In this document: positions 1 through 64,000 of the stretch, piece by piece
How positions within the stretch are numbered: the stretch's first letter is position 1
Layout of the letters: every line of letters begins with the position of its first letter
Source of the DNA: Promethearchaeota archaeon
Lineage (GTDB): Archaea; Asgardarchaeota; Lokiarchaeia; Sigyniarchaeales; SOKP01
Reading direction: 5' to 3'
NCBI GenBank assembly: GCA_019058245.1
Contig: JAHPZJ010000028.1
Location: 62,001 to 126,000 of the forward strand
DNA length: 64,000 bases
Translations under genes and position numbers: made by a program
The notes under the pieces: generated by a model
Seen by the model: the letters and a program-made list of their open reading frames with translations, nothing else
Told to the model about the DNA's origin: nothing
The model's database searches: none

Positions 1-1
1 C

Positions 2-487
2 AACATAATTATTTCCCACGCCCATTTAGATCATGCAGGTGGTTTAGCAAATATATTACATATTAATCCGAATATCAAGGTTTATGTCCCAAATGATGAG
101 GAAAAAGGGTTTTCAGATGCATTTCCAAATAATCAAATCTATGGGTGTTCAGATATGACCGAAATTGAAAAAAATCTCTTTATTTCAGGACAAATCACAG
201 GAAGTTTTATCCCAGAGCAATCAGTTTTTCTAAAAACTGAGGATAATGAATTTGTTGTATTAGTTGGTTGTGCACATCCTGGTCTAGAAAAATTCATCAT
301 AAAAGCTCGGAATATTTCCAGAATTAGAGCAATAATAGGGGGATTTCATGGCTTTAAAGATTTTTCTTATTTAAAAGATATTGATTTTATAGGGGCTTGC
401 CATTGTACACAGTATTACAATTCTATAAAAGAGACATATCCGAATCAATTTAAACGTATCTGTGTTGGAGATAATTATAGTTTTTAA
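2..487 (+). CDS. MBL-fold metallohydrolase, C-terminal part (truncated at window start)
   Basis: Frame is open from base 2; NIIISHAHLDHAGG metal-binding motif, then VGCAHPG and a C-terminal H-containing GGFHGF/GACHC region, as in MBL hydrolases of the dihydropterin-synthase-like group. Confidence 0.8.
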   Translation, partial: NIIISHAHLDHAGGLANILHINPNIKVYVPNDEEKGFSDAFPNNQIYGCSDMTEIEKNLFISGQITGSFIPEQSVFLKTEDNEFVVLVGCAHPGLEKFIIKARNISRIRAIIGGFHGFKDFSYLKDIDFIGACHCTQYYNSIKETYPNQFKRICVGDNYSF

Positions 488-830
488 AGGAGATAATTTA
501 AATTAAAAATTATTCTTCTAATTTTTAAAAAGAATTTAGGAATAAAATCATCCATAAATATTTTAAATTTATAATAAAGATCAATTTTATGTGTCATTTT
601 CATATGATTAAGGAATTTATTTTAAGATAGGTGTTTATATAGATGGATGAATGAAATATAGAAGGAAAAGGTTTTTATAGTTATTAATCTTGGGGTTTTA
701 AATTATCTTCTTTCTTAGTTTTATTATAATTAGCTTATTTTTTAGAGTATTTTTAAGTAAATTAGATGTGACTAGAAAGTTTAAATATTATGAAAATGAT
801 ATATTAATAAAGAAAAGAAGGTGAATAAAA

Positions 831-1391
831 ATAGAATTATTCCCTACTTTATTAATAGGATGGTTAAATGGTTGGATTTTTCAAGCGATATTCTTTATTT
901 TATTTGGAATTTTTTTATTAACTTGTTCAAAAGACGTAATTTCACGCTTATATGATGAAGAAGGATGGACCAAATCGCAAAGGATATTAACAGCAATCGC
1001 GAAAATATGTGGTTTAGTTGTTCTTATATTATTTATTTTTACTCCTTTGAAAGTTGGTTCTATAGAGTTTATTATTGGAATTATTCTAATAGTTATTGGA
1101 ATAGTAGGATTTCTTGTTGCGCTAAATACTTTCAAAAATTCACCATTTAATAAACCAATTACTAGTGGATTATATAAAATATCCCGGAATCCCCAATTGG
1201 TAATGATGTATATTGTATCAATAGGAAATTGTTTAGCAATTGGTTCTTGGACTGCTTTAATTATTTTTGTTTTATCAATTATAGCAGGGCACTTCCGTAT
1301 TCTAGGAGAAGAAGAAAGACTTACAGAGCAATACGGTGAATCATATCTAGAATATAAGAAAAAAATTCCTCGATATTTTATATTTTTCTAA
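831..1391 (+). CDS. Isoprenylcysteine carboxyl methyltransferase (ICMT)/phospholipid methyltransferase-like membrane protein
   Basis: GLYKISRNPQLVMMY...GEEERLTEQYGESYLEYKKKIPRY is the ICMT-family C-terminal signature; the frame stays open upstream of the listed ATG (1047) to a candidate ATA start at 831 behind GGTGA. Confidence 0.7.
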   Translation: MELFPTLLIGWLNGWIFQAIFFILFGIFLLTCSKDVISRLYDEEGWTKSQRILTAIAKICGLVVLILFIFTPLKVGSIEFIIGIILIVIGIVGFLVALNTFKNSPFNKPITSGLYKISRNPQLVMMYIVSIGNCLAIGSWTALIIFVLSIIAGHFRILGEEERLTEQYGESYLEYKKKIPRYFIFF

Positions 1392-1444
1392 ATAATACAG
1401 AAAATAGGTTAAATAGATAATGAAATTATAATTGGTGAAAAAAA

Positions 1445-2056
1445 ATTATCGAAATAAACCATATTAAAATATTTTTTATCATTTCTATATTGTTATTTAT
1501 TATTGGCTTTATTTGGCCTCTTATAGTAGTAAAAAAGAACGGAAATGATCCTCATGGTACTCATGAGGGATATTCTTTATTGACACAGTGTAGTGCGGTA
1601 TCGATATTCTTATGGTTAGGGCTGATTATTTTCTTTATATTTTTCAATAATTTAATTGAAAATCTCTTGCGTCTATATTTCTTGTTAAATGATGTGTTAA
1701 TTATAACTGGGATGATTATCATTTTAATTGGATTTTTATTAGAAATATTAGGGATTATAGCACTTGGGATAAACTTTAGGATTGAACTCCCTACAGATGA
1801 GACTGAACTTGTAACTACAGGTATTTATAGAATTATGAGAAATCCTATAGTTTTTGGGATATTTTTACTTGTTATTGGTTCCTTTCTAATAATTCCAACA
1901 ATAATTGTGTTATTAATAGCAATTTTTAATATATTTACTTTTAATTCAAAAGCTATTGATGAAGAAAAATTTTTACTTAGCAGATTTGGTGATGAATATA
2001 AGAAATATAGTAATAAAGTAGGGCGATATTTACCCTTTAAATTAAAAAAAAATTAA
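1445..2056 (+). CDS. ICMT/phospholipid methyltransferase-like membrane protein
   Basis: GIYRIMRNPIVFGIFLL...DEEKFLLSRFGDEYKKYSNKVGRYLP; frame open upstream to a candidate ATT start at 1445 behind GGTGA. Confidence 0.7.
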   Translation: MIEINHIKIFFIISILLFIIGFIWPLIVVKKNGNDPHGTHEGYSLLTQCSAVSIFLWLGLIIFFIFFNNLIENLLRLYFLLNDVLIITGMIIILIGFLLEILGIIALGINFRIELPTDETELVTTGIYRIMRNPIVFGIFLLVIGSFLIIPTIIVLLIAIFNIFTFNSKAIDEEKFLLSRFGDEYKKYSNKVGRYLPFKLKKN

Positions 2057-2094
2057 GTTAAATATTATTAAAAAGTTCCTAGAGGTTTAGATTA

Positions 2095-2736
2095 ATTATT
2101 TCAATATTATGGACGATTAGATTAAGTTTAATTGGATGTTTATTTATTCTTATAGCGATTTTTGCATACTTTCTTAAAAATCGTGAGAAATACTCAGTAT
2201 TTTTAGAAAATCTTGCTCTAAATATCATTTCGGTTATTATTTTTAACATGTTTTGCTATATTCCCATGCTTCTTCCTTCTGATGAAAAAATTATACAAAA
2301 ACCTCAATTGCTTAATCACTTTTTAATTATTATATGGTTTGATGTATTAGCTTTGATTATAATGATATTAGGTGTGATTTTTTTATTATGGCCTGTTTTA
2401 AAGCGCAGAACGATTGGAGCTCAAGATACTGCGGGTAAATTATTGACAGACGGTATTTATTCATTTTGTAGACATCCAATTTATTTAGGAATAGTACTCA
2501 TATCTTTAGGATTTAGTTTAGGAGGGATTAATGTTGATGGATTATTAGTATTTCCATTGGTTCTATTGTTAAATTATGTTCAAGCAAAAATAGAAGAAAT
2601 TTATGATGTTGGAAGACGGTTTAAAGAGGAATATTCAAGATATAAGAGAAACACGAGATTATTTGGTCCAATATGGTTTTGGAGTTTTTTATTTATAAGT
2701 TTAATTTTTCCATTAGTAATTACTTCAATAATATAG
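2095..2736 (+). CDS. ICMT/phospholipid methyltransferase-like membrane protein
   Basis: GIYSFCRHPIYLGIVLI...RRFKEEYSRYKRNTRLFGP; frame open upstream to a candidate ATT start at 2095 behind AGAGGT. Confidence 0.68.
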   Translation: MISILWTIRLSLIGCLFILIAIFAYFLKNREKYSVFLENLALNIISVIIFNMFCYIPMLLPSDEKIIQKPQLLNHFLIIIWFDVLALIIMILGVIFLLWPVLKRRTIGAQDTAGKLLTDGIYSFCRHPIYLGIVLISLGFSLGGINVDGLLVFPLVLLLNYVQAKIEEIYDVGRRFKEEYSRYKRNTRLFGPIWFWSFLFISLIFPLVITSII

Positions 2737-2769
2737 GGTAAGGTTCATTCTGATTGTCCTAGATAACTT

Positions 2770-2988
2770 TTAGTAACGCTTTTTCATCCAAATAATAAAT
2801 TGAACTCTTGTAAATAATAAGATTCCTCCGAGGAGAAGTGCAATACCTATAGCCATTATTAATGGAGAATAATTTTCTGGAGAATTTATATAACTTATCA
2901 TCCAAAAAATAATAATTATAATTGCAATTAATATCATTAATAGAGAGACATTTCGAATTTTTTGATCTAATTTATCTGATTCATTCAT
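2770..2988 (-). CDS. Small two-TM membrane protein
   Basis: 72-aa ORF with two hydrophobic segments and no overlap with other CDS. Confidence 0.5.
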   Translation of the reverse strand: MNESDKLDQKIRNVSLLMILIAIIIIIFWMISYINSPENYSPLIMAIGIALLLGGILLFTRVQFIIWMKKRY

Positions 2989-3083
2989 ATTTACAGAATT
3001 AAGATTGTAATATAATCATTAAAAATTCATATTAGATTTGTTATATTTATTAAAAAGAGAATAAAAATATTTAAATCCATTTT

Positions 3084-5174
3084 ATGGTCCAACCATTTGG
3101 AAAAAAAATGACTTTGCATAAAGAAGGAAGAGTATATACACCTGAAAATTTAACAAATTACATAGCAAAAATTTCAATTGAAAAATTTCTAATAGATAGA
3201 ATAAATATAAAATTTTCAACTAAAATAAGGAGTATTTCAACCCTATTAGAAAAATATAATGAATCTGAAAATGCTGAACGAGATGTAATAGAGAATTCTA
3301 TTAATGTATATGATAAAGACCAATTAAAATATATTTTTGAAGTATTAAGGGATCTTAGTATATTAGATCCTGCTGTGGGGAGTGGACACCTTTTAACTGC
3401 TGCTTTAGATGTTTTAGAGAAATTATATTTCAATTTGCGAAGCCTAGGAATAATAAATTGGTCAAATTATAAAATAAGAAAAGAGATTATATCTAATAAT
3501 TTATTTGGAGTTGATATCAATAAAGAAGCAGTTGAAGTTACAAGAAATAGGTTGCTAATAGCTTTAAGTGAATCGATTTCAAACGAAAAAGATAATAATC
3601 TTTTCCCAAATATTGATTTAAATTTAAGAGTAGGAAATGCGCTAGTTGGATATACACATCAATCCGAAATTATTTCTCATAATTATAATAATCTAAATGA
3701 TAGTTTTTATGATGAAATTAAACAACTCTTTCAAACCCATAAAGACCTAAAATTCTCTAATTTAACAGTAGAAGAGAAAAAAATAAAATTATTAGAATTG
3801 AATCCTTTTCACTGGTTTTATGAATTTCCAAAAATTATGGAAAAAGGAGGTTTTGATATAATAATTGAAAATCCTCCTTATATTTCTAATAGACACCTTT
3901 CTCCTCTCGAAAAGGCAGTGTTTAAAAAAAGATATAAAACACCTAAAGGTTTAATGAATACTTTTGGAATCTTTATTGAGAGATCTATTAATTTATCTAA
4001 CTCAATGTCAATAAGTAGTTACATACTTCATAAAAATATTATTCGTTCTAATAATTATCATTTGTTGAGGAAATACCTTCTTGAATATACTACTATTGAA
4101 GAAATAATTGATATAGGAGACAGTGCTTTTCCATCCATAACTGCAGAAATAGTTATTTTTCTCATAAAAAAGGAATCCGCATCAAAAGATCATAAAATTA
4201 AAATAATAACTAATTTCAATAACCAAAATTTACTTTCAACTAGAGATATTTTAGTCAAGAAATTACCCCAAAAACTCTATTTAGAGCAAGAGAATTATAA
4301 TTTTAATTTAGAACTCCAATATGATGAACTTGAGATTATTAATTATATTAAAGAGAATAAAGAATATGTTTTAAATGATTTTTTTGAAGCCAGAACGTGT
4401 ATTGCCACTGGAAATGACACTAAATTCTTAAAAGATCATAAAGTTAACAGCAAGTTCAAAAAAACGCTCAGGGGTAAAAATATTGGTCGTTTTTATATAG
4501 AATTTGACGGATTATATGTTAATTATGACCCTAAAGCACTCCATAGGGCTCGGGAAGAATTGATATTTCAAAAACCTGAAAAATTAATAATGCAAACAAT
4601 TAGTTCAAATCTCACTGTAGCATATGACAATAATAAATATTATCCATTAAGTACTTGTATTGTGATAATCCCTAAAGATAATTTGGATGAAGTATTTAGT
4701 ATTAAATATCTTCTCTTATTGCTGAATTCGAAAGTTATGAACTTTTATTATGATTTTATATTTAATTTGGGCGCACGTTTAACTACTGAGATTTCTGTTA
4801 ATAATATTAATCGATTACCGCTTAAAGTACCTAAAAATTATGAGATTTTTGATAAGTTAACTGATATAATGACAGTGATGAATAAAAATATAGTTTTAAG
4901 AAATGAAAATAAATGTAAAATAGATTTTTTAGATGATTTAATAAATCATTTAATTTATGAGATTATTTTTTTAAATAAATTTCAAATAGATGGGTTAAAT
5001 ATCGAATTAATCAACAGAGTATCCTTATATCTTAAGAATCTAAAGCAGTTATCATTTGAAAGATTAGAGCTTTTTATTAAAAACTTACAAAGTGATGAGG
5101 ATATAAATAATGAAGTAGAAAATATTAACAAACATCCTTGGATTATTAAAATAGAAAAATACTTTGAAAAATAA
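3084..5174 (+). CDS. Eco57I-like class N6-adenine DNA methyltransferase
   Basis: GRVYTPENLTNYI N-terminus, SAM motif LDPAVGSGHLLTAALD, catalytic ENPPYIS, C-terminal target-recognition-like region. Confidence 0.85.
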   Translation: MVQPFGKKMTLHKEGRVYTPENLTNYIAKISIEKFLIDRINIKFSTKIRSISTLLEKYNESENAERDVIENSINVYDKDQLKYIFEVLRDLSILDPAVGSGHLLTAALDVLEKLYFNLRSLGIINWSNYKIRKEIISNNLFGVDINKEAVEVTRNRLLIALSESISNEKDNNLFPNIDLNLRVGNALVGYTHQSEIISHNYNNLNDSFYDEIKQLFQTHKDLKFSNLTVEEKKIKLLELNPFHWFYEFPKIMEKGGFDIIIENPPYISNRHLSPLEKAVFKKRYKTPKGLMNTFGIFIERSINLSNSMSISSYILHKNIIRSNNYHLLRKYLLEYTTIEEIIDIGDSAFPSITAEIVIFLIKKESASKDHKIKIITNFNNQNLLSTRDILVKKLPQKLYLEQENYNFNLELQYDELEIINYIKENKEYVLNDFFEARTCIATGNDTKFLKDHKVNSKFKKTLRGKNIGRFYIEFDGLYVNYDPKALHRAREELIFQKPEKLIMQTISSNLTVAYDNNKYYPLSTCIVIIPKDNLDEVFSIKYLLLLLNSKVMNFYYDFIFNLGARLTTEISVNNINRLPLKVPKNYEIFDKLTDIMTVMNKNIVLRNENKCKIDFLDDLINHLIYEIIFLNKFQIDGLNIELINRVSLYLKNLKQLSFERLELFIKNLQSDEDINNEVENINKHPWIIKIEKYFEK

Positions 5175-5209
5175 AAAAATAATGAAAGAATTAGTAGATT
5201 ATTACTTGA

Positions 5210-5515
5210 TTACAAACTTTTACCTAATACCTTAACCGCATCTCTCATTCCCATTACCATCTCAGTTTTCATTGAAAAACCTTCTATTTTCCAGAATGGC
5301 GTGAATAATTTTGAAACCTCGATTGCTGCTTCATCAGCTTTTCCTTTTTCTACAAAGATAATATTATAACCCTTTATTCCACGATTTTTATCAGGAGCAG
5401 CGAAAGTTTGCCATTTCTTTATATAAGGCGGAAATTTGCCTTGAACTTCTTGAAATGCTTTGAACCATTCATCAGTTTTATTATATGGGATCCATTGAGT
5501 AGTTATAAAAATCAT
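5210..5515 (-). CDS. Conserved hypothetical protein (~100 aa)
   Basis: Intact ORF with good archaeal-type composition between two genes. Confidence 0.6.
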   Translation of the reverse strand: MIFITTQWIPYNKTDEWFKAFQEVQGKFPPYIKKWQTFAAPDKNRGIKGYNIIFVEKGKADEAAIEVSKLFTPFWKIEGFSMKTEMVMGMRDAVKVLGKSL

Positions 5516-5661
5516 ATAGGTATCACCTCTCTAATTATTTATAATTAAGATTTAATTTTAAAATATTTTACATTTTTGTTAGTAAATATATAAATTTTTG
5601 CTTTTTTATAACTCAAGTTAGAAAATCATAATAGAAATTGTTCATTTTTTTATAATATTGT

Positions 5662-6153
5662 ATGTCAAGAATTAATTCTTCTGAATTTAAAGTTAAACTC
5701 AAAATTCAAATAAATAATTTACTAACTATTTATGAGCAAAAAACTGAATGTGGGATATTCTTTAAACTTAGTCCAGATAAATCACCTTTAGAGGTTGTTG
5801 GAGTATTAAATTTTTTACAAGATAAGATTAAGAAATGGGGAAACACAAATATCTTTAGTTATCATGGATCACTATTTGGTGGAGACTATGCTCTATTAGT
5901 CGGATCAAGGAATTTGGAGGAAGCCATAAGTATAATAATTTATATGTACCTTTCTAGTATTATAGACGCGAATTATGAAGATGATATTTTTTTACAGAAA
6001 ATAGAAACATCGATGGATCTTGAGCTACTTTTAAGAAATCACATTTCAGAACATATAGATAAAGGATATCCAGCTAACCGAGATTTAGAATCAGAATTAT
6101 CAACGCATCTAAACAAATTGATTAGAAAAAATCCCGAACAAACAATAAAATAG
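5662..6153 (+). CDS. Hypothetical protein
   Basis: 163-aa intact ORF, no recognised domain. Confidence 0.6.
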   Translation: MSRINSSEFKVKLKIQINNLLTIYEQKTECGIFFKLSPDKSPLEVVGVLNFLQDKIKKWGNTNIFSYHGSLFGGDYALLVGSRNLEEAISIIIYMYLSSIIDANYEDDIFLQKIETSMDLELLLRNHISEHIDKGYPANRDLESELSTHLNKLIRKNPEQTIK

Positions 6154-6162
6154 AGATATAAC

Positions 6163-7506
6163 TTATTCTTTATTATTGGGGTTTCGCCGTTTAACATTTC
6201 TAGAAAGAAATAAAAGAGATAATAAAACAACAAGTCCAAAAAATACTTCAAAAACAAAAATTCCATATAAAAACACTTCTACAACATATCCAGCAATGAT
6301 TGGAGTTAATCCAAAACCGATCCCTATTAAGATTTCGTTAATAGTAGCGTATTTAGAAGTATTTTCCGCTGTACCATATTCAAGCATGATTTTCATCCCA
6401 CATCCATGGATTAATCCCAAAAACAACCCTACAAAAATTATAACAATTGAAGTAAATAAGAGATGATCTACAAGGATAATTGTTAAAGCCACCACTACTA
6501 TAAGAGGAACACTTAGCAGAGTTGTTATTTTTCTAGTATAAGGTTTCATATAATTTATCCAAGTTAATCCTAAGAGTTGGAAAAATTGTAGTCCGCCTTG
6601 TACAAGATAAGTTAGATAGGACGGGTTTTCAAAAGCCTTTAAAATCACAGGGTATCCAAATATAAAAATTGTTTTTGATATTGATAAAAAGACAATGCTT
6701 ATCCATGAAAACAATACTGGAAATATTAACATAGGTGTGTGGGAATTAATAGTTAAATCTTCTTTTAAATCCAAATGAGAAAGTGGATCTTCAGATTGAT
6801 AAATTACAATTTTTTCAGAAGTCTCAATTTCTGTATCCTTTCCTAAAAAGAAACTGACGGGAATTAATAAGAATGATATTAACCAAGAGGTAATCATTGC
6901 AAAATAATCATTCCAAGTAAAAGCCCATATAAAACCGATAACAAGCCCTCCAATAAAGCCAGCATTCCAAGAATAATTGAATAATGCAAAATTTTTCTTT
7001 GATTTCTCCTTACTGTCAATTTTTTGCCATTTACTTAATAAATAGGTGCAATTTGGCCAAAATAATCCCATTATTAATCCTAATAAAATTCGACATATTA
7101 TTAAGAACCAGAGTTCAGGATAAATTATTTGTGCACCTGTTAATCCAACTGTTAAAATACAGTTAAGAATAAGTGCATTACGAATCCCTAAAAATCTTTT
7201 GGTAATAAATTGCCCAAAAACTGGACCAATGATATAAACTAGAGAACCCACAGCACTTATAAATCCTAAAGCACTTGCACTTATATCAACAACAAAATAA
7301 AGATAATTTGCTAAAGCTCTTTCAAATATAGATACATAAAATAATCTTATAAAAGCAAGTGTAAATATTGGCCATGTCTGATTAGTTAATTTTGAGTTAG
7401 TGCCAAAAGTATTATTGTCTTGAATTCTATCTAACATCTCTATAATTTTATATTCACTGCAAAAAGATAATGTGTAAAATAATAAATTCCTCATATATTT
7501 TTTCAA
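6163..7506 (-). CDS. MFS transporter
   Basis: 447 aa, ~12 hydrophobic segments, MFS-like glycine-rich helices (GLIMGLFWPNCTYLLSKW). Confidence 0.8.
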   Translation of the reverse strand: MKKYMRNLLFYTLSFCSEYKIIEMLDRIQDNNTFGTNSKLTNQTWPIFTLAFIRLFYVSIFERALANYLYFVVDISASALGFISAVGSLVYIIGPVFGQFITKRFLGIRNALILNCILTVGLTGAQIIYPELWFLIICRILLGLIMGLFWPNCTYLLSKWQKIDSKEKSKKNFALFNYSWNAGFIGGLVIGFIWAFTWNDYFAMITSWLISFLLIPVSFFLGKDTEIETSEKIVIYQSEDPLSHLDLKEDLTINSHTPMLIFPVLFSWISIVFLSISKTIFIFGYPVILKAFENPSYLTYLVQGGLQFFQLLGLTWINYMKPYTRKITTLLSVPLIVVVALTIILVDHLLFTSIVIIFVGLFLGLIHGCGMKIMLEYGTAENTSKYATINEILIGIGFGLTPIIAGYVVEVFLYGIFVFEVFFGLVVLLSLLFLSRNVKRRNPNNKE

Positions 7507-7659
7507 ATGATTGAAAAGTGTTATTTGATAATATCTCGAGATTTTAATTTAATCTGTGTTTAAAATCTATTTGATCTAAAAATTTTGAAATTCATAAGCA
7601 TAAACTTATTAAAAAGAAATACTTACATTTCATAATCCCAATTTTAATAGGTTTTTTAA

Positions 7660-7914
7660 ATGGGAAAAGGAACAGTAAAATGGTTTAACAAGAAAAAGGG
7701 CTATGGTTTCATTACCCCCGATGATGGTTCTCCTGATATTTTTGTTCACTATTCTGCTATAGCAGGTGAAGATAGCGAATTCAAGATTGTGTATGAAGGA
7801 GACATTGTAGAATATGAGGTTACAGAAGGTCAAAAAGGACCACAAGCAAGTAATGTGACTATAATTGAAAAAGGCCCCCGAATGAGTTCCCAAGGTCGAA
7901 GATCTTTTTATTAA
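7660..7914 (+). CDS. csp: Cold-shock domain protein (CspA family)
   Basis: [34 protein letters not shown] has the RNP1/RNP2 motifs of CspA. Confidence 0.95.
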
Positions 7915-8105
7915 TAAAGTTAATTATTAATTAGATTAAAGAGCAAAGGATTCAAATATTAGGAATTTTGGAAGATATGAAATATATGAAAGTGAGTTGA
8001 AACGCCTTTTTATTATTATTTTAAATCTTACATATTCCCTTTTTTTTAATTTTTTGATTACATTCTTTTTATTATAATCAACATTCACTATCTATTATTT
8101 TTCTG

Positions 8106-9626
8106 TTAGATATTAAATACTTCATTATCCTTTAACAGAATTGCATTTTCAAAATTTTCACTAAACCATTTAGGATTATCAGTATGTACAGGAATTATAA
8201 TATCAGGATCTATTGTTTCAACTGCCTTAATTAAGTCTGATTTTGAAACATGACCAGAAGCGTGATATCCTTTCATAAATTGTGGCTTAATTCGATTTTC
8301 CTCTTCAATCATATCAAATCCAATAATCTTAAATTCAAAAAATTTTAGCCAATAGTATAATCGTGCAAAATCGAATTCACTTTCTTCCTCAAAAGCTTCA
8401 CTTGAGGAATATATATATGTTCCTCCTTTAATTTTAATATCCAATAAATTTTTTATATCAAAAAGTGAAAAACATAAGATGTAACTATTAGGGTTATTAG
8501 AGATGGTTATTGGTTCCAAATAGTTAAAATCAATCTCCTTCGCAAGGATGGTATCTTCCCAGTATCTGGTTGAACTTCTCAAATCCTTATATATGAGCAT
8601 ATCTTCTATTCTATCAATTCCATCAGCTTTTTTGAGAGCATTTAATAGATAGGCATCTTTAGATGTAATAACAAGATTTTTACCCACTTTCTTCGCAATT
8701 TTTTTAAAAATTTCCAATCTTTCGAAATTTCTTGCAGAAAAATCTGCTATAACTAGGCCTTTTGAATTTTCAACTTCTTTCAAACAATTTTCATATACAG
8801 TGTCCTCAGATTCCTCAATATCTTTTCTAGCAGCACGAGTACCTTCAATTATTAAAACAGATGCGTTTTTTGCTTCATTGATGAAATTTTCACTTTTTCT
8901 AGCATTTTTACCGTGCAAACGAAAGTCACCTGTATATGCTATTGAATTATCTCCAGAAAGAATATAAGCTGTCGCTCCAAAAATTGAATGATCTACCTCA
9001 AATGAGTTAATTTCGAATTTTGAGGAGAAATCGTCTAGGTGACTTAAATTTCCATAATTGAGGTTTTTTTTACTTTTAGCATTCAGTTCCATAAATTCAA
9101 GCAATGAATCTTGAAATTCTTCTGTACACATTAAATCTCGGCCATAATAGGTATTCGTCTTTGATTCTAAAGTTCTCCCATCTCCTTTAGGTGTTCTTTT
9201 TGAATAGTAAATAGCATCAGGACCAAGTTTAACACTAGCAGAATCAAAAAATCCTTTAAGTAAGGCTAAAGTGATTGGAGATGCTCCAATAGGAATATCT
9301 GGATTGAGCAATCCAATATTACCAAAATGATCCATATGAGCATGACTTAGTAATATGGCATTTATATTTAGATTAGGAAATGATGAGATATCACAATCTG
9401 AAGTAATAATATCTTTTCGGTAAATTTTGTATTTAGGAATTAAATTTAGATAAAAGAGATCGTAAATACCTCGAGTACTTCTCGGTGATATATATTCTTG
9501 GAAAAAATATCCATATTTTTTGAAATTCATTCCAAAATCAAGAAGAATTCCCTCATCTTTTTCTTCTACATAGATCTTATTTCCTCCAATAGTATCATTT
9601 CCATCGAAAATTTTTATAGTTGTCAT
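8106..9626 (-). CDS. MBL-fold metallohydrolase, RNase J-like/beta-CASP-type nuclease
   Basis: AILLSHAHMDHFGN, later IAYTGDFRLHG and C-terminal GYHASGHVSKSDL...PVHTDNP. Confidence 0.75.
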   Translation of the reverse strand: MTTIKIFDGNDTIGGNKIYVEEKDEGILLDFGMNFKKYGYFFQEYISPRSTRGIYDLFYLNLIPKYKIYRKDIITSDCDISSFPNLNINAILLSHAHMDHFGNIGLLNPDIPIGASPITLALLKGFFDSASVKLGPDAIYYSKRTPKGDGRTLESKTNTYYGRDLMCTEEFQDSLLEFMELNAKSKKNLNYGNLSHLDDFSSKFEINSFEVDHSIFGATAYILSGDNSIAYTGDFRLHGKNARKSENFINEAKNASVLIIEGTRAARKDIEESEDTVYENCLKEVENSKGLVIADFSARNFERLEIFKKIAKKVGKNLVITSKDAYLLNALKKADGIDRIEDMLIYKDLRSSTRYWEDTILAKEIDFNYLEPITISNNPNSYILCFSLFDIKNLLDIKIKGGTYIYSSSEAFEEESEFDFARLYYWLKFFEFKIIGFDMIEEENRIKPQFMKGYHASGHVSKSDLIKAVETIDPDIIIPVHTDNPKWFSENFENAILLKDNEVFNI

Positions 9627-9834
9627 TTTTTTGATTAGATTTAATTACTTTAGAAAAAAATTTTTTTTACAAAATAAATTACTATAAATCCTTTATTGAT
9701 TAGTTTATTTAATATCTACTAAAATTATTATTAATGTTTGATATTTTATTGGATTAGTTTATTAATAATATATATAAGTCTACTTTAAATTAAAGAAAGA
9801 ATAATTTAAAAAAGAATTACTATTAGTAGAAAAT

Positions 9835-11046
9835 ATGAATCAAAAAGTCCAAGAAAGGTCTTCTGACTTTTCAAAAATACTTGAATTTGTAATTTTTTTA
9901 TTATTTTTTTTAGGTCCTTTAACTGGTAATATTATCAATGTCTTATTTAATGTCCTTTCTTCTCAATTTCAAGTTACTCCTGATGAAATATTAATTGCAA
10001 TTCCAGCATTTATGTTTCCATTTGCGATTACTCAAATTTTTTCAGGTGCAATATCAGATATTAAAGGTAGAATTCCAGTATTAATTTTAGGGTTAAGTTT
10101 ATTTACAATAGCAATGTTAACAGCTGCCTTATCATTTAATCTAGAAATATATGTTATCGCAAATATAATAGGAGGTATCGGATTTGGTTTTATAAATCCT
10201 GTTCTTATAGCACTCATGACGGATATTAGTACTCCTTCTAACTTACCCAAAAAAATGGGGTATTTAGGAGCTAGCGCTAATCTAGGTGTAGGTATCGGTC
10301 CATTAATTGCCTCTCGGATGATTTTAATTGGCTGGCAGTCCATCTACATTTTATTCATTATTATTACTTTCTGCTCTTTAATATTTTTTCTTATATCTAC
10401 TAGACCTCCTCAAAAAATTCTAGAAGAATCAGGAATTCGAATCTTAATATCTCAATTATCACAGGAATGGCGCCGATTAATTGTGATTCTAATGATGATA
10501 TCTGCATTCTTACTTGCTCATACATACATAGCAATAAATATTTGGACTTCGAAAATTTTAACACAATCTAATGTTTTAGATGAAGAAATAATAGGAAATA
10601 TTCTTGGATTATCAGGTATTGGAGCAGCAATAACAGGATTAATAACAGGTTTTTTGATAAAACAAAAAGGAGTAAAACTGCCTTTAATTATAGGTTCACT
10701 GATACTTTTTTTTTCTATTATGACATTACTAATTATTGGAGATATTAGCAATCCAGTCATATTCATACTTTTGACAATTGCTTGGATATTAGCTGGATTT
10801 TCTGGTGGAATTCTTTATACTTCATTGACTTACTATTGTCAGGTTTTATCTCCAGAAAGACGAGGGGTTTTAGCAGGATTATTAACAGCAAGTTATTTCA
10901 TAGGAATTGCATTAGTCCCAATCACTCTATCACCATTCTCAAATGCTTTTGGTATTACTGGCATATATAGTGTTATTTTACTTATAACGATCATTTTCAT
11001 TATAAGTATATTTCTATTAAACACTTTAGCAAATCATAGAATATAA
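9835..11046 (+). CDS. MFS transporter (Bcr/CflA-like)
   Basis: 403 aa, 12 TM-like segments, GAISDIKGRIPVLILGL MFS motif A. Confidence 0.85.
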   Translation: MNQKVQERSSDFSKILEFVIFLLFFLGPLTGNIINVLFNVLSSQFQVTPDEILIAIPAFMFPFAITQIFSGAISDIKGRIPVLILGLSLFTIAMLTAALSFNLEIYVIANIIGGIGFGFINPVLIALMTDISTPSNLPKKMGYLGASANLGVGIGPLIASRMILIGWQSIYILFIIITFCSLIFFLISTRPPQKILEESGIRILISQLSQEWRRLIVILMMISAFLLAHTYIAINIWTSKILTQSNVLDEEIIGNILGLSGIGAAITGLITGFLIKQKGVKLPLIIGSLILFFSIMTLLIIGDISNPVIFILLTIAWILAGFSGGILYTSLTYYCQVLSPERRGVLAGLLTASYFIGIALVPITLSPFSNAFGITGIYSVILLITIIFIISIFLLNTLANHRI

Positions 11047-11125
11047 AAAAAATATATTACAAAAAAAAAATAGATTTACTTCAATATATTTCTCTGAAAT
11101 TAGGAAGAAATCAATGTTTAACTTT

Positions 11126-11452
11126 CTAGGATTTAATCATTATTAGTATCATCTTAAACTTTTTTGGAGCATATAACGCATGTGGCTCATTAGCAGGCAT
11201 GATAATAATTTGTCCATTTTTAAGATGAAATTTCTCTTTTGATATAGTTATTTCGGCTTCTCCGTCAAATATAAAAACTAGAGCGTCAAATGGCGCTGTA
11301 TGTTCACTTAAACCTTCCCCTTTATCGAAAGAAAATAAGGTTACTGTACCAACATCTTTATTTATTAAAGCTCTACTCACAACAGAGTTTTCTTGGTAAT
11401 CGAGCATAGATTCTAAATTCATTATTTCTTTCTTGATATGTTTATCACTCAT
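11126..11452 (-). CDS. Cupin-domain protein
   Basis: DKGEGLSEHTAPFDALVFIFDGEAEITI...GQIIIMPANEPHAL cupin motifs. Confidence 0.85.
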   Translation of the reverse strand: MSDKHIKKEIMNLESMLDYQENSVVSRALINKDVGTVTLFSFDKGEGLSEHTAPFDALVFIFDGEAEITISKEKFHLKNGQIIIMPANEPHALYAPKKFKMILIMIKS

Positions 11453-11602
11453 GATCTTAATAGTTTTAAAATTATTGTTATAAAAATTAAAAAGAAAAAT
11501 ATAATTTAAAAATAAGAGCGAACATGTTTAATTAGATTATACTTAATTATCTCAGAATTCACATAGGAAATATAGAAATAATTAAAAATTAAAATATTAT
11601 GG

Positions 11603-12142
11603 TTACATTTCAACTGGAACTCGCCATTCTATTCCGCAATCGCCGCAATGATACTTTTTTCCATATATACGAGGATAATCGCAAATTATATGAGATTTAT
11701 CAATTATTTCTCGGATAAGTGTCTTATTTCTATTTCCACATTTAGGACATTCTCTTCTTGAGTCTCCTTGGAGTACGTCTCCTTTGTGCATTTCAAGAGG
11801 GGCTACATTTTCAGAGAAAATTGATTCTGGAACATATCTTTCAATTTTTTGCTTAATTGGTTCGATTTCCTCTTTTAAAATAGGTTCTTCAATCAATCTT
11901 TCTGACTCAATTGTTTCCGCTTCTATTTTAGGGGGTGATATTTCTGTTATGGATGAAGGAGTTCCAATGACAGGTTTTGGAGTTTCTATAATTACTTCTT
12001 TTTGTTCTGCATAACCCTTATCTCTATCTTCTAATTCTGCAATTTTTTTTTTAAGTTCTTCATTCTCCTTAATCAATTCCTTGATTAGGTCTTCATATTC
12101 TTGTGGAGTGAAATCTTTATTATCTTCCATATCTTTACTCAT
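11603..12142 (-). CDS. Coiled-coil protein with C-terminal zinc ribbon
   Basis: Probable start MSKDMEDNK; helical Glu/Lys N-terminus and CPKCGN...KKYHCGDCGIEWR zinc ribbon. Confidence 0.7.
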   Translation of the reverse strand: MSKDMEDNKDFTPQEYEDLIKELIKENEELKKKIAELEDRDKGYAEQKEVIIETPKPVIGTPSSITEISPPKIEAETIESERLIEEPILKEEIEPIKQKIERYVPESIFSENVAPLEMHKGDVLQGDSRRECPKCGNRNKTLIREIIDKSHIICDYPRIYGKKYHCGDCGIEWRVPVEM

Positions 12143-12310
12143 TTTTTGATTGTATATGATATTTACATAAGTAAACATTTCATATGAACATAATAAGAGG
12201 TCATATTAAAAAACTTAAGGAAATCTAAAATTTTTACGAAAGAAAAAAGATTTTTAAATTTTTAATTTATTTATTTTTATATTGTTAGAATACACTTGAG
12301 AGTGAATATA

Positions 12311-13177
12311 ATGCAACTATTCAATATTAACAATAAGGGAGAAATGATAGGGATAGATAGATTAGATTTTGATGCTAATGATGTATATCTTGTGGATGAT
12401 ATAGAAAAAAATACAATTTACATTTGGGTCGGAATGGAAGTAGAACAAAATAAAAAAGATATCACAGCAGATATCGCAAGAAAAATTGATAAAGAAAGAG
12501 GGGGATCAGCAAAAATCCTTATTATGAAACAAAAAAGAGAATATGGTTCCTTTTTAGCAATGATGAATGATTTAATAAAGGGGAATATACCTGGAAAAAC
12601 AATTGAAAGAAGACCTGAATTCGTATTTAAGGCACCTCCTAAAACTATTAAACCTAATAGGGCTGAGCAAACATCAGAAGAGAAAACGATTAATCTTGAA
12701 GAGAGAATAACAAAATGGCTACTACAAATTAAAGAACATAGAGTATTTGAACCAGACAAAAAAGAAAGTCTTGATGCTGTAAAATTCATCAAGTTTGAGG
12801 AGTCCCATGAAGAAATACAAACTGAGAGCAAAACAGAGGCAGAACAATTGTTAGAGCAAACGGAAAAACATAAAGAAATTGAACCCGAATTTGTTGAGGT
12901 AGAACTGGAAGAACCTGATTTAAAAACAGAAATAAAAGAAGCTGCATATTTTCTTTCCTTAGACAGATACTCCTATAACGATTTATGTTGGATGTTGGCT
13001 GAAAAAATTCAAAAAATGAATATTGTAATGCCTTCTATTGAAGATATAAAACGAAAGGCAGAAGAAGTCTTTAGTTCAAGTTGTACTTATGACGAACTAT
13101 GTTGGTTAAATGCTGAAATGGATATATTGATTAAGAAAAGCTTTATTGAAAAAGAGAAGAAGATGTTTAGATATTAA
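12311..13177 (+). CDS. Gelsolin-like domain protein with C-terminal paired 'LCW' domain
   Basis: VYLVDDIEKNTIYIWVGMEVEQNKKDITADIARKIDKERGG resembles gelsolin/villin repeats; C-terminus YSYNDLCWMLAE...CTYDELCWLNAE. Start set to MQLFN behind GAGAGTGA. Confidence 0.75.
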   Translation: MQLFNINNKGEMIGIDRLDFDANDVYLVDDIEKNTIYIWVGMEVEQNKKDITADIARKIDKERGGSAKILIMKQKREYGSFLAMMNDLIKGNIPGKTIERRPEFVFKAPPKTIKPNRAEQTSEEKTINLEERITKWLLQIKEHRVFEPDKKESLDAVKFIKFEESHEEIQTESKTEAEQLLEQTEKHKEIEPEFVEVELEEPDLKTEIKEAAYFLSLDRYSYNDLCWMLAEKIQKMNIVMPSIEDIKRKAEEVFSSSCTYDELCWLNAEMDILIKKSFIEKEKKMFRY

Positions 13178-13200
13178 AAATTAAGATTTTATAGTTATTA

Positions 13201-13506
13201 TTATCCACAACAACTATTGTTTTGAGGATTTTTAGCAACAGAGCGAGCATTCCATAAGCAACCACAACCTTTTTGTTCTTGTAAAAAAATTGCCATTGTA
13301 GGACAATTTCTTTTACAAGCAGAGCACTCCGTGCAAAGTTCTGGATTATTAATTTCAAATTTCCCATCTTTATTTGGAGTTGGGAGTCCAAAAGGACAGA
13401 TTTCTCCACATATACCACAACCTGTACATAAATCAGGGTTGATTGAGATCTTTGGGATATTTAATGAAATTTTAACTGATTTTGATTTTAATGTTAATTT
13501 GATCAC
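13201..13506 (-). CDS. hgcB: HgcB-like 2[4Fe-4S] ferredoxin
   Basis: CTGCGICGEICP and CTECSACKRNCP cluster motifs, then GCGC and a C-terminal SCCG tail; immediately downstream of the HgcA-like gene. Confidence 0.75.
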   Translation of the reverse strand: MIKLTLKSKSVKISLNIPKISINPDLCTGCGICGEICPFGLPTPNKDGKFEINNPELCTECSACKRNCPTMAIFLQEQKGCGCLWNARSVAKNPQNNSCCG

Positions 13507-13558
13507 CTTTTTTTTTCCTATTAATAATATTTGTTTATATTATTTATCTTAATTTGTT

Positions 13559-15223
13559 TTAAAATATTAGAGGGAAAATGATACTAATAGCTAGAGATAT
13601 TAAACTAATTATAAATAAAACCATATTGATTTTACTGAAAATTGGATATTCTTCTTGGATCTCCCGAGGGCTAGTTGCCATAGTATATCCACTGTACGAC
13701 ATTGTAGAGAAGAATGCTAACCAAAAGTAAAAGCAAGATTGCCATAATATTAAGAAGAATGAATTATGAATAAGCCAAGATATACTACTTAATAGAAAAA
13801 CATTTATAATACCATAAATCAAACCTTTAATAATAAATCTTCGAGTGAAATTGGTAATAGGGTATAAAAACATAATTGATGCATTAGTAATAATAACCCA
13901 AAGCCAAATTTCAGCAACAATCCACATTAACCTTATTTCTACAATATTTAATATGCTTAATCCTAATATAATTAAAATTAATGCAACACTTGGCCATAAG
14001 AAAATCTTTCGAAATAAAAATGTAGTATGCGTAATAGCTGCACGCAAACGATGAGAAGCTGTAAATCTTGCTAATCTCATTTTCTCTGGCTTTCGAGCAG
14101 GGCGTTCATTTAGAAATTTAGGAATATGTTTCGCCCATACAGGTCCAAATAAGATATTATATGGGAAATTTGACGCTTCACTTTTTATTAAGGGAGATGC
14201 AATTCCTCCAGCAGAAAGTTGAGGAAGTATTAATGTTTTCTTATTAGAAATATTAGTAATATCAGTTGCTTCTACTGCTTCAATCAATTGTTTATTTCCA
14301 AAATTATTTCCTCGAGCTGCACACCAAACATTTATCCCATTAGAATCAACACATAAAACCCAAGCGTTTATCCCTTTAAGAGCACGCATTAATTTAATAT
14401 ACGTATAACTATAATTAGCAGTTACTAAAATAGGTGAATCTCTGTCAGGAATCCCCGATTTATAAATACCTGGCTCTATTGGTACATGATCTACCTGTCC
14501 TGTAAAAATACAACGATAAATGTTCATTTGCGCCCGAAATCCTTTAAACTTTTTAAACTTAGGATGATAATAACCAGGTTCTTTTAAATTATTATTCTGA
14601 ATCTTTTTTAATTCAATAACTCGAATAGAACCATGATTCCATCTTTTTTCTGCCACTAATTTAAAACCAATAGGCTCTAAATAATTGAAAAACCATTTGA
14701 CTAAAAATGTATTAGGCAATCGGAGCCTACCTAATTTTTTTTTGTACTTCCAACGTTTAATGTTAAAAAAAATTCTCCAAAGCCCAGAGGGGACAAATTC
14801 AGCGGCAAGTATCATCCGACCATTCGGTTTTAAAGCCTTCCAAGCATTTCTTAGAAAAGTTTGTTGTTCAAATGGTCTAAGTTCTGAAAGCATAAATGTA
14901 CTTACAATCAAATCTTTAGAATTATCTTCAGCAGGTAAATCAGTAATTGATCCTATTTGGTATAAAAGTTTCGTTTTGGATTCAGAAGGAAAATTTTTCA
15001 TAGCCGTGTTAATCATTTGTAAGTTTTTATCAATAGCTAGAACTTCACTCCCCTTTAACGCCATTTTTTTAGCAAGAGCTCCTGTACCGCATCCTACTTC
15101 TAGGATAATTTGTGGTGCTTTAATTCGTTCTATTATCCAATTCTGAACTTCGATATTCGTACCTTTTGTAAGTTCAGTGAATTTTGATTCATAAGTCTCA
15201 GGCTCTAATTCCAATTTCCGCAT
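13559..15223 (-). CDS. hgcA: SAM-dependent methyltransferase fused to HgcA-like corrinoid membrane protein
   Basis: N-terminus ILEVGCGTGALAKKMA (class I SAM MTase); then SPILVTANYSYTYIKLMRALKGINAWVLCVDSNGINVWCAARGNNFG...LILPQLSAGGIASPLIKS...YNILFGPVWAKHIPKFL, five C-terminal TM helices and SGYTMATSPREIQEE, colinear with HgcA. Start set to MRKLELEP. Confidence 0.8.
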   Translation of the reverse strand: MRKLELEPETYESKFTELTKGTNIEVQNWIIERIKAPQIILEVGCGTGALAKKMALKGSEVLAIDKNLQMINTAMKNFPSESKTKLLYQIGSITDLPAEDNSKDLIVSTFMLSELRPFEQQTFLRNAWKALKPNGRMILAAEFVPSGLWRIFFNIKRWKYKKKLGRLRLPNTFLVKWFFNYLEPIGFKLVAEKRWNHGSIRVIELKKIQNNNLKEPGYYHPKFKKFKGFRAQMNIYRCIFTGQVDHVPIEPGIYKSGIPDRDSPILVTANYSYTYIKLMRALKGINAWVLCVDSNGINVWCAARGNNFGNKQLIEAVEATDITNISNKKTLILPQLSAGGIASPLIKSEASNFPYNILFGPVWAKHIPKFLNERPARKPEKMRLARFTASHRLRAAITHTTFLFRKIFLWPSVALILIILGLSILNIVEIRLMWIVAEIWLWVIITNASIMFLYPITNFTRRFIIKGLIYGIINVFLLSSISWLIHNSFFLILWQSCFYFWLAFFSTMSYSGYTMATSPREIQEEYPIFSKINMVLFIISLISLAISIIFPLIF

Positions 15224-15397
15224 GTAGACTACAGCTATTTTATTCACACCTATTTATCGTATTTTAGAAAATTCTTTTTAATTTTTATTCATAAAAAGTC
15301 ATATTAAATTTAATTTTTCAGTCGAATAAATCAAAAAAAAAATAAAAAACTTGAGATTAAATTTTTTAAATTTTGCTTTTGATAGAATTATATTAAT

Positions 15398-15481
15398 TTA
15401 ACAACACCCTTCTTTTGATTGGGATTCCTCTTCATCATTTTTAGGTTCTTCAGAACAACATTCTTTATCTTTATCTTCCAT
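15398..15481 (-). CDS. 27-aa acidic small protein with two vicinal Cys pairs
   Basis: Read by hand (absent from ORF track): MEDKDKECCSEEPKNDEEESQSKEGCC*; GAGGT motif upstream of the ATG. Confidence 0.55.
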   Translation of the reverse strand: MEDKDKECCSEEPKNDEEESQSKEGCC

Positions 15482-15523
15482 AAGTAATTAAGACCTCGTT
15501 TATATTTAATTGTTAGATAATTG

Positions 15524-15543
15524 ATAGTTAGGAGCCTAACTAT
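15524..15543. promoter_or_regulatory. Perfect palindrome, candidate MarR operator
   Basis: ATAGTTAGG-AG-CCTAACTAT: 9-bp arms and 2-nt spacer, between the MarR gene and the CC-peptide gene; a looser variant ATAATTAGGAACTTAAC lies ~40 bp away. Confidence 0.6.
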
Positions 15544-15622
15544 ATAAATGTTTCGTTTCATATAATTAGGAACTTAACAAAATAATTTAATTTAAAATTT
15601 TAAAGGAGCGTAAGTTAAAGCG

Positions 15623-16087
15623 TTAACATTTTAGTGAGTTTAATAATTTCTGAAGTAATTCTCCTAACTTTTTCACCTCTTCTTCATTGATTTCTGGACA
15701 ACACCCATTAACGATTGATTCTAAGGGAGGAGTTTCATTTTTTAAGTTTTTGCCCTTTTCTGTAAGTTTAACAAGGAGACTTCTTCTATCCGAAGGATGT
15801 AATTTGCGAGTAACTATCTTCTTTTTTTCCATTGTATCTACTACTCCTGTAATTGTAGATCTTGAACATCCACATTTTTCTGCTAATTCTTTAAATTGTT
15901 GACCATCGGATTCCCATAGCTGACTTAATATAAAATGCTGTGCTGGAGTTAGTTCTAATTCTTGAATATTATTACGCTTTAATTTTTCGTATTTCTTATT
16001 TATGGTATTAATTAAAGAAAATACATTGACAATATGTTTAGGTTTACATGAATTTTCACATAATTCATGGTTTTTTTTTTCACTCAT
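15623..16087 (-). CDS. MarR-family transcriptional regulator, Cys-rich
   Basis: ELTPAQHFILSQLWESDGQQFKELAEKCGCSRSTITGVVDTMEKKKIVTRKLHPSDRRSLLVKLTEKG is a MarR wHTH/wing; also CENSC, CGC and GCC. Confidence 0.9.
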   Translation of the reverse strand: MSEKKNHELCENSCKPKHIVNVFSLINTINKKYEKLKRNNIQELELTPAQHFILSQLWESDGQQFKELAEKCGCSRSTITGVVDTMEKKKIVTRKLHPSDRRSLLVKLTEKGKNLKNETPPLESIVNGCCPEINEEEVKKLGELLQKLLNSLKC

Positions 16088-16307
16088 GTCTATATTAAAT
16101 TATTAGGATCATTATAATTTATGTCCTTATAATATTTATAATCCTCAGTCTTTATTAATTTTTCAATTTTCAAAACAAAAAATTAGTTCCAAATAAGCCT
16201 AAGAGTATAAAAACCTTTGGTAAATAATTATTTTGAGTAGATAACTTTAAATATTCATTTTTACTGTCAATACATAAAAAATTTTTAGAAATTAAAGGTG
16301 AAAATAT

Positions 16308-16889
16308 ATGGAAAATAGTAATGATATAAGCGAAGAACAATTTTGGAAAGAAGCTATAAAGAAACATACTAATGCTTTTATAGTGATGATTGTAGCAGCT
16401 GTTTGTTTAATTATAGGAGCTGTTTTGACATTGTTTTGGATTATAGAGGTAAATCCTTTCGTTGACCCACAAACTGGCTTAATTGGTAATTGGACACTGA
16501 ATTATATCGTTGGATTCTTTATACAATTAATATTAGCGGAATTATTATTTGTGGGCGCTCCGGCAGCATTATTTTTTGGCTTAGGAGGATATTTATGGTG
16601 GAGTAAGTTACCCGCAGAAGATAAAGAATGGTTTAGAGCAAGAGACAAAAAAGAAAAGCACAGAAAGCAAAATTGGGGTGGTGGTGGTGGTTTTGGTTTC
16701 TTTATGTTTATTGCTTATTGTATTTATATTGCTGTTGATGGAAATTACAATACACCAATTGGGACTAAGCCATGGGGATATTGGGTTTATTCATGGTTTT
16801 TAACCTTGATGTGGATATTAATTGTGCTCGGAATTCCTGCGTTGATTATACTTATAATTGTATACTTTACTTATTGGAGAAAAAAATAA
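16308..16889 (+). CDS. Polytopic membrane protein, unknown function
   Basis: 193 aa with four hydrophobic segments and a GGGGGFGFF stretch. Confidence 0.65.
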   Translation: MENSNDISEEQFWKEAIKKHTNAFIVMIVAAVCLIIGAVLTLFWIIEVNPFVDPQTGLIGNWTLNYIVGFFIQLILAELLFVGAPAALFFGLGGYLWWSKLPAEDKEWFRARDKKEKHRKQNWGGGGGFGFFMFIAYCIYIAVDGNYNTPIGTKPWGYWVYSWFLTLMWILIVLGIPALIILIIVYFTYWRKK

Positions 16890-17048
16890 ATATTAATTTT
16901 AACTTTTTTTTTTATTTTTCACTAATTTTAAGAAATTTTAACCAAATGCCTTCAAAAACTTAATATATCCGCAATTTAACCTAAGTCCAAATATATTTTC
17001 TATTATTTTAATAAATCTTATTTCTTTTCAATCAATTATTCCTACTTT

Positions 17049-18224
17049 TCAAGAATTTTTAAGCGGCGTCATAAAACCCCCAGCATTTCTTTCTGTCAGG
17101 GGAATCATTTTTTCACATTCTTCTATTTGTACAACTTTATCAAAAAAGAATTCTCCTATATTTTGAGCTTTTAAATACAATTCATCGATATATTCTTCTT
17201 TAATTGAACGAAATAAAAATATTTTAAGAATCGGTTCAGGTTTATCTTCTAGATCCCAAACACCAACAGCAATCCCATCTAAAAAAATAGTTGATGTTAT
17301 ATTTCCAGATCGATCAAATATCAGATTATAATTTTTGGCACCTATATACCTTTCACGATTCTTATATCCCATTGGATATGGATCGAGTCTGGGTAATATA
17401 TTTAATGTTTGTTTTTGCGAATTAGGTAAATTATCTATCTGGTCTATATCTTCTTCAAACATTAGAAATTGTTGTTTTATATTAGTAATTTTAACTTTTA
17501 TCAATTTACTGTCTATAGCACTTAAAGCATTTCTAATTTTGGTCTTTGTTAAACCTGTCCACCAAGAGATATCATTCTCCGATACTGGTCCATATGTTTT
17601 AATATAATTCTCTACAAGGAGTTGAATTGCCTCATTTTCATCAAATTTTGTTAAATTTAGGTTAGGGAAATAGTCACCAAATGCTACATATTTATTTCTT
17701 CGATCCTTCCAATCTTTGATTGGTTTTCCTCTAATGAGTAAACCATAATTACACATAACTTGGATAATTGCTGGGATATTTGATTTGGAGTTCATTTCTT
17801 TTCTTATCTCTGATGCTGACAATTCTTTTTCTTTTAATAGTTTCAATATATTTTGTGATATATCCTGATATTCTTTCAATGTAATCTTATGAAATTCCAT
17901 AAATTTTTCGAAAGATTTACTAATTATATTAGAAGTTGCAGCATACACTATTGGAATAAAATTTTTGGTTTCAATAAAGATAGTTCTTCTCATTCCTCGT
18001 ATTCTTGCGAGATTTTTAATCAGATAGAGTTCATTTTCCAAATCATTTTTAATGAAATTATTAGTTCTTGCAAAAAGAGATAAATATGAAGTAGTAAGTT
18101 CCGTTGAATGAAGTCCACATAAATCATCAGTTATTTGTAATATATCATCAATTTTTGCATTTTGAGTTAAATGTTGTTTCTTCAAAATTAGTTTATTAAC
18201 TTGATCTAAATCCAAAATTCGCAT
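17049..18224 (-). CDS. Winged-helix DNA-binding protein of the YcaQ/HTH_42 type
   Basis: LCGLHSTELTTSYLSLFARTNNF...ARIRGMRRTIF...RERYIGAKNYNLIFDRSGNITSTIFLDGIAVGVWDL resembles the YcaQ/AlkZ family. Confidence 0.75.
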   Translation of the reverse strand: MRILDLDQVNKLILKKQHLTQNAKIDDILQITDDLCGLHSTELTTSYLSLFARTNNFIKNDLENELYLIKNLARIRGMRRTIFIETKNFIPIVYAATSNIISKSFEKFMEFHKITLKEYQDISQNILKLLKEKELSASEIRKEMNSKSNIPAIIQVMCNYGLLIRGKPIKDWKDRRNKYVAFGDYFPNLNLTKFDENEAIQLLVENYIKTYGPVSENDISWWTGLTKTKIRNALSAIDSKLIKVKITNIKQQFLMFEEDIDQIDNLPNSQKQTLNILPRLDPYPMGYKNRERYIGAKNYNLIFDRSGNITSTIFLDGIAVGVWDLEDKPEPILKIFLFRSIKEEYIDELYLKAQNIGEFFFDKVVQIEECEKMIPLTERNAGGFMTPLKNS

Positions 18225-18314
18225 TTTTATTTATTTTGGTTGTTAAATGATAGATAGTGTATTTATCAATTTCGATAAAAATTAAAAAAATTATATTTAA
18301 AATAATGAAAAAGG

Positions 18315-18881
18315 TTATTTACTCAACTTTTCTAGCAAAAAAGCAAAATTCTTGCCTAAATTTTCAAATGTTTCAATACCCTCTTCATCATCCAACACTT
18401 CTCCCGCTTGTCTTCCAATTCCTACATTCCAATAACTCGAACCAACAACAAACATCTGGTTTATAAGAAAGAAATAGTTTATACTTGAGAAAACATGATT
18501 TGCTCCAGCCCTCCTAACTGCTACAACTGCTGCTCCTACTTTGTGTTTTAATTTTCTTCCAGCAGCATATCCGCAACGTTCTATTAACGCTTTTGTGGTT
18601 GTTGTTAAATTAGAATAATATGTGGGAGAACCAATAATTATTCCATCAGAATTTAACATCTTTTCAATATACTTATTCATATTATCTCCAGGTAATACAC
18701 ACTTTTGATCATCATTATCTCTACATTTCATGCATGCCGTGCATCCTTGCATTTTTTCCATCCCAATCCAATTATAATCACATTCTATCCCAGCTGCTTT
18801 TAATTCATCCATAACGACATTTAAGCAATGATATGTATTTCCTTCTTTTCTGGGACTTCCATTAAATAATACCACTTTCAT
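18315..18881 (-). CDS. NADPH-dependent FMN reductase/flavodoxin-family iron-sulfur flavoprotein
   Basis: MKVVLFNGSPRKEGNTYHCL FMN loop; CTACMKCRDNDDQKC; GIIIGSPTYYSNLT. Confidence 0.88.
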   Translation of the reverse strand: MKVVLFNGSPRKEGNTYHCLNVVMDELKAAGIECDYNWIGMEKMQGCTACMKCRDNDDQKCVLPGDNMNKYIEKMLNSDGIIIGSPTYYSNLTTTTKALIERCGYAAGRKLKHKVGAAVVAVRRAGANHVFSSINYFFLINQMFVVGSSYWNVGIGRQAGEVLDDEEGIETFENLGKNFAFLLEKLSK

Positions 18882-19027
18882 TATTATAGACCTCAAATAT
18901 TATAATTTTCAAATTATTCTTCAATAATTAATACGACACTTTTAATTTTTATAAAAATCCTCTTATTATAATTAAATTTTACCTCTTTTATAATAAGAAT
19001 AAAAAAAAGAATTATTAGTTAATAATC

Positions 19028-20386
19028 TTATTTCCAAACATTTACTGCTTCTTTTAGATGTTCAATGGCTTTTATTTCATTGGGTTTGATCTTTAAAAGT
19101 AAGTCAGTACCTTTTTTTCTTTTATCTTCTGGGAACTCACCTTCAAATGTAAATGGAAATATTTCAACAAATTTTGCAAGCAAATCTTTAGACTTAGAAA
19201 ATTCTTCAGAAGCCTTTATTAACGGTTTATATTGAGGTCTATCTATGTATCGTGTTGCGACTCTTTTTAGAAACTCTACGGTTGTGGATCTACCTTCTAA
19301 TGCACAATTTGCTACATAACTATTTCCAAAATAAATTAAATTTTCTCCCTTTATTCCTTTTTGTAGGACATTTGCCCATTCTACAAAAGCTTCTGGTCCT
19401 GCAACATAAGTATCTTCATGTGCGTAATTCTTTCCTTCTGCCATACGAATCGCACGTTCAATAGCTTCCTTGTCTCTAACTTTTGGATCAACATCTATTT
19501 GCTTATCAAAGGAGAAATAATGTAATAATCCTGGTGCTTTTATTTTGTCATATGGAATTGGTGTTTCTGGTAAGCCCTGATAGTGTCGAAATGTGCTAAC
19601 AAGATAGGACTCATCTTTATAACCATAAACAATCCCATATTCTGGAACTGGAATCCCCCAAAAAACTATTGGTTTTTGATTCTCATTAAAATCTTTTTTG
19701 AAGTGATCGAATAATTTCTTGGCTTGACCTCTTTTAGGTGTATCTATGTCAATTTCACTTTCATATTTGGTTTCCTCCTTATATCCCCATTTAATTTCAA
19801 TTCCAAGGGCTTGTGTACCCTTCAGGATTTCATCATATGCTTTATGAGCTGTTGGTCCAGATGCACAAGTGTCTTTCTTTGCCACATTGATAAAAAAGGA
19901 CCACCCACTATAACCCCCCACATCAATTATACTACATTCTTGTCCAAAAGATTTTAAAACACCAGAAACTGCACCTAAATATGATATCCAACACTTTTGA
20001 TATACGGGAATATTACTAGTTCTATTTTCACCCATTTCAGTTAACCTTCTTTTCTGGAATCCTTGTGAATAATATTGTTGGATTTTTTTTCTCTCAAATA
20101 ACTCTCGAACTTTTGCATTATCATAAAATTTAGTAATTGCTTTTAGTAATTCTTGTCCATCTTGGGTAATTCGATAAAATCCCCGTTCAAAACGCTCTAT
20201 TAATTTCACTTCAATTAATGAGGTCAAATTATTTGAAAGAGCTGTCTTTTGTAATTCAGTTTGGCGTTTTAATTTACTAAAATTCAAAATTTGTTCATTT
20301 AATAGAGATAATATTTGAATTCTTTTTGGATGTGCTACTGCTTTTAGAAATTCTGTCATTCCTTCAATATTATCCAATAATAACAC
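19028..20386 (-). CDS. ArsR-type winged-helix domain fused to a BtrH/C39-like domain
   Basis: FLKAVAHPKRIQILSLLNEQILNFSKLKRQTELQKTALSNNLTSL wHTH; then YQKCWISYLGAVSGVLKSFG with Cys at the expected start of a C39-like fold. Confidence 0.55.
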   Translation of the reverse strand: MLLLDNIEGMTEFLKAVAHPKRIQILSLLNEQILNFSKLKRQTELQKTALSNNLTSLIEVKLIERFERGFYRITQDGQELLKAITKFYDNAKVRELFERKKIQQYYSQGFQKRRLTEMGENRTSNIPVYQKCWISYLGAVSGVLKSFGQECSIIDVGGYSGWSFFINVAKKDTCASGPTAHKAYDEILKGTQALGIEIKWGYKEETKYESEIDIDTPKRGQAKKLFDHFKKDFNENQKPIVFWGIPVPEYGIVYGYKDESYLVSTFRHYQGLPETPIPYDKIKAPGLLHYFSFDKQIDVDPKVRDKEAIERAIRMAEGKNYAHEDTYVAGPEAFVEWANVLQKGIKGENLIYFGNSYVANCALEGRSTTVEFLKRVATRYIDRPQYKPLIKASEEFSKSKDLLAKFVEIFPFTFEGEFPEDKRKKGTDLLLKIKPNEIKAIEHLKEAVNVWK

Positions 20387-20503
20387 CTTAAATTGTTATT
20401 ATAGTAAAAATAGTCAACAACATATTTAAGTCTTCCTATGTATCCAGAACACTGTTCACGAAAAGGCGGAATAGTATAATAATATTTTTCAAAAATATAT
20501 ATT

Positions 20504-20827
20504 TCACTCAATTCTTTCCACTTTGAATATTACAGGTCGAAACCAATCAGAGCATCCAGTAATAACAGTGCCTTTATATTTCATTCCTAGTACATCTCCT
20601 CCTGACGCTACAAGCATTATATCCTTTCTTATATCTGCCCATGCCCAATGGCAGAATCCATCGGGAACCTGAGCAAGATTTGGATCAATTATTATTTCTT
20701 GACCTTCTTCAAAAATCTCGCATAGTTTCATACCAGTATATTCATCACTGATAAATTCTTCAATCAAGTCTTTATTCAATGACTTTTTCAATACTGTTAA
20801 TTTACATTTTGGCATAGATGATTTCAT
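20504..20827 (-). CDS. TIGR04076-like small protein
   Basis: PKCKLTVLKKSLN...PDGFCHWAWADIRKDIMLVASGG...ITGCSDWFRPVIFKVE pattern. Confidence 0.7.
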   Translation of the reverse strand: MKSSMPKCKLTVLKKSLNKDLIEEFISDEYTGMKLCEIFEEGQEIIIDPNLAQVPDGFCHWAWADIRKDIMLVASGGDVLGMKYKGTVITGCSDWFRPVIFKVERIE

Positions 20828-20914
20828 TTTTTAACCTCATTTATCATACAAATTTTCAAATTCTTTATTTTATAATTGCATATTATTGGATGTTAAATAA
20901 TAATTAAGTTTAAA

Positions 20915-22150
20915 ATGGAAATTCGACCAGAATTACTAGTCCCTGTTCAAGATTGGAATTCTCTTAAAATAATAAGTGGATTAGCAGACGCGATATATTT
21001 TGGTGTTGAGCAATACAATATGAGACAAAAAGCTATTAATTTTGAGAGAAAAGATTTAACTAAGATTAGTGAGTATTGTCATAATCAAAACCCACCATTA
21101 AAAGCATATTTAACCACAAATATTTTAATATATGACACAGAATTACAGGATTTAGAGTATCTAATTATAGAAGCAAAAGATGCTAAAATTGATGCGATTA
21201 TTGCCCATGATCTTGCTGTGATTCGAATTGCTAAACGTAATAAGATGAAATTTCATATATCTACACAAGCAAGTGTTTCAAATATTGAAGCGGCGAAATT
21301 TTATGAGGATTTAGGGGCAGAAAGGATCATTTTAGCCAGAGAGTTATCAATAAAACAAATAAATCTTATTAAACATTTACTTTCAAAAACAGAAATTGAA
21401 TGTTTTGTTCATGGGGCAATGTGTACATCGATTTCAGGAAGATGCTATTTTTCAGCTACTATTTGTGATTCTGAAGAATATTCTGCAAATCGAGGAAATT
21501 GTGTCCAACCTTGTAGAAGGGAATGGAGAGTTATTGATGATGAGAATAACGAATTTATCTATAATGGTCAAATGTTTTTGAATGCAAAAGATCTATGTAT
21601 GATTGAATATATTCCGGAGCTTATTGATGCTAATATCGATGCTTTTAAGATTGAAGGTAGAATGAAAGATCCCCTTTATATAAAAACAGTTTCAGAATGT
21701 TATAGAGAAGCAATAGATAGTTATTTTGATGGAACATATGGAAAAGAAAAAATTACCAACTGGTTAAAAAGGCTATCAATGGTATATAATCGAGGATTTC
21801 ATACTGGATTTTATTTTCATAGACCAACTATCGAAGATATTGAGTTAAATAGGAGAGGAAATATATCTGAATTTAAAAAACATTACATAGGAAAAATACT
21901 TTCATATGATCAAAACAGTAAGTCGGCTAATGTTTTATTAGAAAGCCTAGAATTTCCCTTAAATATTGGAGACGAAATCATAATCATAGGTTCCAATACA
22001 TATACTATCGAAACAATCAAAAAGATGATTTATAAAGGTGAGAAGATAAAAAATATATCTAGAAAAAGATATACTGATCCAGTTAAAATCAATTTACGCA
22101 TTAATAAGGAAGTCGAAGTAAACGCAAAGATTTATATCATAAAAAAATGA
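20915..22150 (+). CDS. Peptidase U32-family protein (tRNA/rRNA hydroxylation type)
   Basis: PELLVPVQDWNSLK...FVHGAMCTSISGRCYFS...NRGNCVQPCRREW...FKIEGRMK. Confidence 0.92.
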   Translation: MEIRPELLVPVQDWNSLKIISGLADAIYFGVEQYNMRQKAINFERKDLTKISEYCHNQNPPLKAYLTTNILIYDTELQDLEYLIIEAKDAKIDAIIAHDLAVIRIAKRNKMKFHISTQASVSNIEAAKFYEDLGAERIILARELSIKQINLIKHLLSKTEIECFVHGAMCTSISGRCYFSATICDSEEYSANRGNCVQPCRREWRVIDDENNEFIYNGQMFLNAKDLCMIEYIPELIDANIDAFKIEGRMKDPLYIKTVSECYREAIDSYFDGTYGKEKITNWLKRLSMVYNRGFHTGFYFHRPTIEDIELNRRGNISEFKKHYIGKILSYDQNSKSANVLLESLEFPLNIGDEIIIIGSNTYTIETIKKMIYKGEKIKNISRKRYTDPVKINLRINKEVEVNAKIYIIKK

Positions 22151-22157
22151 TTTTTAT

Positions 22158-22877
22158 GTGAAACATCACTCGATAGTAGGCATTATGGTTTCAATAGTAA
22201 AAATGAATTTTGAAGAAAAGAGAAAGCAACTGGTTGAAAGTCTTAAAGAAAGGGGTATTCTAACTAAAGAAGAAGTAATTAAAGCAATGTCTATTGTACC
22301 AAGACATAAATTTGTTCCAAAAGAGGCTGAATCAAGTGCATATATTGACTCGCCTCTTTCAATTGGATTAGGACAAACTATCAGCGCTCCTCACATGAAT
22401 GCTATGATGTGTGAGTGTTTAGAATTATCTGAAGGAGAAAAAGTATTAGAAATAGGAACTGGTTCGGGGTATCATGCTGCTTTATGTGCAGAATTAGTTG
22501 CCCCAGAAAGTTCAGAAAATCCTGGTCATGTATTCACAATTGAACGTCATGAAGGATTAGTAAAACGTGCTAAAGAGGGCCTAAAAAAAACTGGATATGA
22601 TAAAAAAGTTACAGTAATTCATGGAGATGGAACTCTGGGATTTCCCAAAGAAGCACCTTATGATAAAATATTGGTGACAGCCGCTTCTCCTACGAAGATT
22701 CCTACTCCCTTGAAAGACCAGTTAAAGGAAGGAGGAATTATTTGTATTCCCGTAGGATCTAAGAGCTTTTCTCAAAATTTATATACTATTAAAAAACTTA
22801 AAGGAAATTTTGACTCAAAGAAAATAACTGGTGTTCGTTTTGTCCCTCTTATTGGAGAATATGGTTTTGAAAGCTAG
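22158..22877 (+). CDS. pcm: Protein-L-isoaspartate O-methyltransferase
   Basis: IVPRHKFVPKEAESSAYIDSPLSIGLGQTISAPHMNAMM and VLEIGTGSGYHAALCAEL. Confidence 0.95.
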   Translation: MKHHSIVGIMVSIVKMNFEEKRKQLVESLKERGILTKEEVIKAMSIVPRHKFVPKEAESSAYIDSPLSIGLGQTISAPHMNAMMCECLELSEGEKVLEIGTGSGYHAALCAELVAPESSENPGHVFTIERHEGLVKRAKEGLKKTGYDKKVTVIHGDGTLGFPKEAPYDKILVTAASPTKIPTPLKDQLKEGGIICIPVGSKSFSQNLYTIKKLKGNFDSKKITGVRFVPLIGEYGFES

Positions 22878-22890
22878 ATATTAAAAATAA

Positions 22891-23046
22891 CTATTTAAGT
22901 AATAAACTGTTTAAACATTTCTCAAGTTTTTTATTTTTAAGTTGTGTTCTAATATTCTTGACGAATTTTGATCTCTCAATACATTCATGTAGATACTCAT
23001 CACAACAGTTCCAACTTAAACATTCTGTATTATTATTAGCTTTCAT
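22891..23046 (-). CDS. 51-aa Cys-rich small protein
   Basis: Read by hand (absent from ORF track): MKANNNTECLSWNCCDEYLHECIERSKFVKNIRTQLKNKKLEKCLNSLLLK*. Confidence 0.55.
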   Translation of the reverse strand: MKANNNTECLSWNCCDEYLHECIERSKFVKNIRTQLKNKKLEKCLNSLLLK

Positions 23047-23213
23047 AATTCAGATCTATTTTTAGTTAATTTTTGTATTGTCTATTCATATGAGAAGAAT
23101 CTAACTATATTAATGTAGCATCTAGAAATTGGAATAGATCATACTAGAACCTTTTCAATTTATAAAAAGAGTAAGATTTGCATTTATAAAAACTAAGTTA
23201 TGATAATAAATAT

Positions 23214-23357
23214 CTATTGTTGAAGTTTTTTCTTAAGTTTTTGTTCCATCAACTTTTTTCTAATATTTTTAACAAAATGATTATTTTCTATATTTCGTTT
23301 TACTGATTTTTCATTGTATGTCCAGCCATTTCTATTACCATTCTCATTAATTACCAT
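23214..23357 (-). CDS. 47-aa small protein, apparent paralogue of the 22891-23046 product
   Basis: Inner start MVINENGNRNGWTYNEKSVKRNIENNHFVKNIRKKLMEQKLKKKLQQ; shares FVKNIRxxL and the spacing to Trp. Confidence 0.5.
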   Translation of the reverse strand: MVINENGNRNGWTYNEKSVKRNIENNHFVKNIRKKLMEQKLKKKLQQ

Positions 23358-23487
23358 AAATGTCAAACCAATGCAAATTCTGTGTTTATTAGTTCTTACT
23401 AGGAGGTTAATATATTTAAAGATAGTTAAATTCGACAAAAATCGTGCATATATCGACAATGTTGTTATTTATCCAATGATTTAAATA

Positions 23488-25665
23488 TCATGTAATTATA
23501 AGTTTTAAATTAAATTCTAAATTTTTTTCAAGCTTAATTATAGGACATATATTTATACCTTGATATATTTCTTTATAGCCCTCATCTGTATATGCATATG
23601 CGATTATTGGAAATTTACTAATTTTAATTGAATCATTTTTACTTAAAATATCAATCTCAAAACCTAGATCATATGTTTCATCATAAGCTTTAAAATGCGA
23701 ACCAATAAATTGAAATGGGTCAATTAATTTATTATATTTATCATCTTTTTTTTCTATTTGGTTGCTTTCCCATTGGAAATTTTCAGTATCTCCGTTAAAG
23801 AAAAAAGGAATATCAATTCCAAGATTTAAATTCTTAATAATACGGGTAAGAACCTTTTGATTTTCATCATTTTCATCGAGATTTATTCTAATTTTCACTT
23901 TTATTTCTCTATCTTCAACATAAATATCTTTTGTAATTCGAACAGAGTTTCTTTCATCAGTATCAGTGTCCTTTATACTTCCTATTTTTTCCATTTCAAT
24001 GATAGCAATCTTTCCTTCCTTTTCGCTGCTAGTAACCTTGAAAGTATCATTAACAAAATCTCCAAATTCATAATATTGATCTGATTGGAGTTGTTCAAGA
24101 GTAACATCATCATGCAAAACCCTAAGACGTAATAAATTTCTCTTGAATCTATCAACCATAACTTCTTTTGTTTTAAGTTTTTTACTTTCATGGTAAGCTT
24201 CTGGCCATCTTGTTAAAGTATTTAACAAATTATAAGATTTTGGTTTATAATCTAACTCAAAAATAGTTCCGCCATCGTTAGGATTAACATACACATTTAA
24301 AACATCAGATTCAATTAAATACTCTGTTTTGCTATCCTTAATAAAATCGATGGGAGTTATATAAATATATGATTTCATTTTAGGATTGATTAAAGAATTA
24401 ATATCATCAATTATTCTTTCAGCATTAATTAAATGAGTATAAACTGAAAATCTAAGAAACTGTAAATAAACTCCACCAAATAATCCGTGCCAATAACAAT
24501 CATTACATTGAGCTTTATAAATCTCATCCCAAGCTTCTTCAACTTTTTTTAAGATAACAGAAATAAGTTGTTCATTTTCAAGCTTTGACAGAGTTTCTTC
24601 AATTACTATAAGTTTGTTTCTAACATATAACATCTTTTTGTGCATATTATTGGATTCAGGATACTTTACTAGAAAATATCTCCAAAACCCACCACGAAGA
24701 AATTGATAGATCTCCTTCTTTTCCTCATCTTCTCTTAATGATTTCCGTATAATTTTGAATTTTTTGCGAATATCTGTGGGTAAAACCCATTCTTCCATTT
24801 TATCATAACTCGCTGTGGGTAGATATACCAAACTTTTTGCGGGATATTGACTCATATATTCTGAAAGCGTTATTGATTTAATCCATGAATTTTGTTTAAT
24901 TTGTTCAAAAAATGCTGGAATAAATGGCTTCCCTTTGTCTCCTTCTTGATGCCCAAATCCTTTTACATAGCAAATTTGATGTGTAGTTCCCCACACTCCC
25001 ATTTTTTCTGCATCGGATATTAATAAAGCACATCTGTCACCCTTTTCATCAGCAGCTTTTTTTAAATAATCAACAGACATATAAGTAGGTTTCCAAGGGG
25101 TTAAATATCTCAATTCTTCGTTAATAGGAAATATCCGTAGAGTTTTTCCTTCATCTTCGGTAATATATGAATAATACGTTCCTTCCTCGGTAATTCCAGT
25201 AGAACGAAAATGATTGTCATCAACGATTACATACTTTAATCCAACATCATTTAAGAAAGAGGGATAATTTGGTTCCCAAACTCTTTCTGATAACCAAGCA
25301 CCTTTTACTTCTAATCCGAATTCTTCTTTTATTAGCTTAGATAACTTTTTCATTTGAGCAATTTTATCACGATATGGTATGATAGCAAATATTGGCTCAT
25401 AATACCCGCCACCAATAATCTCTATCTGACCTCTTTTTGCCATAACTTTTATCTTATTTACAAGATCTGGCTTATTTTTAATAAACCATTCTAATAAATT
25501 GCCTGAAAAGTGAAGTGTAAATTTAACATCTTTATATTTGAAAATATTCTCAATTAAAGGTTCATATGACTTTTTATAACAATCTTCTATAACAAAATTG
25601 AAGTTATCAACGGGTTGATGGAAGTGCAAGCAAAATAATAGGCAAATAGTATTTTTTTTATCCAT
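23488..25665 (-). CDS. GH57 alpha-amylase/4-alpha-glucanotransferase-like
   Basis: LCLHFHQPVDNFNFVIEDCYKKSYEP, GGGYYEPIFAIIP, GAWLSERVWEP, YVIVDDNHF GH57 motifs; C-terminal DUF1926-like beta region. Confidence 0.93.
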   Translation of the reverse strand: MDKKNTICLLFCLHFHQPVDNFNFVIEDCYKKSYEPLIENIFKYKDVKFTLHFSGNLLEWFIKNKPDLVNKIKVMAKRGQIEIIGGGYYEPIFAIIPYRDKIAQMKKLSKLIKEEFGLEVKGAWLSERVWEPNYPSFLNDVGLKYVIVDDNHFRSTGITEEGTYYSYITEDEGKTLRIFPINEELRYLTPWKPTYMSVDYLKKAADEKGDRCALLISDAEKMGVWGTTHQICYVKGFGHQEGDKGKPFIPAFFEQIKQNSWIKSITLSEYMSQYPAKSLVYLPTASYDKMEEWVLPTDIRKKFKIIRKSLREDEEKKEIYQFLRGGFWRYFLVKYPESNNMHKKMLYVRNKLIVIEETLSKLENEQLISVILKKVEEAWDEIYKAQCNDCYWHGLFGGVYLQFLRFSVYTHLINAERIIDDINSLINPKMKSYIYITPIDFIKDSKTEYLIESDVLNVYVNPNDGGTIFELDYKPKSYNLLNTLTRWPEAYHESKKLKTKEVMVDRFKRNLLRLRVLHDDVTLEQLQSDQYYEFGDFVNDTFKVTSSEKEGKIAIIEMEKIGSIKDTDTDERNSVRITKDIYVEDREIKVKIRINLDENDENQKVLTRIIKNLNLGIDIPFFFNGDTENFQWESNQIEKKDDKYNKLIDPFQFIGSHFKAYDETYDLGFEIDILSKNDSIKISKFPIIAYAYTDEGYKEIYQGINICPIIKLEKNLEFNLKLIIT

Positions 25666-25961
25666 TTTTCTTAAATCACCAATTGTTTTTAGCTTTCTGG
25701 AAAATTGAAAGAATAACTATAAGATATGATAGATTTTATCAAGAATACGTTTGAAATTTAGAAATAATAAGAATTAACCATTTAAAAAATAATCTAAATC
25801 TATCTATTTTTCTTTCAGATCTTTTTCATTTAAATACCCAAAATTAAAGTATTCATCAAAATTTGATTTTTTTGTCTAAGCTAATTTAAATATTAATAAA
25901 ACTTAATTATTAAATTACATTAACTAATTTAAAGCCTTCAAAAGATTAAGAAAATTTAAAT

Positions 25962-26417
25962 ATGGCTCCAGAAATTTCAGAAACTATAAGGAAATGGATT
26001 AAATTAAGTTTATCTAAATCAATATATAACATTTTTAAATTTTCGAAAGAAAATGATATATCTATGCCTCAAATTGGTGCTCTCATACGAATTTTTCGTA
26101 AAAGCAATTGTAATGTATCAGTTATTGGCACAGACTTGGGAATTTCGAGTGCAGCAGCAAGTCAGTTGCTAAATCGAATGGTTCAATTAGGATTGATTGA
26201 GAGATCAGAAGATCCTAATGATCGAAGGATTAAAAATCTAAGTTTATCACAAAAAGGACTTGAATTTCTTAATGAATGTTTTCAAACCAGTTATAAATGG
26301 TTTGAAGATTTAATAATTACATATAGTAATGATGAGAAGAGAGAGATCGTTGCTGTATTTAACAAATTGATAAATAAAATTAATATAAATAATGATGTAC
26401 CTGATTTAGAAATTTAG
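25962..26417 (+). CDS. MarR-family transcriptional regulator
   Basis: IGTDLGISSAAASQLLNRMVQLGLIERSEDPNDRRIKNLSLSQKG. Confidence 0.92.
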   Translation: MAPEISETIRKWIKLSLSKSIYNIFKFSKENDISMPQIGALIRIFRKSNCNVSVIGTDLGISSAAASQLLNRMVQLGLIERSEDPNDRRIKNLSLSQKGLEFLNECFQTSYKWFEDLIITYSNDEKREIVAVFNKLINKININNDVPDLEI

Positions 26418-26465
26418 TATTGTCATTTTAAATAATTAATCAAAAAAATTAAAGAAAATGGAATT

Positions 26466-28682
26466 ATGAATAGGACATTCAAATATACAAAACCTTACCT
26501 TCCGATGATAATAGGAGCAATCGTGCTTTTATTTGTGCAAGCGAATGTAAATTTAGCATTACCAAATTATCTATCTGACATTGTAAATGTTGGAATTCAA
26601 CAAGGTGGTATTGAGGATAAAGTACCGGTTGCAATTACTCAAAAAGAAATGAATAGAACATTATTTTTCATGAATAATACAGATGATAAAGATATGGTAT
26701 TAGCCCAATACACACTTTATGATAATAACTCTGATAGATATGATTATTATGCTAAAATATATCCGGTTATTAGCACCGAACCAATATATGTTCTCAATAA
26801 TCGTTCTAAATCGGCTGTCATTCAATTAAGTTCAATAATGACTAAACCGCTTGTAATTGTATTTTTTGTCAAACAAATTATGGAGAATCCAGATTTAGCA
26901 ACTACATTGGGTTTTCCTACAGATACTGATTTATTCATTTATTTAGAAAGTTTGCCCGAGGTCATAAGAACTCAAATTATTAATGAGTTTTATGCTGAAT
27001 TTGATTCTTTTGATAAAACAATGTTGGAACAAGCTGTTATACAGTCAATAAGAGCAGAATACGAACTTCTTGGTATGAATATGGATGAGATTCAGATGAA
27101 TTATATATGGCGAATTGGGATTTTAATGTTATTAATGACATTAATATCAGTATTATGTATTATCGGAGTGAGTTATTTATCTGCTAAAACCGCTACTGGA
27201 ATGGCTCGTGATATTCGAGAGGATTTGTTCATAAAAGTTGAAAGTTTTACAAATATAGAGTTTGATAAGTTTTCTACAGCATCCTTAGTGACCCGTTCAA
27301 CCAATGACATTACCCAAATTCAGATGATCATTATTATGTTGGTTAGTATTGTATTTTATGCCCCAATATTAGGTATTGGAGCTATTTTTCATGCGATGTC
27401 TTCAGCATCATCAATGTGGTGGCTAATAGCAATACCTGTTGTAGCACTTATATCTATTATAATCATGGTTTTTATAATTGCTTTACCTAAATTTAAGTCA
27501 ATCCAAGATTTAATTGACGACCTTAACCTTATTACACGTGAAAATCTTACAGGTATGATGGTAGTAAGAAGTTTTAACAAGCAAGAATTTGAAGAAAATC
27601 GTTTTGATAAGGTTAATCTTGATTTAACGAGAAAAAGTTTGTTTATAAATAGATTAATGTTCATATTAATGCCATTAATGATGTTTATAATGAATGGAAC
27701 TATGGTTTTAATTATATGGATTGGATCTCATGAAGTCGCGAAGGGATTATTGCAGATTGGAAATATGATGGCATTTATGCAATACACGATGCAAATAGTA
27801 ATGTCATTTTTAATGATTTCTATAATGTTTATTCTACTTCCACGAGCTAGTGTGTCAATAAAAAGAATAGGTGCGGTATTGGATACTGAACCATCCATTA
27901 AAGATTCCCAAGATTCACGTTTGTTTAAAGAACCCTTCGATTCTACAATTGAATTTCGTAATGTATCATTTAAATATCCTGGTGCTGAAGAGAATGTATT
28001 ACATGGAATTAACTTTATAGCACGTCCAGGCGAGACGACAGCGTTTATAGGAGCAACTGGATCTGGTAAATCCACACTTATAAATTTGATACTCCGATTT
28101 TATGATGTCTCTTCTGGATCAATTTTAATTGATGGCTTGGATATTCGGAAAGTTTCGCAACATGATTTACGAGAAAAAATAGGATATGTTCCTCAAAAAA
28201 GCTCCTTGTTCTCAGGAACTATTTCAAGTAATTTATATTATGCGAATGAAAACGCTGAAAGTAAAACAATACAATCAGCAATTGAAATTTCACAAGCTTC
28301 CGAATTTGTAAGTGCCAAAGCCAGGGGTTTGGAGTCAAGAATTTCGCAAGGTGGTAGTAATGTATCTGGTGGACAAAAACAGAGATTATCCATAGCAAGG
28401 GCAATTGTAAAACAATCTCCAATTTATATCTTGGATGATAGTTTTTCTGCGTTAGATTTTAAAACTGATAGAGCATTACGTAAGGCATTCAAAGAAAATT
28501 TAGAAGACATCACATTATTAATTGTCACTCAAAGAGTTTCCACTATTATGGATGCTGAACAGATAATTGTACTTGATAATGGTAGAATTGTAGGTAAAGG
28601 TTCACATATAGAGCTGTTGAAAACTTGTGAAACATATAAGGAAATTGCTTTATCTCAACATACAATGGAGGAATTATTATAA
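26466..28682 (+). CDS. ABC exporter subunit (TMD-NBD), first half of heterodimer
   Basis: Walker A GATGSGKST, signature VSGGQ, ILDDSFSALD; large extracytoplasmic insert after TM1. Confidence 0.93.
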   Translation: MNRTFKYTKPYLPMIIGAIVLLFVQANVNLALPNYLSDIVNVGIQQGGIEDKVPVAITQKEMNRTLFFMNNTDDKDMVLAQYTLYDNNSDRYDYYAKIYPVISTEPIYVLNNRSKSAVIQLSSIMTKPLVIVFFVKQIMENPDLATTLGFPTDTDLFIYLESLPEVIRTQIINEFYAEFDSFDKTMLEQAVIQSIRAEYELLGMNMDEIQMNYIWRIGILMLLMTLISVLCIIGVSYLSAKTATGMARDIREDLFIKVESFTNIEFDKFSTASLVTRSTNDITQIQMIIIMLVSIVFYAPILGIGAIFHAMSSASSMWWLIAIPVVALISIIIMVFIIALPKFKSIQDLIDDLNLITRENLTGMMVVRSFNKQEFEENRFDKVNLDLTRKSLFINRLMFILMPLMMFIMNGTMVLIIWIGSHEVAKGLLQIGNMMAFMQYTMQIVMSFLMISIMFILLPRASVSIKRIGAVLDTEPSIKDSQDSRLFKEPFDSTIEFRNVSFKYPGAEENVLHGINFIARPGETTAFIGATGSGKSTLINLILRFYDVSSGSILIDGLDIRKVSQHDLREKIGYVPQKSSLFSGTISSNLYYANENAESKTIQSAIEISQASEFVSAKARGLESRISQGGSNVSGGQKQRLSIARAIVKQSPIYILDDSFSALDFKTDRALRKAFKENLEDITLLIVTQRVSTIMDAEQIIVLDNGRIVGKGSHIELLKTCETYKEIALSQHTMEELL

Positions 28683-30550
28683 TGCAGAGACGTCCCCAAA
28701 GAGGCCCAATGGGTGGAGGCCCAATGGGTAGAGGCCCAATGGGTAGAGGGGCATTCCCCATGATGGGAGGTAAAGCAAAAGACTTTAAAGGTACTATTCG
28801 AAAATTATTTGCTTATATGGGTAAGTACAAAAAGGTAGTAATAATTGCAATCATTTTTGCGATAGCTTCTACAACCGCCGTCATTTTTGGTCCGAAGATT
28901 TTAGGGATGGCAACTACAAAATTATTTGAAGGTTTAATTGACCAAATAAGAGGTACAGGTTCAATTGATTTTGAATATATTGGATTTATAATTCTTTTAA
29001 CAATTGGGTTGTATGTACTTTCTGCAATATTTAGATTTGTACAAGGTTGGATAATGGCCAAAGTTTCCACAGATACATCTTATCGCCTAAGGCAAGATAT
29101 CTCCAAAAAGATTAACAAATTACCTCTCAAATATTTCGATAAAAAAACACATGGTCAAGTACTGGCACATGTAACTAATGATGTGGATGTAATTAATCAG
29201 ACTTTAAGTCAAACACTTACCCAGATAATTACTTCAATTGTTACTATAGTTGGTGTTCTCATAATGATGTTATCTATCAGTTGGTTTCTAACTCTAATTG
29301 CGTTGCTTATAATCCCAATTTCACTAATTTTAATGCGAACGATTATGAAGAGGTCTATAAAGTACTTTATAAAACAACAGCAATACTTAGGTCATGTAAA
29401 TGGTCATGTTGAAGAGATGTTTAGTGGTCATGTTGTAATGAAAGCTTTTAATGGGGAGGAAAAAAGTATTAAGAAATTTTCTGAATATAATAATATACTT
29501 TATAAATCTGCATGGAAAGCGAGTTTTTTTTCTGGTTTATTGATGCCACTAATGTTTTTTATAGGAAATATAGGTTATGTTGGAATTGCCATATTAGGTA
29601 GTTGGCTCGTTATAATTAATTCTATATCTATTGGTGATATTCAAGCATTTATCCAATATATCCGTACTTTTACACAACCCCTAACTCAAATTGCAAATAT
29701 CTCTAACACAATTCAACAAACTATAGCAGCAGCAGAAAGAGTCTTTAAATTCCTTGAGGAAGAAGAAGAAATTGAAGAGACGATGAATCCTATTAAAATT
29801 GAAGATAAAAATACCTACCAGGTTGAATTTAAAAATGTTCAATTTGGATATAATCCAAATAAAATTGTAATCCATAATTTTTCAGCCTTAGCAGAATCTG
29901 GTAAAAAAATAGCTATCGTTGGTCCAACAGGGGCAGGAAAGACCACAATTGTCAAACTTCTAATGCGTTTTTATGATATACTTGATGGTAGTATTTTAGT
30001 AGATGGAAAAGAAATTAGAAATTTCACTCGAAAAGATCTACGTACTTTATATGCTATGGTTCTGCAAGATACATGGCTTTTTAATGGGACTATAATGGAA
30101 AATATACGGTATGGAAATAGCGACGCGAGTGACAAAGAAGTTATTGAAGCTGCTAAAGCTGCACATGTAGATGATTTTGTCCATTCATTACCGAATAGCT
30201 ATAATATGATTATTAATGAACAAATTACTAATATATCTCAAGGTCAAATGCAACTTATAACCATTGCTCGAGCTGTTTTAGCGGATCCTAAAATACTTAT
30301 TCTTGATGAGGCTACCAGTTCTGTAGATACCCGAACTGAGATACTAATACAAAAAGCTATGGATAAATTAATGGTAAACCGTACAAGTTTTATTATAGCT
30401 CATAGATTATCAACAATCCACAATGCAGACCTTATTCTCGTAATGAATGGGGGAAATATAGTTGAACAAGGAACTCATGATGAATTAATGGCAAAGAATG
30501 GATTTTATGCCGACGTCTATAATAGTCAATTTGTAAGTATAAAAAGATAA
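28682..30550 (+). CDS. ABC exporter subunit (TMD-NBD), second half of heterodimer
   Basis: Walker A GPTGAGKTT, ISQGQ signature, ILDEATSSVD; start overlaps the preceding stop (TAATG). Confidence 0.93.
   Translation: MQRRPQRGPMGGGPMGRGPMGRGAFPMMGGKAKDFKGTIRKLFAYMGKYKKVVIIAIIFAIASTTAVIFGPKILGMATTKLFEGLIDQIRGTGSIDFEYIGFIILLTIGLYVLSAIFRFVQGWIMAKVSTDTSYRLRQDISKKINKLPLKYFDKKTHGQVLAHVTNDVDVINQTLSQTLTQIITSIVTIVGVLIMMLSISWFLTLIALLIIPISLILMRTIMKRSIKYFIKQQQYLGHVNGHVEEMFSGHVVMKAFNGEEKSIKKFSEYNNILYKSAWKASFFSGLLMPLMFFIGNIGYVGIAILGSWLVIINSISIGDIQAFIQYIRTFTQPLTQIANISNTIQQTIAAAERVFKFLEEEEEIEETMNPIKIEDKNTYQVEFKNVQFGYNPNKIVIHNFSALAESGKKIAIVGPTGAGKTTIVKLLMRFYDILDGSILVDGKEIRNFTRKDLRTLYAMVLQDTWLFNGTIMENIRYGNSDASDKEVIEAAKAAHVDDFVHSLPNSYNMIINEQITNISQGQMQLITIARAVLADPKILILDEATSSVDTRTEILIQKAMDKLMVNRTSFIIAHRLSTIHNADLILVMNGGNIVEQGTHDELMAKNGFYADVYNSQFVSIKR
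28703..28747 (+). repeat. 15-bp tandem repeat x3 (GGCCCAATGGGTRGA) coding GPMGG/RG
   Basis: Three consecutive near-identical 15-mers in the N-terminus of the second ABC gene. Confidence 0.9.
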
Positions 30551-30847
30551 AAGATTCTTTCAGATTTAAGGCAAGAATGTTTTAATATTTTAATCGAAAG
30601 TAAGAATTGAATGAATATAACTCTTATTTTTAATCAAGATTATTAAATTTTTAGGCCAAAAATACAAAGAATTCTTAAAAGTTTTAAAAAAAATGATGAA
30701 AAACTCTTAACTGTTAAGACTATTAATACACATATTTTTAAACCTATTAATAATCTTGTAAATAAAATATTTTAATATAGTTTCAATGAATTGAAAAATA
30801 TAATAGTTTTTGTAAATTAAAAACTATATTTAGTAAAAAAAGATCTA

Positions 30848-32578
30848 ATGATTTCTATGATAAATTATTTAGAAAAAAATATGATTCAAGGAATTTGTAA
30901 TTCCAACGAGTTTAAAGGATGGCTACTTTCAAGAAGATGGTTTGGAGACAAATCAACTTTATCGAATTTAGAGTTTGATGTTTCACTCCATTATTTTGAA
31001 AATATTACAAAGAATATTTTTCTCACCATAATCGAAATTAAAACTTCAAATTATTCAAAACGATATTTTCTTCCATTAATTTATTATAAAAAGATTGAAG
31101 AAATTCTTGATTCCAGTGAAAAAACCCATTCCAATATTGTGAAGCTTACGGAAAATACTTTCAGCAAGAAGTTGGTTATAAATGTAGAAAATAATCAGAA
31201 AATATTTACACTCAACTTGTTAGAAGCTGAGTTTTGTCTTTTCTTCTGGAAGAAAATGTTATTTGATACAAATATCTCAGAGAGATTTCCATCATTGGAT
31301 TTAGAATTAATCCTCTATAATAAACAATTTGAAGACGACGTAAATATGAAAAAAGTACAAAATTTAATAGAAGCAAGCTTATATCCTGATCGCTATAGCC
31401 TTTCAATAAATCAATTAGGAAAAGGAAACACTACAAATACCTTATTTTCATTAAATATAATAAATAACAGGTTTCCCGAGCAAGATCCAATTTCGTATGT
31501 ACTAAAATCTTACAAAGTTTATTCAACAACTATAGAACCTTCTGCTTTATTTGTTTTAGTTAAAAACAAATTTCCAAATGCTCCAAAGATTTATGGAACA
31601 ATTAAGGTACATGATAAAGAAACAATTCAAATTATGGAAAATGTTCCAAATAATGGAAATTTGGGAGATATATACTGGACTGAACTTAATAAAATGATAA
31701 ATACTATATTCAAAAATGCAGATACTAATTATTCCAAATTTAACGATAAATCAAATATTTCTCAATTAATTAAAGATCATTGCCTTGAAACCATTAGAGT
31801 ATCTTCTGAGATAGGAAAATATATCAACAATCTGCATAAATCTTTAATTTTACCATCCCAAATAGAGTATAGTGTAGAAACTGTTGATAGCGGAACTTAT
31901 CTTAAAACCTACACAGAAAAATTAAATTCGATGATCTCAGAGTTACTTACTAACATGACGGATCAACCAGAAAGCACATTTTTTAATTTACCAAAAGTGA
32001 GTTCAATCCTTATAGATATTAAAGATATTATTGAAAAATTTCGATCAGAATTTAAAGCCCAAAATATTAATATTCAACCAGTACATCAAGATTTACATAT
32101 GGAACAAATTCTTTATAATAAAATCGATGACCACTATAATTTTTACTTCATAGATTTTGAAGGAGATCCACAACTTTCTTTAGAAGAGAAAAAAAGTAAA
32201 TTTCCAATTGAAAAAGATCTAGCCTCTTTTTTAAGGGCCCTCAGTTACATAAAATTCAACACTTTGCTAAAATTTATTGAAAATAAGATTATACGGAAAG
32301 ATAAATATGAAGTACCTGAAGAAATTCTATATAATCTTTTCTTCAGACGCGCTGCTAGACCCTTAAAAAAAGTTCTCGATATAGTACTTAATGTTCTAAA
32401 TACCTGGGAAAAGAGGTTGATAGGAAAAATATTAAAAAATCTGAAAGCAGATTATATTTTAATTACTTATTTCTATATTGAAAGAGCATTGCATGAATTA
32501 AATTATGAAATATTATTTAGACCCAATATGATCATTACACCTATATTGGGTTTAAAAGAGATTATAGAAAAAAGTTAA
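30848..32578 (+). CDS. Maltokinase-like aminoglycoside phosphotransferase-fold kinase
   Basis: LLSRRWFGDKST N-terminal cap; PVHQDLHMEQILY catalytic loop; FIDFEGDP; ASFLRALSYI. Confidence 0.8.
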   Translation: MISMINYLEKNMIQGICNSNEFKGWLLSRRWFGDKSTLSNLEFDVSLHYFENITKNIFLTIIEIKTSNYSKRYFLPLIYYKKIEEILDSSEKTHSNIVKLTENTFSKKLVINVENNQKIFTLNLLEAEFCLFFWKKMLFDTNISERFPSLDLELILYNKQFEDDVNMKKVQNLIEASLYPDRYSLSINQLGKGNTTNTLFSLNIINNRFPEQDPISYVLKSYKVYSTTIEPSALFVLVKNKFPNAPKIYGTIKVHDKETIQIMENVPNNGNLGDIYWTELNKMINTIFKNADTNYSKFNDKSNISQLIKDHCLETIRVSSEIGKYINNLHKSLILPSQIEYSVETVDSGTYLKTYTEKLNSMISELLTNMTDQPESTFFNLPKVSSILIDIKDIIEKFRSEFKAQNINIQPVHQDLHMEQILYNKIDDHYNFYFIDFEGDPQLSLEEKKSKFPIEKDLASFLRALSYIKFNTLLKFIENKIIRKDKYEVPEEILYNLFFRRAARPLKKVLDIVLNVLNTWEKRLIGKILKNLKADYILITYFYIERALHELNYEILFRPNMIITPILGLKEIIEKS

Positions 32579-32591
32579 TTATCTAAAAAAT

Positions 32592-33188
32592 TTATTCTTC
32601 TTCTACATCAGGTAGTTTAGCAAATTCGAAGGAATAATGGGAGGAAGATATATCAATTGGTTGTACCTGCTTTTGGTATGCAGTTCGTATTTTGCTTTGG
32701 TCAGTAATTTTCGACGTAGTCCAATTTGCATTGAATTCACCTTGATTAAAAATTCTCCATGCAAAAGCTTCCACAAATTTTTGAGGTCCAAATTTCTTAT
32801 CTATTAAAATATATTTATTATCATCAATAAAATTTCGAAAAAACCCTAGGTTATCACATAAGTCTAATTTATAAAAGATATCATCAATTTTACCATTTAT
32901 TCTTGCGCAATCATTTATGAAGCGCGCTAATTTATCTCCTAACTTAATTTGATCCTCTTCCACTTCTTTCTCAACAAGTTTTCTTAAAAAGCTTCTTTTT
33001 ATCATCATAAAATCTCGATCATTTAAAGATTGAAGCGAACTTTTTTGTTTAATTATATATTTTGATATTTCTAAATAGTTTCTAATAAGATCAGCTTTAG
33101 AAATACCCAATTTTCTTCGGACCTTCTCTAAGTTTTCATTTAAATTTTCATCAATTCTAACAGTTATAACAGTTGTTGATTCTTTCAA
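32592..33188 (-). CDS. Ribbon-helix-helix (CopG/MetJ-Arc) DNA-binding protein with extended C-terminus
   Basis: TTVITVRIDENLNENLEKVRRKLGISKADLIRNYLEI RHH N-terminus. Confidence 0.75.
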   Translation of the reverse strand: MKESTTVITVRIDENLNENLEKVRRKLGISKADLIRNYLEISKYIIKQKSSLQSLNDRDFMMIKRSFLRKLVEKEVEEDQIKLGDKLARFINDCARINGKIDDIFYKLDLCDNLGFFRNFIDDNKYILIDKKFGPQKFVEAFAWRIFNQGEFNANWTTSKITDQSKIRTAYQKQVQPIDISSSHYSFEFAKLPDVEEE

Positions 33189-34033
33189 TTTATTTCATCT
33201 TTCTGAATATTTTTTTTTTTTCATTTAAGATTTTTGGGCTAAATTTCGGCTTATTTGTGAATTACTCTTATCTTTTTATTTGTAATTAATATATTTATAT
33301 GTAACATAAGTAATATTAGTATATAAATGATTAATATCAACGAAAAATTAAATTTAAATTGATCTCAAATTATCTGATGACTGTAAATTTAGAATGATAA
33401 GATATCTATAATAATGAAAGATTAACTTATTTTAGGGTTTTGAAGTTTTTCTAATATATTATTCATTATTTCTTTATTTATTATACTTTAATATTAGGAA
33501 AGTTAACTATTTATTCTAAATTGAGAAATCTTAAGTGGTAATTTATTGAGGTCTTATTTCTGACATTATTTTCATAGAAATTTTTTTTACAAAAAAATAA
33601 AGAACATAAATCACATTATCTAATGCTTAAGGTTCTTAAATTTAAATATTATTAAAAAATGATACATTTATTTAATAAATTTTTAAATTATTTTATGAAA
33701 ATTAAAATGGTATGATTTCATAATGTTTGAATCAATTATTATTTCTAGAATATTTTTTTTTTAAAATCTTTATGGTCATAAATATACTACGCTAATCTCT
33801 TAGAGAAATTCAAGTCTATCATTAAGATTTTTTGTTCCTTTTTATTAAACAAATATCTATCCAAATAAAATTTTGTTTTACATATTCAATGATTTTCAAT
33901 GTCATTTGTAAGTATAGTAATCAAACGTAACATAGGCTTACAAAAGACACACAAGGTAAATATATATGCAGTAAAAAATATAGGTTTCATGTATAAACCA
34001 ACTTGATACTTATTAAGGGTTTGATAGCAAGTT

Positions 34034-34357
34034 ATGGAAATCACACAAAGTGGTATTTTAGAGGTTAGTTTGCAGAATAAGTCTGAATCTATATCTGTAG
34101 ACTCAGATGATCAAATTGAAAAAATAGTTAAAGCCTTATCTTCACGAACTAGACGTAAAATACTTAATCATATCCAAGATGAACCGATGGATGTGTCTAA
34201 TATCGCCGCTAATTTAAAGATGACTGAAGCTAATATTTCTGCTCAAATTAAGAAGCTCGAAGAAGCAGGACTAATAATTTGTGATTATGCTTCTGGTGAC
34301 CACGGGGTTAGGAAAATTTCGAAGTTAAAATTCAATAGACTTGTAATACAATTTTAA
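34034..34357 (+). CDS. ArsR-family winged-helix regulator
   Basis: IVKALSSRTRRKILNHIQDEPMDVSNIAANLKMTEANISAQIKKLEEAGLI. Confidence 0.88.
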   Translation: MEITQSGILEVSLQNKSESISVDSDDQIEKIVKALSSRTRRKILNHIQDEPMDVSNIAANLKMTEANISAQIKKLEEAGLIICDYASGDHGVRKISKLKFNRLVIQF

Positions 34358-34455
34358 GTATTATTTTATAAAAAATTAGGCTTTAATTTAAGGTCCTAGA
34401 TCTATTTTTATGCCCTAAATAGTATATATTGTCTTAATTTCATTACTAAGTTGAT

Positions 34456-36039
34456 TTAGTTAGATATTTTTGCTGATTTTCGTTTCTTTTTAATTAGAGG
34501 TATAAGCTCAGTTTCTTTTTCATGAATTTCTGGTTTGTAAATTATAGTGTCTTTTTTAACCTTTCCTTCTGACATCAATTCTTTTAGTTCATCAGAAATT
34601 AACGAAAGATTCATTCCCATCGACTGAAGCATTTCTCTTCCGCTTTTTATTACCGTTTTAGCAAAACGAGGTATATTTCGCCCCATCCAGTTGAATTGAC
34701 CAAAGGGATTAGTATATCTTTTTATGAGCATTCTTAGCCAACCCTTACTAAGATAATATGCAGAATATGCTTCACCGACTAATTGAAAAAGTTCGTTATT
34801 GGTTAATTGTTCTGTACGCATCATTGGATGGAACAAATCATAATGTTTGAAATTATTACTAGTTATCATATTTTTTTCCGACATTTCTTTGTAAAAATCG
34901 GTACCTGGAAAGGCAGTAATGGGTGTAAATTGAATACAGGTTAAATTAAGGGATTTTGCGAACTGAATATTTTGTCTTACCATCGTTTTAGTTTCACCTG
35001 GAAAACCAATTATTACCCCTCCAAAAATTGAAATTCCACGATCTTGTAACATAGATACGACTTTTTTTACCATATTAGGAGTTAGATTTTTTTTATTCAT
35101 TGCATCAAGGCTTTGTTGATGCACGGATTCGATACCAAGAAACACTTGTCTCATACCTGCTTTGTGCATTAAATCAATTAAGCTTGGATTCCTATATAAC
35201 GTATCAACTCTAGATTGACAAGAGAAGTACATTTTGTTGGGGATTCCTGAACGTATCATAGTTTCAAGGATTTCTTTTGTTCTTTTTGTTTTAATAGTAA
35301 AGTTGTCTTCACAGAAAAAAATAAAATCATTTTTCCAATCAACGTCATATATTTCTTGCATAATCCTTTTAGTTGATTTTGTACGATAAGTTACAGGATG
35401 ATCTGGATTTCTCCACATTTTTATAATACAACAGAATTTACAATTATGAGGACATCCTCTTGATGTTTCAAGTTGGGCAACCCTAGCACCTAAATAGACA
35501 TATTTTTTATCATCTAATAAATCCCTCCGAGGCATTGGAAAATTATCTAAATTAAGTTCTAATCTACGATCTTTATTATGAATGACTATCCCTTCTTTAT
35601 TTTTATATGAAACACCATCTATTTTACTTAATAGTTTAGTTCCTTTATTTCCATCGATATATTCAACAAGTTCGCGGAAAGTGTGTTCTCCCTCTCCACG
35701 TACAACATAATCTATTGAAGGGTGTTTTGCTACTGATTCTGGGGCTAATGTGGGTTGATATCCCCCAATTATTGTAGTGCATCCGTGCTCTTTTGCCATC
35801 TGCGCAACTTCAAATGCATGAGAGATTTGTGGTGTCATGCTTGTAAGAGCGACTATGTCATTTTGATTTAATAATGAACGAAATCTCTTTTCATTATACT
35901 TATGGACTTTGAAATCAAATAATTTAGCATCATGTTCTGGAACCATTGCAGCAATTGAAATTAAACTTAAGGGAGGTCCTTTGATTATAGCATCAAGTCC
36001 AGAAGTCAATCGAGCAGGATTAACGTATAAAATCTTCAT
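34456..36039 (-). CDS. B12-binding-domain radical SAM protein
   Basis: N-terminal cobalamin-binding-like domain; LETSRGCPHNCKFCCI radical SAM cluster motif. Confidence 0.93.
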   Translation of the reverse strand: MKILYVNPARLTSGLDAIIKGPPLSLISIAAMVPEHDAKLFDFKVHKYNEKRFRSLLNQNDIVALTSMTPQISHAFEVAQMAKEHGCTTIIGGYQPTLAPESVAKHPSIDYVVRGEGEHTFRELVEYIDGNKGTKLLSKIDGVSYKNKEGIVIHNKDRRLELNLDNFPMPRRDLLDDKKYVYLGARVAQLETSRGCPHNCKFCCIIKMWRNPDHPVTYRTKSTKRIMQEIYDVDWKNDFIFFCEDNFTIKTKRTKEILETMIRSGIPNKMYFSCQSRVDTLYRNPSLIDLMHKAGMRQVFLGIESVHQQSLDAMNKKNLTPNMVKKVVSMLQDRGISIFGGVIIGFPGETKTMVRQNIQFAKSLNLTCIQFTPITAFPGTDFYKEMSEKNMITSNNFKHYDLFHPMMRTEQLTNNELFQLVGEAYSAYYLSKGWLRMLIKRYTNPFGQFNWMGRNIPRFAKTVIKSGREMLQSMGMNLSLISDELKELMSEGKVKKDTIIYKPEIHEKETELIPLIKKKRKSAKISN

Positions 36040-36141
36040 CTTTCTAATTCCTTAATTTTTTTTTTTTCATTTTTTTTATCAACGTGCCTAAATTCCACTA
36101 TCTAAAATTAAAACTTAATAATAATAGAGAAGTAGTGGTAC

Positions 36142-36165
36142 AGAGAATTCTATAGAGAGTTCTCT
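36142..36165. promoter_or_regulatory. Inverted repeat upstream of the radical SAM gene
   Basis: AGAGAATTCT-ATAG-AGAGTTCTCT: 10-bp arms with one mismatch and a 4-nt loop. Confidence 0.5.
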
Positions 36166-36407
36166 AGACAAATAAACACTTTATAATTATATAGTTAAAC
36201 CATCTATTTAAACTTTTTGTTATATCTACATAGCTGTAAAAAACACAAAGAGGGTTTAAAAATTCAATATAGGAAAATATGGTATTTTTTTATATATGAT
36301 TTCTTATTAATTAAAATATTTTTTTTTCAAGTATATAAAAAATTGAGTCGTAATATTCAACAATTATAAATACCAGCGACGTGGAAAAAGTAATAAGATT
36401 ATATAAA

Positions 36408-36503
36408 ATGGTTAAACAAGATTATTATAAAGGAGCTTGTAACGTTGAGATGAATAATGTTGCGTGTGAGGCCACTTTGAAATTTTATTGTCTAAGAGCA
36501 TAA
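36408..36503 (+). CDS. 31-aa small Cys-containing ORF
   Basis: Read by hand: MVKQDYYKGACNVEMNNVACEATLKFYCLRA*; less A/T-biased than its flanks. Confidence 0.35.
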   Translation: MVKQDYYKGACNVEMNNVACEATLKFYCLRA

Positions 36504-36527
36504 ATTGTTACTGTTAGGTACTACTAA

Positions 36528-37673
36528 TCATTTGAGGGATTCAAAATATTCAATTAAAGTATTTTTTATCAACTCAAAATGACCCAAATGAGTTTTTTTA
36601 AGATCATCAAGAGCTTCTTTTATCCCTAATTTCTCAATCCTTTCAGTTATTGTGTAATATGGTGATTTTTTCAATTCCTTTGCTAACTGTTTATTTTTCT
36701 CAATACCTTCGAAGAGATAATCATTCGGATTGAGATAATGTTTACCTAACATTCCTTGAATTATCGCTATTAACATTATATCAAAGGTAATTCTTAGTAT
36801 TATTTCATGATCAAAATCTGATATTATTGGAAATAAATAAGATTTAAGCATAGTAATTGATTTTTTGAACAAATCAAAAGATTCATTTCCTAATTGTTTA
36901 ATTCTTTCATTATAAGCACGATCTTCAGATACCCTTAAACACAATGCTGAGACTGTTTGATATTCTGCAATAAAATGAATAAATCGTGCTTTAACATTAA
37001 GATAAGTATTTTTTGATTCTTCTTCATCTATCATCGTATCTAAATCATTTAGGGATTTTCTAAAATATTCAGCAATATCATTAAACTTTTTAGCGGAAGC
37101 TTCAAATTCTTTCCTTATTAAGAGATTCAATGCTTTTTTTTCTTCTTGTTCATAAAGCTCATCGAATTTATTAATTTTCATTACTGACTTTAAAATTAAA
37201 CGCTTACCCACATCTTTTTTGATTCTGGATCGTTCAAAAGATTGTCCTGCTTTTAAGAGAAGTATTGAAGATAAACTATTATATTCTTCGGGATCAGTTT
37301 GATATAAATAATCTGAAGCCGTTTCCCACGCTTCTCCAGCAGTCTCCCAGTCATGCATATTAAATGATATATTTCCTAATTGAATCAATAATTTTGCAGA
37401 AACTTCATAAAGTTTAAGTTCTTCAGTTTTTCTGATAATGGATTTTAATCTATAAACCGCTTGAATGTTATTCTTAAATTGTGAGATAATTTGAGCGATT
37501 CTAATGTAAAGTTCATCTAATTTAATGTAACTCCCTAAATCAAGATAAATAGAAGCTGCTTTCTCATATAAATTGATTGATTCCTTTCCTTTTCCACGAT
37601 CAGCAAGTGTTTCTGCTTGATCAATTAATTTTATAGCTTCTAATTCTTTCTCGTCACTATAGCGATTATCCAT
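36528..37673 (-). CDS. TPR/alpha-SNAP-like helical repeat protein
   Basis: Repeated helical pairs such as AIKLIDQAETLADRGKGKESINLYEKAASIYLDLGSY and LLIQLGNISFNMHDWETAGEAWETASDYL. Confidence 0.65.
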   Translation of the reverse strand: MDNRYSDEKELEAIKLIDQAETLADRGKGKESINLYEKAASIYLDLGSYIKLDELYIRIAQIISQFKNNIQAVYRLKSIIRKTEELKLYEVSAKLLIQLGNISFNMHDWETAGEAWETASDYLYQTDPEEYNSLSSILLLKAGQSFERSRIKKDVGKRLILKSVMKINKFDELYEQEEKKALNLLIRKEFEASAKKFNDIAEYFRKSLNDLDTMIDEEESKNTYLNVKARFIHFIAEYQTVSALCLRVSEDRAYNERIKQLGNESFDLFKKSITMLKSYLFPIISDFDHEIILRITFDIMLIAIIQGMLGKHYLNPNDYLFEGIEKNKQLAKELKKSPYYTITERIEKLGIKEALDDLKKTHLGHFELIKNTLIEYFESLK

Positions 37674-37834
37674 GATAAATTGCTCTTAATAATCTGAAAT
37701 TTTAGTAATTAACAGTTTAAATTAAAGTTTCAATCCAAATACATAAGCTTAATTAAGATATTAAAACCTTAGTATTAATAGCTTTTTATATATAATTTAC
37801 TTTTAGATATCTTTGTAAAAGAATAAAAAACAAG

Positions 37835-38725
37835 TTATTTTGAGAATTGGTTAAAGATTTTTATTTTTCCTCTTTTTATAATGTTTTTAAATTCTATTGA
37901 TTGAAACACCGATGCAAAAGATTCCTTAGCGTCTTCAATCGCACCATAGAAAATGAAATTACTATACAATGTCGCGATAGACATGATACTAGCTCTTCTA
38001 TATTTTGTATGATATTTTATATTTAAATGTGGAGAAGAATATGGAAAGAGAAATAGATTAGGTGCTGTGCCCACAGGAAGTTTTAATGAGGTGCTAATTA
38101 ATTGTTGTGTTTCAAGTATATGAGCTAAGCTCTCTAAATTTACAACACCACCATCTACCCAGAGTTTTTCGACACCAATTTCTTTTAATCCATTAATTAT
38201 GCTTACATTACCAGGTTGATTTTTTTCTGTAATATAAGCATATCTTTGAGTCGAAGTCATATTTCCTGAACCAAGAATTAATATAACTACTGATTTGATT
38301 TTATATTTACGTAGTAGTTCTACTTCTTTCTTGTTTTTTAAATTTGAAATTGTATTATATATATATTGATCTGGATTTATATCATGCTCTGCAAGATATT
38401 CAATTCCGACGACTCTTGATTCAAAATCTCCCCCTAAAACGAAGGGAGGTTCAAAATTATCTAAATAAAATTCTAAATATTTTATCATTGATTTAGGTGT
38501 ATTAGCTGATATTTCTACTAAATGAGGGATTTTATATCTTTCTGATAAAGCTTGTTGTGTTTTAATCCGTTTAATCGCTTTTTGATGATTAAAAATTTCT
38601 GGATTTTTTCGATCAACAATAGTTTCATTCTTATAAAAGATTGTTCCAATTAATAGGGGTGGTAAATTAAATTCTCCTCTTTCTAATTTTATATCCCCAT
38701 AAGAAAAAAATTCAGAATCATCCAT
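37835..38725 (-). CDS. mtrH: MtrH-like methyltransferase (tetrahydromethanopterin S-methyltransferase subunit H family)
   Basis: LLIGTIFYKNETIVDRKNPEIFNHQKAIKRIKTQQALSERYKIPHLVEISANTPKSM...DGGVVNLESLA. Confidence 0.8.
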   Translation of the reverse strand: MDDSEFFSYGDIKLERGEFNLPPLLIGTIFYKNETIVDRKNPEIFNHQKAIKRIKTQQALSERYKIPHLVEISANTPKSMIKYLEFYLDNFEPPFVLGGDFESRVVGIEYLAEHDINPDQYIYNTISNLKNKKEVELLRKYKIKSVVILILGSGNMTSTQRYAYITEKNQPGNVSIINGLKEIGVEKLWVDGGVVNLESLAHILETQQLISTSLKLPVGTAPNLFLFPYSSPHLNIKYHTKYRRASIMSIATLYSNFIFYGAIEDAKESFASVFQSIEFKNIIKRGKIKIFNQFSK

Positions 38726-38908
38726 TTTTAAATCATTTATCTAATATAATACTTAAATATGAATTATATGCTATTTAATCTGCTTACTTTTTCAAAGTCA
38801 AGATAATTTTATATTATCCTAGAAACTTGGAATTAAAAATTATGAAGACTATTATTTAATTAAGAATTAAAAAAACTTAATAAAAAAAATTTTTAGTATT
38901 ATAATAAA

Positions 38909-39151
38909 ATGAATGGTGACGAAGTCTCACAAGTTAATGTAGCAGCATATTATCTCGCACAAAAAGGCTATACTTATGATAAACTATGTTGGATGTTAGC
39001 GGAAAGACAGCTATTCCTTCAAAGAGACCCAAATTATAAAAATGAAAGCAAGATAAAGGAAAAAGCAGCTGAAATTTTCTTTTCTGGTCCTACATACGAC
39101 GTGCTATGTTATTTAATCTCAGAAGTTGATATTAAGATGAAATTACAATAA
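38909..39151 (+). CDS. Standalone 'LCW' domain protein (80 aa)
   Basis: AAYYLAQKGYTYDKLCWMLAER...KIKEKAAEIFFSGPTYDVLCYLISEVDI matches the C-terminus of the gelsolin-like protein at 12311-13177. Confidence 0.75.
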   Translation: MNGDEVSQVNVAAYYLAQKGYTYDKLCWMLAERQLFLQRDPNYKNESKIKEKAAEIFFSGPTYDVLCYLISEVDIKMKLQ

Positions 39152-39249
39152 AAGAAGTGACATAATAAATCTAAAGTATTTTGAGAAGAAAATTTATAAG
39201 AGTGAATTAAAAAAGATTTAATTATATATATTATGCATCTAAATCGATT

Positions 39250-40455
39250 TTAATACAAATGCAATCGAAAATCACAGTTGCGACAATGTCCTTCTTTTAG
39301 TTTTTTGAAACATTCTTCATGATAAAGAGTATTACACTGAAGATTTCCGCATTGAACTGCAGATTGACCTTTTTCAAAAATTAAATGACATACAGGACAT
39401 GCGATAAAAAGAGCCTCTTCCCCCAATAAAGCAATATCTTTTACATATTTAGCTGGTATAATATCAGGTTTCTGTGTGGTTTCTTCTTTCAATCCTCTGG
39501 TAAGGACTTGTAATTTTTGAATTTGAGTAACTTCCATTGGTATTTTTAAAAGATAAAAGCAATGTGGACATCTTGCAGTGCCAGATTTCTTTACTTGATG
39601 ATTTTTTTGAGAATCTGCCCATGCGGCTAAACAATGTATATGAAAAGGTGTGGTACAATTTGGGCAATATCTTCCAGTTACATAGAAAGACCCTTTTGTA
39701 TACGGATTTTGATCAGAGAAGCAAATAGAGCATTTTTTAAAATCAACTTCTCCTCTAATTTGTTTTGCTCGTTGTTCTTGATCTTTTGTTAAATCTTGAA
39801 CTCTTAGTAGATCAGCTGCAATCTTTCTAAGAAAAGCAGGATTTTCTATAAGAGTTTCTTTTCTTGATCCATATGTTTTATAGTTATCATCAGCAATTTC
39901 TTTAGCGGAATTAATCAATGATTCAAGATCATTATTGTAAAAATTTCGACCACCTGTAATATCACTTATTTTCTTAAGTATATTTTGTTTTCTTGTATTT
40001 CCTAAACTTAAAGTGTCTATTCGAATATTTAGTCCTTGGGCTAAACGTGCCATTTTGATTGGATCTACAGCAGTTTTCATAGAATTTCCATCAGAAATCA
40101 AAATTATTCGAGGTGTTTTGGCTCCAATTTTACGTAACTCTCCAATTAAAGTTTTTATCGATAAAGCTAATGCATCCCCTATAGCGGAGTAACCACCACA
40201 TTTTAGAGAATCCAAAGCTTCAATGAGATTATGTTCAAAACTTGAAGTGCTAAAGTCCACGACTTTTGTAGCAATATTCGCGTATTTTATTAATGCAAAT
40301 GCACTTAAATTATCTATATTGAATCGTTCTTTAATCAATATCTTACTTGCAGAAATACAACAAGCTAATCTGTTTGGAGAAAAATCTTTTCTAAACATTG
40401 ATCTAGAAGTATCTATGCAAATAACTAGATTTTCAGGAATTCGATTCTCAGACAT
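39250..40455 (-). CDS. vWA-domain protein with two C-terminal RING-like zinc fingers
   Basis: LVICIDTSRSMFRKDF (MIDAS DxSxS), IILISDGNSM; CSICF...CPNCTTPFHIHCLAAW...CPHC and CPVC...CGNLQCNTLYHEECFKKLKEGHCRNC. Confidence 0.82.
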   Translation of the reverse strand: MSENRIPENLVICIDTSRSMFRKDFSPNRLACCISASKILIKERFNIDNLSAFALIKYANIATKVVDFSTSSFEHNLIEALDSLKCGGYSAIGDALALSIKTLIGELRKIGAKTPRIILISDGNSMKTAVDPIKMARLAQGLNIRIDTLSLGNTRKQNILKKISDITGGRNFYNNDLESLINSAKEIADDNYKTYGSRKETLIENPAFLRKIAADLLRVQDLTKDQEQRAKQIRGEVDFKKCSICFSDQNPYTKGSFYVTGRYCPNCTTPFHIHCLAAWADSQKNHQVKKSGTARCPHCFYLLKIPMEVTQIQKLQVLTRGLKEETTQKPDIIPAKYVKDIALLGEEALFIACPVCHLIFEKGQSAVQCGNLQCNTLYHEECFKKLKEGHCRNCDFRLHLY

Positions 40456-40683
40456 TTTGCCGATAATATAACTAATTCAAGCTTTTATTATTCTAAATAT
40501 AGAAAATAGCTTTATTGATTAATTGATTTTTTATACTTTTATTAATTACTAATTAATTAATACTGCTTCAATTAGATAAAGTTTTTTTTTACAAATATTA
40601 ATATATATTTAATAATACCTTTTTTTACTAGTAAAGATAAAAATATTATCTAAAAGAAAAATAATAATTTAATTTGATGTCTA

Positions 40684-41892
40684 ATGTCTGAAAATAGCAG
40701 TAAGAGTGTAGCTCTTAAAGATTTCTTTAAAAGAAATGTTCTTATTAATCAAATTGAAGAAGTTCTAAGATTTAAACCAGATACGTTAATAGGCGTTGAT
40801 AAAATCAGTTCTGAAAATTTGTCTAATGAAAGTATAAATACTATTGAAGAACTTGCTAATTTATCTGTAGCAAATCTTCCTGAAATAAAAGAAATACTAC
40901 CAAGCATGTTAATGAAATGGGTAAAAATCGCTCAGCTGATACAGAAAACTATAAAGGAACAACTACGGCGTCATAAAAAATTATTAATGATAGGGCTAGA
41001 TAATGGAGGAAAAACTTCTATCCTCGCAGTAGTTCAAGATAAATTCTCGATTATTAAATCTCTTTTACCTACAAGGGGCGTAAAAAGAGAGAAATTAGAT
41101 TTTTTTGGATATCCAATAATAAGTTGGGATTTAGGCGGTCAAGTACAATATAGAGAGAAGCTTTACTTTAATAGACCAGAATTATTTTTCACTGAAGCGG
41201 ATATTATGTTATATGTGGTAGATAGCCAAGATCCTGATAGAATTCCTGAAGCCGCCAATTATTTTCGAGAAGTATTAAAAGTATTACAAGAATTACATGA
41301 ATTACCTTCTGTTATGATTGTTTTAAGCAAAAGTGATCAAGATATACGAAAAGCACTTCAATGGCAACAAAATGTCACAAGCATAAAAAACAAATTTAAC
41401 AGTATTGCTAAGGAATTTGAAGGTTTCTCGGTTGATTATTGTGATACTACTATTTTTCAGAGAGAGACAATAATGCATATGTTCAGTGAGGCGTTAAAGA
41501 AGGTATCTGATACTTCTGAAATAATCGAACATATACTCGAAGAGTTTACACATCAAGTAGAAGCAAAAGCTTCAAGTCTTGTATCAATGGATGGCTTAAT
41601 TTTTGGAAGCTATACTGGATCAGATACAGATGAAATGCTAGTAAATAATACGGCATTATTGCTTCAAACGCTTTCGAACTTCTACAATTCAATTGGCTTA
41701 ATAAGGGAAAAAACGATAAAATTGGAACTACCTCTTAATGGATTTACTATTTGCGGAGAAAAATTATTCGAATATTCCGAATTGCAGATACCTGTATTTT
41801 TGTGGATGCTTTCAGAAAACCCAGAATTATTGGATGGAAGACTTGATTATTTTAGAGAACAATTACTTCCGTTGATTAATCTTTTTCTTTAA
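40684..41892 (+). CDS. Arf-like small GTPase with N-terminal HhH-like and C-terminal roadblock/MglB-like domains
   Basis: G1 GLDNGGKTS, G3 WDLGGQVQYR, degenerate G4 SKSD; C-terminal ASSLVSMDGLIFGSYTG...FTICGEKLFEYSELQIPVFLW. Confidence 0.8.
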   Translation: MSENSSKSVALKDFFKRNVLINQIEEVLRFKPDTLIGVDKISSENLSNESINTIEELANLSVANLPEIKEILPSMLMKWVKIAQLIQKTIKEQLRRHKKLLMIGLDNGGKTSILAVVQDKFSIIKSLLPTRGVKREKLDFFGYPIISWDLGGQVQYREKLYFNRPELFFTEADIMLYVVDSQDPDRIPEAANYFREVLKVLQELHELPSVMIVLSKSDQDIRKALQWQQNVTSIKNKFNSIAKEFEGFSVDYCDTTIFQRETIMHMFSEALKKVSDTSEIIEHILEEFTHQVEAKASSLVSMDGLIFGSYTGSDTDEMLVNNTALLLQTLSNFYNSIGLIREKTIKLELPLNGFTICGEKLFEYSELQIPVFLWMLSENPELLDGRLDYFREQLLPLINLFL

Positions 41893-41916
41893 ATATCTTT
41901 ATAAAATTCAAAATAT

Positions 41917-42147
41917 TTACTCTAATTCTAATTCCTTATTTGCTAAAATTAAAAACTCATTACATTTATCTAACATTTTAATTGCATTATCTAAGTTTTC
42001 GACTACTGATTCTAAACCTTTTTCTTGAGCAACATTTCTCCATTTTATGAAATTTTCCTTATGTGAATCATTATGATCTGCCCAATGTTTACATAGTTTT
42101 GATAATTTTAAAATATCCTTATCTTGTTTATCCAAAATATTGTTCAT
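41917..42147 (-). CDS. Small helical hypothetical protein
   Basis: 76-aa ORF, LCKHWADHNDSHKENFIKWRNVAQEKGLESVVENLDNAIKMLDKC. Confidence 0.6.
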   Translation of the reverse strand: MNNILDKQDKDILKLSKLCKHWADHNDSHKENFIKWRNVAQEKGLESVVENLDNAIKMLDKCNEFLILANKELELE

Positions 42148-42277
42148 CTCTTATTATTATCCAGTATTATGATGAAAAGATTCTTTATACATTAAGTTTT
42201 AGGTTTTCTATTTGAATACATTTATATAATTATAGACTATTGGTAAATTATTTTTAATAAATTAGAATTGGAATAAT

Positions 42278-42667
42278 ATGCAAGAAATTAAAGATTTTGA
42301 TACTGAAGCAAAAAAACGTATGAAATGGATTACCTACAAAGAAAATGAAATTCTTCTTGATGATTATACAAATATTTATCCTGAACAATTTGCACCCCTC
42401 ATCAAAAGGATTACTGATCTTACATTTCAATCAGGAAAGAAAGATATTTTATTAATAGTTGATGTAACAGGAGCATATGCTAATAAAGAAGCTGTTGATG
42501 CATTTGTTGAAGCAAGTAAGAAATCAAAACCACTCTTAAAAAAAACTGCTGTTGTTGGAATAACGGGTGTAAAAAAAATATTTCTAAATATTGTTAATAA
42601 ATTCTCAGGAGTAAATGCTAAAGCAGTAGCCTCAATGGAAGATGCTAAAGAATGGTTATTAAAATAG
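42278..42667 (+). CDS. STAS/SpoIIAA-like small protein
   Basis: DILLIVDVTGAYANKEAVDAFVEASKKSKPLLKKTAVVGITGVKKIFLNIVNKFSG. Confidence 0.6.
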   Translation: MQEIKDFDTEAKKRMKWITYKENEILLDDYTNIYPEQFAPLIKRITDLTFQSGKKDILLIVDVTGAYANKEAVDAFVEASKKSKPLLKKTAVVGITGVKKIFLNIVNKFSGVNAKAVASMEDAKEWLLK

Positions 42668-42778
42668 TTAATTAAAAATAATTCTAATCTAATTTAATAA
42701 ATGTTAATATAATCAAGTAGACTTACTATTTTATAGACTAAAACAAAAAAAAATAGAAAAAAAGTAAGAAAAATTATT

Positions 42779-44914
42779 TTAGGTTCTACAAAGTCTTTTT
42801 AAAAGAGTTGGATCTATTATCTCTTTTGGTTTCCATCCCTTCTCTTTTAGATATGCCATTATCTCATCTTTCATATTAATAGGAATATCCGCTTCCAGAC
42901 GGACAAATTTCTCTAAATCATTAGGAAATTCAACACCCTTATATTTTCTCTCTAAATCGATCCAATGAGATAATTTTATCATTCGTCCTTTAGAATTATC
43001 TGCAGGTCTTAAAGCTAATTTGGCGACTAAACAGATAGCTTGTTCTATACTTTCCGCGGTTGTTAATAGATGTTCAGGTCCAGGTCCCACTAGATGATCG
43101 GCTGTTCCATCTCGAGCATTGAATACTTTCCAAACATCTTCATCATCGGAGCGTCCAATATACATTCTTCTATATTCCGCGGCATGAGGGCCACAAACAG
43201 CTGGTACACCTAAACCATTTGCCATACTTGCAATACTTGCAGCTTTTTGAGACATAGCACCCCATGCAACACCAACTGCTCCAACTCTGTTTAAAACATA
43301 GTCAGCTATTTCTTCAAAATTACCACGTAATGGTCTTCGGGCGAAGATATTAGCAACTTTAATTGCAGCTCCAGTAATATGAGGATTACTTACGCAACTT
43401 CCTACATTTACTAAACCGCCTCTATCAAAATCACCCGGAAATCTATCATATAATGTTTTTCCATCTTCATCCTTTACAAGGCCAATATCCATTGCTCCAC
43501 AGCCTGAAACTACAACTATATAATTTCTTGTTAGAAATTCTTCAGCCATTTTATATAGTTCTTGAATTTCATGAGCATAACTCGCACATCCAATTATTGC
43601 AACAATTCCAGGGATTTCTCCTAAGACAATAGGGGCACCTACATTCCTAATTTCGGTGTCCATAATAGGTCCACGCCCTACTCTACAGTTGAATTTCTCA
43701 TTTCTAATCTGTTCTCTAGCGGCATATTGTAATAAAGTTAAAGGAGATACACCTTTCATACAGTCTCCTTCACATCGTCCACATCCCAAACACTCATCGA
43801 ATGCTCCTGCTAATACTGAGAAATCCCCATCTTTAGCTAATTTTACTCCTTCCACAAGTGGTAAATCATTTGGACAATTTCTTTGACAATTTCCACAGCC
43901 ATTACAATTCATCGCCATATCAATGCAACCTTGTTCATCAGGAACTCCACTTTTTGCTTTTCTAATTGGTTTGACTTTTATTGCAGTTTCAGCTGCTACT
44001 GCACCAGCTTTTATTGGATCTAAAATAAGGACACCGGGTTCCTTTCCACTTACTAAATCATCAACAATTTCATTGATAGGATCAGTGGTTCTATCAGGTA
44101 AACCGCTCATATTCTTTTCATTTGTAGCAATAAATGGAGCTCCAATCAACTGGGCTTGCTCAAATGATCTTAGATTTACACATTGTTCATCAACCATTAC
44201 TACATCTGGAAATCCCGATCGAATCACATGAAGCTGTCTTGACATTGATCCCACAATCTTAGCACCATCATAGTATCTCGTTAAATCATGGGCAGTACAA
44301 CAAATTGCTCCAACATCTACCTTTTCATCTATACCTTTTTCTCTTATATAATCAACTAATTCGACTCCAGGGGCAACGTTATGTCCAATCATCAAAATAA
44401 CTGCCTTACTCGTATCTAATGTTCCCATACCAAGTTCTACAATAGGAACATTAGGATCTCCCATAGGAAATCCGTACGCGGCAATTTGAACAGCATCAGA
44501 AATTTCCATACCTACAGAATCTGCTAATCCTGCTAAAAAGCTTTTTGATTCATAATCTAAATAAGAACTCTCTTGTCCTGTATGTCCCGCCGCTAATAAG
44601 TGTGTTATTGTAAAATGCACCCACTCCATAGCGGTTTCTAAATCTTCTAGGGTTTCAGGTTTCATACCGACAACTAATCTTGTGTGAGGCATCTCAACGG
44701 CTATATTATTCCCAAAATTAATTGGTACATTGCCATACTTTTCTTTTAACCAATGTAATAGATGATCTCCGTGGGCAGAATGGCACGCAGCGCCTATACA
44801 GCAGGCAATCTCTACTATCCGACTCTGTTGTGTCTCCATATTGATCCCGCATGCACCTGTTCGCCCCTTGGAAAGATTACATTTCCCATATGTGCATAAA
44901 CAGCACATATCACA
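42779..44914 (-). CDS. cdhA: Archaeal CODH/acetyl-CoA synthase alpha subunit (CdhA), main body
   Basis: CDMCCLCTYGKCNLSKGRTGACGIN, CNGCGNCQRNCP, CLGCGRCEGDC, GHNVAPGVELVDYI, VVSGCGAMDIGL; ~710 codons without stops. Confidence 0.92.
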   Translation of the reverse strand, partial: CDMCCLCTYGKCNLSKGRTGACGINMETQQSRIVEIACCIGAACHSAHGDHLLHWLKEKYGNVPINFGNNIAVEMPHTRLVVGMKPETLEDLETAMEWVHFTITHLLAAGHTGQESSYLDYESKSFLAGLADSVGMEISDAVQIAAYGFPMGDPNVPIVELGMGTLDTSKAVILMIGHNVAPGVELVDYIREKGIDEKVDVGAICCTAHDLTRYYDGAKIVGSMSRQLHVIRSGFPDVVMVDEQCVNLRSFEQAQLIGAPFIATNEKNMSGLPDRTTDPINEIVDDLVSGKEPGVLILDPIKAGAVAAETAIKVKPIRKAKSGVPDEQGCIDMAMNCNGCGNCQRNCPNDLPLVEGVKLAKDGDFSVLAGAFDECLGCGRCEGDCMKGVSPLTLLQYAAREQIRNEKFNCRVGRGPIMDTEIRNVGAPIVLGEIPGIVAIIGCASYAHEIQELYKMAEEFLTRNYIVVVSGCGAMDIGLVKDEDGKTLYDRFPGDFDRGGLVNVGSCVSNPHITGAAIKVANIFARRPLRGNFEEIADYVLNRVGAVGVAWGAMSQKAASIASMANGLGVPAVCGPHAAEYRRMYIGRSDDEDVWKVFNARDGTADHLVGPGPEHLLTTAESIEQAICLVAKLALRPADNSKGRMIKLSHWIDLERKYKGVEFPNDLEKFVRLEADIPINMKDEIMAYLKEKGWKPKEIIDPTLLKRLCRT

Positions 44915-44948
44915 TTTGTCGTATATGCACAGATCAATTGTGCATATA
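44915..44948 (-). other. 34-nt insertion in cdhA: 27-nt hairpin plus 7-nt tail
   Basis: Between FYMPI and CDMCC. Transcript sense TATATGCACA-ATTGATC-TGTGCATATA-CGACAAA; perfect 10-bp stem; shifts frame. Confidence 0.7.
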
Positions 44949-45026
44949 TATCGGCATGTAAAAAGGTTTGTATCTTTCCATCATTTTGAAAAACCAATTG
45001 CGTAGGGTTGGAATATGGGGCATAGG
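44949..45026 (-). CDS. cdhA: Internal cdhA segment in a different frame (PMPHIPTLRNWFFKMMERYKPFYMPI)
   Basis: Matches the conserved CdhA N-terminal stretch (MGPxPMP...LRNWD.K.MERYKPFYMP); frame offset from both flanks. Confidence 0.75.
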
Positions 45027-45027
45027 A

Positions 45028-45059
45028 TTTTACCCTTGAGAAGTCATGCTTCAATCAAG
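45028..45059 (-). other. ~32-nt insertion in cdhA: 25-nt hairpin plus 7-nt tail (boundaries ±2 nt)
   Basis: Transcript sense CTTGATTGAAG-CATGA-CTTCTCAAG-GGTAAAA; contains TGA and TAA in the two relevant frames. Confidence 0.65.
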
Positions 45060-45190
45060 TGAGGTCCCATAGGCTCCCATTCCGTCTCATCTCCGAAAGA
45101 AACTTTACCAGTAGTAAGTTCGAATCCTTTAATCGTTCCGAGAGGACCTTTATATTCATCTATTTTAACTTTAGCTCCTCTTTTTTCCAT
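45060..45190 (-). CDS. cdhA: CdhA N-terminal segment
   Basis: MEKRGAKVKIDEYKGPLGTIKGFELTTGKVSFGDETEWEPMGP, then LIEA* if read straight through; same frame as 42779-44914. Confidence 0.75.
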
Positions 45191-45423
45191 ATATTTTCAC
45201 TCAATTTTATTATTTTAATTTTGATTTCCTTTTTTAATTTTTTATAATTTAAAATAATTTTATTATTATTTGTTATAAATTATCCAATAAAATAAAAGCT
45301 ATTGATTAAGTTTTAAAATCGATATAATAAACTTGTTTATGGATAATTAGTGTGAAATTTCAAACTAAGGTTAAAAATGTCGCTTTTAATTTTAAAAAAA
45401 CAAGGATGAAAAATAAGTTAAAT

Positions 45424-46422
45424 TTAAGAAGAGAGTAAATTAAAAATCTCAGGAATTATATTATCAATATTGAAATTAGTTTTAACAGATGTAAATAAAA
45501 AATTCCACTTTCTGTTTTTTATTTTATTAAAATTGTAGAAATTAAAAAGTTCTTCTTTTAATAGTGTAAGTTGTTCATTATTACCTTTATCTGAATACTT
45601 AACTAAATCAGTTTTATTTCCTATAATAAGTAAGGGTGTTCCATTTAATTCATCCTTGTTCAATACATTCCAAAACTCTTTTCTTGATTCTTCAAACCTT
45701 CTTTGATTAGCTACATCAATCATATAGACGATAATGTTGGAATCTTGAAGTCCTTTTAACCATTTTGATCTAAATGATTTTTGTCCAGGCATATCCCATA
45801 CCGCAAGTAAGCCTTTTTCTTTTACAGGAATATATTCAATGTTGAATTTTCTCGTTGGAACAAAAAAATTATCATTAAATTCACCAGTTTTCAAACGTCT
45901 TACTAAACTGGATTTTCCCACTTCATCAATTCCAAAAAGAAAGATTTTGAAAAATGTTTCAGTCTGATAATAATATTCAATATCAAGAGGTTTCTCGATT
46001 ACTTCGTCACCAAACCTTCTAATATCAATGAACATAGAAATTAGTAAATTTTCAACTTCAATTTCATCATTAAAGGAGTACCCATTATTATCACTCAAAA
46101 TTTCAGTCAGCAATTCCTCTGTTATTTCTTTATAGTCATAAGGATTATCTTCATTGTCAAAAATTAACCCAATTATAATGTTTCCATTAATACAAGAAGA
46201 ATAAATATTCATTTCATTAGTAAATTGAGCAATTGGTTCAGCAATTTTGAATTGATTTATATTCGTTTTTTGGCTGCCTTCTTCCTTTTCATGATTTTTT
46301 ATAATCTCATTTATCAGTAATTTATCATTAATACTGATAATTTCATTTGGGTAACTATAAATATTTAGATCCTCTAAATCCTGAATTTCGTTTCCTTTAA
46401 ATAAAAATATATTAAGTAGCAA
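45424..46422 (-). CDS. Ras/Arf-superfamily GTPase with N-terminal longin/roadblock-like domain
   Basis: G1 GIDEVGKSSL, G3 WDMPGQKSFR, G4 NKTD, G5 TSVKT; ~150-aa alpha/beta N-terminal extension. Confidence 0.82.
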   Translation of the reverse strand: MLLNIFLFKGNEIQDLEDLNIYSYPNEIISINDKLLINEIIKNHEKEEGSQKTNINQFKIAEPIAQFTNEMNIYSSCINGNIIIGLIFDNEDNPYDYKEITEELLTEILSDNNGYSFNDEIEVENLLISMFIDIRRFGDEVIEKPLDIEYYYQTETFFKIFLFGIDEVGKSSLVRRLKTGEFNDNFFVPTRKFNIEYIPVKEKGLLAVWDMPGQKSFRSKWLKGLQDSNIIVYMIDVANQRRFEESRKEFWNVLNKDELNGTPLLIIGNKTDLVKYSDKGNNEQLTLLKEELFNFYNFNKIKNRKWNFLFTSVKTNFNIDNIIPEIFNLLSS

Positions 46423-46594
46423 TTATACATCTAATTAGCTTAATTGATATATGTTTGAAAATAAAATTAACTTAAAAAAAGTTTGTAATCTTGCTGATAT
46501 CTTTTACTTTTAAAGTCTTTGGATTAAAATGTAAAAGACTTACCCCTCTTTGGCATTTATAAGGGATATTAATAAGCAAAATGTTGAGAAAATA

Positions 46595-47998
46595 TTATTC
46601 TTCTTCTTTTGATTCTTCAATAAAGTTATCAATACCTTCTTCAGAAGTATCTTCTTTAGGTTCTTCAGTATCCTCTTCTTTGGATTCTTCAATAGATTCT
46701 TGTTCCATTTTTTCACCTACGGGAGTGTCGCATACAGGACAACGACTCCATCCAGGTCTTAAACTATAACCACATTTAAGGCATTCCTTCATAGTCTCAT
46801 CTAGTTTCCATTCTGGTATATCCAGCCCACCTTGTCTTTTGCGGGCTAAATCTTGTAATTCATCCTCTGTCCAAACCTCCATTCCTTCAGGTAATCCTGT
46901 TCCCCGTTCAGAAGCAAATTTGGTCAATTCTTCTTCTGTCCATGCAGGCATATCAGGTTGTGAAGCCATTCGTTTTTGAGCTTCTTGAGCTAATTCTTCT
47001 GCAGTCCAAGTTTTTAATTCTTGACTTCCTGGAGTTCTAACACCACCAGTTTGTTGAGGTGCTACTTGAGTAGGAGCACTCGATTGTTGAGAGGGCACAT
47101 TACAACATTCTGCAGAAAATCTTAAAAGAGCTTCAAAACACCTTGAATATTTATTAGGTTCTTTTCCTTCATCGGTAACTAAAACTAGGGTGGTTTTATC
47201 AGCATTTTGAGGAATTGCTATACTATATAATGCAATATCTGAAGATATTCGTTCTGATTCGATACCCGAGCTGACTCGCTCTAAAGAATTCATTAATTCA
47301 TTATTATTCATTAGGAAATCACAAATTGGATCACCATGTCTTTGATAACCTTCATGATATTTTGCAAGATGATTTTTGTTTAGTGTAGAATCAAATGAAT
47401 CAATTATAGCCTTGATATAGGAATAATTTTGAGATTTTGGTTCCTTCTGAGTTTCATCCAGTTTAAAATCTCCTAAATCAATAGTTTCCATTATTGGAGC
47501 AAATAAAGGTTTTTCATTCTTCATTTTCCCAAAAACTATCGGACGTGAAAGAACACACTTTACTTCACCATAATAAGCAATAGCATTATCCAACAACTCT
47601 AATTTTCCATCAAAAACGATACGAGGGACTGTTCGAAATAATACATCCACCCATGGCATTTCTTTTATAGGAATTATTGCTACACATGTTTTTTCAATTA
47701 ACTCTCGTAGTTTTTTAGTATAATTTTTCAATTCCTTCTTGATATCTTCGAATTCTTCATTTTTTAATATATCATCAACCTTTTCTTCAAGTTCTTTAAA
47801 TTTTTCCTCATTTTTTTTTACATTTCCACCAAATGCTTTGAGTTCTCCTATGATATTATCTTTCATAATTATTGTCGCATTTTCGATTACTTTTTTCTGA
47901 AACTCCACGAGTTCTTGTTCTTCACTAGAAACTAAGTACTCCAAGGGATCAAATTCTAATTTGTTCAAGAAAATATTAAAAAGCTTTTGTTCTGACAT
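46595..47998 (-). CDS. Hypothetical protein with triple WTxEEL repeat and zinc ribbon
   Basis: Start set to MSEQKLFN; KTWTAEELAQEAQKR / PAWTEEELTKFASER / EVWTEDELQDLARKR, then CLKCGYSLRPGWSRCPVC and an acidic tail. Confidence 0.72.
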   Translation of the reverse strand: MSEQKLFNIFLNKLEFDPLEYLVSSEEQELVEFQKKVIENATIIMKDNIIGELKAFGGNVKKNEEKFKELEEKVDDILKNEEFEDIKKELKNYTKKLRELIEKTCVAIIPIKEMPWVDVLFRTVPRIVFDGKLELLDNAIAYYGEVKCVLSRPIVFGKMKNEKPLFAPIMETIDLGDFKLDETQKEPKSQNYSYIKAIIDSFDSTLNKNHLAKYHEGYQRHGDPICDFLMNNNELMNSLERVSSGIESERISSDIALYSIAIPQNADKTTLVLVTDEGKEPNKYSRCFEALLRFSAECCNVPSQQSSAPTQVAPQQTGGVRTPGSQELKTWTAEELAQEAQKRMASQPDMPAWTEEELTKFASERGTGLPEGMEVWTEDELQDLARKRQGGLDIPEWKLDETMKECLKCGYSLRPGWSRCPVCDTPVGEKMEQESIEESKEEDTEEPKEDTSEEGIDNFIEESKEEE

Positions 47999-48116
47999 TT
48001 CCTTTATTTTTTCTCCTAAATTATTTTGAATGAATAATAGATATTTGTAATTATAACAACCGATTGGATATAAAAATTTATTTGAATTAAGCATAAAATA
48101 TTTTCTTGAAGATATT

Positions 48117-48355
48117 GATGTGTTAATTATTGGAATTCTAGTTACTTCTTCGACAACGAAATTAATAAAAAAAAAGAACTTGAACTTCTAGATACTTAAG
48201 GAATTATAGTAAATGTCAGTAGAGGTGAAATAATTGATGAGGAAAGCTTATTCTATGCTTTAAAAAAAAAGATTATTCAAGTCGCTATTATTGATGTTTG
48301 GTATAATTATTTCCTAGAAATCGATGAGGAAGGTAAGAAATATATATATAATTAA
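48117..48355 (+). pseudogene. Remnant of a D-2-hydroxyacid dehydrogenase-like gene
   Basis: DVLIIGILVTSSTTKLIKKK / ELELLDT*GIIVNVSRGEIIDEESLFYALKKKIIQVAIIDVWYNY; frameshift at an A9 run and an in-frame TAA. Confidence 0.72.
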
Positions 48356-48710
48356 ATTAAATTATAATTTATAAATTGAAATTTTTTTTTAACTTTATTT
48401 TTATTAATTAAAAAGTTTTTATCCATTTTTTATACTTATCAAAAGTAGTAAAATATCATTAAATTTGAGGAGTATAGAAACGTTTTAAAAATTAACACAT
48501 TAATAAGCAATTTGGAATATGTAAGAAATGACAATTAAGTATCGCTTTAAATATATTAACCAGCTAAAAAAAAACATTTATATAGTAATGTGTGATAAAT
48601 ATTCTTATAAAAAAAATTGTGGTTTAAGGCGGTAATTTTAAAAAAAGGTTAAGTCAATTTGCCGTTTTTTGAATTCGGAAAATTAAAGAAAAGATATAAT
48701 GTGATTAAAT

Positions 48711-49004
48711 ATGAAAATAGTGACTGTCAATATTCCTGAATCATATCTCGATAGTATTGAAAAATTAGTAGGGGAGGGTGGTCTTTATCCCTCCAGATCG
48801 GAATTAATTCGAGTAGCTGTAAGAGATTTCTTACTTCGAGAGCTGAAGATGGCTGATACCATAGCTAAATATAAAGAGACTGAAATTGAAGATGGTTTTG
48901 ATAATGAGAATTTTGTAAGGGTACCAATTGAACGATTAAATAAAGATAAGGAACCAGTAAGAGAGTTTAAAACGTATAAAATCATTAAGCGATTAGAGTA
49001 TTAA
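48711..49004 (+). CDS. CopG/NikR-type ribbon-helix-helix regulator
   Basis: MKIVTVNIPESYLDSIEKLVGEGGLYPSRSELIRVAVRDFLLREL. Confidence 0.9.
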   Translation: MKIVTVNIPESYLDSIEKLVGEGGLYPSRSELIRVAVRDFLLRELKMADTIAKYKETEIEDGFDNENFVRVPIERLNKDKEPVREFKTYKIIKRLEY

Positions 49005-49184
49005 AAAATTTAAAATAACAGCTCTTTGTTATTATAGCAAAAGATGATCAGAAAAAGGATCACCTTTTTTTTTCTTTTTTTTTTATAACCCAACAATACT
49101 TATAATTACAAATGGGAGTATTAAATATAGAGTATTGAAATAATATTTATAATATCTATACTTAAAAAGAAAGAGGTAATTTTT

Positions 49185-50456
49185 ATTTCTGATGAGAAAG
49201 AGATTCCTGATCAGTATATTCCTAAGTTTATGGAGTGGGGTATAATTAACAAGGAAAATTTTAAGGACAAGACCAGTTATGATGTTCCAATTAAGAGATG
49301 GGACCCTTTATCAACAGTTACTATACAATCTAAAGATTTTGGTCTTAGGAAAGAGCGTGTAAGATACTATGGGCATTATTCATACATCAGTCCTATCCGG
49401 AGTGCCCGACCAAAGGGATTTAAGACTGAAGATGATGAAAAAAAATTTATGGATTGCTCAAAAAAATTTGTAGGTGGATTTAAAGATGTATTTAGTTCTA
49501 TTACAGAAGGTAAGATTGTATACGATGATGGGGGGAATCCTCTTAGTGATGGTTATACTATGATTATTACTCAAGACGAAAAGAGAATAGACAGTCCATT
49601 TTCAGAAGTGCCTTATAGAATAGAAAGGATTCCAAAAGCTTGTAGAGCCCTTAGTTTAATAAACAGGTATCCTTCAATGGCAAGAATTATAGATCCAGAT
49701 ATAACTGAGAATATTGTGAAAAAGCTTCCTCCTTATATAAAAATTTCAAGAGGAATTAATTTAGTAACCATCTCTCGAGATTTCTATCCTTCCTTATGTT
49801 TTAACTTAATTCCTACAGATGTATTAACCAGTATTTTTCTTTCTATGAAAGCGGCGATCCTTTATTGCATTGAGGAAGCTATAGAAAGAGATTATTATGA
49901 TATACCTGTAATGCCATTCTTCAATATAGGAACTAAAGTTGGAGGATCTCAACCACGAATTCATAGTCAGGTTTACATTGATCTAACTATGGATGGTCAT
50001 GGAAGTAGATTAGAGGGACATCTTGAAGCTTTTAAAGAAATGGGAGATAAATGTCATTTATGTATAACTTCTCATGGAGGATCTGATCGCATCATATTAG
50101 AAACGGAATTTTGGACCTTCTATACTACTGGGAGCCCTGTAAGAAATTATCACATAAGATTTCATCCAAATGAACATTTACGAAGATTTTCTCAACTAAA
50201 AGTCAATCAAATTGAAGACTTAGCAAGATCACTTAAAATGATTTTTCAAGCATTAGATGACTTAGAGATCGATAAAAACCGAAATATTTTATTTAATTGT
50301 TGCCCATTTGGTTATGATGCTAACTTTCATATGTTTGCTGATATTATCCCACACGAGATAATCGGTGGTGCTGAAATGGCTGATGATATGCGAGTAGCTA
50401 GAAAATTGCCGAATATAGCAGCCAAAGAAATAAGAGATTCATTGAAAATAATATAA
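49185..50456 (+). CDS. Galactose-1-phosphate uridylyltransferase-like (HIT fold)
   Basis: NIGTKVGGSQPRIHSQVYIDL active-site region; frame open upstream of ATG 49230 to ATT 49185 (MSDEKEIPDQYIPKFMEW) behind GAGGT. Confidence 0.7.
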   Translation: MSDEKEIPDQYIPKFMEWGIINKENFKDKTSYDVPIKRWDPLSTVTIQSKDFGLRKERVRYYGHYSYISPIRSARPKGFKTEDDEKKFMDCSKKFVGGFKDVFSSITEGKIVYDDGGNPLSDGYTMIITQDEKRIDSPFSEVPYRIERIPKACRALSLINRYPSMARIIDPDITENIVKKLPPYIKISRGINLVTISRDFYPSLCFNLIPTDVLTSIFLSMKAAILYCIEEAIERDYYDIPVMPFFNIGTKVGGSQPRIHSQVYIDLTMDGHGSRLEGHLEAFKEMGDKCHLCITSHGGSDRIILETEFWTFYTTGSPVRNYHIRFHPNEHLRRFSQLKVNQIEDLARSLKMIFQALDDLEIDKNRNILFNCCPFGYDANFHMFADIIPHEIIGGAEMADDMRVARKLPNIAAKEIRDSLKII

Positions 50457-50646
50457 ATTATATTTTCTATTTTAAAAACATTGTAATTCAAGCATTTTTT
50501 TAATTCAGTATCATAATCTAAATATTTTCTAGCTCCTATAGATACATTTTATAATACTAACAGATAAGTTTTAAATTTCAATTAAAATTATATTTAAATC
50601 TATTGATTTTCTTATATTATTTAAAAATTTTTACGAGATTCAAAAA

Positions 50647-51795
50647 GTGAGAGATTGGTCTGCGATTATTCTGGCTGGGGGAAAAGGTAAAAGATTAATG
50701 CCTTTAACCTCGATAATTCCCAAACCACTTGTTAAGGTTACAAATGTACCTATGGTTGATTATGCGATAGCTCATTTAGTGTATGCTGGAATAAAACACA
50801 TTATATTAGCATTAGCTTATATGGGAAAGGAAATGAAAGAATATATTGAAAAAACTTGGACCCCAGACAGATTGGGGGATGTCGAGTTAGAATGTGAAAT
50901 TCAGCATAGCAAAGGGACTGCCGACGCTTATAGACTTTTAACAGACCAAATAGACTCTGAAAATGTCGCCGTATCAATGGCAGATATCGTGACAAACCTT
51001 CCTATGAAACGATTTATGGATTTTCACATTGAGAAAGGTGGAATATCGACTGTTTCAATGAAAACTGTTGAGAGTCATATTTCTCAATATGGTGTCGTTT
51101 TATTGGATAAAAATAGGAAAATTTATCTTTTTCTCGAAAAACCAGCACCAATGGAATTATATTTAAGTAGTATGGCTCAAAGAGAAGATCTCTTTTTACA
51201 CACCAATATAATTAATACAGGTATCTATTGTTTTAAAAAAGATTTAGGGGAAATCCTTCATGAAACTGGATTAATGGATTTTGGAGGTGAAGTTTTTCCA
51301 TATCTTCTTGAAAACAAATTTGATCTTTATGGTTTTGTAGAAAATTATTATTGGATGGATGCTGGGAATTCCACTACTTATTTATGGGCAAATTGGGATA
51401 TGTTACGTAAATATGCTTGGCCAATCCTACCTAATGGGGTTGAATATGATGGTATTTATATAATGGGAATAATTAACTCAGGGCAAAATATTAGAATTGA
51501 TAAGCCAACGTGTTTCGGAGAATATGTTTCTCTCTCGAATCGAGTTAAGATCAAAGAGTTGACATCTATAGGAAATAATGTCACTATTGGAGAAGACACA
51601 TTGATTGAGAAGAGTGTTATATGGGATGAAATTAAAATTGGAGCTGGTTGTATAATTACAGAAAGTGTAATCTGTAATAATTGTGAAATTGGAGAAAATG
51701 TAGTTTTAGAAAGAGCAATAATTGCACCAAATTGTAGAATTAGTGATAATTCGCAAATCCGTGATCGATCAATAGAACTTGGTCAAGAGATATAA
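50647..51795 (+). CDS. NDP-sugar pyrophosphorylase-like nucleotidyltransferase with left-handed beta-helix
   Basis: AIILAGGKGKRLMPLTSIIPKPLVKVTNVPMVDYAI; C-terminal hexapeptide-like repeats. Confidence 0.93.
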   Translation: MRDWSAIILAGGKGKRLMPLTSIIPKPLVKVTNVPMVDYAIAHLVYAGIKHIILALAYMGKEMKEYIEKTWTPDRLGDVELECEIQHSKGTADAYRLLTDQIDSENVAVSMADIVTNLPMKRFMDFHIEKGGISTVSMKTVESHISQYGVVLLDKNRKIYLFLEKPAPMELYLSSMAQREDLFLHTNIINTGIYCFKKDLGEILHETGLMDFGGEVFPYLLENKFDLYGFVENYYWMDAGNSTTYLWANWDMLRKYAWPILPNGVEYDGIYIMGIINSGQNIRIDKPTCFGEYVSLSNRVKIKELTSIGNNVTIGEDTLIEKSVIWDEIKIGAGCIITESVICNNCEIGENVVLERAIIAPNCRISDNSQIRDRSIELGQEI

Positions 51796-51829
51796 GTCAA
51801 TCCAGTTTTTAAATATATTCATTATTTGT

Positions 51830-53038
51830 TTATACAATATCGGTGTCTAATCTCTTTAAAGTATGATAGCACAAATCAATACAACCATTAAGATTTTCAG
51901 GTTTACATTTATCTGGTGTATCTTTTGAACTATGTATAAATCTTGAATCCTCAGATGAATAAAACCAGCAAACCTGTAATTTTCGTTTACTTTTTTTCGC
52001 ATAATCTTGAAAAACTGTGTGGTCTCCCATAAAAGATATTGATTTTATTTCCTTTCTAAGTGGAATTTCTTTTTCTCTCGCGGTATCTTCTAAGATATTA
52101 TTTAAACTTATATTTAGTTTGGCTTTTTTGAATATTCCAGTTTGATCTATTAATCCTATATAAGATCCAACCATATCGACGTTAATAACATAGGATTTAT
52201 CGAGATCATATTCTTTATCCAAATTTTTAAAATTTCTATAACAAAAAGCTTTTGACCCATATAATCCCATTTCTTCCGCCCCTGTCCATAAAAATATTAA
52301 ATCTATATTATTTAGTGGATTAATATGAAATAATTTTGATAATTCTATCAATATAGCTGTACCACTTGCGTCATCAACAGACCCTATTGATTTATTTTTT
52401 GCTCTAATGCTAATAAAGAAGATTAGATATCCAAATAATAAAATTATATTAATTAATTTAAAGATAAATTGTGCATCCATCGTTAAATTTAAGGGGAAAA
52501 AAATAAAAACATATAAGATAAAAATTAAAACCATAGAATTTATGATTCTTTCAGAATAATTGATAGAGATAGAATCATAATGAGCACAAAAAATAATAAC
52601 TGGTTTTCGCTTTCTATAAACATTCGCTTCAATTTTGGTAGTAACATTATGTGATATATGCCCTCTTTGAACGGGTTGTGTTAAATCAAACACTTTATAT
52701 ACTGAAACAGAAAGTATGTAATAAACTAGGAAATAAATTGATATAAAAAGAGTAATATACCCAAAAGCTCTTGCTGCTATTATAAAAAAACTAAGGAAAA
52801 TGATAAATAACATGATAAGAATAAGAATTACAAATAATAAAATATAAAGCCCCCAAATAGAGACCCATAGAAAAGGATCTAATTCTGTTTTTATATATTT
52901 TTTTTTTAATGAATCTCTAATGTAATCCATAGCAATATATTCTTCAGTTGTTCCTGCTTTTCTTCCAAAAGCTAAAGCTTTCACATGATCTATAGCTGAT
53001 TTTTTTTTATATAATGATGAATTTGATATAACTCCCAC
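51830..53038 (-). CDS. Membrane-anchored M28-family peptidase
   Basis: FCAHYDSI, SVDDASGTAILIELSKL, WTGAEEMGLYGSKAF zinc-ligand motifs; several TM segments. Confidence 0.88.
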   Translation of the reverse strand: MGVISNSSLYKKKSAIDHVKALAFGRKAGTTEEYIAMDYIRDSLKKKYIKTELDPFLWVSIWGLYILLFVILILIMLFIIFLSFFIIAARAFGYITLFISIYFLVYYILSVSVYKVFDLTQPVQRGHISHNVTTKIEANVYRKRKPVIIFCAHYDSISINYSERIINSMVLIFILYVFIFFPLNLTMDAQFIFKLINIILLFGYLIFFISIRAKNKSIGSVDDASGTAILIELSKLFHINPLNNIDLIFLWTGAEEMGLYGSKAFCYRNFKNLDKEYDLDKSYVINVDMVGSYIGLIDQTGIFKKAKLNISLNNILEDTAREKEIPLRKEIKSISFMGDHTVFQDYAKKSKRKLQVCWFYSSEDSRFIHSSKDTPDKCKPENLNGCIDLCYHTLKRLDTDIV

Positions 53039-53248
53039 CTATATGTTTAATTTTTGATTTTGACATATTACTTTGGATAAGTTTTGAACTTATTAAAGTA
53101 AAAACTATTATATTTATTTTGTAAAAAATTTGGATGAAAATGGTGATTTCTCAATTATAATAGAGTTTAATATATTGTTTAGGAAAAATTACTTTCTAAT
53201 TTATCTTTTACTTTTTTAAAAGATAAGGATTTTAAATTTCTTACTTTT

Positions 53249-54961
53249 CTATTTCTTAGCAAATGGTTCAAGATCTAATGCTTCAAATAAATCATCATTA
53301 GCTTCAATAGTACCAAGAAAATGCCATTCACCTTCTTCAACATTTTGACCATTTGCATATGTCTCAGCCATATTATAAAGTCTGATAAAATTCTCATAAT
53401 GCAGAGCAACCCTATTCTCTGCATAATCTCTTGCGGACCATGTTGTTATTAAAAATTGCCAATCACTACTTTCTAAGAGTAAAAGCTCTCGCGCCATCTG
53501 TTTAAGAATTTTGATTAAATTAGGATCTTGTGAGTTTTTACATTTTGCAATAATTTCTTCGGATTTCGCCTCACATTCATAAATTCTCTCCCATGTCCAT
53601 GTAGTCCACTCATTAAGCCATACCCAATGAGAACTAGCTTGCCCCCATGACCCCTCAATCACTGAAACTACCTTATTAGGAGGATTATTTTCCAAATATA
53701 TTCTAGTATTAGTCAGATCAATCTCAGGATCATCTTCCATCCACCTTAGTATCCTAGCTATCCACCAATTCCCCTCGAACCACCAATGCCCAAACAATTC
53801 TGCATCATAAGGTGCTACGACAATTCCATTATTGTTAAATTTATTTTTATAATCTCTTAATATATCTTTTACTAAATTTATGTAATGGCTTGCATTTTCA
53901 TCTAATTTTCCTGGAACATCGTCAGGCCAATATAACATTTTCTTACCTAAATCTAATTTAGCTTCTGTAACTTTCCAATAGCGTAAACCCCCTGGATAAT
54001 GTTTCTTGTGGAAATCTAAATATTCTGCACAACCAGGATATCCATGTTCTCCGCTCCACACCACAATTCCTGTTTTTTCATCTCTTGTGAAGAACCCTAC
54101 TGGAGCTCCTGTTGATGGAGCAGTAGACACTAAATATGGTTCATATTGAGATTTTTCAAATGAAGTGGGAATTTCTTCATATTGGGATTCAAATTGCTTC
54201 CAGAGTTCTGCTAATAGAGGAAAACGAGCAGCATATACACCTTGAGATTTTCCCCCCAATAATAGCGCGGTATCAATAAAAAAATACTTCAAACCATTTT
54301 TCGCTAGAAAATATTCTACACCTGGGCGTTCATATTCATCACCTGTTAAGGGGTTCTTCCATCGATATCCCGGGCGATAAGCACACTCTGGTAACCAAGC
54401 ACCAGTAGGAGCTCTTCCAAAATGCCTTTTATAATTATCAACTGCAGTTTTAAATTGAGCATTTATTGAAGAATCTTTAGAAAGTAATGGGGCATATCCA
54501 TGAGTAGCTCCGCATGTTATAATATCAATAAGTCCTTTATCTTGAAGGTTTTTAAATGCCCCTACAATGTCTTTATTGTATCTATGTATAAAATTATCTC
54601 TAACTCGTTCATAAAACTCTTGCCACCATTTAGTTAGTTTGATTCTCCCCTCTTCATATTTATTTCTTGTAAAATCTTCATAATCAAATAATGCGGCACT
54701 ATGTTTCTCATCGATATAACCTAAAAATCCATCGATGAATCTTGGATGACGAAGCATCTCACAAAGAACAGGTGTGATCCCTATAGTAAGTTTTGGATGA
54801 TATCCATCATCAACAAGTTTATATAATTCCATTAAAATAGGTATATAGGTTTCAGCTGCTGCTTCATTAACCCAGTCCATACCATGTGGCCATATTCCAT
54901 GACCAATGACCCATGGCAAATGTGAATGTAACACTAAACAATAACTTCCAATCTCAATCAT
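53249..54961 (-). CDS. GH57/DUF1957 1,4-alpha-glucan branching enzyme-like
   Basis: CLVLHSHLPWVIGHGIWPHGMDWVNEAAAETY, GATHGYAPLL, GAWLPECAYRPGY, APYDAELFGHWWFEG. Confidence 0.93.
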   Translation of the reverse strand: MIEIGSYCLVLHSHLPWVIGHGIWPHGMDWVNEAAAETYIPILMELYKLVDDGYHPKLTIGITPVLCEMLRHPRFIDGFLGYIDEKHSAALFDYEDFTRNKYEEGRIKLTKWWQEFYERVRDNFIHRYNKDIVGAFKNLQDKGLIDIITCGATHGYAPLLSKDSSINAQFKTAVDNYKRHFGRAPTGAWLPECAYRPGYRWKNPLTGDEYERPGVEYFLAKNGLKYFFIDTALLLGGKSQGVYAARFPLLAELWKQFESQYEEIPTSFEKSQYEPYLVSTAPSTGAPVGFFTRDEKTGIVVWSGEHGYPGCAEYLDFHKKHYPGGLRYWKVTEAKLDLGKKMLYWPDDVPGKLDENASHYINLVKDILRDYKNKFNNNGIVVAPYDAELFGHWWFEGNWWIARILRWMEDDPEIDLTNTRIYLENNPPNKVVSVIEGSWGQASSHWVWLNEWTTWTWERIYECEAKSEEIIAKCKNSQDPNLIKILKQMARELLLLESSDWQFLITTWSARDYAENRVALHYENFIRLYNMAETYANGQNVEEGEWHFLGTIEANDDLFEALDLEPFAKK

Positions 54962-55171
54962 TTTATTCAATTTATTATTTTTTTTAAATATAAGAAATAA
55001 GTCTATTTATAATAATTTTAACTTCTCAAAAAGTAAAGAGAAAAAATATTTTAAAACAGATAAAGTTATATACCCTAGATTAGCTTTTTATCATATAGTA
55101 TTTCCAATTGAAACATGAGTAAGAAAAAATAGGTTTTAATAATTCTAAACCCAATTAAAAATCTAAATGAA

Positions 55172-56527
55172 TTGAAAAAAAAAGGGAGAATCATAGGGAA
55201 AGCAAACTATGTTTTCACTCCCGAAATTTCTAGCTCAATTGGCTCAATTCATGGTAGTTTATTAAAACAAGATGAATCTATCGTACTTGGTAGGGATTAC
55301 CATAATGATAGCCGGATGTTGAAAAGAGCATATACATCAGGTTTGATGTCAACTGGTATAAACCTTTTAAACCTTTCAGATTGTACTTTTCCACTCTTAC
55401 AATTCACTATTAGACGTTTTGGGGCAAGTGGAGGGGTTTATTTCTCAGCAGGTCATTTGTATAGTGAAGATGTAGGAATTCGTTTTTTAGATGCTGGAGG
55501 GATTGAATTATCACAATCAGAGATTCAAAAAATAGTTGATTCTTATAATAATTATCCTCAGGGTGTAAGAAGGGTCGATCCTAATGAGATTGGGCAGATA
55601 ACATCTATTCCTCAGACAACAGATGTTTATATCAAGTCTCTTCAGCAATTTGTGAATAAAAAAAAAATAAAACAAGCGAATTTAAAAATAGTAGTGGATT
55701 GTTCTTACGGACCTTCTGGTAAAATCACTCCACTTTTAATGAATGATATTGGAGTTGAGATTATTGCTCTAAATACACATTATCGTGAAAGATCTTCAAG
55801 TCCAGTGCCCAGTATTAATACAATTCGAAATACCGCAGATATAGTCAAAGCTTCCAATAGTCATCTGGGAGTCTGTTTCGATGTTGATGGTTCAAGAATT
55901 CTAGTAATTGATGAAAATGGATTAGAAGTTAATTTTGAAGATTTATTAATGCTTTTTATATCTTATGATAAAAAAATTCAAAGTTCCAAATCCAACACGA
56001 TTATAACGACGCCCTCAATTTCTCCTATTGTAAAAGACTTTATTGTTGATGCTGGATTCCCACTCAAACAAGTGGAAAACTATCCTGGGGAGATATCAAG
56101 ACATATCAGAGAAGAAAGAGCTTGTTTTGCTGCTGCAGACACTTTAAAGTTCTATTTTCCCGAATATGCCCCTTTTAGTGATGGAAATTTCATTTTATTA
56201 AAAATATTAGAGATAATGAATCTTCAAAATGACTTACTTAGCTCCTTGACAAAAGGATTTCCGAAAGGAATGAAAATTAATAAAACTATTCCAATTTCGC
56301 CAGAAAAGATTGAAAATGTTCATAATCGATTAAGAGAATTAGCTGACGAAAAAAAATTAAATTATCATGATATCATAAATGAATTGAAAATAATTAATGA
56401 GGATGCATTTACAATTATTAAATTAGCGTTATACAGAAACGCTATACTTCTTTCTGCGGAAGGAGATGATAGGGAAAAAGCTCAAAAAATGATTTTTGAG
56501 TTAGAAAAATTAATAAAAGAAGTTTAA
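55172..56527 (+). CDS. Phosphohexomutase-family protein with altered active-site motifs
   Basis: Overall PMM/PGM layout; FSAGHLYSEDVGIRFLDAGG in place of the TASHNP loop; FDVDGSRILVID in place of DPDADR. Confidence 0.75.
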   Translation: MKKKGRIIGKANYVFTPEISSSIGSIHGSLLKQDESIVLGRDYHNDSRMLKRAYTSGLMSTGINLLNLSDCTFPLLQFTIRRFGASGGVYFSAGHLYSEDVGIRFLDAGGIELSQSEIQKIVDSYNNYPQGVRRVDPNEIGQITSIPQTTDVYIKSLQQFVNKKKIKQANLKIVVDCSYGPSGKITPLLMNDIGVEIIALNTHYRERSSSPVPSINTIRNTADIVKASNSHLGVCFDVDGSRILVIDENGLEVNFEDLLMLFISYDKKIQSSKSNTIITTPSISPIVKDFIVDAGFPLKQVENYPGEISRHIREERACFAAADTLKFYFPEYAPFSDGNFILLKILEIMNLQNDLLSSLTKGFPKGMKINKTIPISPEKIENVHNRLRELADEKKLNYHDIINELKIINEDAFTIIKLALYRNAILLSAEGDDREKAQKMIFELEKLIKEV

Positions 56528-56678
56528 AAAAACGTGAAACATTATTTTAAAAATTATAATTATTTATCAGAGAAATTAATAATTTAATATGAGAAAATGA
56601 ATTAAAAATTTAAAAAAAAAGGAACTAATTATATAATAATATAATTTTAAGTTATAGATTAAAAAAGTTGATTGTATA

Positions 56679-57341
56679 ATGGCTGTGAATGATATTACTT
56701 CAATAATAATAATAGCTACTTTAGGAGTTATTTTTGTAATTTTTTTATTATTTGACTTATTCCAACGTAATGAAAAATATGGATACTTAGCATATGCTGT
56801 TGCTCTATTACCCGTTGATTATTATTGGGGAGTTGGAGGTGATCCTCTTATTGCATATATTATTCTATTTGGTTTATGGATAATTACACTATTACGTGAT
56901 ACAATAGGAATGCAACTTGAAAAGAATAAGGATATAAATGAAATATTGATATATCTTTTTCTAGCAATCATAATTCAATTGATCGTTAGCGCTATCATGC
57001 CAGAAGTCAATGAAGATCTAAAACTTTACACAGAAAAAGTATTGTATTTCTGGTTACCAAATGTACACTCCGCAATTTTTACGAGTTCGATTGCTTTAGC
57101 TTTTAAACTTGTAGCAACATTATTGGTATTTCTTATTATCATTCCATTAATCATTGATATCAAGGATGAGGAGGCTCCTCTGCCCATTATTATAATATTT
57201 GTTGCTATTTTCATTATACCTTTTCTTTACTTAAGCTTTATCTGGGTTCCAAACATGATGGGTGTATTAACTTTCTTATTTTCAGTAATATTATTTATAA
57301 TTTTGCTGATTATAACACGGTCTGGCATGGAGACAAAATAA
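56679..57341 (+). CDS. Polytopic membrane protein, unknown
   Basis: 220 aa with 6-7 hydrophobic segments. Confidence 0.65.
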   Translation: MAVNDITSIIIIATLGVIFVIFLLFDLFQRNEKYGYLAYAVALLPVDYYWGVGGDPLIAYIILFGLWIITLLRDTIGMQLEKNKDINEILIYLFLAIIIQLIVSAIMPEVNEDLKLYTEKVLYFWLPNVHSAIFTSSIALAFKLVATLLVFLIIIPLIIDIKDEEAPLPIIIIFVAIFIIPFLYLSFIWVPNMMGVLTFLFSVILFIILLIITRSGMETK

Positions 57342-57455
57342 ATCAAATTAAAATTTTTTTATTCTTCTTTTAACTTTTTCTCATTATTTTTATATTTAGT
57401 TCGCTATCAATTTTATAAGGAATTCAAATAAAAAGTAAGTATTTAATATAATATA

Positions 57456-58454
57456 ATGGCAAAAAAAAAAGTACAAACTGATGAGATTCACCAAAAGGAG
57501 AGTTCTGAATCAGGATCTTCTTACACCTTAAAAGATTTACCTGGAGTTGGTGAAGCAACAGTAAAGAAATTACAAGAGGCCGGAATTCTATCCATCCGAA
57601 CTCTCGCTATGTATCCAATGAGTAAATTAATGGATGAGGCAGGTATCGGTGAAAAAACAGCTGAAAAAATAATAAAGGTTGCACAAGATATCGAAAAAAT
57701 GGGCTTCAAGTCTGCTGATATAATTTGGGAAAAACGTAAAACATTAAACAAATTAACAACAGGAAGTCAGAATCTAGATGATCTATTATATGGCGGTATT
57801 GAACCGGGGGCAGTCACAGAAGTTTTCGGTGAATTTAGAACAGGAAAAACACAGTTAGCACATCAATTGTGTGTTAATGTTCAATTATCTTATGAGGAAG
57901 GTGGTCTTGAAGGTAATGCTTTATATATTGATACTGAAGGTACTTTTAGACCTGAAAGAATAATCCAAATGGCAATAGCAAAGGATTTAGATCATAATAT
58001 GATTTTAAAAAATGTAATTGTTGGGAGAGCTTATAACAGTGATCATCAAATTTTATTGATAAAGGAATCTCCTAAAATTATTTCAGAAAAAAATATAAAA
58101 TTAATAGTAGTAGATTCGCTTATTGGCCACTTTCGTAGCGAATATATAGGGCGTGGTACTCTAGCAAATCGTCAACAGCTAATAAATTCTCACATACATG
58201 ATTTACTAAGATTAACAGAAACATATGATGAATTAGCGGTTATATTCACAAATCAGGTATCAGCAAAACCAGATGTATTTTATGGTAATCCAATAACACA
58301 TACCGGTGGACATGTAGTAGCTCATGGCGCTACGATACGTATATTCTTAAGAAAAGGGAAGGGAGAACAGAGAATTGCTAAAGTTGTTGATGCACCACAT
58401 ATTCCAGAAAGTGATTCTGTCTTTTCGATAACTGAAGACGGGATTCAAGATTAA
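57456..58454 (+). CDS. radA: DNA repair and recombination protein RadA
   Basis: HhH N-terminus (LPGVGEATVKKLQEAGI), GEFRTGKTQLAHQL, YIDTEGTFRPERI, IFTNQVSAKPD. Confidence 0.96.
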   Translation: MAKKKVQTDEIHQKESSESGSSYTLKDLPGVGEATVKKLQEAGILSIRTLAMYPMSKLMDEAGIGEKTAEKIIKVAQDIEKMGFKSADIIWEKRKTLNKLTTGSQNLDDLLYGGIEPGAVTEVFGEFRTGKTQLAHQLCVNVQLSYEEGGLEGNALYIDTEGTFRPERIIQMAIAKDLDHNMILKNVIVGRAYNSDHQILLIKESPKIISEKNIKLIVVDSLIGHFRSEYIGRGTLANRQQLINSHIHDLLRLTETYDELAVIFTNQVSAKPDVFYGNPITHTGGHVVAHGATIRIFLRKGKGEQRIAKVVDAPHIPESDSVFSITEDGIQD

Positions 58455-58457
58455 TTC

Positions 58458-58895
58458 TTAATATTTAAGATTAACATTTATTTCTATTCCTTTTTTCAAT
58501 GATTCTGAGATTATACAGTATTGCTCAAATAATTTTTTACATTGATCTATCCTCTTAAGCAATTCTGGATTATCGATTTTTGGCACTATTTCAACGTCAA
58601 TTTTTTTAAGTCTCCAGAAATTTTTACTATTTCTAGCAACTGTAACTTCAGCTCTTCCTTCTAAATCTGACAATGAGATATTTTTTTTTTCTATGCAAAA
58701 TTCAAAACTTGCTGCTAGACAAGACAATATAGATAAACCAAGTAATTTTACAGGAGAGGATCCAATTCGATCATTTCTTCTTTCTGTTCTTAAATCAATA
58801 TATAACTCATCCACTTTTAATTTTCCAAGATTTCCCCTAAAGAGCATCTTTTCTTCTAGCTTTAATTCAACTTTTGACTTTACTTCATTTGACAT
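58458..58895 (-). CDS. OsmC-family protein
   Basis: LLGLSILSCLAASFEFCIEKK and LFEQYCIISESLKKGIEVNV. Confidence 0.8.
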   Translation of the reverse strand: MSNEVKSKVELKLEEKMLFRGNLGKLKVDELYIDLRTERRNDRIGSSPVKLLGLSILSCLAASFEFCIEKKNISLSDLEGRAEVTVARNSKNFWRLKKIDVEIVPKIDNPELLKRIDQCKKLFEQYCIISESLKKGIEINVNLKY

Positions 58896-58969
58896 TTGAA
58901 TAATCTTTTTATAGTTTAATTAAATTTACAAAAATGAAACTCCACAGTGTTTTAAATAATAAGAAGAAA

Positions 58970-59425
58970 TTATAGATTAATATTTACATTTACCTCAATT
59001 CCAGATCTTACTGATTGTGTTACTATACAATATTGCTCGAAAAAACTAAAACCATCTTTTAGTGGTTTCAAACATTGTTTTGCTCTTTTAAGAGTTTCTG
59101 GATTTTCTATTTTTGGTACTATATCAACTTCTATTTTTTTAATTCTCCAAAAACCTTTCTCATTTCTTAAAATAATAACTTCTGCTTCCGCATTGAAATC
59201 CTCTACTTTAAACTCTCTTTTCTTGAGACAGAAAATAAAACTGGCACTTAAACACCCTAATATTGCAAGTGCTAACATTCTTGAAGGATTTGGTCCAAGC
59301 ATATCCACTTCTTCACGATGTTCTTCATCAATATAACAGTCTTTAACCTTCATAGTTCCTAAGTCGCATTTAAAAATCATTTGAGACTCAAACTCGTCTA
59401 ATTTTAATCCCACTTTAGTTTTCAT
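58970..59425 (-). CDS. OsmC-family protein (tandem paralogue)
   Basis: MLALAILGCLSASFIFCLKKR and FFEQYCIVTQSVRSGIEVNVNI. Confidence 0.8.
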   Translation of the reverse strand: MKTKVGLKLDEFESQMIFKCDLGTMKVKDCYIDEEHREEVDMLGPNPSRMLALAILGCLSASFIFCLKKREFKVEDFNAEAEVIILRNEKGFWRIKKIEVDIVPKIENPETLKRAKQCLKPLKDGFSFFEQYCIVTQSVRSGIEVNVNINL

Positions 59426-59466
59426 TTCATCAGAAATAACTCACACCTCATAAATATTAATTAGGT

Positions 59467-59997
59467 TCAATTCAATCTTTTTTTATTATTATCCATATTT
59501 TTAAACAGAGAAAATAACTCTTCTCTTTTTGACTTATCGTTTTTTATTTCTTGTAGTAATTTATTTATTTCATTTAATTTTAGTTTGTAATACTTTAGTT
59601 CTTCCTTAATTTCTGAATGAATTATTGATAAATCTATAGAATCGTCGATTGAGCATGCTTTTTTAACAAATTTGAAGCATTGATTAATCCTTTGAGTTAA
59701 TAAATCATCATCAAATTGTTTATCAATTAAAATATTAATTTGATCAATTAACCACTCATTATTTTCGTTTTTTATAATTTGTAATTGGATTTGAGGAAAA
59801 TCTAATTCCTCTTTATTATTTTTTAAACAATTAACTATACTAGCATTAATACAATTTATATATGTTTTATCAGGTAAAATTGATACTGGATTCGACATCA
59901 AATCTATATTTTTTTCACCTACTTCATCAAGAATACAAGTAAATAAATTATTATCATTTAAATTACATTCAAAAAGCTTTTGATCATTTTCATTCAT
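59467..59997 (-). CDS. Divergent OsmC-like paralogue with C-terminal coiled coil
   Basis: YINCINASIVNCLKNNKEELDFPQIQLQIIKNENNEWLIDQINILID...KACSIDDSIDLSI aligns with the two neighbours. Confidence 0.6.
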   Translation of the reverse strand: MNENDQKLFECNLNDNNLFTCILDEVGEKNIDLMSNPVSILPDKTYINCINASIVNCLKNNKEELDFPQIQLQIIKNENNEWLIDQINILIDKQFDDDLLTQRINQCFKFVKKACSIDDSIDLSIIHSEIKEELKYYKLKLNEINKLLQEIKNDKSKREELFSLFKNMDNNKKRLN

Positions 59998-60169
59998 ATG
60001 ATATTTCTCTAAAATTTCCTTATATTAATTAGTTTTATATACAATTAATTTGGTATCTTACAAATAAAATTATTGTTTAAATGTGAATTTTTTATCCTTA
60101 TTACAATAAGGAGTACTTTAAAAAAATAACCATCAAAGCTGTTCAAATTAAATTATATTCAGCTTAATT

Positions 60170-60760
60170 TTAGCTTGTTTCCATTTTCTTTAAATGAAGA
60201 TGTCGAGTTAAATGAAAATAGATAAATGGAATATAGAGAAGAGTAATAAGGATAAATTCAAAAGCATAAATAACTATAAATGTAATCATAAGAATAAAAA
60301 GGCAAACCTCGATACTTAGATAAATTTTATTACTATAATATTTTTCATCAAAGAATGACGCAGGATTGTTATATTTGGATAAATAATCAGAAAGATTTTC
60401 AAATTCCTCTTTTGATATTAAAAACTTTAATCCTACTTGTTTTTTTGTAAAATAGAAAATATTTGTGCCCCAATCTAAAGTATCAATTAAAATATGAATA
60501 AAATAAGAAATTCCACTTAAGATTAAAACTATCCAATTAAAAATAAATCCTAAAATTAGGATAATTAGACTTGGAATAATTGAGTGGGTTATTAACATCC
60601 TATGATTATTATCTTTAGCAAATTTTGAAAAAAATATATCAAAATCACATATGAATGAAAATGACACTATAATAGAGAATTCCATGAGATTAAAATGAAA
60701 AAAGTAATTGAAAATTGAAGCGATGATAACTCCTACTGCAAAATGACTATTTATGTGCAT
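60170..60760 (-). CDS. Membrane-bound metal-dependent hydrolase, YdjM-like
   Basis: MHINSHFAVGVIIASIFNYFF...CDFDIFFSKFAKDNNHRMLITHSIIPSL...HILIDTLDWGT. Confidence 0.72.
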   Translation of the reverse strand: MHINSHFAVGVIIASIFNYFFHFNLMEFSIIVSFSFICDFDIFFSKFAKDNNHRMLITHSIIPSLIILILGFIFNWIVLILSGISYFIHILIDTLDWGTNIFYFTKKQVGLKFLISKEEFENLSDYLSKYNNPASFFDEKYYSNKIYLSIEVCLFILMITFIVIYAFEFILITLLYIPFIYFHLTRHLHLKKMETS

Positions 60761-60783
60761 AAATTTTAATTCCTATCGAATAA

Positions 60784-61767
60784 TTAATAAATGTATTTTT
60801 TTTTCTTAATTCTTTTTAAAACTGCCTTTTTTGTTTCAAATCCTGCAGGACCTTTTTTTTCAACAAGAAAAGACGCTGCTGCGGAGGCTAAGTAAGCTGC
60901 CTTTTCAATTGATTTCCAAGATTTATCCGAATGAATAAATTCATATAGAAATATAGAAAAATATACATCTCCAGCACCAGTCTCATCCAATACCCTCTTG
61001 GGTTTAAAGGCGGGAATTTTTAATATGTTTTCATCTCTCCTAGTGAGCATCGAACCTTTTTCTCCTAATGTCATAATGTATATTCCGTTATTTTTGTATT
61101 TATAATAGTGAGTTATAATATCGTTATAATTTACGCATTTTCTTGCAATAAGTTTCATTTCTTCCTCTGAACCTTTCAAGATTAATCTGTCGCCTATTAA
61201 TTCTATAATATTTTCCATATTAGCTATGATTTCTTCATCGTAAACATATTTGACTTTACCATCATTTTCAATTTTTCTTATAAAGCCCTGTAAATCTATA
61301 CCTATGTATGTTTTAGGAAATTTCTTTAAAATTTGAGAAATATATTCATAAGAGATCTCATTACACAATGGTACTAAAACGAAAGCATCAGGAGGATCTC
61401 TAAAAAAATTTGTTGGTATGTCATTAAAATCAAGATTAGGACTTCTAGAGTTAAGTGTTAAACTTCTTTTATGATCAAAATAATCAAGAACAAAATTTGT
61501 ATTTTCTGTTTGAGAGTATTTAATTCCACTTAAATCAATATTCTTATTCTTTATTTTATCTAATAAAGAAATATTGAAATTTAATTTTCCAATATGAGAA
61601 ATTATTCTAATATCAACATTATTAATATATTCACTTAAGGCTAATGAACAAAAAGTTGTACTACCTCCTAAACTAGGCTTGTTAAGTCTTTTAAAACGAA
61701 TGATATGATCAATGGCAAAATGACCAGTAAAAGTTATAGAGGTATTCTTAAGACTTTGTCTATTCAT
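60784..61767 (-). CDS. PfkB-family carbohydrate/nucleoside kinase
   Basis: FTGHFAIDHIIRFKRLNKPSLGGSTTFCSLAL and DETGAGDVYFSIFLYEF. Confidence 0.9.
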   Translation of the reverse strand: MNRQSLKNTSITFTGHFAIDHIIRFKRLNKPSLGGSTTFCSLALSEYINNVDIRIISHIGKLNFNISLLDKIKNKNIDLSGIKYSQTENTNFVLDYFDHKRSLTLNSRSPNLDFNDIPTNFFRDPPDAFVLVPLCNEISYEYISQILKKFPKTYIGIDLQGFIRKIENDGKVKYVYDEEIIANMENIIELIGDRLILKGSEEEMKLIARKCVNYNDIITHYYKYKNNGIYIMTLGEKGSMLTRRDENILKIPAFKPKRVLDETGAGDVYFSIFLYEFIHSDKSWKSIEKAAYLASAAASFLVEKKGPAGFETKKAVLKRIKKKKYIY

Positions 61768-61770
61768 TTA

Positions 61771-62895
61771 TTAGGATTTTAATTTTTTAATAATGTTATC
61801 CTTTTCTTCTATTGTTATCTTTAACTTATTAATTTTATTTTGTAAATCGTCAACTAGATATTTCATTGTTGTTTCCTCACTAGCGGGTTGAGCTTGTTGA
61901 TTACTTTTTAGTTCCACAATTAATTTTTCTTTTTCTTCCAATTGTGCTTGGAGATTATTTATCATTTTTTCCTTTTCGTTACTTTCAGCAGTTTTTGTTG
62001 TTTCTTGCTTATTCTTTTGTAAGGATGTTTGTATCTGCGTAAGTTGGTTTTTAAGATCTTCATTTTCTCTCTTAAGATCTCTTAATTCATCCGGTTGTAA
62101 TTGGAATCCTCGACTTTTTATTGTTCGTTCAAGTTCAGATTTTTCACTATTTAATTTTTCAACAATTTGTTTATATTTATTAAGATCTGATTGAAGATCT
62201 TGACATAGTATTTCTAAAGTCGCTGATGAGGATTGGATTGATTTAGATTTTTGTGTAGCTGTTTTTGGTTCTTCCACTGGAACTATATTATCAATAGTTT
62301 GTTTTTTCATACTTTCTTCTAATTGTTGGTTTAATAAATCGTTTTTTTCAATTAATTCATTAATTTTATTTTCTTGTTCATTAATTTGGTTTTTCTTATT
62401 CGATAATTCAGATTGTAAATTATCAATTAAAGCGGTGGTCATTTCAGAATCTTTTTCTGTAGAAGCTTTCTCAATAGGTTTTGATATCTTTGAAGCTGTT
62501 TCTAATTTTATTTTTAATTCGGTAATTTCGTTTTCTTTATTTTTCAAATTGTTTTCTTTTTCAGCTAAATTTTTTTCTAAGACTGTTAACTTACTATTTA
62601 ACACTATATTTTCTTCTTGAATTTCAGTTAATTTTTTATCATCAACCTTTCCAGCTTTTTCTAATTTTTGTTTTAAAATTTTGTTTTCTTCGATTACGTT
62701 CTTAACGATTTCTTCGGTTTTTGTGATTAATTCTACATTTTCTTTAATTTTAGTTTTCAATTCTTCATTCTCATTTTCAATTTCTCTAATTTTGTTAATA
62801 GTATCATCAATTTGATTAGGGTTTTTTATCTCCCCTTCCATTTTTTTTCTCCAGAGACTGATGAAATCCTCTACTTTTTTATTATTTTCCGGCAT
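61771..62895 (-). CDS. Long coiled-coil protein
   Basis: Near-continuous heptad-like E/K/L/N pattern over ~370 aa. Confidence 0.78.
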   Translation of the reverse strand: MPENNKKVEDFISLWRKKMEGEIKNPNQIDDTINKIREIENENEELKTKIKENVELITKTEEIVKNVIEENKILKQKLEKAGKVDDKKLTEIQEENIVLNSKLTVLEKNLAEKENNLKNKENEITELKIKLETASKISKPIEKASTEKDSEMTTALIDNLQSELSNKKNQINEQENKINELIEKNDLLNQQLEESMKKQTIDNIVPVEEPKTATQKSKSIQSSSATLEILCQDLQSDLNKYKQIVEKLNSEKSELERTIKSRGFQLQPDELRDLKRENEDLKNQLTQIQTSLQKNKQETTKTAESNEKEKMINNLQAQLEEKEKLIVELKSNQQAQPASEETTMKYLVDDLQNKINKLKITIEEKDNIIKKLKS

Positions 62896-62943
62896 TTTCC
62901 TTCAAAACTTTCTTTTATCCTAATTATTGAATATTTAATTGGT

Positions 62944-63828
62944 TTATTTCATTACGATACCTGAAAAATATCCTACACAATATCCTCTAATATTTCCTGT
63001 TTTTTCTGAACTTGTATAGTACTGTAATAATTTACCCTTACTTGCATTTAAATTTTTAGAAATCATTATAAGGGATGCTATAGTTTGAGGTCCACATACA
63101 GTTGTTTTTGATGCAGCTTCAATTGTTTTTTCAGGATTAAGATCGATAAATCCTTCAATTACTTTTTGATCAATCTGTTTAAGTTTCATCAATTGCTCAG
63201 AATCATGGATTTCTTTATGAGTCATGTCAGAAGAAGCAACAATTACTACGTCTTTATCAAATGAGTTAATAGCTTTAGAAATATCACTTGAGATTTGATT
63301 TAAAGTATTAAAAGCCTTTGTAGAAATTATGATTGGTATAAATTTTACATCTTTTTCTAGGGAACAGTATTTAATAAACGGTAACTGTACTTCGATGTTA
63401 TGTTCTCTTCCAAAAGGATAACCTATAAATGCTGATTCATCATTTTTGATAATATCACTATATTCTAATATTTTCTTGGATAATTCTCCATCAATACGGA
63501 TATTTCCTAAAGGTGTTTCCCATTCGCCCTCATCCATTAACGCAACTTTGCCATAACCAATGTGATCTGTACCTAAGACTATTACAGTATCTGGTATTCT
63601 TTCCTTAAACAAATTAAAAAAGGTAAAAGCCGCGCAACATCCAGAATATATGTATCCAGCATGAGGAGAAACGCCCCCAATTATAGTTCTTTGATCTTGG
63701 TTTAGAGTGGTAGGTTCTTCTCCGGGTCCAAACTCTTTATTTAGAAAAGATTCTTTTAATATAGTAATTAGGTCAGGTTTATAACGTGGATAAAAGCTGC
63801 CAGCAACAGCAGCCTTTCTTATAACCAT
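62944..63828 (-). CDS. MEMO1/AmmeMemoRadiSam system protein B
   Basis: AAVAGSFYPRYKPDL, GGVSPHAGYIYSGCCAAF, VIVLGTDHIGYG, VIVASSDMTH. Confidence 0.94.
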   Translation of the reverse strand: MVIRKAAVAGSFYPRYKPDLITILKESFLNKEFGPGEEPTTLNQDQRTIIGGVSPHAGYIYSGCCAAFTFFNLFKERIPDTVIVLGTDHIGYGKVALMDEGEWETPLGNIRIDGELSKKILEYSDIIKNDESAFIGYPFGREHNIEVQLPFIKYCSLEKDVKFIPIIISTKAFNTLNQISSDISKAINSFDKDVVIVASSDMTHKEIHDSEQLMKLKQIDQKVIEGFIDLNPEKTIEAASKTTVCGPQTIASLIMISKNLNASKGKLLQYYTSSEKTGNIRGYCVGYFSGIVMK

Positions 63829-63949
63829 TTTTTTACCACGAGTTTTTTTTGTTTTGATATTTAAAATATGATTCTTAAGAATTATATATTTTCATCTAAT
63901 ACTAGATAAATTGAAAGATTTATTAAATTATTTTTAATATTTTTTAATA

Positions 63950-64000
63950 ATGAACCAAGTAAACAATGAACAAATCTCTCTTGATAATATTGATTTACCA
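63950..64000 (+). CDS. Start of a truncated CDS at window end
   Basis: MNQVNNEQISLDNIDLP... open to the window edge. Confidence 0.35.
   Translation, partial: MNQVNNEQISLDNIDLP

Follow-up and report, generated by a model that had tools for sequence, protein, structure and literature searches.

The window analysed here is a 64,000-nt stretch of DNA from a Lokiarchaeial metagenome-assembled genome (MAG), designated G000. It carries cdhA, encoding the alpha subunit of CO dehydrogenase/acetyl-CoA synthase, and the start of a gene for the catalytic subunit of the splicing endonuclease (Table 1). The plain ORF of cdhA is open only from an ATG at 44908 and encodes 709 aa, and homology extends about 70 residues upstream of this ATG by way of a frame change and a return.

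Two inserts in the cdhA gene of the window

Compared with 27 intact Lokiarchaeial relatives, the gene has an insert of 32 nt at GP-H-P and another of 34 nt at MP-I-CDMCC. Both had been reported, at these lengths, by the first-pass annotation, whose borders (45028-45059 and 44915-44948) are offset from those in Table 1 by a single nucleotide, owing to a repeated A, and give an identical product. When both inserts are removed, the conserved N-terminus is regained (GPHPMPHIP..., YMPICDMCCLCTYGKC) and the gene reads MEKRGAKVKIDEYKGPLG...EPMGPHPMPHIPTLRNWFFKMMERYKPFYMPICDMCCLCTYGKCNLSKG. The spliced N-terminus (MEKRGAKVKIDEYKGPLG...) matches positions 5-110 of the TIGR00314 profile.

Table 1. Features of the cdhA locus and of the window's right end (window coordinates).
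Feature	Position	Strand	Basis or remark
cdhA, CO dehydrogenase/acetyl-CoA synthase alpha subunit	42779..45190	-	TIGR00314 cdhA, 981 bits for the downstream ORF
cdhA exon 1	45061..45190	-	alignment with the N-terminus of intact relatives
cdhA intron 1 (predicted), 32 nt, ACTTGATTGAAGCATGACTTCTCAAGGGTAAA	45029..45060	-	excision gives GPHPMPHIP
Inner helix of intron 1, CTTGATTGAAG / CTTCTCAAG, loop CATGA	45035..45059	-	5 bp + UU bulge + 4 bp
cdhA exon 2	44950..45028	-	protein-level conservation; frame other than that of exons 1 and 3
cdhA intron 2 (predicted), 34 nt, ATATATGCACAATTGATCTGTGCATATACGACAA	44916..44949	-	excision gives YMPICDMCC
Inner helix of intron 2, TATATGCACA / TGTGCATATA, loop ATTGATC	44922..44948	-	10/10 pairs
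cdhA exon 3	42779..44915	-	starts A-TGT GAT ATG: remainder of the Ile codon, then Cys motif CDMCCLC
Start of EndA gene (catalytic subunit, splicing endonuclease)	63950..64000, continues beyond window	+	TIGR00324 endA, 117 bits; PF01974 match at G000:C28:126271

The perfect 10-bp stem that had been described for insert 2 was confirmed, with a z-score of -4.3 against dinucleotide shuffles. The hairpin of insert 1, with its 2-nt bulge, reached z = -1.7 and alone is within chance. Moreover, an 8-bp hairpin (ATATGTGC/GCACATAT) lies in exon 3 at 44885-44908, exactly where the third intron site described below falls, and one of its arms has TATGCACA in common with an arm of intron 2. This hairpin could be what remains of a site-3 intron that was lost, or the source of intron 2.

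Recurrence of the inserts in Lokiarchaeia

The cdhA N-terminus was screened in 86 genomes of the class, 232 of the phylum (Asgard) and 80 loci of a GTDB-based collection. Among the 232 Asgard genomes, eight inserts were found at three sites in five genomes, all of them Lokiarchaeia of one family. The window genome carries sites 1 and 2 (32 and 34 nt). The other four all have hairpin inserts of 29-34 nt at site 2: G011 (34 nt), G022, which belongs to another genus (30 nt), and G010 and G018, where site 2 (32 and 29 nt, respectively) is accompanied by a third site at CCL-CTYG (31 nt in both). Since these lengths cover all classes modulo 3, the frame is not the conserved property. Excision by the bulge-helix-bulge (BHB) rule explained below restores the family consensus of CdhA in 8/8 inserts.

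The introns have a common structure and little common sequence. The insert of G011 is a near copy of insert 2 of G000 (58/60 nt with flanks), and the site-2 stem sequences are unrelated among G000/G011, G010, G018 and G022. At site 3 the stems of G018 and G010 are related, and a double change from G-C to A-U keeps the pair (CTTGTAAA/TTTACAAG versus CTTATAAA/TTTATAAG). The shared architecture of hairpin plus tail, first noticed in the two window inserts, thus recurs in eight inserts and five genomes, and it is this recurrence, not the single hairpins, that puts the pattern beyond chance.

Each insert of G000 occurs once in its genome, and no further copy was found there or in the 86 genomes of the class, except that of insert 2 in G011, at the same site. 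A MITE-like mobile repeat, for which several copies per genome would be expected, was discarded on this ground. An apparent insertion in G013 turned out to be an assembly gap of N.

Pairing between inserts and exons, and competing explanations

Intron borders were set by the archaeal rule, in which each bulge is cut between its nucleotides 2 and 3. In all eight inserts the two exons pair in an outer helix, a central helix links the exon end to the last nucleotides of the intron, the 5' bulge has 3 nt and the intron forms an inner hairpin. The predicted cuts after bulge nucleotide 2 coincide with the borders that the protein requires, although these were picked with the BHB rule in mind, inside the 1-nt freedom allowed by the protein; the 3' cut of intron 1 is set by the frame. 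The central helix has 4/4 pairs in five inserts and 3/4 in three. At one fixed geometry, 29/32 central pairs are formed versus 12.4 expected (0/20,000 draws, with random exon 4-mers from cdhA), and 22/24 in the non-redundant set, where each independent stem is represented by a single insert (P = 2e-5).

The two introns of the window, like that of G011, are relaxed BHBs with 3/4 central pairs. Intron 1 presents a 5' bulge UC^A (the caret marks the cut), a central helix ACC/GGU, a long 3' bulge (>3 nt) and an outer helix AUGGG/CCUAU. Intron 2 has a 5' bulge AU^A, a central helix GCCG/CGAC (3 pairs and a C.A mismatch), a 3' bulge AA^A and an outer helix UUACA/UGUGA. The tail xGxxAAA, proposed in the first-pass annotation as a motif in its own right, actually consists of the strand that the intron contributes to the central helix, followed by the 3' bulge.

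The site-3 introns of G018 and G010 show the canonical form, with a 4-bp central helix rich in A-U and G-U pairs and two 3-nt bulges; that of G018 (GUGC/GCAC, UGUU/GAUA, bulges UAA and AUU) is canonical with a weak central helix. Site 2 in G022, G018 and G010 combines a 4-bp central helix with a 4-nt 3' bulge. For example, G022 has an outer helix AUAUUACA/UGUGAUAU, a central helix UGCC/GGUA and bulges AAA and AAUU, and the central helix variants at this site are GGUA, GGUG and GGCA against UGCC. Unconstrained folding of the site-2 regions of G022 and G010 gives the BHB unaided. In the minimum-energy folds of the window introns with their flanks the central helix is absent for both, and the z-scores are modest (-0.5 and -1.9).

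A structure-only BHB scan combined with an ORF-fusion test was abandoned: it gave 100 matches in 710 kb, apparently noise, and failed to pick up the known introns owing to their short exons. Group I and group II self-splicing introns were also dismissed, as their core needs hundreds of nucleotides and the inserts have 29-34 nt.

The two window inserts are very probably short archaeal pre-mRNA introns of the BHB type, of the kind found in cbf5. In the cdhA transcript each insert would fold as a BHB, in which the exons would pair mutually as the outer helix, the upstream exon end and the 3'-terminal nucleotides of the intron would make up the central helix, and the intron would close as a hairpin. 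A hetero-oligomeric tRNA-splicing endonuclease would then cleave each bulge between its second and third nucleotides, and RtcB would ligate the exons, so that the reading frame would be regained, and with it the Cys-rich Fe-S motif.

The first-pass annotation had suggested an insertion family tolerated either through RNA-level removal, which fits BHB introns, or through hopping. In such a translational bypass the ribosome would skip the hairpin, a process known from T4 gene 60 and the yeast mitochondrial byps, whose elements the inserts resemble in size, in hairpin shape and in being short hairpins within an ORF; the proposed tail would also serve as a landing-type sequence. However, we found no pair of take-off and landing codons that consistently matches while keeping the conserved residues. 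At insert 2 the codon preceding the resumed TGT is AAA, versus ATA or CCG upstream, and at insert 1 a CCT/CCT pair is present but two conserved residues would be lost. Furthermore, the 3' end of each of the eight inserts is paired to the upstream exon as it would be in a splicing substrate, the lengths follow no single class modulo 3, and genes with two inserts would require two efficient hops. Bypass is therefore improbable.

Even slimmer is the chance that cdhA is a pseudogene here, or that the real protein begins at the downstream ATG and is short by about 70 residues. The open 709-aa ORF would suit this, but the upstream exons are conserved as coding sequence. Of the changes between G000 and G013 in the first 64 codons, 33 are synonymous and 3 nonsynonymous (20 and 1 in the exon 1 codons compared, 12 and 2 in exon 2), and this synonymous excess indicates that the exons are read as protein. 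They are under strong purifying selection, in the reading frame expected after splicing. Moreover, a start at the downstream ATG would strip the protein of the conserved GPHP region and of the initial Cys of the motif, which nearly all archaeal relatives possess, and the BHB structure of the inserts would not be accounted for.

Programmed excision of the inserts from DNA, as with the IESs of ciliates, would restore the gene equally well. It is very doubtful, given that terminal repeats are absent, no linked recombinase was seen and none of the assembled copies of these genomes has the excised form; the exon-intron complementarity also makes sense for RNA, not for DNA. Finally, sequencing or assembly error is strongly disfavoured, as the annotation had already argued of two independent errors: the window comes from one MAG, but hairpin inserts occur in five different MAGs, insert 2 is nearly the same in G000 and G011, the stem changes at site 3 are compensatory and the inserts have no other copy in the 86 genomes of the class.

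Splicing genes, distribution and known archaeal introns

BHB splicing of cdhA would need an endonuclease and a ligase. G000 has two EndA-type genes, with TIGR00324 matches of 197 and 200 aa. The first protein bears the motif GPGIEHS and its best match is chain B of the tRNA-splicing endonuclease structure 3p1z from Aeropyrum pernix, whose cbf5 gene carries an intron. The second, encoded elsewhere in the genome, is without the His-Ser of the catalytic motif. Both subunits and RtcB are encoded in G000, G010, G018 and G022, so the hosts are predicted to have a hetero-oligomeric splicing endonuclease and a ligase. By analogy with described enzymes (PMC2738675, PMC7714728), the two subunits may assemble into an (alpha-beta)2 enzyme with relaxed specificity. 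The catalytic gene lies about 19 kb from cdhA, and the two also share a contig in G022 (C100) and G013 (C101). In the sampled contigs of G000, two tRNA genes have introns of 22 and 29 nt; the latter, in tRNA-Thr(UGU) (G000:C30:177461-177564, L220), is placed by ARAGORN at the non-canonical position 32.

Concerning the history of the inserts, a tree of the cdhA part downstream of the introns requires five state changes for the five intron-bearing genes. Around site 2 (-30 to +30), G010 and G018 are 59/60 identical, versus a mean of 47/60 along the gene, and the sister genes of G010 differ from it in this region. G022 and its sister gene in G035 are about 96-97% identical outside and 77% identical in -30 to +200, and the cdhA of G011 diverges from its sisters in the windows adjoining the insert. 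Short exon tracts by site 2 in G010 (L020), G022 (L021) and G011 (L050) conflict with the gene tree. These patterns are suggestive of recombination or conversion having carried introns between species along with short pieces of exon; the alternative is repeated loss.

Further examples, which the first-pass annotation proposed to look for, came from the sister genomes (four more Lokiarchaeia) and not from other genes of G000, where none of the 412 ORFs with a sampled relative was interrupted (1.06 Mb, about one third of the genome). The method of this survey recovered cdhA in G010, G018 and G022. Two HdrA-like genes with an in-frame TGA (G000:C13:36300-36750, L193, and G000:C28 near 244500, L043) were rejected as interruptions; the TGA aligns with Cys and probably encodes selenocysteine. 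Interruption of cbf5 was found in none of the Lokiarchaeial genomes with cbf5 fully recovered. The family search found a cbf5 gene split by a 32-nt insert in the MAG G047 (G047:C151:7238-8226, L279). Excision of this insert gives GTLDPKVTG, and its BHB looks canonical on visual inspection (GGGA/UCCC, CACU/AGUG, bulges AGA and CAA). As the contig may be contamination (bin contamination 9%), this insert was taken as a positive control, not as an Asgard case.

The cbf5 introns of Desulfurococcales and Sulfolobales have 16-44 bp and mostly relaxed or unconventional BHBs cut between bulge nucleotides 2 and 3; they interrupt a catalytic codon, their presence is patchy and the host endonuclease is hetero-oligomeric (PMC2738675). 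The cdhA introns are alike in lying within a protein-coding gene, in size, in the BHB or relaxed BHB at their borders, in the bond predicted to be cut (that between nucleotides 2 and 3 of the bulge), in their place in or beside catalytic codons, in their patchy presence and, judging from the genes, in the host enzyme. They differ in gene, in phylum (Asgard, Lokiarchaeia) and in the low G+C content of the genome, and there are up to two per gene at three positions, each intron-bearing copy being nested among intronless sisters; splicing of cdhA is a prediction from sequence. Archaeal tRNA BHB introns are of similar size and presumably use the same enzymes, whereas those of cdhA are in mRNA, where no tRNA body guides the enzyme. 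In Haloferax volcanii, the splicing endonuclease cuts an mRNA BHB in the 5' UTR of HVO_1309 (PMC7714728), in contrast to the coding introns of cdhA.

Until now cbf5 has been the sole archaeal protein gene with a confirmed coding-region intron (PMC2738675, PMC7714728), and in the papers searched we found no Asgard or cdhA introns. Hence cdhA would be the second archaeal protein gene known to us with such introns and the first in Asgard archaea. It would also be the first case we know of two BHB introns in one gene, the kind of intron being already known. A wider and more tentative possibility is that Asgard mRNAs gain BHB mini-introns repeatedly and that these move between species with flanking exon, in co-conversion-like tracts; this would mean multi-intronic archaeal protein genes and ongoing gain without an intron-encoded protein.

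Gene callers shorten such genes, and here the first ~70 residues of CdhA would go missing. As the gene belongs to central carbon metabolism in the archaeal lineage nearest to eukaryotes, and close intronless sisters are available, the gain and loss of introns in archaeal mRNAs would be directly testable.
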